Assembly: GCF_014268455.2 (NCBI RefSeq)
Contig: NZ_CP077085.1
Location: 5,745,001 to 5,809,000 of the forward strand
DNA from: Pseudomonas shahriarae
GTDB taxonomy: Bacteria > Pseudomonadota > Gammaproteobacteria > Pseudomonadales > Pseudomonadaceae
Length of the DNA: 64,000 bases
Direction: 5' to 3'
Shown here: in pieces, positions 1-64,000 of the stretch
Layout of the letters: each line of letters opens with the position of its first letter
How positions within the stretch are numbered: the stretch's first letter is position 1
Made by a program: the position numbers and the translations under genes
Notes under the pieces: generated by a model
What the model was told of the DNA's origin: nothing
Database searches by the model: none
Seen by the model: the letters and a program-made list of their open reading frames with translations, nothing else

Positions 1-114
1 GCGAAGGTCGGTGACATCATCCAGGAACCTGGCCAGACCTTGAGAATCACCGAAAAAGTCTTCGAACCGACAGCTTCAGGCGAGCAATTCGCGATTCATA
101 TCTACGCCCGCTAA
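1..114 (+). CDS. C-terminal end of an unidentified protein (partial)
   Basis: An open frame enters from the left edge and ends at a TAA at 112-114, giving 37 residues that finish in AIHIYAR. Codon use is ordinary for the genome. No family can be assigned from this fragment. It is followed directly by a REP hairpin, as expected at the end of a real gene. Confidence 0.5.
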   Translation, partial: AKVGDIIQEPGQTLRITEKVFEPTASGEQFAIHIYAR

Positions 115-123
115 CTTCCTGAT

Positions 124-170
124 CGTTCCCACGCTCTGCGTGGGAACGCCTCCCAGGACGCTCTGCGTCC
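124..170. repeat. REP hairpin pair upstream of the RAYT gene
   Basis: Two adjacent palindromes: an 11-bp stem with TCT loop at 124-148 (CGTTCCCACGC/GCGTGGGAACG) and a 6-bp stem with the same TCT loop at 156-170. The same 25-nt palindrome recurs just after the transposase gene, so the gene is framed by its likely REP substrate. Confidence 0.8.
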
Positions 171-186
171 CCTCAAGGATGAGCCT

Positions 187-720
187 ATGGGTAGAAGCCG
201 CTACGTCATCACCGAACCCGAAAAACCACACTTCCTGACATGTACCGTCATGGAGTGGCTACCACTGTTCACCCGTGACTACCTCGTCAGTCATCTTCTG
301 GATTGTTGGCGATATCAACAAAACCACCACGCCCTCAACCTTTATGGCTACGTCGTCCTGGAAAACCACCTGCACTTCGTCGCTCAGGCGCCTGACCTGA
401 GCAAATGCGTCAGCCAATTCAAATCCTTCACCGCTCGAACCATCATCGATGACCTGCACAGCAAAGGCGCTGAACGGGTATTACAACGTCTGCGCTTTTG
501 CAGACGTGCACACAAGGTAGATCGGGTGTATCAACTCTGGCAGGAAGGCTCACATGCCGAGCTGGTATACAGCGAGGCGGTGATGCGCCAGAAGCTTGAT
601 TACATCCACCACAACCCAGTGAAGCGGGGTTATGTGGACCTTGCTGAACACTGGAGGTACTCCAGTGCTCGCAACTATTTGGGCATGGAGGGGTTGATCG
701 ACATCCAGCGCTGGTCTTGA
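187..720 (+). CDS. REP-associated tyrosine transposase (RAYT, Y1/IS200-like)
   Basis: A 177-residue HUH-superfamily single-strand transposase. The metal-binding HxH is H61-L-H63 in the segment ENHLHF. The candidate nucleophile is Tyr139 in the family-typical stretch DYIHHNPVKRGYV. The start is supported by AAGGA eight bases upstream. Known RAYTs are domesticated, non-mobile relatives of IS200/IS605 transposases that bind and process REP hairpins; this one sits between REP palindromes on both sides, the usual 'REPtron' arrangement. No insertion-sequence ends or target duplications were seen. The length and both catalytic motifs look intact. Confidence 0.9.
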   Translation: MGRSRYVITEPEKPHFLTCTVMEWLPLFTRDYLVSHLLDCWRYQQNHHALNLYGYVVLENHLHFVAQAPDLSKCVSQFKSFTARTIIDDLHSKGAERVLQRLRFCRRAHKVDRVYQLWQEGSHAELVYSEAVMRQKLDYIHHNPVKRGYVDLAEHWRYSSARNYLGMEGLIDIQRWS

Positions 721-724
721 AGAT

Positions 725-829
725 CGTTCCCACGCTCTGCGTGGGAACGCAGCCTGTGACGCTACGCGTCACATCGCACACAAGGGACGCGGAGCGTCCC
801 GGGAGGCATTCCCACGCGGAGCGTGGGAA
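725..829. repeat. REP/BIME cluster downstream of the RAYT gene
   Basis: Four hairpins in about 105 bp: 725-749 (identical to the upstream palindrome), 755-773 (TGTGACGC/GCGTCACA), 784-800 (GGGACGC/GCGTCCC) and 809-829 (TTCCCACGC/GCGTGGGAA, loop GGA). The last is the first in opposite orientation with a complementary loop, so the block is a head-to-tail BIME-like unit between two convergent genes. Confidence 0.8.
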
Positions 830-845
830 CGATCAGGGGGGGGTA

Positions 846-1946
846 TTAGAACTCGATCCGCACATCACCCTTCGGCACGCTGCAGCACGACAGGATGTAG
901 CCTTCGGCTTCGTCTTCCTCGGTAATCCCGCCGTTGTGCTCCATCTCCACTTCCCCACCCAGTTTCATCACCTTGCATGTGCCGCATATGCCCATGCCGC
1001 AGGCCTTGGGAATCAGCAGGCCCAGCTTGGCAGCTGCCGCATGCACGGTTTCCCCGGGTGCCACACGAATGCTTTTGCCTGACGAGATAAATTCCACCTG
1101 GTGCAGATCCGCCAGGTCGATTTCCGGCGCATCGGCGGCCTGTTCGGCTTGTTCCACAGCATCGGCCCGCGCCTCCGGTGGCGTGGCGCCGAAGGATTCC
1201 TCGTGGTAACGGCTCATGTCGAAGCCATTGGCTTCCAGCAGGCGCTTGACCGCGTTCATATAGGGCGTAGGGCCGCAGCAGAACACTTCGCGCTCAAGGA
1301 AGTCCGGCACCATCAGTTCGAGCATTTTCTGGTTGAGGTAACCCCGATAACCGGCCCACGGCTCGCCCAGGCCATGTTTCTCACAGATCAGGTGCAGGCT
1401 GAAGTTGTCGATGCGCGACGCCATATGCTCCAGCTCGCGGTGGTAGATGATGTCTTTCGGCGAGCGGGCACTGTGCACAAACACCATGTCGACATTGGCG
1501 TTGGTGTCGTAATACCAGCGCGCCATGGACATCACCGGTGTGATACCCACGCCGCCGCTGAGGTACAGCACCTTGGGGTTGCTGAAGTCGATGGCATTGA
1601 ACAGCCCGACCGGCCCGTGTACCGCCAGCTCCTGGCCTTCGTGCAGGGTGTCGTGCAACCAGTTGGAGACCTTGCCACCCGGCACGCGCTTGATCGTCAC
1701 CGAGAAGCTGTAGGGCACCGATGGCGAGCTGGAAATGGTGTACGAGCGCATGATCGGCTGGCCGTCGATCTCCAGTTCCAGGGTGACGAACTGCCCCGGC
1801 TTGAAAAAGAACAGGATCGGCTGGTCGGCCATAAAGCAGAAGGTGCGCACATCCCAGGTTTCCTGGATGACTTTGACGCAACGGACGATGTGCCGACCAT
1901 TGGCCCAGGTCTGGGTGGTGACAGGATTCAGGAAGCTGTTGGACAT
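846..1946 (-). CDS. gbcB: glycine betaine monooxygenase, reductase subunit GbcB
   Basis: A 366-residue ferredoxin reductase-type electron carrier that passes NAD(P)H electrons to the Rieske oxygenase GbcA for demethylation of glycine betaine to dimethylglycine. The N-terminal FAD module has RSYT at about 67-70 and the nucleotide-binding module has GGVGITP at about 131-137. A C-terminal plant-type 2Fe-2S domain carries Cys316, Cys321, Cys324 and Cys354. An in-frame GTG lies four codons earlier, but the ATG at 1946 follows GGAG at good spacing and gives the usual family length. It is divergent from gbcA across a shared regulatory region. Confidence 0.95.
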   Translation of the reverse strand: MSNSFLNPVTTQTWANGRHIVRCVKVIQETWDVRTFCFMADQPILFFFKPGQFVTLELEIDGQPIMRSYTISSSPSVPYSFSVTIKRVPGGKVSNWLHDTLHEGQELAVHGPVGLFNAIDFSNPKVLYLSGGVGITPVMSMARWYYDTNANVDMVFVHSARSPKDIIYHRELEHMASRIDNFSLHLICEKHGLGEPWAGYRGYLNQKMLELMVPDFLEREVFCCGPTPYMNAVKRLLEANGFDMSRYHEESFGATPPEARADAVEQAEQAADAPEIDLADLHQVEFISSGKSIRVAPGETVHAAAAKLGLLIPKACGMGICGTCKVMKLGGEVEMEHNGGITEEDEAEGYILSCCSVPKGDVRIEF

Positions 1947-1999
1947 GCTGTTCTCCACGGCCGTAGTTCGGCTTGATGCTGGCGATTCTGCGTAACGCC

Positions 2000-2046
2000 G
2001 CGACCTGCCATTTACCTATCTGCGACATTCGCATACTTATCGCGAC
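2000..2046 (+). promoter_or_regulatory. triple GCGAC direct repeat, candidate GbdR operator (gbcA/gbcB)
   Basis: GCGAC occurs at 2000-2004, 2022-2026 and 2042-2046, all in one orientation with start-to-start spacing of 22 and 20 bp, i.e. one face of the helix. It lies inside the 281-bp divergent gap between gbcB and gbcA. A very similar array precedes cbcX. GbdR, an AraC-family activator encoded in this window, is the known activator of these genes; assignment of this motif to GbdR is inference. Confidence 0.55.
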
Positions 2047-2227
2047 CAGCCCCCATACCACTGGGGTTGCGCGTCGGGAACAGAGTGGGCCATGTCGTTA
2101 ATGGATAAGGTTGCGGGCAGCACCGGGCCCACACTCGCAGCCAACAACGACGCTTTCTTTACGCCTTGCTGCAAACCTGATCAGCCACTTATCGCGGCCA
2201 CACAGAATGGCCTTGAGGACACACATA

Positions 2228-3523
2228 ATGGACGTCACCGCAACCTTGAGCTTGGGCGATCCGCTGGAACCCGCACGCAAGGCCACCGCGCAAATGCTGC
2301 AAGAGCGCGAGCGCACTTTTTCGCTGCCCCAGCCGTTTTACTCTGACCAGCGGCTGTTCGATATCGACATGCAGGAGATCTTCCAGAAGGAATGGTTGAT
2401 CGCCGGCATGACCTGCGAAATCCCGGCCAAGGGCAACTACCTGACCCTGCAGATCGGCAAGAACCCGATCATCGTGATTCGTGGCGCCGAAGGCGTGGTG
2501 CATGCCTTCCACAACGTCTGCCGCCATCGCGGCTCGCGCCTGTGCACCAGCGACAAGGGCAAGGTCGCCAAACTGGTGTGCCATTACCACCAGTGGACCT
2601 ACGAACTGGACGGGCGCCTGCTGTTCGCCGGCACCGAGATGGGCGCCGACTTCGACATGAAGCAGTACGGCCTCAAACCGGTGAACGTGAAGACCGCCGG
2701 CGGCTACATCTTTATCAGCCTGGCCGAGAACCCGCCGGCCATTGATGACTTTTTGTCGACGCTGAACCATTACATGGAACCCTACGACATGGAAAACACC
2801 AAGGTGGCGATCCAGACCACCTTGTTCGAAAAAGCCAACTGGAAACTGGTGCTGGAAAACAACCGCGAGTGCTACCACTGCAACGCCTCCCACCCCGAGT
2901 TGCTGAAAACCCTGCTGGAATGGGACGACGTCACCGACCCACGGGCTGACCAGGCGTTCAAGGACCACGTCGCCGCTTCAGCCGCCGCCTGGGACGCCGA
3001 GAAGATCCCTTACGCCCACGCCAGCTTCGGCCTGCGCAACCGCATCGTGCGCATGCCGCTGCTCAAGGGCACCGTGTCGATGACCCTGGATGGCAAGCAG
3101 GGCTGCAAGAAACTGATGGGCCGCATCAAGAACCCCGACCTCGGCTCGATGCGCATCCTGCACCTGCCGCACTCGTGGAACCACTGCATGGGCGATCACA
3201 TCATCGTCTTCACGGTATGGCCGATCAGCGCCCAGGAAACCATGGTCACCACCAAGTGGCTGGTGCACAAGGACGCTGTGGAAGGGGTGGACTACGACGT
3301 CGAGCGCATGCGCCAAGTGTGGGACGCGACCAACGACCAGGACCGGCGCCTGGCCGAGGAGAACCAGCGCGGGATCAACTCCACCGCTTACCAGCCGGGG
3401 CCGTACTCCAAGACCTATGAGTTTGGCGTGGTGAACTTTGTGGACTGGTACAGCGAGCGCATGCTGAACAACCTGGGGGCGGCACCGGCGCCGTACCTCA
3501 AAGGTGTCGCCGCACACGAGTAA
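2228..3523 (+). CDS. gbcA: glycine betaine monooxygenase, Rieske oxygenase subunit GbcA
   Basis: A 431-residue Rieske non-haem iron oxygenase that removes one methyl group from glycine betaine, yielding dimethylglycine and formaldehyde. The Rieske 2Fe-2S ligands are Cys98/His100 (VCRHRG) and Cys118/His121 (CHYHQW). Mononuclear iron ligands lie in the segment ECYHCNASHPE (His217, His222). The frame is open further upstream, but the ATG at 2228, preceded by TTGAGGA, starts the conserved MDxT N-terminus of the family. Divergent from gbcB; electron flow is GbcB to GbcA. Confidence 0.96.
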   Translation: MDVTATLSLGDPLEPARKATAQMLQERERTFSLPQPFYSDQRLFDIDMQEIFQKEWLIAGMTCEIPAKGNYLTLQIGKNPIIVIRGAEGVVHAFHNVCRHRGSRLCTSDKGKVAKLVCHYHQWTYELDGRLLFAGTEMGADFDMKQYGLKPVNVKTAGGYIFISLAENPPAIDDFLSTLNHYMEPYDMENTKVAIQTTLFEKANWKLVLENNRECYHCNASHPELLKTLLEWDDVTDPRADQAFKDHVAASAAAWDAEKIPYAHASFGLRNRIVRMPLLKGTVSMTLDGKQGCKKLMGRIKNPDLGSMRILHLPHSWNHCMGDHIIVFTVWPISAQETMVTTKWLVHKDAVEGVDYDVERMRQVWDATNDQDRRLAEENQRGINSTAYQPGPYSKTYEFGVVNFVDWYSERMLNNLGAAPAPYLKGVAAHE

Positions 3524-3542
3524 CTGACGCACCAGAGATCAA

Positions 3543-3572
3543 AAATGTGGGAGCAAGTCCGCTCCCACATTT
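3543..3572. terminator. REP-like hairpin after gbcA, possible terminator
   Basis: Perfect 12-bp stem (AAATGTGGGAGC/GCTCCCACATTT) with a six-base loop, 20 bp after the gbcA stop codon. The short T-run after the stem allows weak intrinsic termination. Its sequence is that of the genome's common palindromic repeat. Confidence 0.5.
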
Positions 3573-3650
3573 GGATACTCATCTGTTCATAAATTGACCA
3601 TCACCACTCCAGCCCGCTACTACCCTGCCCTCCAGCCATCGCCCAACAAC

Positions 3651-4205
3651 TTATCCACAAACCCACCCACAGCAATTGTGGGCAACTGCCCTGTTCCCTC
3701 AAAATAAAACCAAGAAAATCCGTGACTTATTCAAAGCAGCGGGTTTTATCCAACATTGATCAGTTTTTAACCAGAAGCTCACAAGCCACGTTCTATATGG
3801 CCTGCAGAGGAACGCAAACACCTTATCCACAGAAGCGCCAACAGACTTTGGGGGCAACTTTACCCCTTCTGTGGAAAACCGCCGGCAACCGAGCAAAATC
3901 GAGGCTTTACGCGCGTAGATCGGTTGAAACAGCGACATTGATCATTTTTCAACCAACTTACTACAAGCCTTTATCCCTATGGCTTACAGCGGATAGCGAA
4001 CATCTTATCCACAGAAGCACCAACAGACTTTGGGGGCAACTCTGAACCAGGCTATTTCCTTATCCACAGAAAAAGCCGAGCAAAAACCGTCGCTTAGGTT
4101 GGTTGTTTTTCGTACAGAGGGCTGCAGGGCTTGATTTCACTGGGGTGTGGACAACCGCGAACAGGTTATCCACAGGTGAACCAACAGGGATTGTGGGTAA
4201 CCCCC
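3651..4205 (+). repeat. DnaA-box tandem repeat array in a ~690-bp gene-free gap
   Basis: The gap 3524-4214 contains no credible gene. It holds five exact DnaA boxes (TTATCCACA) in one orientation at 3651, 3823, 4005, 4060 and 4166, and two one-mismatch boxes on the other strand at 3870-3878 and 4146-4154. Four of the exact boxes (not 4060) begin a degenerate repeat unit of about 161-182 bp. After each of those four come conserved segments CCAACAG and TG(T/G)GGGCAACT at fixed distance. GATC-plus-T-run 13-mers occur at 3758-3770 and 3940-3952, 182 bp apart. No dnaA, rpmH or gyrB is nearby, so this is not the classical oriC. A DnaA-titrating or DnaA-reactivating site is the most natural reading. 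Confidence 0.8.
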
Positions 4206-4214
4206 AGTCGAGGG

Positions 4215-4781
4215 CTACGGGTACTGCATCAAGTAAGCTTTGCCGGTGACACCTAGCATCGGGTGCGGGGTTATCTGGCAACTGTCGACAATCCGAAAGC
4301 CATGGCGCTCATAGAACCTCAGGGCACCGGTATTGGCCGCATAGTCAATCAGGCTCAAGCCGATAAGCCCAAGGTGCTCGGCCCGCTGTCGGGCATGGTC
4401 GAGAAATTGCACGCCCAAGCCTTGGCCGCGCCAACCTTCGTGCAGCGCCAGGCTGGAAATATAAAGGGTATCGGGGATCTCCAGGTCCGCGTAGGGAGCA
4501 AGGACTGGATCGGTAACCGGCTCTGCATCCGGATCATGGCGCATGACATAACTGTGCATCATGCCCACCACCACGCCCTCTGATTCGGCGATCAGGCAAT
4601 TTTCATAAGAGAAATCCACACCCGAGCGCGCATAACGGCTGGCGCCAACGTCCAGGAGTTCCTGGCCTGGCTCTGCGAGCTGGCTCCAGATGTAAGCCGC
4701 GGCTCCTTCTGAAGAGATCAGGAACAGACGCGCTATATCGCGGGCATCGGCGGGCACTGCCGCGCGGAATTTGACGGGCAT
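4215..4781 (-). CDS. GNAT-family N-acetyltransferase
   Basis: A 188-residue single-domain GNAT enzyme. The acetyl-CoA pyrophosphate-binding motif is GWRGQGLG in the central region, followed by the family C-terminal helix with ALRFYERHGF. The substrate cannot be read from sequence. The start at 4781 is preceded by AGGA at about ten bases. It follows etfB on the same strand after 98 bp and could be the last gene of that transcript, though the gap leaves room for its own promoter. The DnaA-box array lies just downstream. Confidence 0.85.
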   Translation of the reverse strand: MPVKFRAAVPADARDIARLFLISSEGAAAYIWSQLAEPGQELLDVGASRYARSGVDFSYENCLIAESEGVVVGMMHSYVMRHDPDAEPVTDPVLAPYADLEIPDTLYISSLALHEGWRGQGLGVQFLDHARQRAEHLGLIGLSLIDYAANTGALRFYERHGFRIVDSCQITPHPMLGVTGKAYLMQYP

Positions 4782-4879
4782 GGGGCTGGATCCTTTGGCT
4801 GAAAATTTATTTATTTAAGCTCACACCCAGGCACTGGCAAAGGCTGGCATCGCGGTATGTATGTGCGATTATTTCAGCC

Positions 4880-5650
4880 CTAGCGAACCACACCCTCCTC
4901 AATCAGCAGCTTGAGAATTGCCTCAGCGCCCGCCTCAGGGCTTACCCCCTTCAGCACCTGCCCACCTCCGCCGCTGGCCTTGGCCGTGGCGGCCTTCATG
5001 CGGTCGGCGCCGCTCTTGGCCTTGATCACCTTGAGCCGCTTGGGCCGAGGCTTGGCCGGTTGCAGCACGGCGCCTGTGAATAACTCATCGTCCACCACCG
5101 CCACGTCGTGCTCCTGCAGCACGCCACGCTGGGCCGGGCCGTAGGCGCTTTGCCGCGGCTTGGGCCCGGCGTTATCCACCGTGGCCAGAAACGGCAGGCG
5201 CACTTTCAGGCGTCGCCGCTGACCACGAGGCAGCGCTTGCAGTACCTGGGCTACGCCGCTGTCGATGGACTCCACCTGAGCCAGGCCGACAATCAGCGGC
5301 CAGCCCAGTTGCTCGGCCAGCAGGAACGGCAACATCCCCGAGCCCTCGCCCGTTTCGGCCTGGCTGCCGGTAAGCACCACCTGCGCACCAGTGTCCCGCA
5401 GGTAGTCGCCGAGCACTGGCAGGGCATCGGCGCCGGCCGGTTGTTCCAGCACGTGTAACTGCGCCAGCCCCATGCCCAGGTAAGCACGCAGGGTCGGCTC
5501 GGCGATATCGCCGGCATGCAGCACTTGCAGGTTATCCCCAGCCAGTTGCAACCCCAGCTCGACGGCACGCGCATCCTGTTCGGCGCGGCGTGGCCGGCCG
5601 GAGGTCGGGTGGGCGCCTATGGATACCAGGCTGATTACATGGGTGGTCAT
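4880..5650 (-). CDS. etfB: electron transfer flavoprotein subunit beta (dimethylglycine pathway)
   Basis: A 256-residue ETF-beta/FixA-type subunit that pairs with the EtfA encoded immediately upstream. Visible family features are the N-terminal beta strand region, a segment LTGSQAETGEGSGMLPFLLA for AMP/FAD binding, and RLKVRLPFLATVDN. An ATG at 5656 is only one base from the AGGA; the ATG at 5650 has proper spacing and is preferred. This ETF pair is distinct from the housekeeping ETF and is conserved beside dgcAB, so it most likely takes electrons from DgcA/DgcB. Confidence 0.88.
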   Translation of the reverse strand: MTTHVISLVSIGAHPTSGRPRRAEQDARAVELGLQLAGDNLQVLHAGDIAEPTLRAYLGMGLAQLHVLEQPAGADALPVLGDYLRDTGAQVVLTGSQAETGEGSGMLPFLLAEQLGWPLIVGLAQVESIDSGVAQVLQALPRGQRRRLKVRLPFLATVDNAGPKPRQSAYGPAQRGVLQEHDVAVVDDELFTGAVLQPAKPRPKRLKVIKAKSGADRMKAATAKASGGGGQVLKGVSPEAGAEAILKLLIEEGVVR

Positions 5651-5665
5651 GGCCATATCCTTTGT

Positions 5666-6886
5666 TTAAGCCGCATCGCGCTTGGCGCCGTTACGGTGGG
5701 CCTGGACCGCAGCAATCAAGGCCCGGAGAATGTCGCCGCTGTCGCCGATCACCGACAGGTCGGCGCGCTTGATCATGTCGCAACCCGGATCGAGGTTGAT
5801 CGCCACCACCTTGTCGCAGGCACCGATGCCTTGCAGGTGCTGGATCGCCCCGGAAATCCCGACCGCCACATACACCCGGGCGGTGACCCAGATACCACTG
5901 GCACCCACCTGGCGATCACGAGCCATGAAGCCATCATCCACCGCCACCCGCGACGCACCTTCGGTGGCGCCCAGGGCCGCGGCCGTCTGATGGAACAGGT
6001 CCCAGTCCTTGACCCCATTGCCACCGGAGAAAATAAACTCGGCCTCGGCCATGGGAATCGCACCGGGATCCACTGCCACCGCACCCAGATCCTCGATACG
6101 CGGCAAGCTGCGCGCCAGGGCTGTGGATAACTCCACCGGCAACACTTCATGGCGCGTTTCGCTGACTGGATCGGCACATTCCACCGCAGCGAGGATCAGC
6201 CGTGGCAGCGTGCGCGCCAGGTCTTCCTGGCCCGCGCCGGCACGGCCGATGCACTCATTACCCTTGATCTGCCACACCCGGGTGGCCGGGCGTTCCTTGA
6301 GGCTCGCGGCAAAGCGCCGCCCCAGTTCACCCCCGCCACTGCGGCTGTCGGGCAGCAGCCAATGACGCGGGCGGAACTGGTTATCCACAGCCCGCAGGCC
6401 ATGGACCCGCTGCTCCGGTGAATAACCCTCGAATTCGTGGCCGTCGAGCACCAGCAGGCGATCCACGCCGGCCGTGTCGAAGGCACTTTCCTTATGTTCG
6501 CCAAACACCACTGCCAGCACCGCACCGTCGCTGCCGGCCAGTTGCCGCGCCAGGCCCAGCAAGTCGCGGTCGTGGCTGCTCAGGCGGCCGCCGACCATGT
6601 CCGGCACCACGTTGATGTAAAACGCCGGGGCTGGCACCTGGTGCAGCGGCAACTGCACTTGCGCCGCGGCCGTACGTTTGGTCGCACCGCCCTGCTGGGC
6701 GCCGCTGCGGTCGATCCGCTTGATGCCGTTGGGGCCGATAAAACCGATGCCATGCACATTTTTACGGATGATGCCGTTAGGCCCCATCCAGCTGTGCTGC
6801 TCCGGTTGCATCGCCGCATGCAGCGGGTGCAAGCGGTTGCGGGCGATCCATTCGGCCCGTGGGTCGCGGCGGATAATGTCGCTCAT
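5666..6886 (-). CDS. etfA: electron transfer flavoprotein subunit alpha (dimethylglycine pathway)
   Basis: A 406-residue FixB/ETF-alpha subunit. The C-terminal third holds the FAD-binding domain with GASGIWVTARVYVAVGISG and the hallmark GISGAIQH, then a conserved NLDPGCDMIKRADL segment. The N-terminus carries an extra segment rich in MGPNGI/GFIGPNGI before the canonical fold, making it longer than housekeeping EtfA (about 310 residues). The true start is ATG 6886, after GGAGGT, overlapping the dgcB stop (TGATG), which indicates translational coupling. Confidence 0.9.
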   Translation of the reverse strand: MSDIIRRDPRAEWIARNRLHPLHAAMQPEQHSWMGPNGIIRKNVHGIGFIGPNGIKRIDRSGAQQGGATKRTAAAQVQLPLHQVPAPAFYINVVPDMVGGRLSSHDRDLLGLARQLAGSDGAVLAVVFGEHKESAFDTAGVDRLLVLDGHEFEGYSPEQRVHGLRAVDNQFRPRHWLLPDSRSGGGELGRRFAASLKERPATRVWQIKGNECIGRAGAGQEDLARTLPRLILAAVECADPVSETRHEVLPVELSTALARSLPRIEDLGAVAVDPGAIPMAEAEFIFSGGNGVKDWDLFHQTAAALGATEGASRVAVDDGFMARDRQVGASGIWVTARVYVAVGISGAIQHLQGIGACDKVVAINLDPGCDMIKRADLSVIGDSGDILRALIAAVQAHRNGAKRDAA

Positions 6887-8823
6887 CAGTGGACCTCCGC
6901 TGGTACACGTGTGTTCTTGGCCGGTGCAGCCTCTTCGAGCAAGGCATCCGCCACCAACTCGGCAATGTCCTTGATCAGTGGGCGGGGCTCGACCACCCCT
7001 TCGAGCATCGCCGTGCACTGTGGGCAACCCACGGCTACCAGCTCGGCGCCGGTCTCGCGGATGTCTTCCATACGCATGTCGGGGATGCGCTGCTTGCCGG
7101 GAATATCAGTGATCGGCGCGCCGCCACCGCCACCGCAGCAACGGGAACGGAAACCCGAACGTTGCATCTCCTTGATCTCAATCCCCAGTGCCCGCAGCAC
7201 TTGGCGCGGGGCCTCGTACTCACCGTTATAGCGCCCCAGATAGCACGGGTCGTGGTAGGTCACGCTGTTGCCCTTGTGCTGGCCCAGGTTCAGCAGGCCT
7301 GCGTCGATCAGCTCGGCCATGTAGGTGCTGTGGTGCTGCACCTGGTAGTTGCCGTCGAAGGCGCCGTATTCGTTTTTCAACACATGGAAGCTATGGGGAT
7401 CGCAGGTCACGATGCGCTGGAAGCGGTACTTGGCCAGGGTCTGGATATTGCGCGCGGCCAGCAATTGGAACGTCGCCTCATCGCCCAGACGCCGGGCCAC
7501 GTCGCCGCTGTCGCGCTCCTCCAGGCCCAGTACGGCGAAGTCTACCTTGGCCGCTTTCAGCACTTTGACGAAGGCGCGCAAAGTGCGCTGGTTGCGCATG
7601 TCGAAGGCGCCGTCGCCGACCCAGAACAGCACGTCGGTGGTTTGCTTGTCGCCGAGCAATGGCAGGTTCAAATCCGCCGCCCAGTTCATCCGCCCACCTG
7701 GGGCGAATCCGCCGGGGTTGTCGGTGGCGATCAGGTTCTCCAGGACTTCGGCGCCCTTGTTCGGCGTGGCACCTTTTTCCAGGGTCAGGTGGCGGCGCAT
7801 ATCAACGATGGCGTCTACGTGCTCGATCATCATCGGGCACTCTTCGACGCAGGCGCGGCAGGTGGTACACGACCACAATGTCTCGGCGTCCACCAGGCCA
7901 TTGACGATCGGTTGGTGCGGATTGCCGCCGTGTTCGCCCACGGGCTTGCCGGGATACGGGCTGCCGGCGAACTTGGCATCAGTGCCGCCGGCCAGGCCGA
8001 CCACCATGTCCTGGATCAGCTTTTTCGGGTTCAGCGGCTGGCCGGCGGCGAAGGCCGGGCACGCGGCTTCGCACTTGCCGCACTGCACACAGGCGTCAAA
8101 ACCGAGCAGTTGGTTCCAGGTGAAATCCTTGGGTTTTTCCACGCCCAGGGGCGCGTTCTTGTCGGCCAGGTCCAGCGGCTTCAAGCCGGTGGAGCGGCCA
8201 CCGCCAAAGCGTTCGGCGCGGCGGTGCCAGGCCAGGTGCAGTGCGCCGGCAAAGGCGTGTTTCATTGGCCCGCCCCAGGTCATGCCGAAGAACATTTCCG
8301 ACACGCCCCACAGCACGCCCACACCGAGCAGCGCGGCCAACAGCCAGCCACCGAAGTCGGCAGGCAGGAGCCCGGCCACCGGCAACGTCACCAGGAAGAA
8401 GCTCACCGAAAACGCCATCAGGCTTTTCGGCAGGCGCATCCACGGGCCTTTGGACAGTCGCGACGGCGGGTTGCGCCGGCGCAGATAGACGAAGGTGGCG
8501 CCGACAAACATCAGCACCGATGCCAGCAGCAAGGCGTAGCCGAGGATACGGTTATGCAGGCCGAAGCCGTGCACCAGGATCGCCAGCAACGCCGACAGCA
8601 CAAAGCCCAGGGCCGTGGCGACGTGGGTGTTGGCGATATATTTGTCGCGGGCGACCACGTGGTGCAGGTCGACCATATAGCGCTTGGGCATGGCCAGCAG
8701 GCCACCCAGCAAGTCGACCTTGGCGGCACGGCCACGGCGCCACATATTCACCCGGCGCAGGGCGCCGAGGACGGCGAGGCCCATCGCTGCGAACAAAAGA
8801 ACAGGAAGCAAGGTGTTCAACAT
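6886..8823 (-). CDS. dgcB: dimethylglycine catabolism protein DgcB, membrane iron-sulfur oxidoreductase
   Basis: A 645-residue HdrD/GlpC-like electron carrier required with DgcA for dimethylglycine to sarcosine conversion. The N-terminal half has several hydrophobic segments (about residues 1-20, 65-110, 135-185), anchoring it in the inner membrane. Two 4Fe-4S motifs follow: CVQCGKCEAACP and CTTCRACVEECP. Two C-terminal cysteine-rich CCG modules (RCCGGGGG and GCPQC) would bind further cofactor. Start at 8823 with GGGAGC; this Shine-Dalgarno lies in a half-copy of the genome's palindromic repeat. Confidence 0.93.
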   Translation of the reverse strand: MLNTLLPVLLFAAMGLAVLGALRRVNMWRRGRAAKVDLLGGLLAMPKRYMVDLHHVVARDKYIANTHVATALGFVLSALLAILVHGFGLHNRILGYALLLASVLMFVGATFVYLRRRNPPSRLSKGPWMRLPKSLMAFSVSFFLVTLPVAGLLPADFGGWLLAALLGVGVLWGVSEMFFGMTWGGPMKHAFAGALHLAWHRRAERFGGGRSTGLKPLDLADKNAPLGVEKPKDFTWNQLLGFDACVQCGKCEAACPAFAAGQPLNPKKLIQDMVVGLAGGTDAKFAGSPYPGKPVGEHGGNPHQPIVNGLVDAETLWSCTTCRACVEECPMMIEHVDAIVDMRRHLTLEKGATPNKGAEVLENLIATDNPGGFAPGGRMNWAADLNLPLLGDKQTTDVLFWVGDGAFDMRNQRTLRAFVKVLKAAKVDFAVLGLEERDSGDVARRLGDEATFQLLAARNIQTLAKYRFQRIVTCDPHSFHVLKNEYGAFDGNYQVQHHSTYMAELIDAGLLNLGQHKGNSVTYHDPCYLGRYNGEYEAPRQVLRALGIEIKEMQRSGFRSRCCGGGGGAPITDIPGKQRIPDMRMEDIRETGAELVAVGCPQCTAMLEGVVEPRPLIKDIAELVADALLEEAAPAKNTRVPAEVH

Positions 8824-8872
8824 GGTGAAGCTCCCACATTTTTGACCGAGTCCACATTGGTTCGGTGTTGGG

Positions 8873-10933
8873 TCAGAAATCCTTGCACAGGCGCAGGGCG
8901 TCGTAGATCGCAGCGTGGGTATTGCGCTGGGCCACGCAGTCGCCGATGCGGAACAGCAAGTAGCCCTCCCCCGGCTCGCTCAGGCACGGTTGCGGCTTGA
9001 TCGCGAACAGCGCCTCAACGTCCATCTGCCCCTTGTTGCGCGCCCCTTGCTTGAGGGCGTAGTAGATTTCTTCGTCCGGACGCACGCCGTTCTCCACCAC
9101 CACCTGGTCCACCACCCGCTCTTCCTTGGCGCCGGTGTACTCGTTCTCCAGCACGGCGATGAGTTTGTCGCCCTCGCGGTAGACCTTCTCCAGCATCATG
9201 TCGCCGGTCATGATCACTTCCTTGGGGTACATGCTGCGGTAGTAGGTCGGGAATGACGTACCGCCGATGGCCACACCAGGCTTGATATCGTCAGTGACGA
9301 TCTCGACCTGGCAGCCCTTGTCGGCCAAAAAGTCCGCCACCGACATGCCGGTGAATTCGCAGATGGTGTCGTACACCAGCACGTTCTTGCCCGGCGCCAC
9401 CTTGCCGTCGAGCACGTCCCAACTGCTGACCACCAGGCCTTCTGCCGCGCCCCAGTGTTCGTTCTGCTCGAGGAACGGGTGCCCGCCCACGGCCAGCACC
9501 ACCACATCGGGACGCAGGTCGAGGATGGTCGCGGCATCGGCCGCCACGCCCAGGCGCAGGTCGACGTTCAGCCGCGCCAGTTCCAGCTGGAACCAGCGGG
9601 TGATACCGGCGATCTGGTCGCGCTGCGGTGCCTTGGACGCCGTGGTGATCTGCCCGCCGATAAAGTCTTTTTTCTCCAACAGGGTCACGTCGTGGCCGCG
9701 CTCGGCAGCGACCCGCGCCGCTTCCATCCCGGCCGGGCCGGCACCGACCACCACCACTTTGCGCTTGGGCCCGGTGGATTTTTCGATGATGTGCGGCACG
9801 CCCATGTATTCACGGGAGGTCGCGGCATTCTGGATGCACAGCACGTCCAGGCCCTGGTACTGGCGGTCGATGCAATAGTTGGCGCCGACACACTGCTTGA
9901 TCTGGTCGATCTGGCCCATTTTGATCTTGGCGATCAGGTGCGGGTCGGCCATATGCGCGCGGGTCATGCCGACCATGTCCACATAGCCGCCTTCGAGGAT
10001 GCGCGTGGCCTGGTTCGGGTCCTTGATGTTCTGCGCGTGCAGCACCGGGACCTTGACCACTTCCTTGATCCCGGCGGCCAGGTGCAGGAACGGCTCCGGC
10101 GGGAAACTCATATTGGGGATCACGTTGGCCAGGGTGTTGTGCGTGTCGCACCCCGAGCCGACCACGCCGATAAAGTCGAGCATGCCGGTGTCGTCGTAAT
10201 ACTTGGCGATCTGCTTCATGTCCTCGTGGGACAGGCCGTCCGGGTGGAACTCGTCGCCGCACAGACGGATGCCGACGCAAAAATCCGGGCCGACTTCTGC
10301 ACGCACGGCCTTGAGCACTTCCAGGCCGAATTTCATCCGCCCCTCGAAGCTGCCGCCCCATTCATCGGTACGCTTGTTGACTCGCGGGCTCCAGAACTGG
10401 TCGATCATGTGCTGGTGCACCGCCGACAGTTCCACGCCATCCAGGCCACCGGCCTTGGCCCGAGCTGCGGCGCTGGCGTAGTTGCCGATCACCCGCCAGA
10501 TTTCTTCCGGTTCGATGGTCTTGCAGGTCGCACGGTGTACCGGCTCACGCACGCCGGAGGGCGACATCAGGGTTGGCCAGTTGAAGCCGTCCCAACGCGA
10601 GCGACGGCCCATGTGGGTAATCTGGATCATGATCTTGGCGCCATGCTTGTGCATCGCGTCAGCCAGGTTCTGGAAGTGCGGGATGATGCGGTCGGTGGAC
10701 AGGTTCACCGAACTCCACCACTCCTGCGGGCTGTCGATCGCCACCACCGAGGAGCCGCCACAGATCGCCAGGCCAATACCGCCCTTGGCTTTCTCTTCGT
10801 AATACTTCACATAACGCTCGGTGGTCATCCCGCCGTCGGTGGCATACACCTCGGCGTGGGCGGTACTGAGCACGCGGTTGCGGATGGTCAGTTTGCCGAT
10901 CTGGATCGGCGCAAACATTGCTTCGAAAGCCAT
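8873..10933 (-). CDS. dgcA: dimethylglycine dehydrogenase DgcA (old-yellow-enzyme/TMADH family)
   Basis: A 686-residue flavoprotein catalysing oxidative demethylation of dimethylglycine to sarcosine. Residues ~1-340 form an FMN-binding TIM barrel of the OYE family, followed by a small Fe-S segment and a C-terminal dinucleotide-binding half with VVVVGAGPAGMEAARVAAERG. In trimethylamine dehydrogenase the 4Fe-4S ligands follow CxxCxxC-x11-C; here the pattern is Cys348, Ala351, Cys354, Cys366, so one ligand is alanine. Start at 10933 with GAGGA. It lies between the DUF5943-like gene and dgcB in one operon. Confidence 0.95.
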   Translation of the reverse strand: MAFEAMFAPIQIGKLTIRNRVLSTAHAEVYATDGGMTTERYVKYYEEKAKGGIGLAICGGSSVVAIDSPQEWWSSVNLSTDRIIPHFQNLADAMHKHGAKIMIQITHMGRRSRWDGFNWPTLMSPSGVREPVHRATCKTIEPEEIWRVIGNYASAAARAKAGGLDGVELSAVHQHMIDQFWSPRVNKRTDEWGGSFEGRMKFGLEVLKAVRAEVGPDFCVGIRLCGDEFHPDGLSHEDMKQIAKYYDDTGMLDFIGVVGSGCDTHNTLANVIPNMSFPPEPFLHLAAGIKEVVKVPVLHAQNIKDPNQATRILEGGYVDMVGMTRAHMADPHLIAKIKMGQIDQIKQCVGANYCIDRQYQGLDVLCIQNAATSREYMGVPHIIEKSTGPKRKVVVVGAGPAGMEAARVAAERGHDVTLLEKKDFIGGQITTASKAPQRDQIAGITRWFQLELARLNVDLRLGVAADAATILDLRPDVVVLAVGGHPFLEQNEHWGAAEGLVVSSWDVLDGKVAPGKNVLVYDTICEFTGMSVADFLADKGCQVEIVTDDIKPGVAIGGTSFPTYYRSMYPKEVIMTGDMMLEKVYREGDKLIAVLENEYTGAKEERVVDQVVVENGVRPDEEIYYALKQGARNKGQMDVEALFAIKPQPCLSEPGEGYLLFRIGDCVAQRNTHAAIYDALRLCKDF

Positions 10934-10948
10934 GGCACGGTCCTCGGC

Positions 10949-11479
10949 TTACAACGGCTTGACGGTGAACAAGCCGTCATCGTGGCCCTCTTCGGAGCCT
11001 CCGTAGACTTGTTCGGCGACAGTGCGGATCTGGCTGCCGCGCGCTTGCAGAATCTGGTCCATGGCGCCGGCAAACCAGCCGGTGAACATGTAGTCCACTT
11101 TGCGCCCGACCTTGCCGTACACATACACAAAGGCCGAGTGTTCGAGCTTGACGCTGGCAGTGCCTTTGTCGAGGTCGATGTCCTGGATCTTGAACAGGCC
11201 CCAGCCGCGCTGCGACAGGCGCTTCATGTAGTGCTCGAACACCGCGACGCCTTCCAGGCCGTGGCATTCGGCTTCTTTTTCACACCAGTGCCAGGCCGAC
11301 TTGTAGCCGGCCTTGTAGAGGATTTCGGCGTAGGCTTCAGCGCCCAGCACTTCCTCGATGCCCATATGGTTGTTGACGAAGAAATGGCGCGGCACGTACA
11401 GCATCGGCAGGGCGTCGGAGGTCCAGACACCGGTTTCGCTGTCGACTTCGATAGGCAATTGCGGGGCGATCTTGGCCAT
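10949..11479 (-). CDS. conserved protein of the dimethylglycine operon (DUF5943-like)
   Basis: A 176-residue soluble protein with no catalytic motif that I recognise. It has notable aromatic and histidine-rich stretches (RHFFVNNHMG, SAWHWCEKEAECHG) and resembles the small 4-vinyl-reductase-like ligand-binding fold; I recall the family name DUF5943 but cannot verify it here. It lies 15 bp upstream of dgcA and downstream of the dipeptidase-like gene, the same order as PA5396-PA5398 of P. aeruginosa, so a role in betaine or dimethylglycine demethylation is likely. Its job is unknown. Confidence 0.82.
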   Translation of the reverse strand: MAKIAPQLPIEVDSETGVWTSDALPMLYVPRHFFVNNHMGIEEVLGAEAYAEILYKAGYKSAWHWCEKEAECHGLEGVAVFEHYMKRLSQRGWGLFKIQDIDLDKGTASVKLEHSAFVYVYGKVGRKVDYMFTGWFAGAMDQILQARGSQIRTVAEQVYGGSEEGHDDGLFTVKPL

Positions 11480-11548
11480 GGAAACTTAACTCCAGAAAAT
11501 TCTTGGTAATGCCCCGGCGCGAATGGCCGGGGGAGAAAAAACGATGGC

Positions 11549-12526
11549 TTATTCGCCCCAGACGTCTTTCAACACGTTGACCCAGTTTTCACCCATGATC
11601 TTGCGCACCACGCGTTCGCTGTGGCCGCGCTTGAGCAGGGTCTCGGTCAGGTTGGGGAACTCGCCCACGGTACGAATGCCCAGCGGGTTGATGATTTTGC
11701 CGAAGCTGGTCAGGCGGCGGGCGTAGCCCTTGTCATGGGTCAGCATTTCGAAGAAATCCTGGCCATGGCCCTGGGTAAAGTCGGTACCGATGCCGATGGC
11801 GTCTTCGCCAACAATGTTCATGGTGTACTCGATGGCTTCGGCGTAGTCGTCGATGGTCGAGTCAATGCCCTTGGCCAGGAACGGCGCAAACATGGTCACG
11901 CCGACAAAACCACCGTGGTCGGCAATGAATTTGAGTTCTGCATCGGATTTGTTGCGCGGGTGCTCTTTGAGCCCGGACGGCAGGCAGTGGGAGTAGCACA
12001 CCGGTTTTTTCGATTCGAGGATGACTTCTTCGGATGTCTTGGAGCCGACGTGGGACAGGTCGCACATGATGCCGACACGGTTCATCTCGCCGACGATTTC
12101 ACGCCCGAAGCCCGACAGGCCGCCGTCGCGCTCGTAGCAGCCGGTACCCACCAGGTTCTGGGTGTTGTAGCACATCTGCACCACACCGACGCCGAGCTGC
12201 TTGAAGATCTCGACATAGCCGAGTTGGTCTTCAAAGGCATGGGCATTCTGGAAGCCGAAGATGATGCCGGTCTTGCCCTGCTCCTTGGCGCGGCGGATAT
12301 CGGCGGTGGTCTTCACCGGGATCACCAGGTCGCTGTTCTCGCGGATCAGGGTCTGGCTGGCCACGATGTTATTGATCGTGGCCTGGAAGCCTTCCCACAC
12401 CGAAACCGTGCAGTTGGCGGCGGTCAGGCCACCCTTGCGCATGTCCTCGAACAGGTCGCGGTTCCACTTGGCAATGATCAGCCCGTCGATAACGATGCTG
12501 TCGGCGTGCAGTTCGGCTGGGCTCAT
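11549..12526 (-). CDS. membrane-dipeptidase-family protein of the dimethylglycine operon, metal site degenerate
   Basis: A 325-residue renal-dipeptidase (M19) family TIM barrel, first gene of the dgc operon. In active dipeptidases the zinc ligands are an N-terminal HxD, a Glu, and two later His. Here the HxD position reads DGLII, the Glu position is Gln93 (GFQNAHA), while His159 (DLSHVG), His180 (YSHCLP) and the Asp in GTDF (249) remain. Classical dipeptidase activity is therefore doubtful. ATG 12526 follows AGGGGA and gives the family N-terminus; the longer open frame upstream is not needed. Confidence 0.88.
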   Translation of the reverse strand: MSPAELHADSIVIDGLIIAKWNRDLFEDMRKGGLTAANCTVSVWEGFQATINNIVASQTLIRENSDLVIPVKTTADIRRAKEQGKTGIIFGFQNAHAFEDQLGYVEIFKQLGVGVVQMCYNTQNLVGTGCYERDGGLSGFGREIVGEMNRVGIMCDLSHVGSKTSEEVILESKKPVCYSHCLPSGLKEHPRNKSDAELKFIADHGGFVGVTMFAPFLAKGIDSTIDDYAEAIEYTMNIVGEDAIGIGTDFTQGHGQDFFEMLTHDKGYARRLTSFGKIINPLGIRTVGEFPNLTETLLKRGHSERVVRKIMGENWVNVLKDVWGE

Positions 12527-12746
12527 CAGGCGTCCCCTTATTGGCGATTCATGCGCCGAATCGTCTGCCGGCGCTTTGGGGCCAGCATATGCCCAGGGGC
12601 TGACGGAGCCGGGTGCAAAAACGACAGGGGAATTGCCGAAAGCGTCAATCCACGACAAAGGGTGCACGGACGTGTCTGTCCTGCATCTGTTCTTTGGCCT
12701 ACGCTTGAGCCAGAATTCGACCCATCCCCTGACATGAGAAGGCGCA

Positions 12747-13148
12747 ATGAAACCGATTTTCCTGGCTTTGGTACTCCTCGCCACCGGCGTCCACGCGGCT
12801 GAAGACACCGACAGCACGCCGTGTGATGGCATCGAAAACGACAAACAGACCCTGGAATGCGCCTCCTACAACAAAACCACCGCCGAACAGCTGCTCAAGG
12901 ATAACTACCAGAGCTTGCTGGAACGCATGGGCACTACCTACGCCAGCAACAAGGCACAGTTGGCAGACATCACCGCTCGTCTGAAGGATGCCCAGCAGAA
13001 GTGGGAAAAGTTACGGGATGCTGATTGCGCGGTGGATACCTTCCCGGCAGTGACCGGCACCCAGGCCTATGCCATTGCGCAGAATGACTGCCTGGCGCGG
13101 ATGAGTGATGAGCGGTCGGAGTTTTTGGAGTCGATTGCCCAGGAATAA
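12747..13148 (+). CDS. LprI-type (DUF1311) periplasmic protein, putative lysozyme inhibitor family
   Basis: A 133-residue exported protein with a signal peptide (about residues 1-17, cleaved after HAA or HA) and four cysteines spaced as in the LprI/DUF1311 family (CDGIEND, LECASYN, DADC, NDCLARM). Some members inhibit lysozyme, others are of unknown role. Start follows AGAAGG. It diverges from the dgc operon across 220 bp and is followed after 42 bp by a DUF3010 gene. Confidence 0.8.
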   Translation: MKPIFLALVLLATGVHAAEDTDSTPCDGIENDKQTLECASYNKTTAEQLLKDNYQSLLERMGTTYASNKAQLADITARLKDAQQKWEKLRDADCAVDTFPAVTGTQAYAIAQNDCLARMSDERSEFLESIAQE

Positions 13149-13190
13149 GCGACAATCGCGCCCATCCTTTTCTCTGAAACAAGGCTATCC

Positions 13191-13598
13191 ATGACTCTCT
13201 GCGGCATCGAAATCAAAGGCAGCGAAGCCATTATCGCCGTTGCCGCCCAGGACCTGACCCACGTCGCCCTGGCCACCAAGAAAATCGCCCTCGAGGACGA
13301 TGACGAGGCCGCCAACGTCAAAGCCTTTGCCCGCCAGGTGGCCGCGTTTGTGCGCGACAACGGCATCACCCGTATCGCGATCAAGAAACGCAGCAAGAAA
13401 GGCGAATTCGCCGGCGGCCCGACCACGTTCAAGATTGAAGGGGTATTGCAGTTGCTGGACGGCGTTGAAGTGACGCTGCTGTCGCCGCAGACCATCAATG
13501 CGCAGAACAAGAAGCATGACTTTGCATTGCCGGCGACGCTGAACAAGTATCAGCATGAGGCGTTTAAAGCCGCGTGCTCGGCCTTGGTAAAAAAATAA
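13191..13598 (+). CDS. DUF3010 family protein
   Basis: A 135-residue soluble protein beginning MTLCGIEIKGSEAIIAV, with a DxD-like acidic turn (LEDDDEAA) and the segment TRIAIKKRSKKGEFAGG. It matches the small gammaproteobacterial DUF3010 family, whose fold suggests an RNase H-like domain but whose function is unknown. AAGG lies six bases before the ATG. A strong hairpin follows the gene. Confidence 0.8.
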   Translation: MTLCGIEIKGSEAIIAVAAQDLTHVALATKKIALEDDDEAANVKAFARQVAAFVRDNGITRIAIKKRSKKGEFAGGPTTFKIEGVLQLLDGVEVTLLSPQTINAQNKKHDFALPATLNKYQHEAFKAACSALVKK

Positions 13599-13612
13599 GC
13601 CCCACCACACAT

Positions 13613-13648
13613 CCCATGAGGGAGCTGGCTTGCCTGCTCCCTCATGGG
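13613..13648. terminator. hairpin between the convergent DUF3010 and cdhR genes
   Basis: Perfect 13-bp stem (CCCATGAGGGAGC/GCTCCCTCATGGG) with a ten-base loop, in the 71-bp gap between convergent genes. The inner sequence resembles the genome's REP core, so it may be both a REP element and a bidirectional terminator. There is no long T-tract. Confidence 0.55.
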
Positions 13649-13669
13649 GTCGGCATATGCCCAGTAGAC

Positions 13670-14614
13670 TTACACCACCTCCCGCCGCCGATCCTCCCGC
13701 GGGCACTTGGCAAACCGCGCCCGGTAGCTGCGGGTGAAATACGACGGCGACTCAAACCCACAGGCAATGCTCACTTCCAGCACGCTCATGCCGCTCTGGC
13801 GCAATAACTGCCGGGCTTTTTCCAGGCGCAGGCCGAGGTAGAAGTTGCTCGGGGTGTCGTTCAGGTGCAGGCGGAACAGGCGCTCCAGCTGTCGCCGCGT
13901 AACCTTGATCATCTGCGCCAGCACCAGGGTGCTCAGGGGTGGCTCGGTATGTAGCTCCATCTCGCCAATCACCTGCACCAGCTTCTGGTTGTTGATGCCG
14001 TAGCGCGTGGCGATCTGCATGCGCTGGTGGTCTTTGCGCGGGCGGATGCGGCCCAGCACGAATTGCTCGGAAACCCGGATCGCCAGCTCCGGGCCGTGGG
14101 CCTGGCTGATCAGGTCGAGCATCAGGTCGATGGACGCGGTACCGCCGGCACAGGTGATACGCCGGCGGTCGATCTCGAACAGTTCCTGAGTCACCGTCAG
14201 CGCCGGATAGGACTCTTTGAACGCGTCGATGGCCTCCCAGTGCAGGGTCAGGCGGTAGCCATCAAGCAGGCCGGCCTGGGCCAGGACGAAGCTGCCGGTG
14301 TCGATGGCGCCCAGGGTCACGCCGTCGTGGTCGAGACGACGCAGCCAGTGCTCCAGGGCCTGAGTGGCGAATTCCAGCGGTTCGAAGCCGGCCACCACCA
14401 GTAGGGTCGCACCTTTTTTCAGGGGCTCCAGGCCGGCGTCGGCATTGACCGACATGCCATTGCTCGCCAACACCGCGCCGCCGTCCGCGCTCAATACGTG
14501 CCAGCGATACAGTTCACCGCGAAAGCGGTTGGCCACGCGCAGCGGTTCGATGGCGGAAATAAAGCCGATGGCGGAGAACCCCGGCATCAGCAGGAAGTAG
14601 AAATCCTGGGACAT
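13670..14614 (-). CDS. cdhR: carnitine catabolism transcriptional activator CdhR
   Basis: A 314-residue regulator with an N-terminal GATase1/DJ-1-like ligand domain (about 1-200, ending near GGTASIDLMLDLIS) and a C-terminal AraC-type double helix-turn-helix (about 215-314: KVTRRQLERLFR and VLEVSIACGFESPSYFTRSYRARF). In P. aeruginosa CdhR senses carnitine and activates the divergent caiX-cdhCAB genes. Upstream in-frame codons exist, but the conserved MSQDFYFLLMPGFS start is at 14614. The Shine-Dalgarno is weak. It is a paralogue of GbdR encoded 4.3 kb away. Confidence 0.93.
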   Translation of the reverse strand: MSQDFYFLLMPGFSAIGFISAIEPLRVANRFRGELYRWHVLSADGGAVLASNGMSVNADAGLEPLKKGATLLVVAGFEPLEFATQALEHWLRRLDHDGVTLGAIDTGSFVLAQAGLLDGYRLTLHWEAIDAFKESYPALTVTQELFEIDRRRITCAGGTASIDLMLDLISQAHGPELAIRVSEQFVLGRIRPRKDHQRMQIATRYGINNQKLVQVIGEMELHTEPPLSTLVLAQMIKVTRRQLERLFRLHLNDTPSNFYLGLRLEKARQLLRQSGMSVLEVSIACGFESPSYFTRSYRARFAKCPREDRRREVV

Positions 14615-14683
14615 GGTGCGCACTCGTGAGACGGGTAGCGTGGTCTGTGATACGCCAGTTCCATCGCCCATTCAAGGGCACAA

Positions 14684-14718
14684 GGTCGCTGCAGTGCAAA
14701 AGTGGGTCGCCGCCGTGC
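14684..14718. promoter_or_regulatory. 14-bp direct repeat, candidate CdhR operator (caiX promoter)
   Basis: GGTCGCTGCAGTGC at 14684-14697 and GGTCGCCGCCGTGC at 14705-14718 differ at two positions and are exactly 21 bp apart, two helical turns. They lie in the 192-bp divergent gap between cdhR and caiX. On the other strand each contains GCGACC, like the arrays before gbcA and cbcX, which fits paralogous regulators. Assignment to CdhR is inference. Confidence 0.55.
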
Positions 14719-14806
14719 GTTTTACCGGGCAGCAAGCTGGGTAACTTGGCTGCACGGCGCACAAAGACGCCGGAACCCACAATAACGACCTGCCGAGGGA
14801 TCCATC

Positions 14807-15745
14807 ATGAACCGACTGATCAGCCGCTGCGTGCTCGCACTCGGCGCCGTGTTGAGCACCAGCGTGTGGGCCGCCGATGCCGCCTCCTGTAAAAACGTGC
14901 GCATGGGCGTGGTGAACTGGACCGACGTGATCGCCACCAGCGCCATGACCCAGGTGCTGCTCGACGGCCTGGGCTACAGCACCAAGCAAACCAGCGCGTC
15001 CCAGCAAATCATCTTCTCCGGCATTCGCGACCAGCGCCTGGACCTGTTCCTCGGTTACTGGAACCCGCTGATGACCCAGACCATCACACCTTTCGTCGAC
15101 GCCGGGCAGGTCAAAGTCCTCGACGCGCCCAGCCTCAAGGACGCCCGCGCGACCCTCGCGGTGCCGACCTATCTGGCAGACAAGGGCCTGAAAACCTTCG
15201 CCGACATTGCCAAGTTCCAGAAAGAGCTGGGCGGCAAGATCTACGGCATCGAGCCCGGCTCGGGGGCCAATACCCAGATCAAGGCGATGATCGCCAAGAA
15301 CCAGTTCGGCCTGGGCAAATTCCAACTGGTGGAGTCCAGCGAGGCCGGCATGCTCGCCGCCGTGGACCGCGCCGTGCGTCGCAAGGAAGCGGTGGTGTTT
15401 TTCGGCTGGGCGCCGCACCCGATGAACGTCAATGTGCAGATGACCTATCTGTCCGGCAGCGAGGACGCCCTGGGCCCCAACGAAGGTATGGCCACGGTCT
15501 GGACCGTCACCACCCCGACCTACGCCGAGCAATGCCCGAATGTGCACAAGCTGCTGACCAACCTGACCTTCACCGCCGCCGACGAGAGCCGGATGATGCA
15601 GCCGCTGCTGGAGCACAAGGATGCGTTCGAGTCCGCCAGGCAGTGGCTCAAGGATCACCCCCAGGACCAGCAGCGCTGGCTGGAAGGTGTGACCACCTTC
15701 GATGGCAAGCCGGCTGCGCAAAACCTGCAACTGAGCAGTAAATAA
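14807..15745 (+). CDS. caiX: carnitine-binding periplasmic protein CaiX
   Basis: A 312-residue OpuAC/ProX-type solute-binding protein with a signal peptide (about 1-22, MNRLISRCVLALGAVLSTSVWA). It has the family signatures of quaternary-ammonium binders: NWTDV near residue 39, GYWNP, GGKIYGIEPGSGA, SSEAGML and GWAPHPMN, which supply the aromatic cage and its frame. In P. aeruginosa CaiX delivers carnitine to the CbcWV permease/ATPase, and no separate permease is encoded here. GAGGGA precedes the ATG. It heads the caiX-cdhC-cdhA-cdhB operon. Confidence 0.94.
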   Translation: MNRLISRCVLALGAVLSTSVWAADAASCKNVRMGVVNWTDVIATSAMTQVLLDGLGYSTKQTSASQQIIFSGIRDQRLDLFLGYWNPLMTQTITPFVDAGQVKVLDAPSLKDARATLAVPTYLADKGLKTFADIAKFQKELGGKIYGIEPGSGANTQIKAMIAKNQFGLGKFQLVESSEAGMLAAVDRAVRRKEAVVFFGWAPHPMNVNVQMTYLSGSEDALGPNEGMATVWTVTTPTYAEQCPNVHKLLTNLTFTAADESRMMQPLLEHKDAFESARQWLKDHPQDQQRWLEGVTTFDGKPAAQNLQLSSK

Positions 15746-15823
15746 CCTCTTTCAAATCACCGCTTCGCAGCTGATACCGGCTGCGAACGGCATCACTACG
15801 CCCGCCTGTAAGGAACCTGCCCC

Positions 15824-16711
15824 ATGAACCACGACGTCATCATCACCTGCGCACTCACCGGTGCTGGCGACACGACCGCCAGAAGCCCCCACGTGCCGGT
15901 CACCCCCAAGCAAATCGCTGCAGCAGCAGTAGAAGCGGCCAAAGCCGGCGCCACCGTGGTGCATTGCCATGTGCGCGACCCGCACACCGGCAAATTCAGC
16001 CGCGACGTAGCGCTGTACCGCGAACTGATGGAGCGCATCCGCGAGGCGGACATCGACATCATCGTCAACCTCACCGCCGGCATGGGCGGCGACCTGGAAA
16101 TCGGCGGCGGCGAGCACCCCATGGAGTTCGGCCCCAACACCGACCTGGTCGGCCCATTGACCCGCCTGGCCCACGTCGAAGCGCTGCTGCCGGAAATCTG
16201 CACCCTGGACTGCGGCACCCTGAACTTCGGCGATGGTGACACCATTTATGTGTCCACCCCGGCCCAGTTGCGTGCGGGTGCCAAGCGCATCCAGGAACTG
16301 GGAGTGAAGGCCGAGCTGGAGATTTTCGATACCGGCCACCTGTGGTTCGCCAAGCAGATGATCAAGGAAGGCTTGCTCGATGACCCGTTGTTCCAACTGT
16401 GCCTGGGCATCCCCTGGGGCGCGCCGGCCGACACCACCACCATGAAAGCCATGGTCGACAACCTGCCTGCCGACGCGGTGTGGGCCGGCTTTGGCATCGG
16501 CCGCATGCAAATGCCGATGGCGGCGCAGGCGGTGCTGCTGGGCGGCAATGTGCGGGTCGGCCTGGAAGACAATTTGTGGCTGGACAAGGGCGTACTGGCG
16601 ACCAATGGGCAACTGGTGGAGCGGGCCGGGGAGATCCTCAGCCGCCTGGGCGCGCGAGTGCTGACCCCGGCTGAAGGCCGAACCAAGATGGGCCTGACCA
16701 AACGCAGCTAA
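15824..16711 (+). CDS. cdhC: 3-dehydrocarnitine cleavage enzyme CdhC (BKACE family)
   Basis: A 295-residue beta-keto-acid cleavage enzyme that condenses 3-dehydrocarnitine with acetyl-CoA to give betainyl-CoA and acetoacetate. The zinc ligands are His47 and His49 (VHCHVRDP) and a Glu in VGLEDN near the C-terminal quarter. AAGGA precedes the ATG with suitable spacing. It follows caiX by 78 bp and precedes cdhA by 57 bp in the carnitine operon. Confidence 0.94.
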
Positions 16712-16768
16712 TCCCCCTGCCGCAACCGGCTCCCACAATGAACCTCTTTAGCACTGGAAATTACCAAA

Positions 16769-17734
16769 ATGAGCTTTATCACCGAAATCAAAACCTTCGC
16801 CGCCCTGGGCAGCGGTGTAATCGGCAGCGGCTGGGTGTCCCGCGCCCTCGCCCACGGCCTGGATGTGGTGGCCTGGGACCCGGCGCCCGGCGCCGAAGCC
16901 GCCCTGCGCAAGCGCGTCGCCAATGCCTGGGGCGCCCTGGAACAACAGGGCCTGGCGCCGGGCGCCTCCCAGGAGCGTCTGCGTTTTGTCGCGACCATCG
17001 AAGAATGCGTGCAAGACGCCGATTTCATCCAGGAAAGCGCCCCCGAACGCCTGGAACTGAAACTGGAACTGCACAGCAAAATCAGCGCGGCGGCCAAACC
17101 CGATGCCTTGATCGGCTCCAGCACTTCGGGGCTATTGCCCAGTGAGTTTTATGAAGGCGCCACGCACCCGGAACGCTGCGTGGTCGGCCACCCGTTCAAC
17201 CCGGTGTACCTGCTGCCGCTGGTAGAAGTGGTCGGTGGCAAACACACCGCGCCCGAAGCAATCCAGGCCGCGATCAAGGTCTACCAATCTCTCGGTATGC
17301 GCCCGCTGCATGTGCGCAAGGAAGTCCCGGGGTTTATCGCCGACCGCTTGCTGGAAGCGCTGTGGCGTGAGGCGTTGCACCTGGTCAACGATGGGGTGGC
17401 GACCACCGGCGAGATCGACGATGCGATCCGCTTTGGCGCCGGCTTGCGCTGGTCGTTCATGGGCACATTCCTGACCTACACCCTGGCCGGCGGCGATGCC
17501 GGGATGCGGCATTTCATGGCGCAGTTCGGGCCGGCACTGCAGTTGCCGTGGACGTACCTGCCGGCGCCGGAACTGACCGACAAACTGATTGATGATGTGG
17601 TTGATGGCACCCGTGAGCAGTTGGGCAGCCATAGCATTTCGGCGCTGGAACGCTATCGTGATGATTGCCTGCTGGCGGTGCTGGAGGCGGTGAAGACCAC
17701 CAAGCAAAAACACGGCATGAGCTTCGCCGAATAA
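16769..17734 (+). CDS. cdhA: L-carnitine dehydrogenase CdhA
   Basis: A 321-residue member of the 3-hydroxyacyl-CoA dehydrogenase superfamily that oxidises L-carnitine to 3-dehydrocarnitine with NAD+. The Rossmann dinucleotide motif is [15 protein letters not shown] near residues 14-28. The catalytic region contains [17 protein letters not shown], followed by the all-helical C-terminal domain. The ribosome-binding site is weak (GGAAAT). It is the first enzymatic step of the pathway although the third gene of the operon. Confidence 0.94.
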
Positions 17735-17807
17735 CGGCGGTTGATATCTGTGGGAGCAGGCAAGCCAGCTCCTGCAGTTGACCGAGCACAGATCTGGAAT
17801 TGACGAC

Positions 17808-18281
17808 ATGCCCGCACTGACGACCTACACCACCAACATCCTCCCTGACTGGGTCGATTACAACGGCCACCTGCGCGATGCGTTTTACCTGCTGATCTTC
17901 AGCTACGCCACCGACGCATTGATGGACACCCTGGGCCTGGACAGCGACCACCGCGAAGCCAGTGGCCACTCGCTGTTCACCCTGGAACTGCACCTCAATT
18001 ACCTGCACGAAGTGAAACTCGGCGCCGAGGTCGAAGTGCATACCCAGTTGATCGCCCATGACAACAAGCGCCTGCATCTGTATCACAGCCTGCACCTGGT
18101 GGGCGAAGAGCGGGAGCTGGCGGGCAATGAGCAGATGCTGTTGCATGTCGACCTGGCGGGGCCACGCTCGGCCCCCTTCAGTGAGGGGGTTGCACAGCGG
18201 TTGACGGCCATCAGCACCGAGCAATCAGACCTGCCCCGGCCGGCCCTGCTCGGTCGCGTCATCGGCCTGCCCGGCAAATAA
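17808..18281 (+). CDS. cdhB: betainyl-CoA thioesterase CdhB (hot-dog fold)
   Basis: A 157-residue 4-hydroxybenzoyl-CoA thioesterase-like protein. The family motif DWVDYNGHLRDAFY near residues 12-25 carries the catalytic Asp at the start of the central helix. It releases glycine betaine from betainyl-CoA, linking carnitine to the gbc/dgc pathway. An in-frame TTG lies ten codons earlier, but ATG 17808 with GGAA upstream starts the conserved protein. It is separated from cdhA by 73 bp that hold half a REP element. Confidence 0.88.
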   Translation: MPALTTYTTNILPDWVDYNGHLRDAFYLLIFSYATDALMDTLGLDSDHREASGHSLFTLELHLNYLHEVKLGAEVEVHTQLIAHDNKRLHLYHSLHLVGEERELAGNEQMLLHVDLAGPRSAPFSEGVAQRLTAISTEQSDLPRPALLGRVIGLPGK

Positions 18282-18286
18282 AAAAA

Positions 18287-18316
18287 GCCCCGATCAAGCC
18301 GTGACAGGATCGGGGC
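18287..18316 (-). terminator. intrinsic terminator at the end of the carnitine operon
   Basis: Nine-bp stem GCCCCGATC/GATCGGGGC with a 12-base loop, six bases past cdhB. The tract of seven A lies 5' of the stem on the plus strand, so the canonical stem-then-U-run order is on the minus strand. It would stop leftward transcripts coming from the gbdR side best, and rightward cdhB transcripts only weakly. Confidence 0.65.
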
Positions 18317-18519
18317 AGAGTGCTTTGTGCGAGCGTGCGGGCCGAGGGTGACCAAACCTTCATTCTGCTTGCTTGAAAACCAGTGTGCCCGCAACCACCC
18401 TCGGCAACTGGCCCGAAAACGACCTGCTCATAGTCGTTCCAGCCATCACGTCATTCAGCCCTTGCCGACCCGCTGGCGGCCCACCAGAATCAAAGGCTCC
18501 CCTAACCAGGATGAACATC

Positions 18520-18783
18520 ATGATGCACGCGGATTTGATTGATCAGGATGACCTGCTGAGCCAACTGCGCTCCCTGGGTTTCGAGGTGTCCAGCGGCGCC
18601 ACCGCCGAGCAGGCCTGTGAATGCGCGGTACGCGGTTTGAGTGAGGCGCGGGCCAAGGCACTCAAGGGTATGGTCGAGCAGATGTACACCAGCAGCGCGA
18701 CGATTCTGCCGGCGGTGCGCCAGGCGATTGATAAGCAGTTGTTGCCGGCCCTGATGCAGTTCAAACAGAATTCCGGGGCCTGA
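18520..18783 (+). CDS. small conserved protein of unknown function
   Basis: An 87-residue acidic, probably helical cytoplasmic protein (DLIDQDDLLSQLRSLGFEVS then repeated Ala/Cys-rich helices). AGGA at 18508-18511 is eight bases before the ATG at 18520; ATGs at 18511 and 18523 are alternatives. No motif or family is recognised. It sits between the carnitine operon and gbdR, and a palindromic repeat follows. A protein is supported by regular codon use and a proper start. Confidence 0.6.
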   Translation: MMHADLIDQDDLLSQLRSLGFEVSSGATAEQACECAVRGLSEARAKALKGMVEQMYTSSATILPAVRQAIDKQLLPALMQFKQNSGA

Positions 18784-18792
18784 TACATCGCT

Positions 18793-18864
18793 ATCGTCGG
18801 CAAGCCAGCTCCCACATTTGAAGGTATTCACAGATCAAAATGTGGGCGCTGGCGTGCCGGCGAT
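18793..18864. repeat. REP doublet
   Basis: Imperfect inverted pair ATCGTCGGCAAGCCAGCTCCCACA ... TGTGGGCGCTGGCGTGCCGGCGAT, in the gap between convergent genes (unknown 87-aa protein and gbdR). Confidence 0.75.
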
Positions 18865-18878
18865 GCAGACGCCTCGGC

Positions 18879-19982
18879 CTACAGCCTTACACTGGCAAAC
18901 GTCGACTCATTGCGCGCCTGGCTCAACGCCGACATCGGCCCGGCCAGCGGTGACAACACCAGCGCCTGCGGAATCGGCATCATCGCCACTTGCTGGGTGG
19001 TGTTGGAACCTACGCGCTCATCCCGTGGCGGAATGCCGAAGTATTCGCGGTAGCACTTGGAGAAGTGCGGCGTGGACACAAACCCGCACACCGAGGCCAC
19101 TTCGATGATCGACATCGGCGTTTGCTTGAGCAACTGCCGGGCGCGGATCAGGCGCAGCTTGAGGTAGTAGCGCGACGGCGAGCAGTGCAGGTATTTCTGG
19201 AACAGCCGCTCCAGCTGACGCCGCGAGACGGCGACATAGACGGCCAATTCATCGAGGTCGATCGGCTCTTCCAGGTTGGCTTCCATCAGCGCGACGATTT
19301 CCTGCAGCTTCGGCTGATTGGTGCCGAGCATGTGCTTGAGCGGCACGCGCTGGTGGTCCTGCTCATTGCGGATACGTTCGTACACGAACATCTCGGAAAT
19401 CGCCGCCGACAGTTCACGGCCATGGTCGCGGCTGATCAGGTGCAACATCATGTCCAGCGGCGCGGTACCACCAGAACTGGTGAAGCGATTGCGGTCGAGG
19501 GTGAACAGGCGCGTACTCATCGACACCCGTGGGAAGGCTTCCTGCATCGACGCCAGGCATTCCCAGTGCACGCTGCAATCAAACCCGTCGAGCAAGCCGG
19601 CGCAGGCCAGGGCCCAACTGCCGGTGCACACCGCGCCGAGGCGGCGGGACTGGCGCGCCTGGCTTTGCAGCCACGACACATGTTCACGGGTCACGGTGCG
19701 CTGGATACCCACGCCGCCGCAGACAATCACGGTGTCCAGGGCCGGGGCTTTGTGCATGGAGCAATCGGGGGTGATTTGCAGGCCATCGCTGGCCCATACC
19801 TGGTTGCCGTCGACGCTCAAGGTAGTCCAGCGATACAGCTCGCGGCCGGACAATTGGTTGGCCATGCGCAGTGGTTCCACTGCGGACGCCAGGGAAATCA
19901 GCGTGAAATTGTCCAGCAGCAAAAAGCCGATGGATTGAGGCGCACGGTTCTGGGGTTGGGCCCCGGAGTTGAACGACGTCAT
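18879..19982 (-). CDS. gbdR: glycine betaine/dimethylglycine-responsive activator GbdR
   Basis: A 367-residue GATase1-like/AraC regulator, the family length. The N-terminal ligand domain (about 15-210) includes VICGGVG and GGTAPLDMMLHLISRDHG. The C-terminal AraC helix-turn-helix pair (about 230-330) reads VAVSRRQLERLFQKY and IIEVASVCGFVSTPHFSKCYREYFG. In P. aeruginosa it activates gbcAB, dgcAB, cbcXWV, sdaB and other betaine genes. GAGGAG precedes the start. A sigma-54-type promoter lies about 95 bp upstream. Confidence 0.95.
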   Translation of the reverse strand: MTSFNSGAQPQNRAPQSIGFLLLDNFTLISLASAVEPLRMANQLSGRELYRWTTLSVDGNQVWASDGLQITPDCSMHKAPALDTVIVCGGVGIQRTVTREHVSWLQSQARQSRRLGAVCTGSWALACAGLLDGFDCSVHWECLASMQEAFPRVSMSTRLFTLDRNRFTSSGGTAPLDMMLHLISRDHGRELSAAISEMFVYERIRNEQDHQRVPLKHMLGTNQPKLQEIVALMEANLEEPIDLDELAVYVAVSRRQLERLFQKYLHCSPSRYYLKLRLIRARQLLKQTPMSIIEVASVCGFVSTPHFSKCYREYFGIPPRDERVGSNTTQQVAMMPIPQALVLSPLAGPMSALSQARNESTFASVRL

Positions 19983-20077
19983 CGCGGTATCTCCTCACAC
20001 AAAGCAGGTAATGGCCTCAGGCGAGGCTCTTGTTATTGCGCTCGTCATCCGTCAGGAGAGAGGCTTTGAATTGATAG

Positions 20078-20093
20078 AGCAAATGCCATGCCT
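20078..20093 (-). promoter_or_regulatory. sigma-54 (RpoN)-type promoter for gbdR
   Basis: On the minus strand AGGCATGGCATTTGCT has the invariant GG and GC exactly 10 bases apart, with GGCA and TTGCT matching the -24/-12 consensus (TGGCACG-N4-TTGCW) at most positions. It lies about 95 bp upstream of the gbdR ATG in the right orientation. Confidence 0.6.
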
Positions 20094-20437
20094 AAAGTTG
20101 AATAGGTATTCAATAACTCCTGAAAACGACCTGTTGAGGTGTCTATATAAGCCCGCGCCCGGCGTGGGGATATGACCCGGAAAAAGCCTACACTCAGGGT
20201 CTGTGAGCAGATCGGTAGCACTTGTGGGAAGGCGCTTTCAGGGCGTAGGAAAAGTGTGTCACCACACGCACAGGTGATGGGTGGTCGGAAGGGAAATCGT
20301 TTGGGGGCTACTTATCTGTTTGCGACGCGCTAAAAGGTGGCGTATCGGGGGTGGAGTGTTCACTTTATGAGCAGTGGGGTTTGACACACCACCATCGCGG
20401 GCAAGCCCCAATGCCAGTCAGTTAAACGCAGATCTCC
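20094..20437. other. gene-free stretch between gbdR and sdaB
   Basis: The gap from 19983 to 20575 has the gbdR promoter at its left end and a REP doublet at its right end. The middle 340 bp holds no open frame with a ribosome-binding site and no hairpin I would defend. An upstream activator site for the sigma-54 promoter would be expected here, but none is clear by eye. Confidence 0.5.
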
Positions 20438-20542
20438 TGTGGGAGCGGGCTTGCTCGCGAAAGCTGTGGGTCAGTCAACATCAATGTTTGCTGGGCCGAC
20501 GTCTTCGCGGCGATGCGGCGATCCGACAAGCCCGCTCCCACA
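20438..20542. repeat. REP doublet
   Basis: Inverted 16-bp arms TGTGGGAGCGGGCTTG (20438-20453) and CAAGCCCGCTCCCACA (20527-20542) around a 73-base centre, between the sdaB stop and the gbdR upstream region. Confidence 0.8.
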
Positions 20543-20575
20543 TTTGATCTTCACTGCTTTGAGCATTGCGTTCGC

Positions 20576-21952
20576 TTAACACTCGACAGCACTCACCGCC
20601 AACCCACCCCGCGAGGTCTCCTTGTACTTGTCATGCATATCCGCGCCGGTATCGCGCATGGTGCGGATCACCCGGTCCAGGGAAATAAAGTGCTGGCCGT
20701 CGCCCCGCAGGGCCATCTGCGCGGCATTGATCGCCTTGACCGCGGCAATCGCATTGCGCTCGATACACGGCACTTGCACCAGGCCGCCCACCGGGTCGCA
20801 GGTCAGGCCCAGGTTGTGTTCCAGGCCGATTTCGGCGGCGTTGCACACCTGCTCCGGCGAGGCGCCAAGAATCTCTGCCAGCCCCGCCGCCGCCATGGCG
20901 CAGGCCGAACCGACTTCACCCTGGCAACCCACTTCGGCGCCGGAGATCGACGCATTCTTCTTGCACAGGATGCCGATGGCCGCCGCACCGAGGAAGTAGT
21001 CCACTACATTGGCCTCGGTGACTTCTTCGCTGAACTTCATAAAGTAGTGCAGCACCGCCGGGATGATCCCCGCCGCGCCATTGGTGGGTGCGGTGACCAT
21101 GCGCCCACCGGCGGCGTTTTCTTCGTTGACGGCCAGGGCGAACAGGTTGACCCACTCCATGGCGCTCAAGGTGGAGCCGATCACATTCGGCTTGCCCAGC
21201 TCCTGCAAACTGCGGTGCAACTTGGCGGCGCGGCGGCGCACATTCAAGCCGCCGGGCAGGATGCCTTCATGCTTGAGGCCTTGCTCGACACAGTCCTGCA
21301 TGGCACGCCAGAGTTTCATCAGGCCGCTGCGGATTTCCTCCTCGGAGCGCCACACCTTTTCATTGGCCAGCATCAGGTCGGCAACCCGCAGGTTGTGGGT
21401 GTTGCATAACTGCAACAACTCCACCGCACTGGAAAAATCATAGGGCAGTTCGGTGCGGTCCATATCCGCCACTCCGCTGCGCGCCTGGGCCTCATCCACC
21501 ACAAAACCGCCACCCACCGAATAGTAGGTATCGCGATGCAACTCGGTCTGGGCGCCGTAGACCACCAGGGTCATGGCATTGGGATGGAACGGCAGGTTTT
21601 CGTCGATCAGGCGCATGTCCCGCGACCACACAAAGGGCACCGGCACACGGTTGTCCAGCAGCAGCGTCTGCGTCTCACGCAGGGTCTCGATACGCGGGCC
21701 GATCTGCGACGGATCAATCGCATCCGGCCACTCGCCCATCAGCCCCATGATCACTGCATTGTCGCTGCCATGCCCGATGCCGGTGGCCGACAACGAGCCA
21801 TACAGCTGAACTTCGACGCGCTGCACCTGTTCCAAAAGAGCACGTTCACGCAAGTCCTGGACGAACAACGCCGCGGCCCGCATGGGGCCGACGGTGTGGG
21901 AACTGGACGGCCCGATGCCAATCTTGAACAGGTCGAAAACGCTGATAGCCAT
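20576..21952 (-). CDS. sdaB: L-serine ammonia-lyase (iron-sulfur), SdaB
   Basis: A 458-residue fused type-I iron-sulfur serine dehydratase converting L-serine to pyruvate and ammonia. The beta domain begins with [16 protein letters not shown]. Cluster-binding cysteines lie in [24 protein letters not shown] and [11 protein letters not shown] near the C-terminus. GAGGAG precedes the start. It is adjacent to cbcXWV, as in P. aeruginosa, where it belongs to the GbdR regulon: sarcosine demethylation gives glycine, then serine, then pyruvate. It diverges from cbcX across a shared control region. Confidence 0.94.
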
Positions 21953-22178
21953 TGCGCGAAACTCCTCGATAGCACAGGCCAGGCGCAGTAACGCCTGGTG
22001 GCGGAGCTGCTACGCTCAAGTCGCCCAGATGGCGGCATCATCAAGCTTTCGTTGCGCCGTCCGGCGTCTGACACCGACATACCCATGCTCACCAGCGTCG
22101 TCCCCTCGCAATGGGGCGTAATCGCCGTTTTTTGCGGCGCAGATCGAGAAAAAGTGCAGTTTTGCCTGTGGAAAAACC

Positions 22179-22236
22179 TGTATGCGACGTCACCGACACT
22201 GGATACGACCATCCCTGTACTGGATGCGACCCACCC
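22179..22236 (+). promoter_or_regulatory. triple 21-bp-phased repeat, candidate GbdR operator (cbcX/sdaB)
   Basis: (G/A)CGAC occurs at 22184-22188, 22205-22209 and 22226-22230 with exact 21-bp spacing, inside repeats of the form CTG(T/G)ATxCGAC followed by a C-rich end. The array lies in the 427-bp divergent gap 21953-22379, about 150 bp before cbcX; the rest of the gap shows nothing else clear. It matches the array before gbcA in core and phasing. Confidence 0.6.
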
Positions 22237-22379
22237 TGTAGGCGTCAGATTTTCACTGGTACATGATCAGTCTCGACTCGTTTGCAAGGTACCGAGGCTG
22301 CACGTTGCTCGCACGCCCCAACTGCAACACTTATAAGCGCGGTCTCGCACCGCCGGAAAAACACCAGGAGTCCAAACCC

Positions 22380-23327
22380 ATGAAAGGTTCCCCCCCGTTG
22401 TTGTTGGCCGCCATGCTGAGTCTTCCCTTTGCGGCCCACGCTGCTGATCCCGAGCAGTGCAGCACCGTCAACTTCTCCGATGTCGGCTGGACCGATATCA
22501 CCGTCACCACCGCCACCACCAGCGAAATCCTCAAGGGCCTGGGCTACAAGCCCCGGACCACGATGATTTCCGTGCCAGTGACCTACAAGTCCCTGGCTGA
22601 TGGCAAGAACATGGATATCTTCCTCGGCAACTGGATGCCGACCATGGAAAACGACATCAAGCAGTACCGTGATGCCGGCACCGTGGAAACCGTGCGCGCC
22701 AACCTGGAAAACGCCAAGTACACCCTGGCAGTGCCACAAGCGCTGTACGACAAGGGCCTGAAGGACTTTGCCGATATCGCCAAGTTCAAGAAGGAGCTGG
22801 GCGGCAAGATCTATGGCATTGAACCGGGCAACGACGGCAACCGCACGATCCAGAGCCTGATCGACAAAAATCAGTTCGGCTTGAAAGACGCAGGTTTCAA
22901 GGTGGTCGAGTCCAGTGAGGCGGGGATGCTCTCGCAAGTCGAGCGCGCCACCAAACGGGAGCAGGCCATTGTATTCCTGGGCTGGGAACCGCACCCGATG
23001 AACACCCGGTTCAAGATGAAGTACTTGACTGGCGGTGACGATTCATTCGGCCCCAACTACGGCCAGGCCACCATCTACACCAACACCCGCAAGGGCTACG
23101 TGCAGGAGTGCAGCAACGTCGGCCAGCTCCTGAAAAACCTGGTGTTCACCCTCGACATGGAAAGCACCCTGATGGGTAACGTCCTCGACGACAAAATGAA
23201 ACCCGACGCCGCCGCCAAGGCCTGGCTGAAGAAGAACCCGCAAGTGCTCGACACCTGGCTCGCCGGGGTCACCACCCTTGATGGCAAACCAGGACTTGCC
23301 GCCGTAAAAGCCTACCTCGACAAGTAA
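22380..23327 (+). CDS. cbcX: choline/betaine ABC transporter periplasmic binding protein CbcX
   Basis: A 315-residue OpuAC-type solute-binding protein with a signal peptide (about 1-21, ending AAHA). It shares with CaiX the quaternary-amine binding landmarks GWTDI, GNWMPTM, GGKIYGIEPGNDGN, SSEAGML and GWEPHPMN. The frame is open 39 codons further upstream, but AGGAG nine bases before ATG 22380 and the signal peptide fix the start. It serves the CbcWV core for choline and probably betaine uptake. Confidence 0.94.
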   Translation: MKGSPPLLLAAMLSLPFAAHAADPEQCSTVNFSDVGWTDITVTTATTSEILKGLGYKPRTTMISVPVTYKSLADGKNMDIFLGNWMPTMENDIKQYRDAGTVETVRANLENAKYTLAVPQALYDKGLKDFADIAKFKKELGGKIYGIEPGNDGNRTIQSLIDKNQFGLKDAGFKVVESSEAGMLSQVERATKREQAIVFLGWEPHPMNTRFKMKYLTGGDDSFGPNYGQATIYTNTRKGYVQECSNVGQLLKNLVFTLDMESTLMGNVLDDKMKPDAAAKAWLKKNPQVLDTWLAGVTTLDGKPGLAAVKAYLDK

Positions 23328-23335
23328 CCGCTGAC

Positions 23336-23359
23336 CCTGGGCCGGCGCGCCGGCCCAGG
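23336..23359. other. perfect 24-nt palindrome between cbcX and cbcW
   Basis: CCTGGGCCGGCG followed directly by its reverse complement, GC-rich and without a T-run, eight bases after the cbcX stop. In ABC operons such stems after the binding-protein gene often protect the upstream mRNA or attenuate read-through, giving excess binding protein over permease. That role here is inference. Confidence 0.6.
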
Positions 23360-23393
23360 ATGTTTCCCTCTTCGCATGTGGACATTCACTACC

Positions 23394-24239
23394 ATGCTGA
23401 CTGAACAGAAAATCCCACTAGGCCAGTACATCGCTGCCTTCGTCGAATGGTTGACGCAGAACGGCGCCGATTATTTCGACGCGATCGCATCGACACTGGA
23501 AACGATGATCCACGGCGTGACGTTTGCGCTGACCTGGTTCAATCCGCTGGCATTGATCGGTCTGATTGCGCTGCTTGCTCACTACATTCAACGTAAGTGG
23601 GGGCTGACTGTATTTGTGATTGCCTCCTTCCTGCTGATCCTCAACCTGGGGTACTGGCAGGAAACCATGGAGACCCTGGCCCAGGTGCTGTTCGCCACCC
23701 TGGTCTGCGTGGTCATCGGTGTGCCGCTGGGCATTGTTGCCGCGCACAAACCGATGTTCTACACCGTGATGCGCCCGGTGCTCGACTTGATGCAGACCGT
23801 GCCGACCTTTGTTTACCTTATCCCGACCCTGACCCTCTTCGGGCTGGGTGTGGTGCCTGGCCTGATCTCCACGGTGGTGTTCGCGATTGCCGCGCCGATC
23901 CGCCTGACCTACCTGGGTATCCGCGATGTACCGCAAGAGTTGATGGATGCCGGCAAGGCCTTTGGCTGCTCGCGCCGCCAGTTGCTCTCGCGCATCGAAC
24001 TGCCCCACGCCATGCCGAGCATCGCTGCCGGTATTACCCAATGCATCATGCTGTCGTTGTCGATGGTGGTGATCGCGGCCCTGGTGGGCGCCGACGGCCT
24101 CGGCAAACCCGTGGTCAACGCGCTGAACACCGCCGACATTGCCCTGGGCTTTGAAGCCGGCCTGGCGATTGTGCTGCTGGCCATCATGCTCGACCGCATC
24201 TGCAAACAACCCGACGCCAAAGTAGGGGGTGATGCATGA
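23394..24239 (+). CDS. cbcW: choline/betaine ABC transporter permease CbcW
   Basis: A 281-residue ProW/OpuAB-type permease with several membrane segments and the EAA loop (DAGKAFGCSRRQLLSRIELPHAMPSIAAG) that docks the ATPase. An ATG six codons upstream (23376) is possible; neither start has a strong Shine-Dalgarno, and MLTEQKIPLGQYIA resembles the family start. Its last four bases overlap cbcV (ATGA). It is also expected to serve CaiX. Confidence 0.93.
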   Translation: MLTEQKIPLGQYIAAFVEWLTQNGADYFDAIASTLETMIHGVTFALTWFNPLALIGLIALLAHYIQRKWGLTVFVIASFLLILNLGYWQETMETLAQVLFATLVCVVIGVPLGIVAAHKPMFYTVMRPVLDLMQTVPTFVYLIPTLTLFGLGVVPGLISTVVFAIAAPIRLTYLGIRDVPQELMDAGKAFGCSRRQLLSRIELPHAMPSIAAGITQCIMLSLSMVVIAALVGADGLGKPVVNALNTADIALGFEAGLAIVLLAIMLDRICKQPDAKVGGDA

Positions 24240-25414
24240 GCATTATCCGATTCGACAATGTCGATGTGATTTTTTCCAAAGACCCACGCGAAGCCCTCAA
24301 GCTGCTGGACGAGGGAATGCACCGCAATGAAATCCTGAAGAAGACCGGGCAGATCGTCGGCGTGGAAAAGGCCAGCCTGGATATCGAGAAAGGCGAGATC
24401 TGCGTGCTGATGGGCCTGTCCGGCTCCGGCAAATCCAGCCTGTTGCGCTGTATCAACGGCCTTAACACCGTGAGCCGTGGCCAGTTGTTTGTCGAACATG
24501 AAGGACGCCAGATCGACATCGCCTCATGCACCCCGGCAGAGCTGAAAATGATGCGCACCAAGCGCATCGCCATGGTGTTCCAGAAGTTCGCCCTGATGCC
24601 CTGGCTGACCGTGCGTGAAAACATCAGCTTTGGCCTGGAAATGCAGGGCCGCCCCGAAAAGGAACGGCGCAAGCTGGTGGACGAGAAGCTTGAGCTGGTG
24701 GGCCTGACCCAATGGCGCAACAAGAAGCCCGACGAACTTTCGGGCGGCATGCAACAGCGCGTCGGCCTGGCCCGCGCCCTGGCGATGGACGCCGATATCC
24801 TGCTGATGGACGAACCCTTCTCGGCCCTCGACCCGCTGATCCGCCAAGGCCTGCAGGATGAGTTGCTGGAGCTGCAACGCAAACTGAGCAAGACCATCGT
24901 GTTCGTCAGCCACGACCTGGATGAGGCGCTGAAGCTGGGTAGCCGGATCGCGATCATGAAAGACGGCAAGATCATCCAGTACAGCGTGCCGGAAGAGATT
25001 GTGCTGAACCCGGCGGACGACTATGTGCGCACCTTCGTCGCCCATACCAACCCGCTGAACGTGTTGTGCGGCCGCAGCCTGATGCGCACCCTGGACAACT
25101 GCAAGCGGGTCAACGGCTCGGTATGCCTGGATCCGGGCGGCGATTCGTGGCTGGACCTGGCCGAAGGCAACACCATCCAGGGCGCACGGCAAAATGGCGT
25201 GGCAATGAACCTGCAGAACTGGGCGCCGGGGCAAGCCGTGGAAGGCCTGGGGCGGCTACCGACCTTGGTGGATTCGAATATCGGCATGCGCGATGCCTTG
25301 CAGATTCGCTACCAGACCGGCAACAAGCTGGTGCTGCACGACAACAACAAAGTGGTGGGGATTCTGGGGGACAGCGAGCTGTACCACGCCCTGCTGGGCA
25401 AGAACCTGGGCTAA
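24236..25414 (+). CDS. cbcV: choline/betaine ABC transporter ATP-binding protein CbcV
   Basis: A 392-residue ProV/OpuAA-type ATPase. Walker A is GLSGSGKSS at residues 60-68, the signature is LSGGMQQRVG, and Walker B is ILLMDEPFSALD. An extended C-terminal region of about 110 residues follows the nucleotide-binding domain and corresponds to the CBS-type regulatory segment of osmoprotectant ABC transporters. Its start overlaps the cbcW stop by four bases, so the two are translationally coupled. Confidence 0.94.
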   Translation: MSIIRFDNVDVIFSKDPREALKLLDEGMHRNEILKKTGQIVGVEKASLDIEKGEICVLMGLSGSGKSSLLRCINGLNTVSRGQLFVEHEGRQIDIASCTPAELKMMRTKRIAMVFQKFALMPWLTVRENISFGLEMQGRPEKERRKLVDEKLELVGLTQWRNKKPDELSGGMQQRVGLARALAMDADILLMDEPFSALDPLIRQGLQDELLELQRKLSKTIVFVSHDLDEALKLGSRIAIMKDGKIIQYSVPEEIVLNPADDYVRTFVAHTNPLNVLCGRSLMRTLDNCKRVNGSVCLDPGGDSWLDLAEGNTIQGARQNGVAMNLQNWAPGQAVEGLGRLPTLVDSNIGMRDALQIRYQTGNKLVLHDNNKVVGILGDSELYHALLGKNLG

Positions 25415-25429
25415 AAGGCAACACAAAAC

Positions 25430-25524
25430 AAATGTGGGAGCGGGCTTGCTCGCGATTGCAATGTATCAGTCAATGAACCTGGTACTGATACACCGCAATC
25501 GCGAGCAAGCCCGCTCCCACATTT
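25430..25524. repeat. long REP doublet after cbcV
   Basis: Perfect 30-bp inverted arms at 25430-25459 and 25495-25524 (AAATGTGGGAGCGGGCTTGC...) separated by 35 bases. Located between convergent cbcV and betT; it could terminate both transcripts. Confidence 0.85.
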
Positions 25525-25566
25525 TGACCAGATGGTGTCAGTGACGACACCACCCGCCTTCAACCA

Positions 25567-27561
25567 TCAGCTATAGACACGGCCAAGGAGCTGCCGATGG
25601 CTTTCAAACTGATCGAGCACATCCCGGGTGATCTGCTCCTGGGTGAAGCCCATCAGGTCGTACTCCTGGCCGCCGTTGTGCAGGTAAACCTCGGCGCGGT
25701 AGTAGCGCGCACGCTCCTCGTCGGCCTCGATCGACTCACTCGGCGCCGCCAGGTAGCCGTCCAGGCTCACCTCGTAGACAAACGGGTTGCCTTCCATCTC
25801 GATCCGCACGCCAATGCAGCGCTTGGATTTACCCAGCAGCGTCTGCACATCCAGCCCTTGGGCGCGCAGGGCCACGGCGGCTTCTTCCAGCGCCGGGGTG
25901 ACCTTTCTGTCCATAAAGCGCTGCACCACGGCCTGGCTCGGCTGCAGGTCCTGGGCAGTCAGGCGCTCGCTGAAACCACGACGGCCGCGTTCGGCCAATT
26001 GCGCCTGCTCCTGTTCGATGGCCACGTCCTGGCGCATGGCCTTGTGCAAACCGAACATAAAGAAGATCAGCACCACCGAGAACGGCAAGCCCGCCAGCAC
26101 CACCATGGTCTGCATGGCTTCAAAGTTGCCCGCAAACAGCAAGCCGATGGTCACCAGGGTGATCACCGCCGACCAGAAGATCCGCAGCCAGTGCGGCGCA
26201 TCCTCATCCACGTTGCCACCTTTGCACGACAGGTTGGCCATCATCACCGCGCCGGAATCCGCCGGCGTCAGGAACAGCACAAAACCCACAAAGATCGACA
26301 CGCCGATCACCACTTTCGACGCCGGGTAGTACTCCAGCAACTGGTAGATCGCCATGGAGGGTTGCTCCAACGCCGTCTTGCCCAGCTCCACGGCGCCATG
26401 GTTGAGCACCAGGTCCAGGGCCGAGTTGCCGAAGATCGACAGCCACGCCAGGGTAAAGCCCAGCGGGATCAGCAGCACGCCCGCCACCAGTTCGCGCACC
26501 GTACGGCCACGGGAAATACGCGCGATGAACATGCCCACGAACGGTGCCCAGGAAATCCACCAGGCCCAGTAGAACAGGGTCCACAGGCCCATCCAGCGCT
26601 CGGACTTCTCACCATCGCCTTCGTACACGTAGAGGTCGAAGGTTTTCAGCACCAGACCGTTCATGTAGTCGCCGATGTTCTGCACAAAGCCGTTGAGCAG
26701 GTGCAGGGTCGGGCCAAACAGCAGCACAAAAATCAGCAGGCCGCTGAACAGCACGATGTTCAGGTTGGACAAGCGACGAATGCCGTTCTCCACGCCCGAC
26801 ACGGCGGCGATGGTCGCCACGGTGCTCATCACGATGATCACGATCAGCAGGTTGGTGTTGCTGTGCTCCATGCCGAACAGGTTTTCCAACCCGGACGACA
26901 CTTGCATCGAACCAATCCCCAGGTTTGTCACCAGGCCCAGCAGGGTCACGAACATGCCGAAGCCGTCCACCGCGTGACCCGCCGCGCCTTTGACCCAACG
27001 CTCGCCCATCAATGGGTACAGCGCCGAACGCAGGGCCAGCGGCTGGTTATGGCGGTATGCGAAGTACGCCACGGCCAGGCCGACCAGCGCGTAGATCGCC
27101 CAGCCATGCAGGCCCCAGTGCAGGAAGGTCAGCTGCAACGCCTGGCGCGCGGCCATATGGGTGGCGGCGGCGCCTTCGGGCGGGTTGAAGTAGTGGTCCA
27201 ACGGCTCGGACGCGCCGAAGTACAGCAACGAAATGCCGATGCCCGAGGAGAACAACATGCCGGCCCAGGCGCCGTAACTGAAGTCCGGGGTATCAGCCTT
27301 GCTGCCCAGCTTCAGTTTGCCGTAGGACGAAAACGCCAGGCCCACCACAAATACCAGGTAGGCGGCGATGACCACCATGTAATACCAGCCAAAGCTTTTC
27401 GAGAGCCAGGTCTGGGCGACTCCCAGCATTCTGCCGGCCTCTTGCGGGGCGATGATCAGAACGGCGGTCAACAACAGGATCAACGCGGTAGAGGTGTAGA
27501 ACACCCAACCGTTGACCCGCACTTTTTCCGGTGGGGTCTTTATTAGAGAGGCAGAACTCAT
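25567..27561 (-). CDS. betT: choline transporter BetT (BCCT family)
   Basis: A 664-residue secondary transporter with 12 predicted membrane segments and the BCCT signature region WAWWISWAPFVGMFIARISRGRTVRE. A hydrophilic C-terminal tail of about 150 residues is present, the osmosensory/regulatory extension of BetT-type high-affinity choline carriers. The frame is open upstream, but MSSASLIKTPPEK at 27561 begins the family protein; the ribosome-binding site is weak. It diverges from betI across a region containing the BetI operator. Confidence 0.93.
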   Translation of the reverse strand: MSSASLIKTPPEKVRVNGWVFYTSTALILLLTAVLIIAPQEAGRMLGVAQTWLSKSFGWYYMVVIAAYLVFVVGLAFSSYGKLKLGSKADTPDFSYGAWAGMLFSSGIGISLLYFGASEPLDHYFNPPEGAAATHMAARQALQLTFLHWGLHGWAIYALVGLAVAYFAYRHNQPLALRSALYPLMGERWVKGAAGHAVDGFGMFVTLLGLVTNLGIGSMQVSSGLENLFGMEHSNTNLLIVIIVMSTVATIAAVSGVENGIRRLSNLNIVLFSGLLIFVLLFGPTLHLLNGFVQNIGDYMNGLVLKTFDLYVYEGDGEKSERWMGLWTLFYWAWWISWAPFVGMFIARISRGRTVRELVAGVLLIPLGFTLAWLSIFGNSALDLVLNHGAVELGKTALEQPSMAIYQLLEYYPASKVVIGVSIFVGFVLFLTPADSGAVMMANLSCKGGNVDEDAPHWLRIFWSAVITLVTIGLLFAGNFEAMQTMVVLAGLPFSVVLIFFMFGLHKAMRQDVAIEQEQAQLAERGRRGFSERLTAQDLQPSQAVVQRFMDRKVTPALEEAAVALRAQGLDVQTLLGKSKRCIGVRIEMEGNPFVYEVSLDGYLAAPSESIEADEERARYYRAEVYLHNGGQEYDLMGFTQEQITRDVLDQFESHRQLLGRVYS

Positions 27562-27793
27562 GGCACAGAGGCTCCGGGCAGTGCGAGAGAGGACACAAGG
27601 CAGCGCTTGACCCACGCCATCGATTTTTCGGCAGTCGACGGACGGGTGTTATAAAGACATCCCGAAAAACCCCAGACCCCAGCAACGCGCTGTCATGGGC
27701 TGTTTCAAGGGTTTTTACGGATGTCAGATGCGTCTGCCGACACGTAGGAAATACCTGTAGGCAGCGACCATTTGTCGCAGATCTTATTCTTTG

Positions 27794-27813
27794 TTGATTG
27801 AACGTTCAATCAA
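27794..27813. promoter_or_regulatory. BetI operator
   Basis: Perfect 20-bp palindrome TTGATTGAACGTTCAATCAA about 70 bp upstream of betI, in the 321-bp divergent gap 27562-27882 between betT and betI. TetR-family operators have this form, and it is close to the BetI site described for enteric bet genes. The rest of the gap shows no gene. Confidence 0.85.
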
Positions 27814-27882
27814 AACAAAATAGACTGGCCTTCACGCCGACGAACGTTTACGCCCGTCGGCAGGCCTAAGGAGAGGTGCTAC

Positions 27883-28476
27883 ATGCCCAAGGTCGGTATG
27901 CAACCCATACGCCGCCAGCAGTTGATCGAAGCCACATTGACGGCCATAGATCAGGTCGGGATGGGGGATGCCAGCATTGCGCTGATCGCCCGTTTGGCCG
28001 GCGTCTCGAACGGCATCATCAGTCACTACTTTCAGGACAAGAACGGCCTGATCGCCGCAACGATGCGGTACCTGATGAATGTGCTGATCGAGAATGTCCA
28101 CGAACGCCGGCAGGCATTGAAGGAAGACACCCCGCGGGCGCACCTTCAAGTGATTATCGGCGGCAACTTCGACGCCAGCCAGGTCAACGGCCCGGCAATG
28201 AAAACCTGGCTGGCCTTCTGGGCCACCAGCATGCACCACCCGTCTTTGCACAGGTTGCAGCGGATCAACGATCACCGCCTGTATTCCAACCTGTGCTGCC
28301 AGTTCCGCCGTGTGCTGCCGCTGGAAGATGCACGCAGCGCAGCCCGAGGCCTGGCGGCCTTGATCGACGGTTTGTGGTTGCGCGGCGCCCTGTCGGGAGA
28401 CGCTTTCGACACGGAGCAGGCGCAACGGATCGCTTACGAATACATGGATTTCCAATTGGCCAAGCAGGTGAGTTAG
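27883..28476 (+). CDS. betI: choline-responsive TetR repressor BetI
   Basis: A 197-residue TetR-family repressor. The N-terminal helix-turn-helix reads [33 protein letters not shown] near residues 28-60. The C-terminal ligand domain contains the family segment [29 protein letters not shown] precedes the start. It represses betIBA and betT until choline is present; the likely operator lies just upstream. Confidence 0.95.
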
Positions 28477-28587
28477 AGCACACATAAACGCTCAACCCCT
28501 GAACGGCTACTGAACGGTGTTGCCAGAACCTTATGGCTGCACCTTTTGGTGGTTAACGCCAACCACTTATGCACTTGCGAGGACTTT

Positions 28588-30060
28588 ATGGCCCGTTTCG
28601 AACTGCAAAAACTCTACATTGACGGCGGCTACAGCGACGCTGGCAGCGATGCCACCTTCGAAGCCATCAACCCGGCTAACGGTGAAGTTCTCGCCAACGT
28701 GCAACGCGCCACATTCGAAGACGTTGAGCGTGCGGTGGTCAGCGCCGAAAAGGGCCAGAAAATCTGGGCTGCCATGACCGCCATGGAGCGTTCGCGCATC
28801 CTGCGTCGCGCCGTGGAAATCCTGCGCGAGCGCAACGATGAACTGGCGGCCCTGGAAACCCTGGACACCGGTAAATCCTTCTCTGAAACCAAGTACGTCG
28901 ACATCGTCACCGGCGCCGACGTGCTGGAATACTACGCAGGCCTGGTGCCCGCCATCGAAGGCGAGCAGATCCCGCTGCGTACCACCTCGTTCGTCTACAC
29001 CCGCCGCGAGCCGCTGGGCGTGGTCGCCGGTATCGGCGCGTGGAACTACCCGATCCAGATCGCCCTGTGGAAGTCCGCCCCAGCCCTGGCTGCCGGCAAC
29101 GCGATGATCTTCAAGCCAAGCGAAGTCACCTCGCTGACCACCCTGAAGCTGGCCGAAATCTACACCGAAGCTGGCGTGCCGGATGGCGTGTTCAACGTTC
29201 TGACCGGTAGCGGTCGTGAAGTCGGCACCTGGCTGACCGAGCACCCACGCATCGAGAAAATCTCCTTCACCGGCGGTACCGACACCGGCAAGAAGGTCAT
29301 GGCCAGCGCTTCGAGCTCCTCGCTCAAAGACGTCACCATGGAACTGGGCGGCAAATCCCCGCTGATCATTTTCGACGACGCCGACCTGGATCGCGCCGCC
29401 GACACCGCGATGATGGCCAACTTCTACAGCTCCGGCCAGGTCTGCACCAACGGCACCCGTGTGTTCATTCCAAAGCACCTGCAAGCCGCCTTTGAAGCCA
29501 AGATCGTTGAGCGTGTTGCGCGTATCCGCGTTGGCAACCCAGAAGACGAAAACACCAACTTCGGCCCACTGGTCAGCTTCGCCCACATGGAAAGCGTGCT
29601 GGGCTACATCGCCAAGGGCAAGGAAGAAGGCGCACGCCTGCTGTGCGGCGGCGACCGCCTGACCGACGGCGACTTCGCCAAGGGCGCATTCGTGGCACCG
29701 ACCGTGTTCACTGACTGCACCGACGACATGACCATCGTGCGTGAAGAAATCTTTGGCCCGGTGATGAGCATCCTCACCTACGAGACCGAAGAAGAAGTGA
29801 TCCGTCGTGCCAACGACACCGACTTCGGCCTGGCCGCTGGTCTGGTGACCAAGGACCTGAACCGCGCCCACCGCGTGATTCATCAGTTGGAAGCGGGTAT
29901 CTGCTGGATCAACGCCTGGGGCGAGTCCGACGCGAAGATGCCGGTTGGCGGCTACAAGCAGTCGGGTGTTGGCCGTGAGAACGGCATCAGCTCGCTGAAC
30001 AACTTCACCCGCATCAAATCGGTACAGGTTGAGCTGGGCGACTACGCCTCGGTGTTCTAA
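28588..30060 (+). CDS. betB: betaine aldehyde dehydrogenase BetB
   Basis: A 490-residue ALDH, identical in length to the P. aeruginosa enzyme, oxidising betaine aldehyde to glycine betaine with NAD(P)+. Catalytic residues are visible: Asn153 (GAWNYPIQ), Glu252 (MELGGKSP) and Cys286 (SGQVCTNGT). GAGGA precedes ATG 28588; the open frame 14 codons further up is not used. Second gene of betIBA. Confidence 0.97.
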
Positions 30061-30091
30061 ACCCGAGTTCTGTATTGCCTGCGGGGCCGCT

Positions 30092-30147
30092 ATCGCTGGC
30101 GAGCCCGGCTCCCACATTCTGATTGTGGGAGCTGGCTTGCCTGCGAT
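30092..30147. repeat. REP doublet inside betIBA
   Basis: Imperfect inverted arms ATCGCTGGCGAGCCCGGCTCCCACA and TGTGGGAGCTGGCTTGCCTGCGAT between betB and betA, within one operon. It may tune betB versus betA mRNA. Confidence 0.75.
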
Positions 30148-30184
30148 GGGGCCCGACCTGACCAACTCCAAAGAGGGTGCATTT

Positions 30185-31885
30185 ATGTCCCAAGAATACG
30201 ACTACATCATTGTGGGTGCCGGCTCCGCCGGTAACACCCTGGCGACCCGTCTGACCGAAGATGAAGGCGTCACCGTTTTGCTGCTGGAAGCCGGCGGCCC
30301 CGACTACCGCCTGGACTTCCGCACCCAGATGCCCGCCGCCCTGGCGTTCCCGCTGCAAGGCCGCCGCTACAACTGGGCCTACGAAACCGATCCAGAGCCA
30401 CATATGGACGGGCGTCGTATGGAATGTGGTCGCGGCAAGGGCCTGGGTGGCTCGTCGCTGATCAACGGCATGTGCTACATCCGTGGCAACGCCATGGACT
30501 ACGACAACTGGGCAAAACTGCCAGGCCTGGAAGACTGGAGCTACCTCGACTGCCTGCCGTATTTCCGCAAGGCCGAAACCCGCGACATCGGCCCGAACGA
30601 CTACCACGGTGGCGAAGGTCCGGTCAGCGTGACCACGCCTAAAGCCGGTAACAACCCGCTGTTCCACGCCATGGTTGAAGCTGGCGTGCAGGCCGGTTAC
30701 CCGCGTACCGAAGACTTGAACGGCTACCAGCAGGAAGGTTTCGGCCCGATGGACCGTACCGTGACGCCGAACGGCCGTCGCGCCAGTACCGCCCGTGGCT
30801 ACCTGGACACCGCCAAGAAGCGCTCGACCCTGACCATCGTCACCCATGCCCTGGCCGACAAAGTGTTGTTCGAAGGCAAGCGTGCGGTCGGTGTGCGTTA
30901 CCTGATCGGTGCCGCCGAAGAGCGTGTTGAAGCCCGCGCGCGCAAGGAAGTGCTGGTGTGCAGCGGCGCCATCGCCTCGCCGCAATTGCTGCAACGTTCC
31001 GGTGTAGGCCCGGCCAAACTCCTGGAAAGCCTCGACATCCCGGTGGTCCACGACCTGCCAGGCGTCGGTGAAAACCTGCAGGACCACCTGGAACTGTATC
31101 TGCAATACGCCTGCACCCAGCCGGTCTCGCTGTACCCGTCGCTGCTCTGGTACAACCAGCCAGCCATTGGTGCCGAATGGCTGTTCAACGGCACCGGCAT
31201 CGGCGCCAGCAACCAGTTCGAAGCGGGCGGTTTTATCCGCACCCGTGAAGAATTCGAGTGGCCGAACATCCAGTACCACTTCCTGCCGGTCGCGATTAAC
31301 TACAACGGCAGCAACGGTGTGAAAGAGCACGGTTTCCAGGCGCACATGGGCTCCATGCGTTCGCCGAGCCGTGGCCGCGTGCAAGTGAAGTCGAAGAACC
31401 CACGGGACTACCCGAGCATCCTCTTCAACTACATGGCCACCGAGCAGGACTGGCAGGAGTTCCGCGATGGCATCCGCCTGACCCGTGAAATCATGCAGCA
31501 GCCGGCACTGGACGCGTTCCGTGGCCGTGAAATCAGCCCGGGCATCGACGTGCAAACCGACGAGCAACTGGACAAGTTCATCCGCGAGCACGCCGAAACC
31601 GCGTTCCACCCGTCCTGCTCGTGCAAGATGGGCACCGACGAAATGGCTGTGGTCGATGGCGAAGGCCGCGTGCATGGCATGCAGGGCCTGCGGGTGGTCG
31701 ATGCGTCGATCATGCCGATCATCACCACCGGCAACCTGAACGCGCCAACCATCATGATCGCCGAGAAAATCGCCGACAAGATGCGTGGTCGCCAGTTGCC
31801 GCGCAGCACCGCGGACTACTACGTGGCCGGCGATGCGCCGGTGCGTGGCAAGCCGTTGCGTGAAGTGGGTCCGACCGCGCAGTAA
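30185..31885 (+). CDS. betA: choline dehydrogenase BetA
   Basis: A 566-residue GMC-family FAD oxidoreductase that oxidises choline to betaine aldehyde at the inner membrane. The ADP-binding motif [13 protein letters not shown] is at residues 11-23, the GMC signature [19 protein letters not shown] near 83-101, and the catalytic His region [11 protein letters not shown] near 465. GAGGG precedes ATG 30185. The last gene of betIBA; a REP doublet lies on each side. Confidence 0.96.
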
Positions 31886-31903
31886 CCGCTACACCGCGGC
31901 GCT

Positions 31904-31981
31904 CTTATCGCAGGCAAGCCCGCTCCCACATTTGAACGTATTCACACATCAAAATGTGGGAGGGGGCTTGCTCCCGATAAG
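31904..31981. repeat. REP doublet after betA
   Basis: Inverted arms starting CTTATCGCAGGCAAGCCCGC and ending GGGGGCTTGCTCCCGATAAG. The two arms belong to slightly different REP subtypes. Confidence 0.75.
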
Positions 31982-32131
31982 ACCCGACCAGCCAACACCC
32001 ATCTTCCCAGACTCTTCCTACACTGCCCCGCCCTTGATCCCACCCCCCGCGCCGGCCTAATCTAGTCCCTCGCGCAAACGTTTCACCTTCCTACCGACAC
32101 GCCGGCTTCTGCCTGGCCACGAGGCTTTCTC

Positions 32132-32827
32132 ATGTTTGATGTCGTTTCTTCGAGCAAATGGCCTACCGGCTTCCTGATCAATCCAAACGTTGAACCGCTG
32201 GACCCGAAATGGCTGAAGGAATTCAGCAAGATCCCGGCGGCGGCCGTCAGCGACTGCCTGGGCCGTAACGTCGGTGGCCTGGGCCTGAAAGCCTTCCACG
32301 GCAATGCACCGATGCTCGGCAGCGCCCTCACCGTGCGGGTGCGCCCCGGTGACAACCTGATGATTCTCAAAGCCATGCAGATGGCCCGCCCGGGCGATGT
32401 GCTGGTGATCGACGGCAGCGCCGACCTGACCCGCGCGGTGTTCGGCGGCATCATGCGCGCCATGGCCCTGAAGGCTGGCATTGTCGGTGTGGTGATCAAC
32501 GGCGCCCTGCGCGACCTCGACGAATGGCAAACCGGCGAACTGCCGGCCTACGCCATCGGCGGCGTACACCGTGGCCCGAGCACTGACGGCGGCGGCGAGA
32601 TCAACGTGCCGATCTCCTGCGCTGGCATGCTGGTAGCCCCTGGCGACCTGATGATCGGCGATGGCGACGGCGTGGTCGCCGCCTCGCGCAGCGAACTGCC
32701 GGAATTGCTGGTGCGCTGCCATGACCTGCTGGCCCGCGAGAAAGCCACACTGGCTGCCATCGAAGCCGGCACCCTGGACCCTGACCGCTTTGACGCCATC
32801 CTGCGCGCCAAGGGTTGCCCGGTCTAA
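32132..32827 (+). CDS. RraA-like protein / 4-hydroxy-2-oxoglutarate aldolase-type
   Basis: A 231-residue RraA/dimethylmenaquinone-methyltransferase-like fold protein. It has the conserved GDVLVIDG, GVVINGALRDLDEW (the RD pair typical of the divalent-metal aldolases) and a C-terminal LDPDRFDAILRAKG. Members are either regulators of RNase E or pyruvate aldolases; the Arg-Asp pair and the extra N- and C-terminal segments favour the aldolase type. GAGG precedes the start. It is followed by a TldD/TldE-type pair. Confidence 0.85.
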   Translation: MFDVVSSSKWPTGFLINPNVEPLDPKWLKEFSKIPAAAVSDCLGRNVGGLGLKAFHGNAPMLGSALTVRVRPGDNLMILKAMQMARPGDVLVIDGSADLTRAVFGGIMRAMALKAGIVGVVINGALRDLDEWQTGELPAYAIGGVHRGPSTDGGGEINVPISCAGMLVAPGDLMIGDGDGVVAASRSELPELLVRCHDLLAREKATLAAIEAGTLDPDRFDAILRAKGCPV

Positions 32828-32841
32828 AGCCAAGGCAAAAG

Positions 32842-32916
32842 CATCGCAGGCAAGCCTGCTCCCACATTTTGATTTGTGAGCACATTCAAAAGGTAGGAGC
32901 TGGCTTGCCTGCGATG
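32842..32916. repeat. REP doublet
   Basis: Inverted arms CATCGCAGGCAAGCCTGCTCCCACA and GGTAGGAGCTGGCTTGCCTGCGATG between the RraA-like gene and the TldD-like gene. Confidence 0.75.
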
Positions 32917-32954
32917 GGGCCCTCAAAGCCATCACCGCCCACAAGGAAGGCCCC

Positions 32955-34397
32955 ATGTTCGACAAACACCCGCAACTCAAACAACATTTCGCCGCCCTGC
33001 GCACCCGCGCCGAATTCTTCTCCCTGCGCTACGTGCGCGAGTCCGGCCAGTACCTGTCGGTGCGCAAGAATGTCGCCGAACCGCCGCACCTGAGCCGCAA
33101 CGAAGGCGCCATGCTCACCGTGCGCCTCAACGGTGTCGAAGCCTACGCGGCCACCCACGATATTTCCCTGGCCGGCCTGCAAGCGGCCCTCGAGCGTGCC
33201 GAACAGCAAGCCCGGCGGATCAAGCCCCATGCCCTGCTCGACCTGCGCGACCAGCCGGTGTCCAGCGACATCGCCGACTACCTGTCGCCAGAGCTCGATC
33301 AAGCCTTCCCGTCCCTGAGCGACTGCTACCAACTGCTCGGCGCAGAGTCAGCGGCCGTGCCCAGGGACGAGCGCCTGGTGAACTGGGAAGTCAGCCTGGG
33401 CACCACCCACGTTGAACAGATCTACCTCAACAGCGCCGGCGCGCAACTGCGCCAGGCCCAGCGTTTTGTGTTCCCCGGCGTCAATGTGACCGCCTACCAC
33501 GGCAACGACAGCCAGACCCGCACCCTGGGCGGCAGCAACTTTGGCCAGCAGGGCGGCTTTGATGTGATCAGCCGCTTCGGCCTGGTAGGCGCCGCGCCAC
33601 GGGTGGCCGACGAGGCCCTGCAACTGCTGCTGGCCCCCAACACGCCCCAGGGCCCGCGGAACCTGCTGTTGATGCCCGACCAGATGATCCTGCAGATCCA
33701 CGAATCCATCGGCCACCCGCTGGAGCTGGACCGCATTCTCGGCGACGAGCGCAATTACGCCGGCACCAGCTTCGTCAAGGCCAGCGACTTCGGGCACCTG
33801 CAATACGGCTCCAACCTGCTCAACGTGACCTTTGACCCGGACATTCCCGAGCAACTGGCCAGCTACGCCCATGACGACGACGGCACGCCCGCCAACAAGC
33901 AGTTCCTGATCCGTAACGGCCTGCTGCTCAAGCCCCTGGGCGGGGCGCTGTCGCAGTACCGCTCGGGCATGGGCGGCGTAGCCAACAGCCGCGCCAGCAG
34001 TTGGAACCGCGCACCCATCGACCGCATGGCCAACCTCAATATCGAGGCTGGCGACCAGAGCCTGGCGCAACTGATCGGCGGCATCGAGCACGGCATCCTG
34101 ATGTCGACCAACCGTTCCTGGTCGATCGACGATGCGCGCAACAAGTTCCAGTTCGGCTGCGAGTGGGGCCAGTTGATCGAGAACGGCGAACTCAAGGGCG
34201 TGGTGAAGAACCCCAACTACCGGGCGATTTCCGCGCAGTTCTGGCGCAAGCTCAGTGCCGTGGGCGATGCCAGCACCTTCAAGGTGCTGGGCACGCCCAA
34301 CTGCGGCAAGGGCGAGCCGAACCAAGTGATCCGCGTCGGCCATGCATCGCCGGCGTGTGTCTTCAGCGATGTGGATGTGTTTGGGGGAGACTCCTGA
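32955..34397 (+). CDS. TldD-type metallopeptidase (TldD/PmbA family)
   Basis: A 480-residue zinc peptidase of the TldD family. The catalytic motif HESIGHPLELD near residues 252-262 is the HExxxH...D signature of the active subunit. It overlaps the following TldE-like gene by one base (TGATG), consistent with an obligate TldD/E heterodimer. Known TldD/E pairs degrade peptides or mature modified peptides such as microcin B17. This pair lies beside an RraA-like gene and not with the usual chromosomal tldD neighbours, so it is probably a paralogue. Confidence 0.87.
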   Translation: MFDKHPQLKQHFAALRTRAEFFSLRYVRESGQYLSVRKNVAEPPHLSRNEGAMLTVRLNGVEAYAATHDISLAGLQAALERAEQQARRIKPHALLDLRDQPVSSDIADYLSPELDQAFPSLSDCYQLLGAESAAVPRDERLVNWEVSLGTTHVEQIYLNSAGAQLRQAQRFVFPGVNVTAYHGNDSQTRTLGGSNFGQQGGFDVISRFGLVGAAPRVADEALQLLLAPNTPQGPRNLLLMPDQMILQIHESIGHPLELDRILGDERNYAGTSFVKASDFGHLQYGSNLLNVTFDPDIPEQLASYAHDDDGTPANKQFLIRNGLLLKPLGGALSQYRSGMGGVANSRASSWNRAPIDRMANLNIEAGDQSLAQLIGGIEHGILMSTNRSWSIDDARNKFQFGCEWGQLIENGELKGVVKNPNYRAISAQFWRKLSAVGDASTFKVLGTPNCGKGEPNQVIRVGHASPACVFSDVDVFGGDS

Positions 34398-35713
34398 TGA
34401 AGGCTTTCAAGGACCTGGTGGAATGGCTAAAGCAGGCCATCGCCGATGGGGAACAGTTTCATCTGGGCTACGCGGCGGAGTCGTCCGAATTCGTGCGTTT
34501 CAACCACGCCAAGGTGCGCCAGGCCGGCCAGGTACAGCAGGCCAGCGTCAACCTCAAGCTGATCAACGATGGCCGGCACGCCGACCTGGCCATCACCCTG
34601 GCCGGCGCCCCCGAGGTGGACCGCCAGCGCCTGGCCGAGGGCCTGCAGCAATTGCGCGACACCTTGCCCTTGCTGCCCAAAGATCCTTACCTGCTACTCA
34701 ATCACACGGCCTGGCAAAACAGCAGCGAGCAGGCCCAGGCGCTGCCGGACTTCGATCAAGTCCTGGGCGAAATCAGCCAGGGCGCCCAAGGTTTCGACCT
34801 GGTCGGCATCTATGCCGCCGGGCCGATCAGCCGCGGGTTCGCCAGCTCGTCGGGGGCTTTTGGCTGGCACCAGGCCAATAGCTTCAACTTTGATTTCAGT
34901 CTGTTCCATGCCAATGGCGAGGCGGTCAAGGCCAGCTACGCCGGCGATGCCTGGGACAGCGCGGCATTTGCCCAGCGCTTGCAGCAAGCCCGCGAACAAC
35001 TGGAGTTTCTTGGCCGGCCCTTGCACACCCTGGCGCCCGGCCAATACCGCGCCTACCTGGCACCGGCGGCCATGGAAGAAATCATCGGCATGCTCGCCTG
35101 GGGTGGTTTTTCTGCGCAGGCCATCGCCAGCAAGGGCAGCCCGTTGCAGCGCCTGTATGCCGGCGACCAGGCCCTGAGCCCGCTGGTGGGCATGGGCGAA
35201 CAGATCACCGGCTCCCTGAGCCCGGCGTTTTCCCGGGACGGTTACCCGCGCAGCGACGTGACCTTGATCGCCAATGGCCAGGCGCAAGGGCAACTGGTCA
35301 ACTCGCGCAGCGCCGCCGAATACGGCTTGAGCACCAACGGCGCCAGCGGCGATGAGTCCCCCAGCGCCTTGCAGATGGCCGCCGGCAGCCTGGCCCAGGC
35401 CGATATCCTCAAGCAACTGGGCACCGGCCTGTATATCAGCAACCTGTGGTACCTGAACTACTCCGACCAGCCGGCGGCGCGCCTGACAGGCATGACCCGC
35501 TTCGCCACGTTCTGGGTCGAAGACGGCGAGATCAAGGCACCGGTCAGCACCATGCGCTTTGACGATAGCGTCTACCACCTGCTGGGGTCGCAGTTGGAAG
35601 CGCTGACCGCCGAGCGCGAGTTGCTGCTGTCGGCCAGCACCTATGGCGAGCGCAACACCTCGTCCAACCTGCTGCCGGGCGCGTTGGTAAAACGCCTGAC
35701 CCTGACCTTGTAA
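34397..35713 (+). CDS. TldE/PmbA-type partner subunit
   Basis: A 438-residue TldD/PmbA-family protein lacking any HExxxH motif, as expected for the non-catalytic TldE half. Conserved family segments are near LVNSRSAAEYGL and LYISNLWYLNYSDQPAARLTGMTR. The ATG at 34397 overlaps the TldD stop, with GGGAGA upstream; longer frames upstream are shadow sequence inside tldD. Together the two would form the compartmentalised heterodimeric peptidase. Confidence 0.87.
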   Translation: MKAFKDLVEWLKQAIADGEQFHLGYAAESSEFVRFNHAKVRQAGQVQQASVNLKLINDGRHADLAITLAGAPEVDRQRLAEGLQQLRDTLPLLPKDPYLLLNHTAWQNSSEQAQALPDFDQVLGEISQGAQGFDLVGIYAAGPISRGFASSSGAFGWHQANSFNFDFSLFHANGEAVKASYAGDAWDSAAFAQRLQQAREQLEFLGRPLHTLAPGQYRAYLAPAAMEEIIGMLAWGGFSAQAIASKGSPLQRLYAGDQALSPLVGMGEQITGSLSPAFSRDGYPRSDVTLIANGQAQGQLVNSRSAAEYGLSTNGASGDESPSALQMAAGSLAQADILKQLGTGLYISNLWYLNYSDQPAARLTGMTRFATFWVEDGEIKAPVSTMRFDDSVYHLLGSQLEALTAERELLLSASTYGERNTSSNLLPGALVKRLTLTL

Positions 35714-35728
35714 ACGCCCGGCTTGTGC

Positions 35729-35753
35729 TGTGGCGAGGGGGCTTCTCGCCACA
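35729..35753. terminator. hairpin after the TldD/E pair
   Basis: Nine-bp stem TGTGGCGAG/CTCGCCACA with a seven-base loop, 16 bp after the stop. No T-tract, so it may be another repeat type and not a strong terminator. Confidence 0.45.
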
Positions 35754-35853
35754 ACAAGCGCGCGCCTTGCCACAATTTAAGCTGGCTCCTACAGGGGAAT
35801 ACCCTGGGTTCTGATGAACCTTCCCTGGCAGCATCCCGTTGGTTGGCGGACTG

Positions 35854-35882
35854 TTGTCGACGCTCGAAAACCTCGTTATAAC
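35854..35882 (+). promoter_or_regulatory. sigma-70-like promoter upstream of the rhlA-like gene
   Basis: TTGTCG, 17 bases, then TATAAC, about 85 bp before the ATG. A GC-rich hairpin (CTCGCCC/GGGCGAG, 35936-35955) immediately precedes the GGAG ribosome-binding site and could affect translation. Confidence 0.5.
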
Positions 35883-35968
35883 GGTTAGTGGCATCCCGCC
35901 ACTCTCAACCCATTTGTTCGCAAATGATGCATGACCTCGCCCGGGACTGGGCGAGCCGGAGCGTTGAC

Positions 35969-36859
35969 ATGTACCAAGGAAGTTTTGTCATTGATAAGTT
36001 GTTCAAGCACTACAACGTTCACGTAGAGCAATTGGGTAACGATCCGCAACGCAAGACCGTGCTGTTGGTCAACGGCGCGCTGTCCACCACCCGCTCATTC
36101 GCCCGCACCAGCAAGTGCCTGGCCGAGCATTTCAATGTGTTGATGTTCGACTTGCCGTTTTCCGGCTATTCGCGCCCCCACAACACCGATCTGGACCTGG
36201 TGACCAAGGACGACGAAGTCGAGATCCTGCGGGCGCTGGTGGAGCGTTTCCAGGTCAACCACCTGGTGTCGGCCTCCTGGGGTGGCATCTCGACCCTGCT
36301 GACCCTGGCGCACAACCCGCCTTCCATCGAAAGCTCGGTGGTGATGGCCCTGGCACCCAATCTCAACCCGGCAATGCTCGAATATGTGGAGCGGGTGCGG
36401 GTGCTGATCGAGGCCGATGACAAGTCTGCCGTCGGCCACTTGCTCAATGAGACCGTCGGCAAATTCCTCTCCAGCCGGCTCAAGCGCAATAACCATCGGC
36501 ACCTGTCGACCATGGCCACCACCGAGTACCGCCAGGCGCGCTTTCATATTCATCAGGTGCTTGCCCTGGGCGATGGCAACTACCTGCCGCAATTGCGCCA
36601 GATCGAAACCCCAGTGCATTTTCTCAACGGCACGCTGGACGAATACACCCCGGCCAATGAAGCCCAACTGTTCAAGCAATACGTGGGCCGCAGCAGCTTT
36701 GCCAGCGCCGAGCACACCGGCCATTTGCTCGACCTGGAGTCGCGGGAGGCGGCGCTGGCGGTGCATCGCGCGCTGATCGACTTCCTGGTGGGCAAGGACG
36801 TGGCCATCGCTGATATAGACGAACCGCCAGTGGGAAAATCGGCAGAGGTTGGCGCATAA
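35969..36859 (+). CDS. RhlA-like 3-(3-hydroxyalkanoyloxy)alkanoate synthase
   Basis: A 296-residue alpha/beta-hydrolase closely resembling RhlA of P. aeruginosa (295 residues), which joins two 3-hydroxyacyl chains into the HAA lipid of rhamnolipids. Long shared stretches include [24 protein letters not shown] and [16 protein letters not shown]. The triad is Ser103, Asp224 and His252, one residue offset from RhlA. It is also related to PhaG, but these stretches are nearer RhlA. No rhlB, rhlR or rhlI is adjacent. ATG 35969 has GGAG eight bases upstream. An MFS exporter gene follows after 36 bp. Confidence 0.87.
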
Positions 36860-36895
36860 TCGGCAACCCATAGCCTGCTAACAAAAAGGGATCTC

Positions 36896-38323
36896 ATGCC
36901 GAATCGTGTCGTGCTCGATGCCAAGACCGCCCGCTGGTTACCCTGGGTGGTAGCGATTGCCTTCTTCATGCAGTCGCTCGACGGCACGATTCTCAACACG
37001 GCACTGCCCGCCATGGCCGAGGACCTGGCGGAAAACCCGCTGCGCATGCAGGGCGTGATCATCGCCTACATGCTCACCGTGGCCTTGCTGATCCCGGCCT
37101 CGGGCTGGATCGCCGACCGTTTCGGCACCAAGAAGATTTTCTTCGGCGCGATCATGCTGTTCAGCATCGGCTCGCTGCTGTGCGCCCTGTCCAGCAGCCT
37201 GAGCATGCTGGTGGGCGCACGGGTGATCCAGGGTCTGGGCGGCGCGCTGATGCTGCCGGTGGGCCGGCTGGTGGTGCTGCGCGCCTACCCGCGCTCGGAG
37301 CTGGTGCGGATCATGGGTTTTATCACCATTCCCGGCCTGCTCGGCCCCCTGCTCGGCCCGACCATGGGCGGCTGGATGGTGCAGTACCTGACCTGGCACT
37401 GGATTTTCCTGATCAACCTGCCGGTGGGCATGATCGGCTGCTACGCCGTGTGGAAATTCATCCCCGACCTGCGCGGCAGCGAGCGTACTCGCTTCGACAG
37501 CCTGGGCTTTTTGCTGTTTGGCGCGGCAATGGTGCTGATCACCATTGCCATGGAAGGCCTGGGCGAGCTGCACCTGCCGCACTTGCGCGTGATGTTGTTG
37601 CTGTTCGGTGGCATGGCGTGCCTGGCGGCCTACTGGCTGCGCGCCGGGCATATCGAAAACCCACTGTTCTCGCCGGTGCTGTTCAAGACCCGGACCTTTG
37701 CCGTGGGCATTCTCGGCAACCTGTTCGCGCGCCTGGGCAGCGGCGCCCTGCCGTTCCTCGTGCCGTTGCTGCTGCAGATCGCCCTGGGTTACTCGCCGTC
37801 CCAGGCCGGGATGAGCATGCTGCCCCTGGCGGCAGCGGCGATGGTCGCCAAGTCGGTCGCCCGGCCGTTGATCGAACGCCTGGGCTATCGCGTCGTGCTC
37901 ACCGGCAACACCCTGCTGCTGGGCATGATGCTGGCGAGCATGGGCCTGGTCAGCGAACAGACGCCCTACCCGCTGTTGCTGGCGATGCTCGCGGTACTGG
38001 GGGCGATCAACTCCCTGCAATTTACCGCGATGAACACCGTGACCCTGATCGACCTCGACGATGCCCAGGCCAGCAGCGGCAACAGCCTGCTGTCGGTGGT
38101 GGCGCAACTGGCCCTGAGCCTGGGGGTGGCCTGCGCCGGTGCCCTGCTTGGCGGGTTTACTGCCCAAGCCGGTAACGATGGGGTCAACACCGTGCTCGAG
38201 GCGTTCCAGTTGACGTTCCTCACCGTGGGCATCATGGCGATGCTGGCGGCGGCGATCTTCTTGCAATTGTCGCCAAAAGACGGCAAACGAGTGGTCAGCC
38301 GCGAGCACGACATTGAGCATTAG
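36896..38323 (+). CDS. MFS transporter, DHA2 (EmrB/QacA) family
   Basis: A 475-residue major-facilitator drug:H+ antiporter with about 14 hydrophobic segments. The DHA2 landmarks are LDGTILNTALPAMA near the N-terminus, the loop-2/3 motif GWIADRFGTKKIFFGAI, and the antiporter motif C region PGLLGPLLGPTMGGWMV. AGGGA precedes the ATG. Its tight spacing after the RhlA-like gene suggests co-transcription and a role in export of the product or of a related lipid; drug efflux is the alternative. Confidence 0.9.
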   Translation: MPNRVVLDAKTARWLPWVVAIAFFMQSLDGTILNTALPAMAEDLAENPLRMQGVIIAYMLTVALLIPASGWIADRFGTKKIFFGAIMLFSIGSLLCALSSSLSMLVGARVIQGLGGALMLPVGRLVVLRAYPRSELVRIMGFITIPGLLGPLLGPTMGGWMVQYLTWHWIFLINLPVGMIGCYAVWKFIPDLRGSERTRFDSLGFLLFGAAMVLITIAMEGLGELHLPHLRVMLLLFGGMACLAAYWLRAGHIENPLFSPVLFKTRTFAVGILGNLFARLGSGALPFLVPLLLQIALGYSPSQAGMSMLPLAAAAMVAKSVARPLIERLGYRVVLTGNTLLLGMMLASMGLVSEQTPYPLLLAMLAVLGAINSLQFTAMNTVTLIDLDDAQASSGNSLLSVVAQLALSLGVACAGALLGGFTAQAGNDGVNTVLEAFQLTFLTVGIMAMLAAAIFLQLSPKDGKRVVSREHDIEH

Positions 38324-38406
38324 GCGGCGTCTCGTCTAGAACTTGCAGGGAAATTCCCACGGGGCTGGTACACTGCGCGACATTTTGTTTTTGCAGAGCC
38401 TGTCCC

Positions 38407-39792
38407 GTGACCACCATCGCCACCGCTTTTAATACTTTGCCGCTCTCCGCCGCCATGCTGGCTAACCTTGACTCGCTGGGTTATGCCGAGATGACGCAGA
38501 TCCAGGCGCAAAGCTTGCCGGTGATCCTCAAGGGGCTGGACCTGATCGCCCAGGCCAAGACCGGCAGCGGCAAGACCGCCGCCTTCGGCATCGGCCTGTT
38601 GAACCCGATCAACCCGCGCTACTTCGGTTGCCAGGCCCTGGTGATGTGCCCGACCCGCGAGCTGGCTGACCAGGTGGCCAAGGAAATCCGCCGCCTGGCC
38701 CGCGCCGAAGACAACATCAAGGTGCTGACCCTGTGCGGCGGCGTGTCCCTCGGCCCGCAGATCGCTTCCCTGGAGCATGGCGCCCACGTCATCGTCGGCA
38801 CCCCGGGCCGCATCCAGCAACACCTGCGCAAGGGTTCGCTGGTGCTGGACGGTTTGAACACGCTGATCCTCGATGAAGCCGACCGCATGCTCGACATGGG
38901 TTTCTACGACGCCATCGAAGACATCATCAGCAAGACCCCGGCCCGTCGCCAGACCCTGTTGTTCTCGGCCACCTACCCGGTGAGCATCAAGCAACTGGCC
39001 TCCAAATTCATGCGCGCGCCGCAGCAGGTCAAGGCCGAAGCGTTCCACTCCGATGAGCAGATCGAGCAGCGTTTCTACGAAATCTCCCCGGAAGAGCGCA
39101 TGGACGCGGTGACCAAGGTGCTGTCGCACTTCCGTCCGGCCTCTTGCGTGGCCTTCTGCTTTACCAAGCAGCAAGTGCAGGAAACCGTGGATCACCTGAC
39201 CGCCAAGGGCATTTCTGCAGTCGGCCTGCATGGCGACCTGGAACAGCGCGACCGTGACCAGGTGCTGGCAATGTTCGCCAACCGCAGTACTTCGGTACTG
39301 GTGGCCACCGACGTGGCGGCCCGAGGCCTGGACATTGACTCGCTGGACATGGTGATCAACGTCGAACTGGCCCGCGATTCGGAAATCCACATTCACCGCG
39401 TCGGCCGTACCGGGCGTGCCGGTGAGACCGGGATCGCCATCAGCCTGGTGGCGCCGTCCGAGGCACACCGTGCCCAGGCCATCGAACTGCTGCAAAAGGC
39501 CCCGCTGAACTGGGATCAACTGAGCAACCTCAAATCACAGGGCGGCGCGCCGCTGCTGCCGGTGATGAGCACGTTGTGCATTGCTGCCGGTCGTAAAGAC
39601 AAGGTCCGCCCAGGCGACATCCTCGGCGCGCTGACCGGTGAAGCCGGGATCCCGGGCGCCCAGGTGGGCAAGATCGCGATCTTTGACTTCCAGGCCTATG
39701 TGGCAGTGGAGCGTAGCGTCGCCAAGCAGGCGTTGCAGCGCTTGAATGACGGCAAGATCAAGGGCCGTTCGTTGCGCGTGCGGATCCTGTAA
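38407..39792 (+). CDS. dbpA: ATP-dependent RNA helicase DbpA
   Basis: A 461-residue DEAD-box helicase acting in 50S ribosome assembly on 23S rRNA helix 92. Motifs in order: Q-motif region near 30, AKTGSGKTA (I), PTRELA (Ia), LDEADRM (II), FSATYP (III), VATDVAARGLD (V) and HRVGRTGRAG (VI). The C-terminal DbpA RNA-binding domain (about residues 385-461, KDKVRPGDILGALTGEAGI) separates it from other DEAD proteins. The start codon is GTG. Confidence 0.95.
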   Translation: MTTIATAFNTLPLSAAMLANLDSLGYAEMTQIQAQSLPVILKGLDLIAQAKTGSGKTAAFGIGLLNPINPRYFGCQALVMCPTRELADQVAKEIRRLARAEDNIKVLTLCGGVSLGPQIASLEHGAHVIVGTPGRIQQHLRKGSLVLDGLNTLILDEADRMLDMGFYDAIEDIISKTPARRQTLLFSATYPVSIKQLASKFMRAPQQVKAEAFHSDEQIEQRFYEISPEERMDAVTKVLSHFRPASCVAFCFTKQQVQETVDHLTAKGISAVGLHGDLEQRDRDQVLAMFANRSTSVLVATDVAARGLDIDSLDMVINVELARDSEIHIHRVGRTGRAGETGIAISLVAPSEAHRAQAIELLQKAPLNWDQLSNLKSQGGAPLLPVMSTLCIAAGRKDKVRPGDILGALTGEAGIPGAQVGKIAIFDFQAYVAVERSVAKQALQRLNDGKIKGRSLRVRIL

Positions 39793-39816
39793 AGCTCTTC
39801 GATTCAATGGAGATCC

Positions 39817-39909
39817 AATGTGGGAGCGGGCTTGCTCGCGAATGCGGTGTACCAGTCGCCAGATGGGGTGGCTGACAGCCGTATTCGCGAGCAAGCCCGC
39901 TCCCACATT
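39817..39909. repeat. long REP doublet after dbpA
   Basis: Perfect 27-bp inverted arms (AATGTGGGAGCGGGCTTGCT...) at 39817-39843 and 39883-39909 with a 39-base centre. Confidence 0.85.
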
Positions 39910-39950
39910 TCTGATTGCATTTGAGATCAATATTTTGTGAGGACACCGTT

Positions 39951-41129
39951 TTGCGCTCGACCGAAGTTGTGATCATTGGCGCTGGCGCCGCAGGCTTGAT
40001 GTGCGCGCTGACCGCCGCCGGGCGTGGGCGCAAGGTGATGTTGATCGACCATGCGAACAAGGCCGGCAAGAAGATCCTGATGTCCGGCGGTGGCCGCTGT
40101 AACTTCACCAATATGTACACCGAGCCTGCCAACTTCCTCTCGCACAATGCGCACTTCTGCAAATCCGCCCTGGCCCGTTACACCCAGTGGGATTTCATCG
40201 GGCTGGTGGCCAAGCATGGCGTGCCGTACCACGAGAAGAAGCTCGGCCAGCTGTTCTGCGATAACAAATCCAGCGACATCCTCGGCATGCTGCTCGACGA
40301 ATGCATCCAGACCGGCGTGAGCCTGCACCTGGACACCTCGATCCAGGAGATCGCCAGGCTCGACAGCGGCTACCAACTGCAGACCACCCTCGGCGAGTTG
40401 CGCTGCGAGTCCCTGGTGATTGCCACCGGTGGCCTGTCGATTCCGACCCTGGGCGCCACCGGCTTTGGTTATCAGGTGGCCAAGCAGTTCGGCCATGAAC
40501 TGCTGCCGACCCGTGCAGGCCTGGTGCCGTTTACCATCACCGATCAGCTCAAGGAACTGTGTGGCGAGCTGTCCGGCACCTCGGTCGATTGCCTGGTCAG
40601 CTGCAACGACCAGAGCTTTCGCGAGAACATTTTGTTCACCCATCGCGGCCTGAGCGGGCCGGCGATTTTGCAGATCTCCTCGTACTGGGAGCCCGGCGAC
40701 ACGGTAGAAATCAACCTGCTGCCCGACCACGACGCCCACGCCTGGCTGCAACAGCAACAGGCCGAGCGCCCCAACAGCGAACTCAAGACCCTGCTGGGCG
40801 AGATCTTCACCAAGAAGATGGCCAACCTGCTGGCCGAGACGTGGTTTGTGTCCAAACCGATGAAGCAGTACACCCACGCCGAACTGGCAGATATCGCTAC
40901 CAAGCTGGGCAGTTGGCAATTGGTCCCGGCCGGCACCGAGGGCTACCGCACCGCCGAAGTCACCCTGGGCGGGGTGGATACGCGGGAAGTGTCGTCCAAG
41001 ACCATGGAGTCGCTGAAAAGCCCCGGCCTGTACTTTATCGGCGAAGTGCTGGATGTGACCGGGCACCTGGGCGGGTTCAACTTCCAGTGGGCCTGGGCTT
41101 CGGGGTATGCGGCGGCGCAGTACGCCTGA
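39951..41129 (+). CDS. BaiN/HI0933-type NAD(P)/FAD-dependent oxidoreductase
   Basis: A 392-residue flavoprotein of the HI0933/YhiN family. Dinucleotide-binding motif VVIIGAGAAGLMCALTAAGRG near the N-terminus, the family signature GKKILMSGGGRCNFTN near residues 37-52, and the C-terminal FIGEVLDVTGHLGGFNFQWAW that closes the FAD site. The physiological substrate is not established. The start is TTG 39951, chosen because GTGAGGAC lies at the right distance and the protein then begins at the Rossmann strand. Confidence 0.88.
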   Translation: MRSTEVVIIGAGAAGLMCALTAAGRGRKVMLIDHANKAGKKILMSGGGRCNFTNMYTEPANFLSHNAHFCKSALARYTQWDFIGLVAKHGVPYHEKKLGQLFCDNKSSDILGMLLDECIQTGVSLHLDTSIQEIARLDSGYQLQTTLGELRCESLVIATGGLSIPTLGATGFGYQVAKQFGHELLPTRAGLVPFTITDQLKELCGELSGTSVDCLVSCNDQSFRENILFTHRGLSGPAILQISSYWEPGDTVEINLLPDHDAHAWLQQQQAERPNSELKTLLGEIFTKKMANLLAETWFVSKPMKQYTHAELADIATKLGSWQLVPAGTEGYRTAEVTLGGVDTREVSSKTMESLKSPGLYFIGEVLDVTGHLGGFNFQWAWASGYAAAQYA

Positions 41130-41143
41130 ACGGTAATGTGATC

Positions 41144-41239
41144 AACTGTGGGAGCGGGCTTGCTCGCGAATACGGTGGGTCAGTCAGCTCATTCAGCGAC
41201 TGACACTCCGCATTCGCGAGCAAGCCCGCTCCCACAGTT
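41144..41239. repeat. long REP doublet
   Basis: Inverted arms beginning AACTGTGGGAGCGGGCTTGC and ending GCAAGCCCGCTCCCACAGTT around a short centre that itself contains the inverted pair GTCAGTC/GACTGAC. Confidence 0.85.
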
Positions 41240-41348
41240 TGATGGGGTGTGCCAAAACAATTTTTGCTTATGAATGTGATCGCCACGCTTGCCGTGACGT
41301 CATTACTGGCTCAATTTAGCGGCATCGTCCCGGAAGACCCCAGACTTC

Positions 41349-43532
41349 ATGTCCTCGACCTCGTTCAAGCAGTCCATGCGGCGCCTTTGGGCACTGGATA
41401 AGTTCAGTTACAGCGTACGGGTGTTTATCGCCCTCACCGGCAGCATGGCGCTGTGCTGGTATCAGGATGAAATGTCGCTGCTGATCCCGCTGTTCCTGGG
41501 GATTATCGCCAGCGCCCTGGCCGAAACCGATGACAGCTGGCAGGGCCGCCTCAATGCGCTGGCGGTGACGCTGGTGTGTTTCAGCGTGGCGGCGCTGTCG
41601 GTGGAGTTGCTGTTTCCCTACCCGTGGATTTTTGCCATCGCCATCGCCCTGGCGAGTTTCTGCCTGACCATGCTCGGCGCCCTGGGCGAGCGTTATGGCG
41701 CCATTGCCTCGGCCACTTTGATTCTGTCGGTCTACACCATGATCGGCGTGGACCAGCGCGGCGGCGCCGTCACCGACTTCTGGCACGAACCCTTGCTGCT
41801 GGTGGCCGGTGCCGCCTGGTACGGCGCGCTGTCGGTGCTGTGGCAGGCAATGTTTTCCAACCAGCCGGTTCAACAGAGCCTGGCCCGGCTGTTTCGCGAG
41901 CTGGGGCGTTACCTCAAGCTCAAGTCATCGCTGTTCGAGCCCATTCGCCAACTGGACGTCGAAGCGCGGCGCCTGGAGCTGGCACAACAAAATGGCCGGG
42001 TGGTGGCGGCGCTCAATGCGGCCAAGGAAATCATCCTGCACCGTGTCGGCAATGGCCGGCCGGGTTCCAAGGTCAGTCGCTACCTCAAGCTGTACTTCCT
42101 GGCCCAGGACATCCACGAGCGCGCCAGTTCCTCCCACTACCCCTACAACGCCCTGGCCGAAGCCTTCTTCCACAGCGATGTGCTGTTCCGTTGCCAGCGC
42201 CTGCTGCGCCAGCAAGGCAAGGCCTGCCAGGCCCTCGCCGAGTCGATCCAGCTGCGCCAGCCGTTTGTCTATGACGCCAGCTTCGCCGAGGCCCTGGGCG
42301 ACCTGAATGCCTCCCTCGAACACCTGCGCATCCAGAGCAACCCGGCCTGGCGTGGCCTGCTGCGTTCGTTGCGCGCGCTGGCGGCCAACCTGTCGACCCT
42401 CGACCGCCTGCTCAGCGACGCCAGCAACCCCGACAGCCTGGCAGATGCCAGCGACAGCAGCCTGCTGGACCGCTCGCCGCGCAACCTCAAGGAAATGTGG
42501 ACGCGCCTGCGTACCCAACTGACCCCGACTTCGCTGCTGTTCCGTCACGCCCTGCGCCTGCCCCTGGCGCTGAGTGTCGGCTACGGCATGGTGCATTTGA
42601 TCCACCCGTCCCAGGGCTACTGGATCATCCTCACCACCCTGTTCGTCTGCCAGCCCAACTACGGCGCCACGCGGCGCAAGCTTGGCCAGCGGATCGTCGG
42701 CACGGCCATCGGCCTGACGGTGGCCTGGGCCCTGTTCGATCTGTTCCCTAACCCCTTGGTGCAGTCGATGTTCGCCATCGCCGCCGGGCTGGTGTTCTTT
42801 ATCAACCGCACCACCCGCTACACCCTGGCCACCGCCGCCATTACCCTGATGGTGCTGTTCTGCTTCAACCAGGTGGGCGATGGGTATGGGCTGTTCCTGC
42901 CGCGCCTGTTCGATACCTTGCTCGGCAGCCTGATCGCCGGGCTGGCGGTGTTCCTGTTCCTGCCGGACTGGCAAGGCCGGCGCCTGAACAAAGTGCTGGC
43001 CAACACCCTGACCTGTAACAGCATCTACTTGCGCCAGATCATGCAGCAATATGCCGCCGGCAAGAGCGACGACCTGGCCTACCGCCTGGCCCGGCGCAAT
43101 GCGCACAACGCCGACGCCGCGCTGTCCACCACCCTGGCCAATATGCTGATGGAGCCGGGGCACTTCCGTAAGGAAGCCGACGTTGGCTTCCGCTTCCTGG
43201 TGCTGTCCCACACCTTGCTCAGTTACCTGTCGGGGTTGGGTGCCCACCGCGACACCCAACTACCGGCCGATGTGCGCGAGCACCTGATCGAAGGCGCGGG
43301 CAAGACCCTCGCCACGAGCATCGACGAAATCGCCAGTGGGTTGGCGAACAAACAGCCGATTGCGGTGCAGAGCGATGCCGAGGAAGCGCTGGCAGTGGAG
43401 CTGGAGCAGATGCCGGATGAGATCGACGAAGCACAGCGCCTGGTGCAGACGCAGTTGGCATTGATCTGTCGGCAACTGGGGCCGTTGCGCACGCTGGCGG
43501 CGCATTTGATCAAGGAAACCAGTGCGGCTTAG
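41349..43532 (+). CDS. yccS: YccS/FUSC-family inner-membrane protein
   Basis: A 727-residue integral membrane protein of the YccS/YhfK family (fusaric-acid-resistance-like). Two hydrophobic blocks of several helices each are visible at about residues 25-150 and 395-530, each followed by a long cytoplasmic domain. The second block contains the family segment QPNYGATRRKLGQRIVGTAIGL. The function is not known; related FUSC proteins are proposed exporters. The ATG at 41349 has only a distant GGAAG, so the start is less certain than the gene. Confidence 0.87.
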   Translation: MSSTSFKQSMRRLWALDKFSYSVRVFIALTGSMALCWYQDEMSLLIPLFLGIIASALAETDDSWQGRLNALAVTLVCFSVAALSVELLFPYPWIFAIAIALASFCLTMLGALGERYGAIASATLILSVYTMIGVDQRGGAVTDFWHEPLLLVAGAAWYGALSVLWQAMFSNQPVQQSLARLFRELGRYLKLKSSLFEPIRQLDVEARRLELAQQNGRVVAALNAAKEIILHRVGNGRPGSKVSRYLKLYFLAQDIHERASSSHYPYNALAEAFFHSDVLFRCQRLLRQQGKACQALAESIQLRQPFVYDASFAEALGDLNASLEHLRIQSNPAWRGLLRSLRALAANLSTLDRLLSDASNPDSLADASDSSLLDRSPRNLKEMWTRLRTQLTPTSLLFRHALRLPLALSVGYGMVHLIHPSQGYWIILTTLFVCQPNYGATRRKLGQRIVGTAIGLTVAWALFDLFPNPLVQSMFAIAAGLVFFINRTTRYTLATAAITLMVLFCFNQVGDGYGLFLPRLFDTLLGSLIAGLAVFLFLPDWQGRRLNKVLANTLTCNSIYLRQIMQQYAAGKSDDLAYRLARRNAHNADAALSTTLANMLMEPGHFRKEADVGFRFLVLSHTLLSYLSGLGAHRDTQLPADVREHLIEGAGKTLATSIDEIASGLANKQPIAVQSDAEEALAVELEQMPDEIDEAQRLVQTQLALICRQLGPLRTLAAHLIKETSAA

Positions 43533-43610
43533 AGCCCTATCGCGAACAAGCCCGCTCCCACATTTTGATCTGCGAATACGGGCATGCTCGCGATCGCGGC
43601 CTCAAGAACA

Positions 43611-44348
43611 CTACATCCCGTGTTGCTTGAGAAGACGCGCATAACTGCCATCTGCCTTCATCCGGGCAATCTCCCGATCAAACCCGGCAACAATCTGCTC
43701 ATGCCTGGGGTTTTTCAGGCTGACCAGAATATGCAGGCTGTTCTCGCTCAAGGTCTTGGGCAGGAACTCCACCGCGTTGCGCACCCTGGGTGATTCCCGC
43801 GCCAGGTGAAAACGCGCGACATACTCATCCTCGACCGTCAGCCGCACGCGCCGGGCCGCGAGCATGCGCACGGCCATGGCGAAGTTATGCACCGGGACTT
43901 TTTGCAGTTGGGGATCGGCATCGAACTCGGCCGAATAGGCGTAGCCGCGTACCACGGCGACGGGATAGTCATGCAGTTGCTGCAGGTTCTGGAACTCGAT
44001 GGGATCATCACGGCGCTTGATAAAACGCACGCGGTTGAGCAGGTACTCGTCGGAAAACTGCCCCAACTGCGTACGCGCCTCGTCGTACCAGGCATTGATC
44101 AACACGTCATAACGCCCGTCGCCCACCCCCATCAACGCCCGCGCCCACGGCACTTGCTCGAAATCGCTGGCAAAGCCGGCACGCGCCAGGGCGGTGCTGA
44201 CGATATCGGTGGCCAGCCCGCCATTGAGCAGGGTCGCATCGGTAAACGGCGGCCATGCATCTGCCACCAGGCGCAAACGTTCTGCGGCCACCGTCGGGAC
44301 CAGCAACAGCAATACCAGCAAAGCAACGGCACGAGACAGTCGCAGCAT
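43611..44348 (-). CDS. periplasmic solute-binding protein, amino-acid (SBP_bac_3) type
   Basis: A 245-residue exported protein with a signal peptide (about 1-21, ending TVAA). The mature domain begins with LRLVADAWPPFTD, typical of family-3 solute-binding or sensor-like proteins, and continues VGDGRYDVLINAWYDEARTQ. No ABC permease or ATPase gene is near, so it may be an orphan binding or signalling protein. ATG 44348 has AAGGA upstream; the 23 codons before it lack a start signal. Confidence 0.85.
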   Translation of the reverse strand: MLRLSRAVALLVLLLLVPTVAAERLRLVADAWPPFTDATLLNGGLATDIVSTALARAGFASDFEQVPWARALMGVGDGRYDVLINAWYDEARTQLGQFSDEYLLNRVRFIKRRDDPIEFQNLQQLHDYPVAVVRGYAYSAEFDADPQLQKVPVHNFAMAVRMLAARRVRLTVEDEYVARFHLARESPRVRNAVEFLPKTLSENSLHILVSLKNPRHEQIVAGFDREIARMKADGSYARLLKQHGM

Positions 44349-44605
44349 GCTTAATGTCCTTGCACAGCGGGCAGTTCCTTGCGGGCAATGGCGTCTGGAA
44401 GAACAATGCCCAGGCACCTGACTGTAGCTTATCGCTCGCGGTGTACAGCAGATTACACAAAGAACTGAACCGCGAAAGCACTCAATGATGGCAAATTGAC
44501 GTCATTCACAAAAAATAAGGTTTCACAGGTGTTTATGCCACCCCCCAAGACAGTTGCCGGCCAGGGCATTACTATCCAGGCCAGGTCTTTATGCGAGATG
44601 GAACG

Positions 44606-45058
44606 ATGACTGTCGATTGGGTTTGCAAGCACCACAATGATCTGGGCAAGGAACAGCTCTACGCCATTTTGCGTCTGCGGGCAGAGGTATTTGTCGTCGA
44701 GCAGAAATGCATCTACCAGGACATCGACGATCAGGATCTGGAGGGCGACACCCACCACCTGATGGCCTGGAAGGACAACCAATTGGTGGCTTACCTGCGC
44801 CTGCTGGACCCGGAGCTGCATGGCGGTGACGTGGTTATCGGCCGCGTGCTGGTGGCCGAGGCAGCCCGGGGCACTGGCCTGGGCCACCAGATGCTGGAGG
44901 AAACCCTCAAGCAGATCGACGATATCTGGCCGCAGACACCGATTTTTCTTTCAGCCCAGGCGCATTTGCAGGGGTACTACGGCAGATATGGGTTCAAGGT
45001 CGAGGGTGAGGAATACCTGGAGGATGATATTCCGCATATTGGGATGCGGCGCGCTTGA
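44606..45058 (+). CDS. ElaA-type GNAT acetyltransferase
   Basis: A 150-residue GNAT protein of the ElaA family: LRLRAEVFVVEQKCIYQDIDDQDLEGDTHH near the N-terminus and the acetyl-CoA loop EAARGTGLGHQML. Function is unknown in the family. ATG 44591 in the same frame has an AGG at fair distance and would add five residues; ATG 44606 matches the usual ElaA start better. A REP doublet follows. Confidence 0.86.
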   Translation: MTVDWVCKHHNDLGKEQLYAILRLRAEVFVVEQKCIYQDIDDQDLEGDTHHLMAWKDNQLVAYLRLLDPELHGGDVVIGRVLVAEAARGTGLGHQMLEETLKQIDDIWPQTPIFLSAQAHLQGYYGRYGFKVEGEEYLEDDIPHIGMRRA

Positions 45059-45062
45059 GGAT

Positions 45063-45133
45063 GCTATCGCGGGCAAGCCCGCTCCCACAGGTTGATTGCG
45101 ATCAAATGTGGGAGTGGGCTTGCCCGCGATAGC
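45063..45133. repeat. REP doublet
   Basis: Inverted arms GCTATCGCGGGCAAGCCCGC and GGGCTTGCCCGCGATAGC between the convergent ElaA-type and winged-helix genes. Confidence 0.85.
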
Positions 45134-45154
45134 GTCAGACCTGCCAACCCAGTT

Positions 45155-45451
45155 TCAGGGATAACCCAACACCTGCTTGACCTGCACCAGGTTGCGCTCG
45201 ATCCAGCCACGGTCAATCGCCCCCCAATCGCGAATCCGATAGCGCCCGGCATGATTGCGGGCGCCGTCTTCCTGCTCGAACTCGCAGACGATATCCAGGT
45301 CCGCCAACGCGGCGATGGTGTCCTGGGCCGTGCGCCGGGGCATGCCGGTCACTTCGGTCAACGCCGGGACGCTGCTGGCCAATTGGCTGTCGATCAGATA
45401 CGCCACATACAGGCGGCGGTAGAAACTGCTCTTGGTCTTGCTCACATCCAT
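45155..45451 (-). CDS. small winged helix-turn-helix protein
   Basis: A 98-residue DNA-binding-type protein. A helix-turn-helix is visible at VPALTEVTGMPRRTAQDTIAALADLDI (about 29-55), followed by a short wing with EQEDGARNHAGRYRIRDWG. The ATG at 45451 has AGAGGAAG upstream; the TTG seven codons before it overlaps the preceding gene's stop. It lies 17 bp after the YgjP-like gene, probably in one transcript. Targets are unknown. Confidence 0.8.
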   Translation of the reverse strand: MDVSKTKSSFYRRLYVAYLIDSQLASSVPALTEVTGMPRRTAQDTIAALADLDIVCEFEQEDGARNHAGRYRIRDWGAIDRGWIERNLVQVKQVLGYP

Positions 45452-45468
45452 GCTCGCTTCCTCTTGGT

Positions 45469-45975
45469 TCAATCCCGCGCTGCGCCCTGCAAGTCGCGAT
45501 AGGTCAGGTACACCCGCAGGTCGAATTCCACCTGATGGTAGCCGGGCAACATATATTCGCAGAGTTTGTAGAACGCCTTGTTGTGGTCCGATTCCTTGAA
45601 GTGCGCCAGCTCGTGGACAACGATCATCTTCAGGAACTCCGGCGCCGCGTCCTTGAACAACGCGGCGATGCGGATCTCTTTCTTGGATTTGAGATTGCCG
45701 CCCTGCACCCGCGAAATCGTGGTGTGCAGGCCCAGGGCGCGATGGGTCAGGTCCAGGCGGTTGTCGAACAGCACTTTGTCGATGGCCGGTGCATTGCGCA
45801 GGTGCTCCTGCTTCAGGGCCAGGGCGTAGCTGTACAGCGCCTTGTCACTCTGCACCGCATGGCGCTCGGGGTAACGCTGGTGCAGGTAGTCGCCTAATTG
45901 ATCTTTGGCGATCAATTGGCGCACTTGCTCTTGCAGGGCGGCGGGATAGGCCTGGAGGTATTTCAGCGCAGTCAT
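45469..45975 (-). CDS. YgjP-like metallopeptidase
   Basis: A 168-residue protein with the zinc motif VVHELAHFKESDHNKAF (HExxH...H) near residues 119-135, typical of the YgjP/WLM (DUF45) group. No signal peptide, so cytoplasmic. No specific substrate is known for the family. It precedes the small winged-helix gene and follows the REC-GGDEF-EAL gene on the same strand with 42 bp between. Confidence 0.86.
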   Translation of the reverse strand: MTALKYLQAYPAALQEQVRQLIAKDQLGDYLHQRYPERHAVQSDKALYSYALALKQEHLRNAPAIDKVLFDNRLDLTHRALGLHTTISRVQGGNLKSKKEIRIAALFKDAAPEFLKMIVVHELAHFKESDHNKAFYKLCEYMLPGYHQVEFDLRVYLTYRDLQGAARD

Positions 45976-46017
45976 GGGTTCGAACGGCAGGGGCGTGAGG
46001 CCGCCAGTGTAGCGAAT

Positions 46018-48138
46018 TCAGCAGGGGCCTGCGCGCAGCGCGAAAGGCTGCGGCCACTGGGAAATATCGTCGGCCATCAGCGACGGGGCCACCAGCGGGC
46101 CCTGGATGAATTGGCAGCCATTGGCCTGCAGCCAGTGGCATTGCTCAAGGGTTTCCACGCCCTCGGCAATCACCAGCAAGCCGAAGTGCCCACACAGCTC
46201 GATAATACTGCGAGCCAGCGCGGCCTCCCGTGGCGAGTTGAGTACGCGGGCAACCAGGCCGGGGTCGAGCTTGAGCGTGTCGAACTCCAGGTCACGCAGA
46301 TGCGCCAGGGAGCAGTTGCCCGAGCCAAAGTCATCGAGGGCTATTCGCACCCCCAGGCGCCGGAGTTGCTTGAGCTGCTTGGTGGACTCTTCGATATTGT
46401 GCATCAGGCTTTCTTCAGCTATTTCCACTTCCAGTTGCCGCCCCTGCAACCCATGTCGCTCCAGTGCCTGCTGCAGCTGGGTCGCCAGGTTGGGCATATT
46501 GAACTGGCTGCTACTCAGGCTCACGCTCAGCACCCAGTCGTCACTCATGACCGGGGCCCAGGCGTGTCGCGCCAGCGCCACCTGGTGGAAGATCCAACTG
46601 CTGAGCTGACTGATCAGGCGCGCCTCCTCCAGCAAGGGCAGGAACAACCCGGGCGGCACATCGCCGACACTCGGGTGCTGCCAGCGCAACAAGGCTTCGA
46701 CCCCGCGCAAGTGCCCGTCCACCAGGGACACCTGGGGTTGGTACACCAAGGTCACCTGCTTATGGTCGATGGCCTCGCGCACACTGCTTTCAAGCATCAG
46801 GCGCGAGCGGGCCCGGCCGTTCATTTCCTGATCGTAATAGCGATATTGCTGACGCCCGGCGCGCTTGGCTTCGTACATGGCGATATCGGCAGCGCGCAGC
46901 AGGCCGCTCAGGTCGCGGCCGCAATCGGGGAAGATGGCAATGCCGATACTGACCCCCAGCATCACCTCCAGGCCGTCCACTTGCTGGCAGATCGACACCC
47001 GCTCGATCAACTGTTCGGCAAGCTTGGCAGCCTGCTCCGGGTATTCCAGTTCCAGCAACGCGACGAACTCATCCCCACCAAGGCGGCCAAGAATGTCGCA
47101 ACTGCGCAGGCACAGCGCCAATTGCTCCGAGACCCAGCGCAGTACCCGGTCGCCGGCATCGTGCCCTACGGAATCATTGACCCGCTTGAAGCCATCCAGG
47201 TCCATATACAGCAGCACCGTGGCATGCTCGCTGCGCTCGTTGCGCAACAGGATCGTCTCCACGGTCTGATAGAAACCACGCCGATTGAGCAAACCGGTGA
47301 GGGGGTCAGTGACGGCCTGGGACTCCAGTTGCTGATGCAGATGGCGCACTTGCGACATGTCCTGCACGGTCACCACCATGGCCTTCTGTTCGCGGGGCAA
47401 GGGCGCACAGGACATGGCCACCGGCAGTTGCTGGCCGGGCGCCGTGCGCAGGATCGCGTCATGCAGGCGCCAGGTTTCACCGCGCAGGTAGCCGGTGTAC
47501 AACTCGCAGGCAAACCAGTCGGGCATATGGGGTTTTTGCAGGAAGCCCAGGAACGCCTGGCCTTGCAACTCGCCCACCGTGGCGTTGAGCAGTCGCGAAA
47601 TAGCCGGGTTGGCGTAGCTGATCACCCCGTCTTCGCCCACCACCAGGATGCCCTCGGCGGCGTTGTCGAGCACCGAGGCATTGAAGGCCCGGGCCAGCTC
47701 CAGGTCATGACTCAAGCGCTGCAAGGCCCGCCGGTTGCGCTGATGCTCCAGCAAGGCCTGGACCTTGGGCTTGAGGATCAGCGGGTCGAAGGGCTTGAAC
47801 AGGTAGTCGATAGCGCCGCTGGCATAGCCCTCCAGCACTGCGGCGGGCGATTGCTCAGTGGCACTCAGGAAGATGATCGGGGTCATGCGGGTGCGCTGGC
47901 TGCCGCGCATCAAGCGCGCCACTTCAAAGCCGTCCATACCCGGCATCCGCACATCCAGCAGCACCAGGTCCACGTCAGTTTCGAGCAAAAGCCCCAGGGC
48001 CTCCTCGCCGGAGGCTGCCGTCACCACCTGCCAGTCGTCGCGCTGCAGGAGCGCGCGCATGCTGATCAGGTTTTCCGGGTAGTCATCGACCACCAGGAGC
48101 ACTGAGCAGCCTTCGGCCGGGGTTGGAGCGCATTCCAT
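46018..48138 (-). CDS. response regulator with PAS, GGDEF and EAL domains (cyclic-di-GMP signalling)
   Basis: A 706-residue protein with domains in order: REC (about 10-130, phospho-acceptor Asp in LLDVRMPGMDG), PAS (about 150-265), GGDEF (about 285-440, intact LGGDEF active loop) and EAL (about 455-700, GVEALLRW, EIAEES, DDFGSGN, KLD, AEGVET). The EAL Asn that normally binds metal (VNxS) is Ser here (codon 46519-46521), so phosphodiesterase activity may be reduced. ATG 48138 has AAGGAAGAG upstream. No histidine kinase gene is adjacent. Confidence 0.92.
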   Translation of the reverse strand: MECAPTPAEGCSVLLVVDDYPENLISMRALLQRDDWQVVTAASGEEALGLLLETDVDLVLLDVRMPGMDGFEVARLMRGSQRTRMTPIIFLSATEQSPAAVLEGYASGAIDYLFKPFDPLILKPKVQALLEHQRNRRALQRLSHDLELARAFNASVLDNAAEGILVVGEDGVISYANPAISRLLNATVGELQGQAFLGFLQKPHMPDWFACELYTGYLRGETWRLHDAILRTAPGQQLPVAMSCAPLPREQKAMVVTVQDMSQVRHLHQQLESQAVTDPLTGLLNRRGFYQTVETILLRNERSEHATVLLYMDLDGFKRVNDSVGHDAGDRVLRWVSEQLALCLRSCDILGRLGGDEFVALLELEYPEQAAKLAEQLIERVSICQQVDGLEVMLGVSIGIAIFPDCGRDLSGLLRAADIAMYEAKRAGRQQYRYYDQEMNGRARSRLMLESSVREAIDHKQVTLVYQPQVSLVDGHLRGVEALLRWQHPSVGDVPPGLFLPLLEEARLISQLSSWIFHQVALARHAWAPVMSDDWVLSVSLSSSQFNMPNLATQLQQALERHGLQGRQLEVEIAEESLMHNIEESTKQLKQLRRLGVRIALDDFGSGNCSLAHLRDLEFDTLKLDPGLVARVLNSPREAALARSIIELCGHFGLLVIAEGVETLEQCHWLQANGCQFIQGPLVAPSLMADDISQWPQPFALRAGPC

Positions 48139-48456
48139 GCTGCATCTCTTCCTTGAGGGTTCATTCCGGTCATTTTTGCGACAAAACCGGACATTCAATG
48201 TGGAGTCACTCTAGCCTTGGATCCCATAAAGCAGAAGGTGCGCCGATGCCATCATTGCGCCAAAGGCCACACAACCGACTAACGGTCAGCGCCTACAGCC
48301 CACGGATTACGGGAAGGATGGCTTTTTGACAGACCACTGGCGCCAATAAACCGCCATAAAATCATTAACAAACCGTTACCAGCCGCTTATAAAGAACGCG
48401 CCAGCCCTTGGGCCAAAGCCTTTTGACCCTTCTTTCGTACAGCAAAGGCGCACTCA
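48139..48456. other. divergent regulatory gap between the GGDEF-EAL gene and the alginate lyase gene
   Basis: 318 bp without a coding frame that has a start signal. The right third is AT-richer. No repeat, clear operator or convincing -35/-10 pair was found by eye. Confidence 0.45.
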
Positions 48457-49122
48457 ATGATTGATCTGTCCACCTGGAACCTGAGCATCCCTGTTGGCAC
48501 CCCGCCAGCCACCATCGACACCCCCAAACTGCTCAGTGGTTTCAATGGCAAATACTTCCAGGCCGAAGGCAGCAGCGTGCAATTCTGGTCCCCCGTCACC
48601 GGTACCCGTACCGAAAACGCCATCTACCCGCGCAGCGAACTGCGGGAAACCTATGCCGACGGCCGGCTGCGCAACTGGACCTACCCAGAGGCCGACAACT
48701 ACCTGCGCGCCACCCTGGCCATCAACCAGGTGCCCTCCTCGGGCAAGATCGTGATCGGTCAGATTCACGCCTATGACAGCCAGAAACCGCTGGTCAAAGT
48801 CGAATATCAATACAAGGAAAAAACCCAGACCGGCAACATCGTCGCCAAGGTGCGCATGCGCCCCGATGACAGCAAAGGCCGGGTGATTATCGTGGCCGAG
48901 AATGTGCCCCTGCAGCGCAACTTCACCTACGTCATCCACCTGAACAAAGCCGGCCTGCTGAGCATCGAGGCCGCCAACGGCCAATGGAACGAACGCCTCG
49001 GTGCCGCCTGGGGCAAGAAGCCGTTGTACTTCAAGGCCGGCGTATATGTGCAAGACAACAGTGGCGACAGCAAGGAAGGCGGCAAGGTGACATTTGCCAA
49101 GCTGGATATTGATCACAACTGA
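48457..49122 (+). CDS. polysaccharide lyase family 7 alginate lyase
   Basis: A 221-residue single-domain PL7 beta-jelly-roll enzyme cleaving alginate by beta-elimination. The three family signatures are present: YPRSELRE (residues ~57-64), GQIHAY (~100-105) and YFKAGVYVQ (~190-198), giving the catalytic Arg, Gln/His and Tyr. No signal peptide is visible, so it is either intracellular or released by another route. AAAGG precedes the ATG. It stands alone, with no alginate uptake genes beside it. Confidence 0.9.
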   Translation: MIDLSTWNLSIPVGTPPATIDTPKLLSGFNGKYFQAEGSSVQFWSPVTGTRTENAIYPRSELRETYADGRLRNWTYPEADNYLRATLAINQVPSSGKIVIGQIHAYDSQKPLVKVEYQYKEKTQTGNIVAKVRMRPDDSKGRVIIVAENVPLQRNFTYVIHLNKAGLLSIEAANGQWNERLGAAWGKKPLYFKAGVYVQDNSGDSKEGGKVTFAKLDIDHN

Positions 49123-49253
49123 CAGTCTGATCATTCTCACGACGCTTTAGGACAGAACCGCGACCCAGGGTCTCGACTTTTTTGTAGGACAATTCGAGTA
49201 TGGCGCCGCGCATGCGCAATGCTTACCTATAAGAAAGTCATGGAGACTCATCA

Positions 49254-50483
49254 ATGCCCTTCACTCGCACCCTACTCGCCCTGTCCATGGGTATGGTTCT
49301 GCTGCAAAACCCGGCCTTCGCTGCCCCGCCCTTATCGATGACCGACGGGGTGGCCCAGGTCAGTATCCAGGACAGCAACGCCTGGGTTGAGATCAGCAAA
49401 GCCGCGTTTGAACACAACATCCGTACCCTGCAAACCAGCCTCGCCGACAAGTCGAAAATCTGCGCCGTGCTCAAGGCCGACGCCTACGGTCACGGCATTG
49501 GCCTGCTGATGCCATCGGTGATCAAGCTCGGTGTGCCTTGCGTGGGCGTGGCCAGCAATGAAGAAGCCCGCGTCGTGCGCGAAAGCGGCTTCAAGGGTCA
49601 ACTGATCCGCGTGCGTACTGCCGCCCTGAGCGAACTGGAAGCGGCGCTGCCGTACAACGTCGAAGAACTGGTGGGCAACCTCGACTTCGCCGTGCGCGCC
49701 AGCCTGATCGCCGAACATCATGGCCGCCCGCTGGTAGTACACCTGGGCCTGAACTCCAGTGGCATGAGCCGCAATGGCGTAGAAATGACCACAGCCCAGG
49801 GCCGCCGCGACGCCGTAGCCATCACCAAGGTGCCGAACCTGGAAGTGAAGGCGATCATGACCCACTTCGCCGTCGAAGACGCCGCCGACGTACGCACCGG
49901 TCTCAAGGCCTTCAACGAGCAGGCCAATTGGCTGATCGACGTCGCCCAACTGGACCGCAGTAAAATCACCCTGCACGCGGCCAACTCCTTCGCCACCCTG
50001 GAAGTGCCCGAGTCCCGCCTGGACATGGTGCGCCCCGGCGGCCTGCTGTTTGGCGACACCGTGCCGTCGTTTACCGAATACAAGCGGGTGATGCAGTTCA
50101 AATCCCACGTGGCCTCGGTCAACAGCTACCCGAAAGGCAACACCGTCGGCTACGACCGCACCTACACCCTGAAGCGCGATTCAAAACTGGCCAACATCAC
50201 CGTGGGCTATTCCGACGGCTATCGCCGGGCGTTCACCAATAAAGGCATCGTGCTGATCAACGGGCATCGGGTGCCGGTGGTGGGCAAGGTGTCGATGAAC
50301 ACGCTGATGGTGGATGTGACGGATGTGCCAACCGTGAAGAGCGGAGATGAGGTGGTGCTGTTTGGCAAGCAGGGGAATGTCCAGACCACCCAGGCGGAGG
50401 TAGAGGATATCAATGGGGCGTTGTTGGCTGACCTTTATACGGTGTGGGGGAATTCAAACCCCAAAATACTGGTCGATAAATAA
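49254..50483 (+). CDS. periplasmic broad-specificity amino-acid racemase (Bsr/alanine-racemase family)
   Basis: A 409-residue fold-type III PLP racemase with a signal peptide (about 1-23, ending AFA). The PLP lysine is Lys74 in VLKADAYGHG, and the second catalytic base is Tyr300 in GYDRTY. VSMNTLMVDVTD is the conserved C-terminal segment. The export signal and length match broad-spectrum racemases of P. putida and P. taetrolens and not housekeeping Alr or DadX. It likely makes non-canonical D-amino acids in the periplasm. Confidence 0.92.
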   Translation: MPFTRTLLALSMGMVLLQNPAFAAPPLSMTDGVAQVSIQDSNAWVEISKAAFEHNIRTLQTSLADKSKICAVLKADAYGHGIGLLMPSVIKLGVPCVGVASNEEARVVRESGFKGQLIRVRTAALSELEAALPYNVEELVGNLDFAVRASLIAEHHGRPLVVHLGLNSSGMSRNGVEMTTAQGRRDAVAITKVPNLEVKAIMTHFAVEDAADVRTGLKAFNEQANWLIDVAQLDRSKITLHAANSFATLEVPESRLDMVRPGGLLFGDTVPSFTEYKRVMQFKSHVASVNSYPKGNTVGYDRTYTLKRDSKLANITVGYSDGYRRAFTNKGIVLINGHRVPVVGKVSMNTLMVDVTDVPTVKSGDEVVLFGKQGNVQTTQAEVEDINGALLADLYTVWGNSNPKILVDK

Positions 50484-50498
50484 GCCGAACACCATCCA

Positions 50499-50591
50499 AA
50501 TGTGGGAGCGGGCTTGCCCGCGATGAGGGCGTATCAGTCATCCATTTATCGACTGATACACCGCTATCGCGGGCAAGCTAGCTCCCACATT
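50499..50591. repeat. REP doublet
   Basis: Arms AATGTGGGAGCGGGCTTGCC and GGCAAGCTAGCTCCCACATT, with the usual inverted GTATCAGTC/GACTGATAC centre. One arm has a CTAG substitution. Confidence 0.8.
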
Positions 50592-50752
50592 GGTTTGTGA
50601 GTGCCTGCAAATTCCGAGTACAAAAACCCGAACCTCAAGAGATAAAGAGGCCAGATCTATTTAAAAGTAAAATCGTTCCTCCCCCTTTACAGTCCAACTT
50701 TTTATAAGAGCGCGAAGCTCCCATCACCACTAGGCGATGCCGCTGCGAAAAA

Positions 50753-51214
50753 TCAATTTTTTCGCAGCCAACCAAATTTCAACTCTTTTTCATAGGCCTT
50801 CCTCACATTATTCTCAAATTCAGCCAAGGAATAAGCAGCACCACTTCCCCGCTTATAAGTACCGGCTCTTAATTGCGACAAGACCCCAGATGCTAACTCT
50901 TCATAGCTAACCGAGCCTTTAAAACCTGGGAACTCGTCTCCACCGCGATGCCCGATTATATAGGTGATTCTTTGATCGTCTGTGGGGGACTCTTCGAAGT
51001 AGTAGTGACGACTATCAAATTCAGCCTGCTCCTCGTCATACTGCTGAAGCAGCTTTGTTTCCTCAGGGGTTAAAGGTTTATTCGACATACCACCTTCAAA
51101 CGGCGGATATTTTTCCCACACCGTGCCTTTAATCGATTCCAGATGCTTCCGGCGTTCCAAAGCATTTTTAGTTTCAGCACTTACAACGGGTGGATTTACA
51201 AAATCATACTCCAT
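50753..51214 (-). CDS. hypothetical protein in an AT-rich patch
   Basis: A 153-residue hydrophilic, highly charged protein with no signal peptide or membrane segment. It starts MEYDFVNPPVVSAETK and contains RITYIIGHRGGDEFPGF. GAGGT lies nine bases before the ATG. Its codons are AT-richer than those of the neighbours, suggesting recent transfer. No family is recognised. Its size and setting beside another AT-rich orphan would suit an effector/immunity-type locus, but nothing in the sequence proves this. Confidence 0.6.
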   Translation of the reverse strand: MEYDFVNPPVVSAETKNALERRKHLESIKGTVWEKYPPFEGGMSNKPLTPEETKLLQQYDEEQAEFDSRHYYFEESPTDDQRITYIIGHRGGDEFPGFKGSVSYEELASGVLSQLRAGTYKRGSGAAYSLAEFENNVRKAYEKELKFGWLRKN

Positions 51215-51722
51215 GACTTAAAACCTCGCCAAACAAGTTAATAAAATAAATACATTCTATGGCTCGCCCTAAATCGCTAAAAACCACACAATAAAAAATA
51301 AACCAACAACCATTAAATTCAACCTGTCAAATCCTGCAAAACCTAGAACTTTCCGTCATTAAACACACAAAGGATATTTCATCCAAATCTTAAAACAGTC
51401 TATTTGCACACACCTAACTCAACGCACAAACTTTCAAATGAAAAGTCTTCACCCATAAAAAACCTTATCGCTGCAGGTTTCCCTAAGCGCTCGGAGGGTG
51501 GAGAGGGAGAGATATTAGCAACAAATTTATTTTGCAGTTAAATAGCCCCCCTTTTACAGTCAGCCTTCGTTAAGTACATTAAAAATTTCACTTATAACAC
51601 CTATCGCAAAACTTCATTAAACACTGTCATTTCTGACAGCAACTCCAAAAAAATACATATTTAAAATTGGTCATACCCTAGGCCTAAGCAAGGCCATCCA
51701 TCTATATAGGTTGAGGTACATC
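51215..51722. other. AT-rich gene-free stretch
   Basis: About 500 bp clearly richer in A/T than the rest of the window, lying between two AT-rich orphan genes. No open frame with a start signal, no direct repeats, no insertion-sequence ends and no palindrome was found. Probably regulatory or decayed accessory DNA. Confidence 0.5.
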
Positions 51723-52290
51723 ATGAACAAGGAAGGCTCTCTCACTGCTCGTATGTACACTTCCGGATACCCCCTCACTTGTAGGCTGGGTTTCCAAAAA
51801 ATTGAAAACGGCACATATGAAAGCGGTGATCACGCCAAATACGCCGACGGAATACCATTCCCAGTGCTTAACTATGTAAAAACAAACCACCTGTGTGCGA
51901 GCACAGGCGAACATAGCATCGCAGTAGTATTTAACTTTGAACATGTGGGCAATGGGGAGTACATAACCACCAGCGCAGACGGTAATTTTTTCCCTGGCCA
52001 CTATTTGGGAATCACCAGCCACGGACACGTAAACGCTTATAAATCAAGAGAAAAAAGAACAATTTTCTTTTAAGAAAAACGGAAAGTACCTAACACTTAG
52101 CGACATTACAGGTAATGTAGTTTCTGACTTGGAAATGATCTGCAAAGATGGCGAGATAGAACTGTACAATAAAATCGTACTCGAACCAAGCGCAGGCAGA
52201 CAATGGTCCGCTTTTGTTCGAACAGTGAGCGGTAGCGTCGGGCTTGTGGGAAAAAATATTACATTACGAATCGAAGAGCGCAACGTCTAA
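51723..52290 (+). pseudogene. orphan gene split by a +1 frameshift at a T-run
   Basis: ATG 51723, with GAGGT upstream, opens a frame that stops at 52071-52073 (codons ending TTC TTT TAA). The +1 frame from the same T-run stays open for a further 72 codons to TAA at 52288-52290 with similar composition. Joined, they make a protein of about 188 residues. The second half continues the pattern of the first (GEYITTS... then GKYLTLS...), suggesting a beta-rich repeat fold, perhaps trefoil-like. Removing one T restores the frame. Either a mutation, a sequencing error or +1 recoding explains it. Confidence 0.6.
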
Positions 52291-52310
52291 TAGTTAAAGA
52301 AAAGATAGAA

Positions 52311-52332
52311 AAACCCGCCTCTTGGCGGGTTT
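52311..52332 (-). terminator. intrinsic terminator of fba, shared with the AT-rich gene
   Basis: Nine-bp stem AAACCCGCC/GGCGGGTTT with a four-base loop. On the minus strand it is followed by a run of T (GGGTTTTTCTATC), 28 bp past the fba stop, a textbook terminator. It can also end rightward transcripts. Confidence 0.9.
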
Positions 52333-52359
52333 CTCATCAACGCGACTAAACGCTAAGGC

Positions 52360-53424
52360 TTAGTTGACCTTAGCGTTCAACTCACCTTTCAAATACCGCT
52401 GATACATCGCTTCCAACGACACAGGCTTGATCTTCGAAGCATTACCGGCCGTGCCGAACGCTTCGTAACGCGCAATACATACATCACGCATCGCAGTCAC
52501 AGTGGCGCCGAAGAACTTACGCGGGTCAAACTCGCTCGGGTTGGTGGCCATCAGGCGACGCATCGCACCGGTGGAAGCCAGGCGCAGGTCGGTGTCGATG
52601 TTGACCTTGCGCACGCCGTGCTTAATGCCTTCGACGATTTCTTCAACCGGTACGCCGTAGGTTTCTTTGATGTCGCCGCCGTACTGGTTGATGATCGCCA
52701 GCCATTCTTGCGGTACCGAGGAAGAACCGTGCATCACCAGGTGGGTGTTGGGGATGCGCTTGTGGATTTCCTTGATGCGGTCGATGGCCAGCACGTCGCC
52801 GGTAGGCGGCTTAGTGAACTTGTACGCGCCGTGGCTGGTGCCGATGGCGATGGCCAGGGCGTCGACCTGGGTGCGCTTGACGAAGTCAGCGGCCTCTTCC
52901 GGGTCGGTCAGCATCTGGCTGTGATCCAGCACGCCTTCGGCGCCGATCCCGTCTTCTTCGCCGGCCATGCCGGTTTCCAGGGAGCCCAGGCAGCCCAGCT
53001 CGCCCTCTACCGAAACGCCGCAGGCATGAGCCAGGGCCACGGTTTGTTGGGTGACGCGCACGTTGTAGTCGTAGTCGGTCGGGGTCTTGCCGTCTTCGCC
53101 GAGGGAGCCGTCCATCATCACCGAGCTGAAGCCCAGTTGGATGGAGCGCTGGCATACGTCAGGGCTGGTGCCGTGGTCCTGGTGCATGCACACCGGGATG
53201 TGTGGGAATTCTTCGATTGCCGCGAGGATCAGGTGACGCAGGAACGGTGCGCCGGCGTATTTGCGGGCACCGGCCGAAGCCTGGACGATCACTGGGGAGT
53301 CGGTCTTGTCAGCGGCTTCCATGATGGCGCGCATCTGCTCAAGGTTGTTGACGTTAAAGGCTGGGACGCCGTAGCCGAACTCGGCTGCGTGATCCAGCAT
53401 TTGACGCATGCTGATAAGTGCCAT
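52360..53424 (-). CDS. fba: class II fructose-1,6-bisphosphate aldolase
   Basis: A 354-residue class II (zinc) aldolase of the Calvin-cycle subtype, interconverting fructose-1,6-bisphosphate with glyceraldehyde-3-phosphate and DHAP. Zinc ligands include His in [10 protein letters not shown] and in GTSHGAYKF and [10 protein letters not shown]. The frame is open 27 codons upstream, but [13 protein letters not shown] at 53424, with GGGAGAG before it, is the family start. The last gene of the tktA-epd-pgk-fba cluster. Confidence 0.96.
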
Positions 53425-53593
53425 TGTGTCTCTCTCCCGGTCGAGGGTCGTTAATCGTGCAAGCCTGCCGTAGCGGCGGCTGCTATTCAAGTTATTGCAG
53501 ATCAAGGGGTTGAGCCTTGGCCTGCTGAATCGTTATTGCAGGGTGCGGTTCGCAATCTTTGTCGAATTGGAACCGGATCCCATGTGCTCTGTA

Positions 53594-53929
53594 TTACTGG
53601 GCCTTGCAGCCCCGGCCGATCAAATCATCGGTGGCAACCCAATAAACCAGGCCTTCCTCACCTTTTGTGTGAAACGCCAGTTGCTCATTGCTGTACAGCG
53701 CGCCGGAAGCGGCCACATCTTCCTTGAGGCGATACACCAGGTCGGAGCCGCCGAGGCGCACATCCACCTGCTTGTGGTCGGTATCGACAAACCGCCAGTT
53801 CACCTGGGCCTGGCTGTCGCATACCCAGGTGGTCCATGGTTCTTGCTGCGCTGGTGCCTTGTTGAACATGTTCAGGTTGGCACAACCGGCCAATAGAGCC
53901 AGTGCTGCCAGGGCGATAACGCCTTTCAT
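53594..53929 (-). CDS. MliC-like lipoprotein (C-type lysozyme inhibitor family)
   Basis: A 111-residue lipoprotein: signal with lipobox LLAGC at about residues 11-15. The mature part has the MliC/PliC-like WVCDSQAQVNWRF and the core YRLKEDVAASGALYSNEQLAFHTKGEE followed by a C-terminal Cys pairing with the first. Members of this family block C-type lysozymes by inserting a loop into the active site. A TTG two codons earlier is less likely than ATG 53929, which follows GAGGA. It lies between pgk and fba. Confidence 0.82.
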   Translation of the reverse strand: MKGVIALAALALLAGCANLNMFNKAPAQQEPWTTWVCDSQAQVNWRFVDTDHKQVDVRLGGSDLVYRLKEDVAASGALYSNEQLAFHTKGEEGLVYWVATDDLIGRGCKAQ

Positions 53930-53989
53930 TGCCAATCCTCGAACGGCGGCCCGAGGCCGCCACTGCTGTCGGTTAGTGAATCAGACCCA

Positions 53990-54214
53990 TCAAGGGCAAC
54001 CCTGTTCCTTACCTTTGGGCGGGGAATCGTATTTCTCCAGACCGTCGGGCCCTATGCGCTTGCTGATCACCGGCATGGTTTCAGCCTGCCAGTCGGCCTG
54101 GTAGCAGCCCTTGTGCGGTGCAGCCCCTGGGGCGTCGTCTGCCGGCGCCTTGGGCGCGCTGCCGCAGCCAGCCAACAGGCCTGCTGCAATCACCAGCGCG
54201 AATGGCTTGATCAT
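53990..54214 (-). CDS. small lipoprotein of unknown function
   Basis: A 74-residue predicted lipoprotein with signal and lipobox LLAGC (residues ~13-17), then a Pro/Ala-rich linker and a short tail holding two cysteines (GCYQADW and EQGCP). AAGGAGC precedes the ATG. It lies 29 bp after pgk on the same strand, so it is probably on the glycolytic transcript. No family function known. Confidence 0.8.
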   Translation of the reverse strand: MIKPFALVIAAGLLAGCGSAPKAPADDAPGAAPHKGCYQADWQAETMPVISKRIGPDGLEKYDSPPKGKEQGCP

Positions 54215-54243
54215 GGGAATGCTCCTTTTCCAGGCTGCGGGAC

Positions 54244-55407
54244 TCAGCCCTTGGCTCGACTTTCCAGCACTTCAACGGCTGGCAGGACCTTGCCTTCGAC
54301 AAACTCAAGGAACGCGCCACCACCGGTAGAAATGTAGGAGATCTGCTCAGCAACGCCATACTTGTCGATGGCCGCCAGGGTGTCGCCACCGCCGGCAATG
54401 GAGAATGCCGAGCTTTCAGCAATCGCCTTGGCCAGCACTTTGGTGCCGTTGCCGAACTGGTCGAACTCGAACACACCGACCGGGCCGTTCCACAGGATAG
54501 TCCGGGAGGCTTTCAGCAGCTCGGCGAAGTTGGCCGCCGTTTGCGGGCCGATATCCAGGATCATGTCGTCAGCCGCCACATCTGCGATCAGCTTGACGGT
54601 CGCTTCGGCGCTTTCGGCAAATTCCTTGGCAACCACCACGTCCACCGGCAGCGGCACGCTGACCTTGGCCGCGATGGCACGGGCGGTGTCCAACAGGTCC
54701 GGCTCGTACAGCGACTTGCCTACCGGATGGCCAGCAGCGGCCAGGAAGGTATTGGCAATGCCGCCGCCCACGATCAGTTGGTTGCAGATCTGGCTCAGGC
54801 TGTTGAGCACGTCCAGCTTGGTCGACACCTTGGAACCGGCCACGATGGCAGCCATTGGCTGGGCTGGTGCGCCCAGGGCCTTGCCCAGTGCATCCAGCTC
54901 GGCAGCCAGCAACGGGCCAGCAGCGGCCACCTTGGCGAACTTGGCCACGCCATGGGTCGAACCCTCGGCGCGGTGCGCGGTGCCGAAGGCGTCCATCACA
55001 AACACGTCGCACAGCGCAGCATATTGCTGGGCCAGTTCGTCGCTGTTCTTCTTCTCGCCTTTGTTGAAGCGCACGTTTTCGAACAGCACGATGTCGCCGG
55101 CCTTGACGTCAACACCGCCCAGGTAGTCAGCCACCAGCGGCACTTCGCGGCCCAGGGCCTTGCTCAGGTAATCGGCTACAGGCTTGAGGCTGTTTTCGGC
55201 GGAGAACTCACCTTCGGTCGGACGACCCAGGTGGGAGCAGACCATCACGGCCGCGCCTTTTTCCAGGGCCAGCTTGATGGTCGGCAGCGAAGCCAGGATT
55301 CGCGCATCGCTGGTGACTACACCGTCCTTGACTGGGACGTTGAGGTCTTCGCGAATCAGTACGCGCTTACCTTGCAGATCGAGGTCGGTCATCTTCAACA
55401 CGGTCAT
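54244..55407 (-). CDS. pgk: phosphoglycerate kinase
   Basis: A 387-residue enzyme of usual bacterial length, transferring phosphate from 1,3-bisphosphoglycerate to ADP. Substrate-binding REDLNVPV and SHLGRP are near residues 20 and 60; the ATP-side GGGDTLAAI and the terminal TGGGAFLEF are intact. Its ATG overlaps the epd stop by four bases (ATGA), with AGGAAC upstream. Confidence 0.97.
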
Positions 55408-56489
55408 GGTCGCAGTTCCTGAATTACTTGATTTTGAAGGGCTAATTTTGAAGAAGCGATGTGCAGATAATGTTCCGCAACATCCAGCATGCGGTTGGCA
55501 AAGCCCCATTCGTTATCGAACCAGGCCAGGATATTCACCAGCCTGGGGCCGGAAACGCGGGTCTGGCTGGCATCGACGATGGCCGAATGCGGGTCGTGGT
55601 TGAAATCACAACTGGCGTGCGGCAACTCGGTGTACGCCAGCAGGCCTTTGAGCGGGCCGCTGGTGGCAGCCTCGCGCAGGATCCGGTTGACCTCGCTGGC
55701 GTCGGTGTCGCTGACAGTCTGCATGGTGATATCCAGGCACGACACGTTCACCGTCGGCACGCGCACTGCTTTGGCCTGGATTCGCCCGGCAAGTTCCGGC
55801 AGCAGGCGTTCAATACCACGAGCCAGGCCGGTGGACACCGGAATCACCGACTGGAACGCCGAACGGGTACGGCGCAGGTCTTCATGGTGATAGGCGTCAA
55901 TCACCGGCTGGTCGTTCATCGCCGAGTGAATAGTGGTAATCGACACATACTCCAGGCCAATCGCCTGGTCCAGCAGGCGCAACAACGGCACACCGCAGTT
56001 GGTGGTGCAGGAGGCGTTGGACACCAGCAACTCGTCACCGGTCAGGCAGTCCTGGTTGACCCCATAGACGATGGTGGCGTCGACATCCGCCTCGCTGGCC
56101 ATCGGCTGGGAAAACAACACGCGCGGCGCGCCGGCGTCGAGGAACCGCTGGCCATCGGCCCGGGTGTGGTAGGCCCCGGAGCATTCCAGCACCAGGTCGA
56201 CGCCCAGCGCCGCCCAGTCGATGCCCTCGGGCGTGGCACTGCGCAAAACCTTCACGCAGTTGCCATTGATATGCAGACAATCGCCGTCGATCCGCACTTC
56301 GCCGGGGAACCGGCCGTGGGTGGAGTCGAAGCGCGTCAGGTATTCGATGCTGGCCATGTCGGCCAGATCGTTGATGGCGACAATTTCAAACCCGGCCGCC
56401 GCCCCTCGCTCGAACAGCGCACGCAAGACGCAACGACCAATCCGGCCGTAGCCGTTGAGTGCAACTTTGTAGGGACGGGGTTGAGGCAT
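55404..56489 (-). CDS. epd: D-erythrose-4-phosphate dehydrogenase
   Basis: A 361-residue GAPDH-family enzyme. NAD-binding NGYGRIGRC at about 12-20, catalytic Cys in [10 protein letters not shown] near 165, and [13 protein letters not shown] near the C-terminus. Position between tktA and pgk, and departures from classical GapA, favour erythrose-4-phosphate dehydrogenase for pyridoxal-phosphate synthesis. ATG 56489 gives the family N-terminus; the Shine-Dalgarno is weak. It overlaps pgk by four bases. Confidence 0.93.
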
Positions 56490-56534
56490 GGGGTTCTCGA
56501 TCAATGTTCGTTCAGTGTTGAATGTTCCATCGCT

Positions 56535-56599
56535 ATCGCGGGCAAGCCCGCTCCCACATTAGACCGAGATCCAAATGTGGGAGCGGGCTTGCCCGCGAT
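56535..56599. repeat. REP doublet between tktA and epd
   Basis: Arms ATCGCGGGCAAGCCCGCTCC and GGAGCGGGCTTGCCCGCGAT inside the tktA-to-epd gap of a same-strand gene run; may stabilise tktA mRNA or reduce read-through. Confidence 0.85.
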
Positions 56600-56627
56600 G
56601 GCGCCAGTACAGACAACGCAGACTGAC

Positions 56628-58625
56628 TTAGTCTTCCAGCAGCTCTTCAGCCTGACCCAGGATGTTTTCCAGGGTGAAACCGAACTCTTCGAACAACGCT
56701 GGCGCCGGCGCCGACTCACCGTAGGTGGTCATGCCGATCACGCGGCCTTCCAGGCCCACGTACTTGTACCAGTAGTCGGCGTGCGCCGCTTCGATGGCAA
56801 TACGCGCGCTGACCTGCAACGGCAGGACCGATTGCTTGTAGTCGGCGTCCTGGGCTTCGAACACGCTGGTGCACGGCATGGACACAACGCGCACGTTGCG
56901 GCCTTGGGCGGTCAGCTTGTCGTAGGCCTGAACGGTCAGGCCCACTTCGGAACCGGTGGAGATCAGGATCAGCTCCGGCTCGCCAATGCAGTCCTTGAGC
57001 ACGTAGCCACCACGGCTGATGTCGGCGATCTGCGCGTCAGTACGCACCTGGTGTTGCAGGTTCTGACGGGAGAAGATCAGCGCCGAAGGGCCATCCTTGC
57101 GCTCGATCGCGTGCTTCCAGGCCACCGCGGATTCCACCGCGTCGGCTGGGCGCCAGCAATCCAGGTTCGGCGTGGTGCGCAGGCTGGTCAGTTGCTCGAC
57201 CGGCTGGTGCGTCGGGCCGTCTTCGCCGAGACCGATGGAGTCGTGGGTGTACACATGGATCACACGCTTTTTCATCAGCGCGGCCATGCGTACGGCATTG
57301 CGCGCGTATTCCATGAACATCAGGAAGGTCGCGCCGTAAGGCACCAGGCCGCCGTGCAGGGCAACGCCGTTCATGATGGCGCTCATGCCGAACTCGCGCA
57401 CGCCGTAGTACATGTAGTTGCCGCTGGCGTCTTCAGCCGAGACACCTTTGCAGCCTTTCCACAGGGTCAGGTTGGAACCGGCCAGGTCAGCCGAACCGCC
57501 GAGGAACTCAGGCAGCAACGGGCCAAAGGCGTTCAGGGTGTTCTGGCTGGCTTTACGGCTGGCGATGGTCTCGCCCTTGGCCGCGACTTCGGCGATGTAG
57601 GCCGAGGCTTTTTCCGAGAAATCAGCAGGCAGGTCACCGGCCAGGCGGCGTACCAGTTCGTTGGCCAGCTCCGGGAACTCTGCGGAGTAGGCCGCAAAAC
57701 GCTGGTCCCACTCGGCTTCTGCGGCGCGACCGGCTTCCTTGGCGTCCCACTCGGCGTAGATATCAGCCGGGATTTCGAACGGGCCATGGTTCCACTTCAG
57801 CGCTTCACGGGTCAGGGCGATTTCCGCGTCACCCAATGGGGCGCCGTGGCAGTCTTCCTTGCCTTGCTTGTTCGGCGAACCGAAGCCAATGGTGGTCTTG
57901 CAGCAGATCAGGGTCGGCTGTTCGCTTTTGCGCGCGGTTTCGATGGCGGTCTTGATCTCTTCCGGATCATGGCCGTCAACATTGCGGATCACCTGCCAGT
58001 TGTAGGCTTCGAAACGCTTTGGCGTGTCGTCGGTGAACCAGCCTTCGACTTCGCCGTCGATGGAGATGCCGTTGTCATCGTAGAAAGCAATCAGCTTGCC
58101 CAGGCCCAGGGTGCCGGCCAGGGAGCTGACTTCATGGGAAATGCCTTCCATCATGCAGCCATCACCCAGGAACACATAGGTGTGGTGGTCGACAACATTG
58201 TGGCCTGGACGGTTGAACTGCGCCGCCAGGACTTTTTCTGCCAGGGCGAAGCCCACGGCGTTGGCCAGGCCTTGGCCCAGGGGACCGGTGGTGGTCTCGA
58301 CGCCTGGGGTGTAGCCGAATTCCGGGTGGCCCGGGGTGCGGCTGTGCAGTTGGCGGAACTGCTTGAGGTCGTCGATGGACAGGTCATAGCCGGTCAGGTG
58401 CAGCAACGAATAGATCAACATCGAGCCATGGCCGTTGGACAGCACGAAGCGGTCGCGATCGGCGAACGACGGGTTGCTCGGGTTGTGTTTCAGGTAGTCA
58501 CGCCAAAGTACCTCGGCGATATCCGCCATGCCCATTGGGGCACCGGGATGGCCGCTGTTGGCTTTTTGCACGGCATCCATGCTGAGGGCACGAATGGCGT
58601 TGGCACGCTCACGACGGCTGGGCAT
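56628..58625 (-). CDS. tktA: transketolase
   Basis: A 665-residue thiamine-diphosphate enzyme of the pentose-phosphate pathway. The ThDP/Mg motif is [12 protein letters not shown] followed by the conserved [10 protein letters not shown]. The pyrimidine domain has [19 protein letters not shown], and the C-terminal domain ends with [24 protein letters not shown] is eight bases before ATG 58625; the 26 codons upstream are not used. Cofactor and substrate residues look intact. Confidence 0.97.
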
Positions 58626-58819
58626 CGCTGATCTCCTGGAGGTTGAATAAAAGAAACGGAAAAAAGGACCGGCATTTTCCCTCAGCCAAGGCCTCAGGGG
58701 CAATGACAGATACCGACTTATGTAGGTTTTTCCTGTGGTTTGGACTGCATTGGCGGCAAGAACACTTCCCGCCGTTCGTCTAAAGGTTATAGCGCCTGCT
58801 TATAACCACCGATTATCGA

Positions 58820-58845
58820 CCAATATCAAAACTTTTTGATATTGG
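58820..58845. promoter_or_regulatory. 12-bp inverted repeat, candidate autoregulatory operator of the ArsR-type gene
   Basis: CCAATATCAAAA, two bases, then its exact reverse complement TTTTGATATTGG, 40 bp before the regulator's ATG and about 200 bp from tktA. A dimeric ArsR-type winged helix would suit such a site. A second inverted pair GGTTATA/TATAACC flanks 58785-58807. Confidence 0.65.
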
Positions 58846-58885
58846 CCTTGCGGGGATTTGACCTCATCACTAGACTGCTGGCCTT

Positions 58886-59881
58886 ATGAACTTACCTGCG
58901 CCTTCCATTCGCCCCGACGATTGCGATGAGCTGGCGGCCCTGTGCAAGGCCGGCGGTGATCCGCTGCGCCTGAATGTACTGCGCGCCCTGGCCAACGACT
59001 CGTTTGGTGTGCTGGAACTGGCGCGGATCTTTGCCATTGGCCAGTCCGGCATGAGCCACCACTTGAAAGTGCTGGCCCAGGCCGACCTGGTGGCCACCCG
59101 CCGTGAAGGCAATGCGATTTTTTACCGTCGCGCCCTGCCCCACACCGATTTGCTGGGTGGCAAGCTGCACGCTGCATTGCTCGAAGAAGTGGACAACCTG
59201 GCCCTGCCGGCTGACGTGCAGTCGCGGATCGCCCAGGTCCACGGGCAACGCGCTGCGGCCAGCCAGGACTTTTTCTCCCGGGTGGCAGACAAGTTCCGCG
59301 CCCAGCAGGACCTGATTGCCGGGCTGCCTCAATACCGCGAAAGCGTATTGGCGCTGCTCGACAAGCTGGGCTTCAACCCAGGTGCCACGGCGCTGGAAGT
59401 CGGCCCGGGCGACGGCGGGTTCCTGCCGGACCTGGCACGACGCTTCCACCAGGTGACGGCGCTGGACAACAGCCCGGCCATGCTGGAACTGGCGCGCCAG
59501 CTGTGCGAGCGCGAGCAATTGGGCAACGTCCGCCTGCAACTGGCCGATGCCTTGAATGAGGTCGGGCTGCAAGCCGATTGCGTGGTGTTGAACATGGTCC
59601 TTCACCATTTTGCCGCGCCGGCCGATGCTCTCAGGCAGATGGCCGGTTTGCTGCAACCGGGTGGCAGCCTGCTAGTAACTGATTTATGCAGCCACAACCA
59701 GAGTTGGGCCAGGGAGGCCTGCGGTGATCTATGGTTGGGGTTTGAACAGGACGATCTGGCCCGTTGGGCCACCGCTGCGGGACTCGTTCCCGGGGAAAGC
59801 CTGTATGTAGGCTTACGTAATGGTTTCCAGATTCAGGTCCGCCACTTTCAGCGGCCAACTGGCGACACTCACCATCGGTAA
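58886..59881 (+). CDS. ArsR-type regulator fused to a SAM-dependent methyltransferase (SahR-like)
   Basis: A 331-residue two-domain protein: an N-terminal ArsR winged helix (about 15-85, [27 protein letters not shown]) and a class-I methyltransferase domain (about 150-330) with SAM-binding [15 protein letters not shown] and VLNMVLHHF. No metal-sensing cysteine pair is seen in the helix-turn-helix. Its place directly before metK fits SahR, the S-adenosylhomocysteine-sensing repressor of SAM-cycle genes in Proteobacteria. No Shine-Dalgarno is evident before the ATG. Confidence 0.88.
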
Positions 59882-59900
59882 ATATCAGGAAAACATCGAG

Positions 59901-61091
<1,191 letters not shown>

Positions 61092-61110
61092 TCGCAGCAC
61101 GTAGCACCCA

Positions 61111-61143
61111 AAGCCCCACCGGGTTTTCCCGGTGGGGCTTTTT
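61111..61143 (+). terminator. intrinsic terminator of metK
   Basis: Thirteen-bp stem AAGCCCCACCGGG/CCCGGTGGGGCTT with a four-T loop, then TTTG, 20 bp past the metK stop. Confidence 0.95.
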
Positions 61144-61340
61144 GTTGCGCTTTTTTGCGGGCGGGGGTTAGCGCGACGGCGAACCTGGCAAATAGTTCAC
61201 ATTTATTGGATCCAAACCTTGCAGGCTAAATGATGGCCCACTAGAATTCGCGCCCTCCCGAGCCCTTAACCACATTGGATACTGCACTGCGCCTGCTCGG
61301 GACAGCCAAGTGCGCAGGCAATCGAACATTGAGGTTTTTC

Positions 61341-61688
61341 ATGCGTATTTCCACCTTCGCTCCTGCCGCCGTACTGCTCAGCCTGTTCGCCCTGCCAGTG
61401 CAAGCCGCTGACCTGAGCGGCCTGACTGGCGCCCTGACTTCCCAACTGGGCGGCGCTACCGGCAACTGCGAAAAACAGAGCCAGGAGCTGCAAGCCAAAG
61501 TCGACGCCGCCAAAGCCAATGGCGAAGACCTGAAAGTGAAGGCCATGCAGGCAGCACTGGACCAGGTAAACAAAGGTTGCAAAAAAGTCGGCGAGTCCCA
61601 AGGCAAGCTCGACGAAACCGCGCAAAAGCAGCAGGCCAAGGCTGACAGCAACGACACCGTGAAAGCCCTGGGCGGTCTGTTCAAGTAA
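61341..61688 (+). CDS. small periplasmic protein, DUF1090-like
   Basis: A 115-residue exported protein with a signal peptide (about 1-22, ending VQAA). The mature part is helical and charged, with two cysteines (GNCEKQ and NKGCKKV) and Gln/Lys/Ala-rich coiled-coil-like stretches, as in YqjC/DUF1090. GAGG is seven bases before ATG 61341. It lies between two intrinsic terminators and is therefore transcribed alone. Function unknown; it resembles the gene at 63547. Confidence 0.8.
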   Translation: MRISTFAPAAVLLSLFALPVQAADLSGLTGALTSQLGGATGNCEKQSQELQAKVDAAKANGEDLKVKAMQAALDQVNKGCKKVGESQGKLDETAQKQQAKADSNDTVKALGGLFK

Positions 61689-61703
61689 GCAGAAACACCC
61701 GGT

Positions 61704-61732
61704 AAAAAGCCTCGCGCCTGCGGGGCTTTTTT
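61704..61732 (+). terminator. intrinsic terminator after the DUF1090-like gene
   Basis: Stem AAAAAGCCTCGC/GCGGGGCTTTTT with a four-base loop and one G-T pair, followed by T, 15 bp after the stop. Confidence 0.92.
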
Positions 61733-61753
61733 ATGGGCGTTTGCTTGCTTTAG

Positions 61754-63466
<1,713 letters not shown>

Positions 63467-63546
63467 GCCCGGCCCGCTACATTCATCGGTACCGGCAGAA
63501 ATCATCCTGCCCACCTGACAACGATCTTGTTTATTTTGGAGTTCTT

Positions 63547-63942
63547 ATGAAGTTTCTTGCACCGCTTGCCCTGTTGACCGTCACCAGTTTTCTGACCACT
63601 CCCTTGCTGGCTGCCGAGACAGCCCCGCAACTGACCGGTTGCGCTGCCAAGCGCCAGGCCATCAGCCTGCAGATCGAACAAGCCAAGGCCCATGGCAACA
63701 GTGAGCAACAAGCCGGTCTGGAAAAAGCCTTGAGCGAAGTCACCGCCCACTGCACCGACGCCTCCCTGAAAAAGGAACGCGAGAACAAGGTGCTGGATGC
63801 CAAGCACGAAGTCAGCCGTCGTCAGGCTGACCTCGACAAGGCCATGAAAAAAGGCGACTCCGAGAAGATCAACAAGCGTAAGGACAAGCTCGCCGAGTCG
63901 CGCAAAGAGCTACAGCAAGCCCTCGACGACCTGGACAAGTAA
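63547..63942 (+). CDS. DUF1090 (YqjC-like) periplasmic protein
   Basis: A 131-residue exported protein, signal about 1-21 (ending LLAA), then TGCAAKRQAISLQIEQAKAHGN and a Lys/Glu-rich coiled coil to the end, the DUF1090 signature with two cysteines (TGCAAK and AHCTDA). GGAG is five bases before the ATG. Function unknown. It resembles the protein encoded at 61341 and lies on the other side of ligB. Confidence 0.87.
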   Translation: MKFLAPLALLTVTSFLTTPLLAAETAPQLTGCAAKRQAISLQIEQAKAHGNSEQQAGLEKALSEVTAHCTDASLKKERENKVLDAKHEVSRRQADLDKAMKKGDSEKINKRKDKLAESRKELQQALDDLDK

Positions 63943-63961
63943 GACGCATCCGACCGATGCC

Positions 63962-64000
63962 TCAATGGTCGCGAAACTGCTTATGACAGGCGCTGCACGC
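63962..64000 (-). CDS. C-terminal end of a cytochrome c'-like protein (partial)
   Basis: The minus strand reads ACSACHKQFRDH then TGA. A haem-binding CxxCH with a following xxFR at the very C-terminus is characteristic of cytochrome c' and c-556. Only 12 residues are inside the window; the gene continues to the right. It converges on the DUF1090 gene with 19 bp between. Confidence 0.75.
   Translation of the reverse strand, partial: ACSACHKQFRDH

Follow-up and report, generated by a model that had tools for sequence, protein, structure and literature searches.

Among described systems, the closest to the locus reported here are the DnaA-reactivating sequences DARS1 and DARS2 of E. coli, which, according to passages of PMC5742627, share a core of three DnaA boxes with equal spacing and with box I opposite in orientation to boxes II and III, and on which DnaA molecules at boxes I and II would meet head-to-head. 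Passages of PMC4245941 state that DARS2 needs IHF, and passages of PMC8682772 that Fis binds it ahead of initiation, to be displaced by ATP-DnaA; in the same parts of these two sources the conservation of DARS2 is placed among relatives of E. coli, and in part of PMC6090056 DARS-like sequences are reported from V. cholerae, at locations corresponding to those in E. coli. The E. coli locus datA also requires IHF, its boxes 7, 2 and 3 being arranged round one IHF site (passages of PMC5742627), and the DnaA-box clusters of B. subtilis (DBC) and S. coelicolor are described as titrating DnaA or repressing initiation (passages of PMC5010248 and PMC5742627). The present locus lies in a stretch of 64,000 nucleotides of the Pseudomonas shahriarae chromosome, hereafter the window. 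It is, in our judgement, rather probably an array of four DnaA-reactivating modules of DARS type in tandem, at which Fis-gated reactivation of ADP-DnaA would be the likely activity.

Anatomy and setting of the array

The source chromosome consists of a single contig of 6,054,205 bp, in which dnaA is found at 210,570; since dnaA is 516 kb distant from the array, the locus is not oriC, as an earlier sequence-only reading of this DNA had already held. The array occupies a gap of 691 bp (3524-4214) without a credible gene, bounded by the converging ends of gbcA, with its stop at 3523, and of a gene for a GNAT-family acetyltransferase, with its stop at 4215, so that both gene ends point toward the array and the description of the stretch as free of genes holds. 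The GbcA protein is 100% identical to that of Pseudomonas gessardii, the best match among 80 named gbcA loci. Open reading frames within the gap are not credible as coding sequences because the spacings between cores (see below) differ by 1, 10 or 11 bp between species, and a reading as an RNA gene was rejected on an Rfam search of 3500-4300 that gave nothing at E values up to 1. One and the same scan found no sigma-70-like promoter within 3450-4300 and no terminator-like site at the array. Soon 3′ of gbcA lies a short inverted repeat, GTGGGAGC...GCTCCCAC (window 3541-3575), which was not called as a terminator and which resembles the REP sequences dispersed through Pseudomonas genomes. Elsewhere in the window (187-720) there is a REP-associated tyrosine transposase (NF047646.1, 92.6 bits, above the cut-off), flanked on both sides by inverted repeats as judged by eye.

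Five exact DnaA boxes (TTATCCACA) are present, all on the forward strand (3651, 3823, 4005, 4060 and 4166), and four of them start repeat units with steps of 172, 182 and 161 bp; in these respects, and in the distance of 182 bp between two elements consisting of GATC plus a T-run, the sequence-only reading was accurate. It also listed two near-boxes on the reverse strand; such boxes do occur, but their number is three (3870, 4146 and 4192). Its motif CCAACAG at a fixed distance after the boxes is valid in general but not for the first unit, which has CCCACAG. Its description of the unit was incomplete, however: alignment of the units revealed, besides the strong box, two more fixed stretches, which we read as DnaA boxes II and I, and a Fis-consensus site is a further fixed part. 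Each unit has box III (+) at 0, box II (+) at +12 and box I (-) at +26, with box III strong and boxes II and I weak in the Pseudomonas units, and box I is opposed to boxes II and III in all four units of the window (Table 1). The GATC-plus-T-run 13-mers were considered as an unwinding element and rejected as such, as they fit the Fis consensus instead (GNNYANNNNNTRNNC, taken from a passage of PMC4585315). The extra exact box after core 3 has a counterpart in some of the related arrays only (20 such boxes in 64 arrays). Between Fis site and core, many modules carry an imperfect inverted repeat AAGCC...GGCTT followed by TG(C/T)AG, which is fairly conserved, and the triplet ACA is near-constant two bases before box III.

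Table 1. Features of the array, its neighbours and two related loci (window positions, except for loci B and C, which are given on the source chromosome)
Feature	Position	Strand	Details
gbcA, glycine betaine monooxygenase oxygenase subunit	2228..3523	+	NCBIfam NF058607.1, 810.9 bits, above cut-off; neighbour, outside the element
Whole element	3585..4200	+	four tandem modules, each a Fis-consensus site plus a DARS-type tri-box core
Fis-consensus site 1	3585..3599	.	0 mismatches to GNNYANNNNNTRNNC; starts 66 bp before core 1
Core 1	3651..3685	+	III 3651-3659 (+, TTATCCACA), II 3663-3671 (+, weak), I 3677-3685 (-, weak)
Fis-consensus site 2	3758..3772	.	0 mismatches; starts 65 bp before core 2; the earlier GATC-plus-T-run element
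Core 2	3823..3857	+	III 3823-3831, II 3835-3843, I 3849-3857 (-)
Fis-consensus site 3	3940..3954	.	1 mismatch; starts 65 bp before core 3
Core 3	4005..4039	+	III 4005-4013, II 4017-4025, I 4031-4039 (-)
Extra exact DnaA box	4060..4068	+	55 bp after core 3
Possible Fis site 4	4101..4115	.	2 mismatches to GNNYANNNNNTRNNC; starts 65 bp before core 4
Core 4	4166..4200	+	III 4166-4174, II 4178-4186, I 4192-4200 (-, one mismatch, TTACCCACA)
GNAT-family acetyltransferase gene	4215..4781	-	Pfam PF00583, above cut-off; neighbour, outside the element
Locus B, pair of DARS-type cores, 365 bp apart	795,054-795,453	-	L125:8055-8454; cores at 795,453 and 795,088
Locus C, single core	5,431,602-5,431,636	-	L134:2603-2637; Fis-consensus at -65, 1 mismatch

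A genome-wide count of the exact box, which had been suggested as a check, gave 142 occurrences, compared with 25 for a reversed-pattern control. Density ranking and a Poisson estimate were based on 136 of these boxes, among which the array forms the densest 600 bp (5 boxes vs 4 at oriC); the probability that as large a cluster arises by chance is estimated at about 2e-8 per box, in keeping with the assertion that the density is far from chance. The remaining 6 boxes, placed later, comprise one pair and four singles, and no larger cluster. With 116 of the 136 first-placed boxes, and likewise the other six, no more than 1.2 Mb from oriC, 122 of the 142 exact boxes fall in the oriC-nearest 40% of the chromosome (0.21 Mb +/- 1.2 Mb). 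Crowding of DnaA boxes near oriC is also described for E. coli and Salmonella in part of PMC12371093. The array is confirmed as a real feature of this DNA.

Core geometry, conservation and regulatory sites

In the MG1655 regions analysed, the boxes of DARS1 start at 2108 (+), 2122 (-) and 2134 (-) and those of DARS2 at 3136 (+), 3150 (-) and 3162 (-), which corresponds to offsets of 14 and 12 in both cases. The Pseudomonas unit, read from the opposite strand, has identical offsets. The Pseudomonas pattern had been fixed before the E. coli regions were examined, and its top match in the DARS1 and DARS2 regions was in each case the DARS core (5 mismatches, the next match having 8), compared with a best match at 7 mismatches in the datA region. 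A 35-position matrix derived from 34 Pseudomonas units, with no E. coli sequence in its training, was scored on 400,000 positions in 200 kb of MG1655 (4%), chosen to hold oriC, datA, DARS1 and DARS2. It ranked DARS1 first (21.3 bits) and DARS2 second (16.9 bits), followed by a site outside these control loci (13.4 bits) and by datA (7.8 bits). With box III held fixed, the box II module scored best at the Pseudomonas offset in both DARS1 and DARS2 (rank 1 of 242), and box I ranked 2 and 5 of 242 in the E. coli cores. A local-mode covariance search (cmsearch) of the E. coli regions, which performed less well than the full-length matrix, placed DARS1 at the top but DARS2 only sixth: the DARS2 match was partial (7.2 bits), and individual boxes of datA, and others within the DARS2 region, scored higher.

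The sequence-only reading had left three options for the array, namely a DARS-like locus, a datA-like locus or a DnaA-controlled promoter region. Because box order, orientation and spacing match DARS1 and DARS2 exactly, the first of these is supported. All three loci are non-coding and have the three-box core with box I opposed, but DARS1 and DARS2 have one core each as against four tandem cores in Pseudomonas; the exact box is box II in DARS1 and box III in Pseudomonas; and DARS1 and DARS2 lie in the bioD-uvrB and rppH-mutH gaps, respectively, whereas the Pseudomonas neighbours are gbcA and the GNAT gene. The mutH-region neighbours of DARS2 were not found at the array. Both E. coli loci are farther from oriC than the Pseudomonas array. 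As in the array, a Fis-consensus match flanks the DARS2 core on the side of box III, but at -125 instead of -65/-66, and DARS2 has IHF-like matches at -87 and -71, whereas in Pseudomonas an IHF site (WATCAANNNNTTR, one mismatch allowed) has no fixed place, the best position being occupied in 7 of 56 arrays. DARS1, taken as its core with about 50 bp of flank, differs in that its nearest exact Fis match is at -243, whereas the flank in Pseudomonas carries the Fis consensus. By geometry the cores appear to be of DARS type, but their context and regulatory sites set them apart from both DARS1 and DARS2.

The second option fares less well. Like the array, datA is a non-coding cluster of DnaA boxes near oriC, and the oriC-proximal position of the array would suit it, but its box geometry is another one (7.8 bits vs 21.3 and 16.9 bits for the two DARS cores), and it needs IHF, for which the array has no fixed site; nor does the array have the datA layout of boxes 7, 2 and 3 round one IHF site. 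The array resembles the B. subtilis and S. coelicolor clusters, those of B. subtilis acting near oriC, in that it is a cluster of DnaA boxes outside yet close to oriC, as is typical of titration clusters of the DBC kind; it differs from them in its tri-box cores with Fis sites, which are not described for these clusters in the passages of PMC5010248 and PMC5742627 that deal with them.

Conservation of the box spacing across Pseudomonas, the second check suggested earlier, was evident both at gbcA loci and among genomes of the genus. At least three exact boxes are present downstream of gbcA in 63 of the 80 named gbcA loci, and in the resulting 64 arrays, window included, the steps between exact boxes are 149-150, 158-161, 171-172 and 181-183 bp, not counting steps above 190 bp, in which the intervening box is altered. 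A triple-box array pattern occurs in 173 of 398 genus genomes, one copy each, and a one-unit pattern with up to 3 mismatches in 310 of 398; the reversed control gave 0 for the former, and the control for the latter was 0 in all genomes. Places within individual genomes were inspected among the matches listed. The array is conserved as an element in the genus, with boxes and spacing kept. Of the 80 gbcA loci, 17 have no boxes within reach, but in five of these (L057, L065, L073, L079 and L082) the array apparently lies 7-9 kb further on. Because of these five loci, and because only 10 of the 80 loci yielded a relative of the GNAT gene while the array is retained, the array is not bound to any particular neighbouring gene.

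Sequence variation was analysed in the 56 of the 64 arrays that have a four-core chain, the other 8 having none. Box III is invariant across these arrays, and boxes II and I vary no more than third positions of gbcA (0.22) and less than most spacers, in a comparison that is biased by the selection of the loci through the boxes themselves. Mapping of core-to-core lengths by parsimony on the gbcA tree of the 56 four-core loci, which is shallow, yielded 26 inferred length changes, 15 of 1 bp and 11 of 10-12 bp, with none between; chain building admitted no steps outside 140-195 bp, a limit that applies to this analysis as well. For the 11 longer changes, a Rayleigh test against a 10.5-bp period, which is a rough test, gave p of about 6e-5. 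Since spacing changes amount to 1 bp or to about one turn, the cores seem to be kept on the same face of the helix.

The Fis-consensus sites likewise have a fixed place. In the same 56 arrays, which were also used for the IHF analysis, the AT-centred form of the Fis consensus (up to one mismatch) is found at -65/-66 in 50, 56, 56 and 29 arrays for cores 1 to 4, respectively, and a looser consensus in 50, 55, 55 and 55, the mean being 0.1-0.6 matches per position. The consensus (up to one mismatch) is also present at -65/-66 in 18 of 18 cores from other clades of the genus (6 perfect), in 30 of the 35 distinct cores that represent other genera of the family (8 perfect) and, at class level, in 19 of 26 cores (12 perfect; mean 0.37 per position), the last sample being drawn from 25 other genomes, one of them in the same family. 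Its presence in other genera and in the class suggests that the fixed place of the Fis site is not due only to shared ancestry of one locus. The consensus also peaks at -9, where it overlaps the border of box III, in 24 of 35 other-genera, 7 of 18 other-clade and 6 of 26 class cores; this second peak may stem from the letters of box III, and because of it consensus peaks alone are no proof of Fis binding.

Chromosomal position and competing explanations

Eight tri-box matches were found in the source genome, four in the array, two at locus B, one at locus C (5,431,636, -) and one at 3,378,554 (+). Locus B sits between genes for a LivF-like ABC transporter and a YdfG-like SDR (both below NCBIfam cut-offs), has an exact box and a near-box between its two cores, and shows the Fis consensus at -65 before both (0 and 1 mismatch); locus C is flanked by genes for a histone-deacetylase-family protein and an HI0933-like flavoprotein. 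The site at 3,378,554 is a single match with 2 mismatches, far from oriC, and near-identical sequences are found in several related genomes among the matches listed. In 25 complete genomes, out of 30 tabulated and 36 searched, the distance between the array and dnaA is 458-563 kb (median 524), with the array always on the strand of dnaA (25/25). Locus B was found in 21 of the 25, at 585-749 kb in 20 and at 1,669 kb in one, and in all 21 on the opposite arm and the opposite strand. The five tabulated genomes left out of this summary belong to other clades: in G190 (-388 kb) and G287 (-437 kb) the array fits and is on the strand of dnaA, with no locus B found, G192 fits an origin-centred inversion, and G015 and G383 have no simple fit. 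Gene order near oriC is shared across Pseudomonas, so that positional conservation in part reflects it and is weaker evidence than it may seem.

The reading of the region as four tandem DARS-type modules draws on the observed anatomy, the DARS-core geometry, conservation, the position of the Fis consensus, the helical spacing and the partner locus; from these we infer that DnaA and Fis bind, and that ADP is released, at the array. A Fis dimer would bind the predicted site 65-66 bp before each core, DnaA would occupy the strong box III plus the weak boxes II and I, and boxes I and II would bring DnaA molecules head-to-head, upon which ADP would leave. By analogy with DARS1 and DARS2, ADP-DnaA assembled in this manner would drop its ADP and reload ATP. 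The initiation potential would rise when Fis is bound, and the four helically phased modules may work as one large complex. As Fis is bound to DARS2 before initiation and is then displaced by ATP-DnaA, it could gate the Pseudomonas modules in a DARS2-like way. Against the DARS reading stand the lack of a fixed IHF site, the consensus peak at -9, the partial match of 7.2 bits to DARS2, the exact box being III as compared to II in DARS1, and the oriC-proximal place of the array. This last point is the main doubt. In E. coli, DARS1 moved very close to oriC raises origin concentration and initiation, according to part of PMC5010248.

Location favours the main rival explanation, an oriC-proximal DnaA sink, which would bind DnaA soon after fork passage, cut free DnaA or ATP-DnaA and block re-initiation. 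The array, about 0.52 Mb from oriC, replicates early, where E. coli keeps its datA, and could for this reason be such a sink; locus B on the other arm, the five exact boxes with weak ones in addition, and the genome-wide crowding of boxes round oriC all agree with it, as does the report, in part of PMC5010248, that datA and the B. subtilis clusters near oriC work less well at terC. Nevertheless, mere titration needs neither the exact tri-box geometry nor a Fis site at fixed distance, datA scores low on the unit matrix, and datA needs IHF whereas the array has no fixed IHF site. We regard a sink as unlikely on balance, while still deserving serious attention.

A role as an architectural site for Fis and DnaA, organising the chromosome near the origin and affecting replication only secondarily, appears improbable: helical phasing over about 0.5 kb and the opposed orientation on the two arms would agree with such a role, but locus B of the source genome has only two cores, and we know of no structural system with the geometry of the DARS core. 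DnaA does act as a transcription factor elsewhere (part of PMC8203912), but control of a neighbouring gene, the third option of the earlier reading, is highly unlikely here since the genes on either side converge on the array, the scan detected no promoter-like site, and neighbours vary among species that retain the array. A neutral tandem repeat, or the remnant of a replicon or mobile element, can be dismissed with similar assurance, for the array of degenerate repeats of 160-182 bp, which suggests it, occurs once in each of the 173 genomes with a match and contains a box III invariant in 56 arrays and boxes II and I no more variable than gbcA third positions (in a biased sample), a conservation that contradicts neutrality.

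Related modules beyond the genus

The tri-box core (up to 2 mismatches) was found in 305 of 398 family genomes, representing 12 of 19 genera, and in 26 of 370 class genomes, two of these in the family, with 0 matches for the reversed control in both searches. The class-level figure is a lower bound because the pattern was derived from Pseudomonas. Many of the class-level cores have three near-perfect boxes, and among those with named neighbours, three lie next to priA, two next to proS and one next to rapA. The priA gene encodes a replication restart helicase. In three class-level genomes (L246, L247 and L248), the core lies directly before priA and has a Fis-consensus match at -65 or -66.

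It is tempting to combine the array, its partner and the class-level cores into a joint reading, offered tentatively and with rather less confidence than the DARS reading itself, in which an IHF-independent module of Fis site and tri-box DARS core is common to Gammaproteobacteria and has been amplified in Pseudomonas into a paired, oriC-proximal, Fis-gated switch. If so, a Fis site fixed 65-66 bp from a tri-box core would represent a compact shared module, of which Pseudomonas would have a four-core phased array and an opposed partner on the other arm; the switch would couple growth phase to DnaA recharging, and would be a putative stand-in for the E. coli controls exerted by datA, SeqA and IHF-timed DARS2.

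In the open-licence literature, no report of DARS or datA in Pseudomonas was found among the matches listed in titles and abstract openings, and the Pseudomonas passages of PMC10218098, PMC5397419 and PMC6090056 make no link to DARS. Within the parts of this literature consulted, we likewise found no description of replication timing in Pseudomonas from sites outside oriC, and its record contained no earlier instance of a tandem form of DARS-type cores. If the modules are of DARS type, DnaA recharging would reach well beyond E. coli and Vibrio and would be possible without a placed IHF site, and both copy number and position would have evolved. The array points to a control region for replication timing about half a megabase from the Pseudomonas origin, and being compact, confined to one place, predicted to base level and touching no gene, it is well delimited. 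One further genome of the genus has, among the matches listed, five tri-box matches about 257 bp apart (G559:C13:591386-592449), separate from its array on C18.
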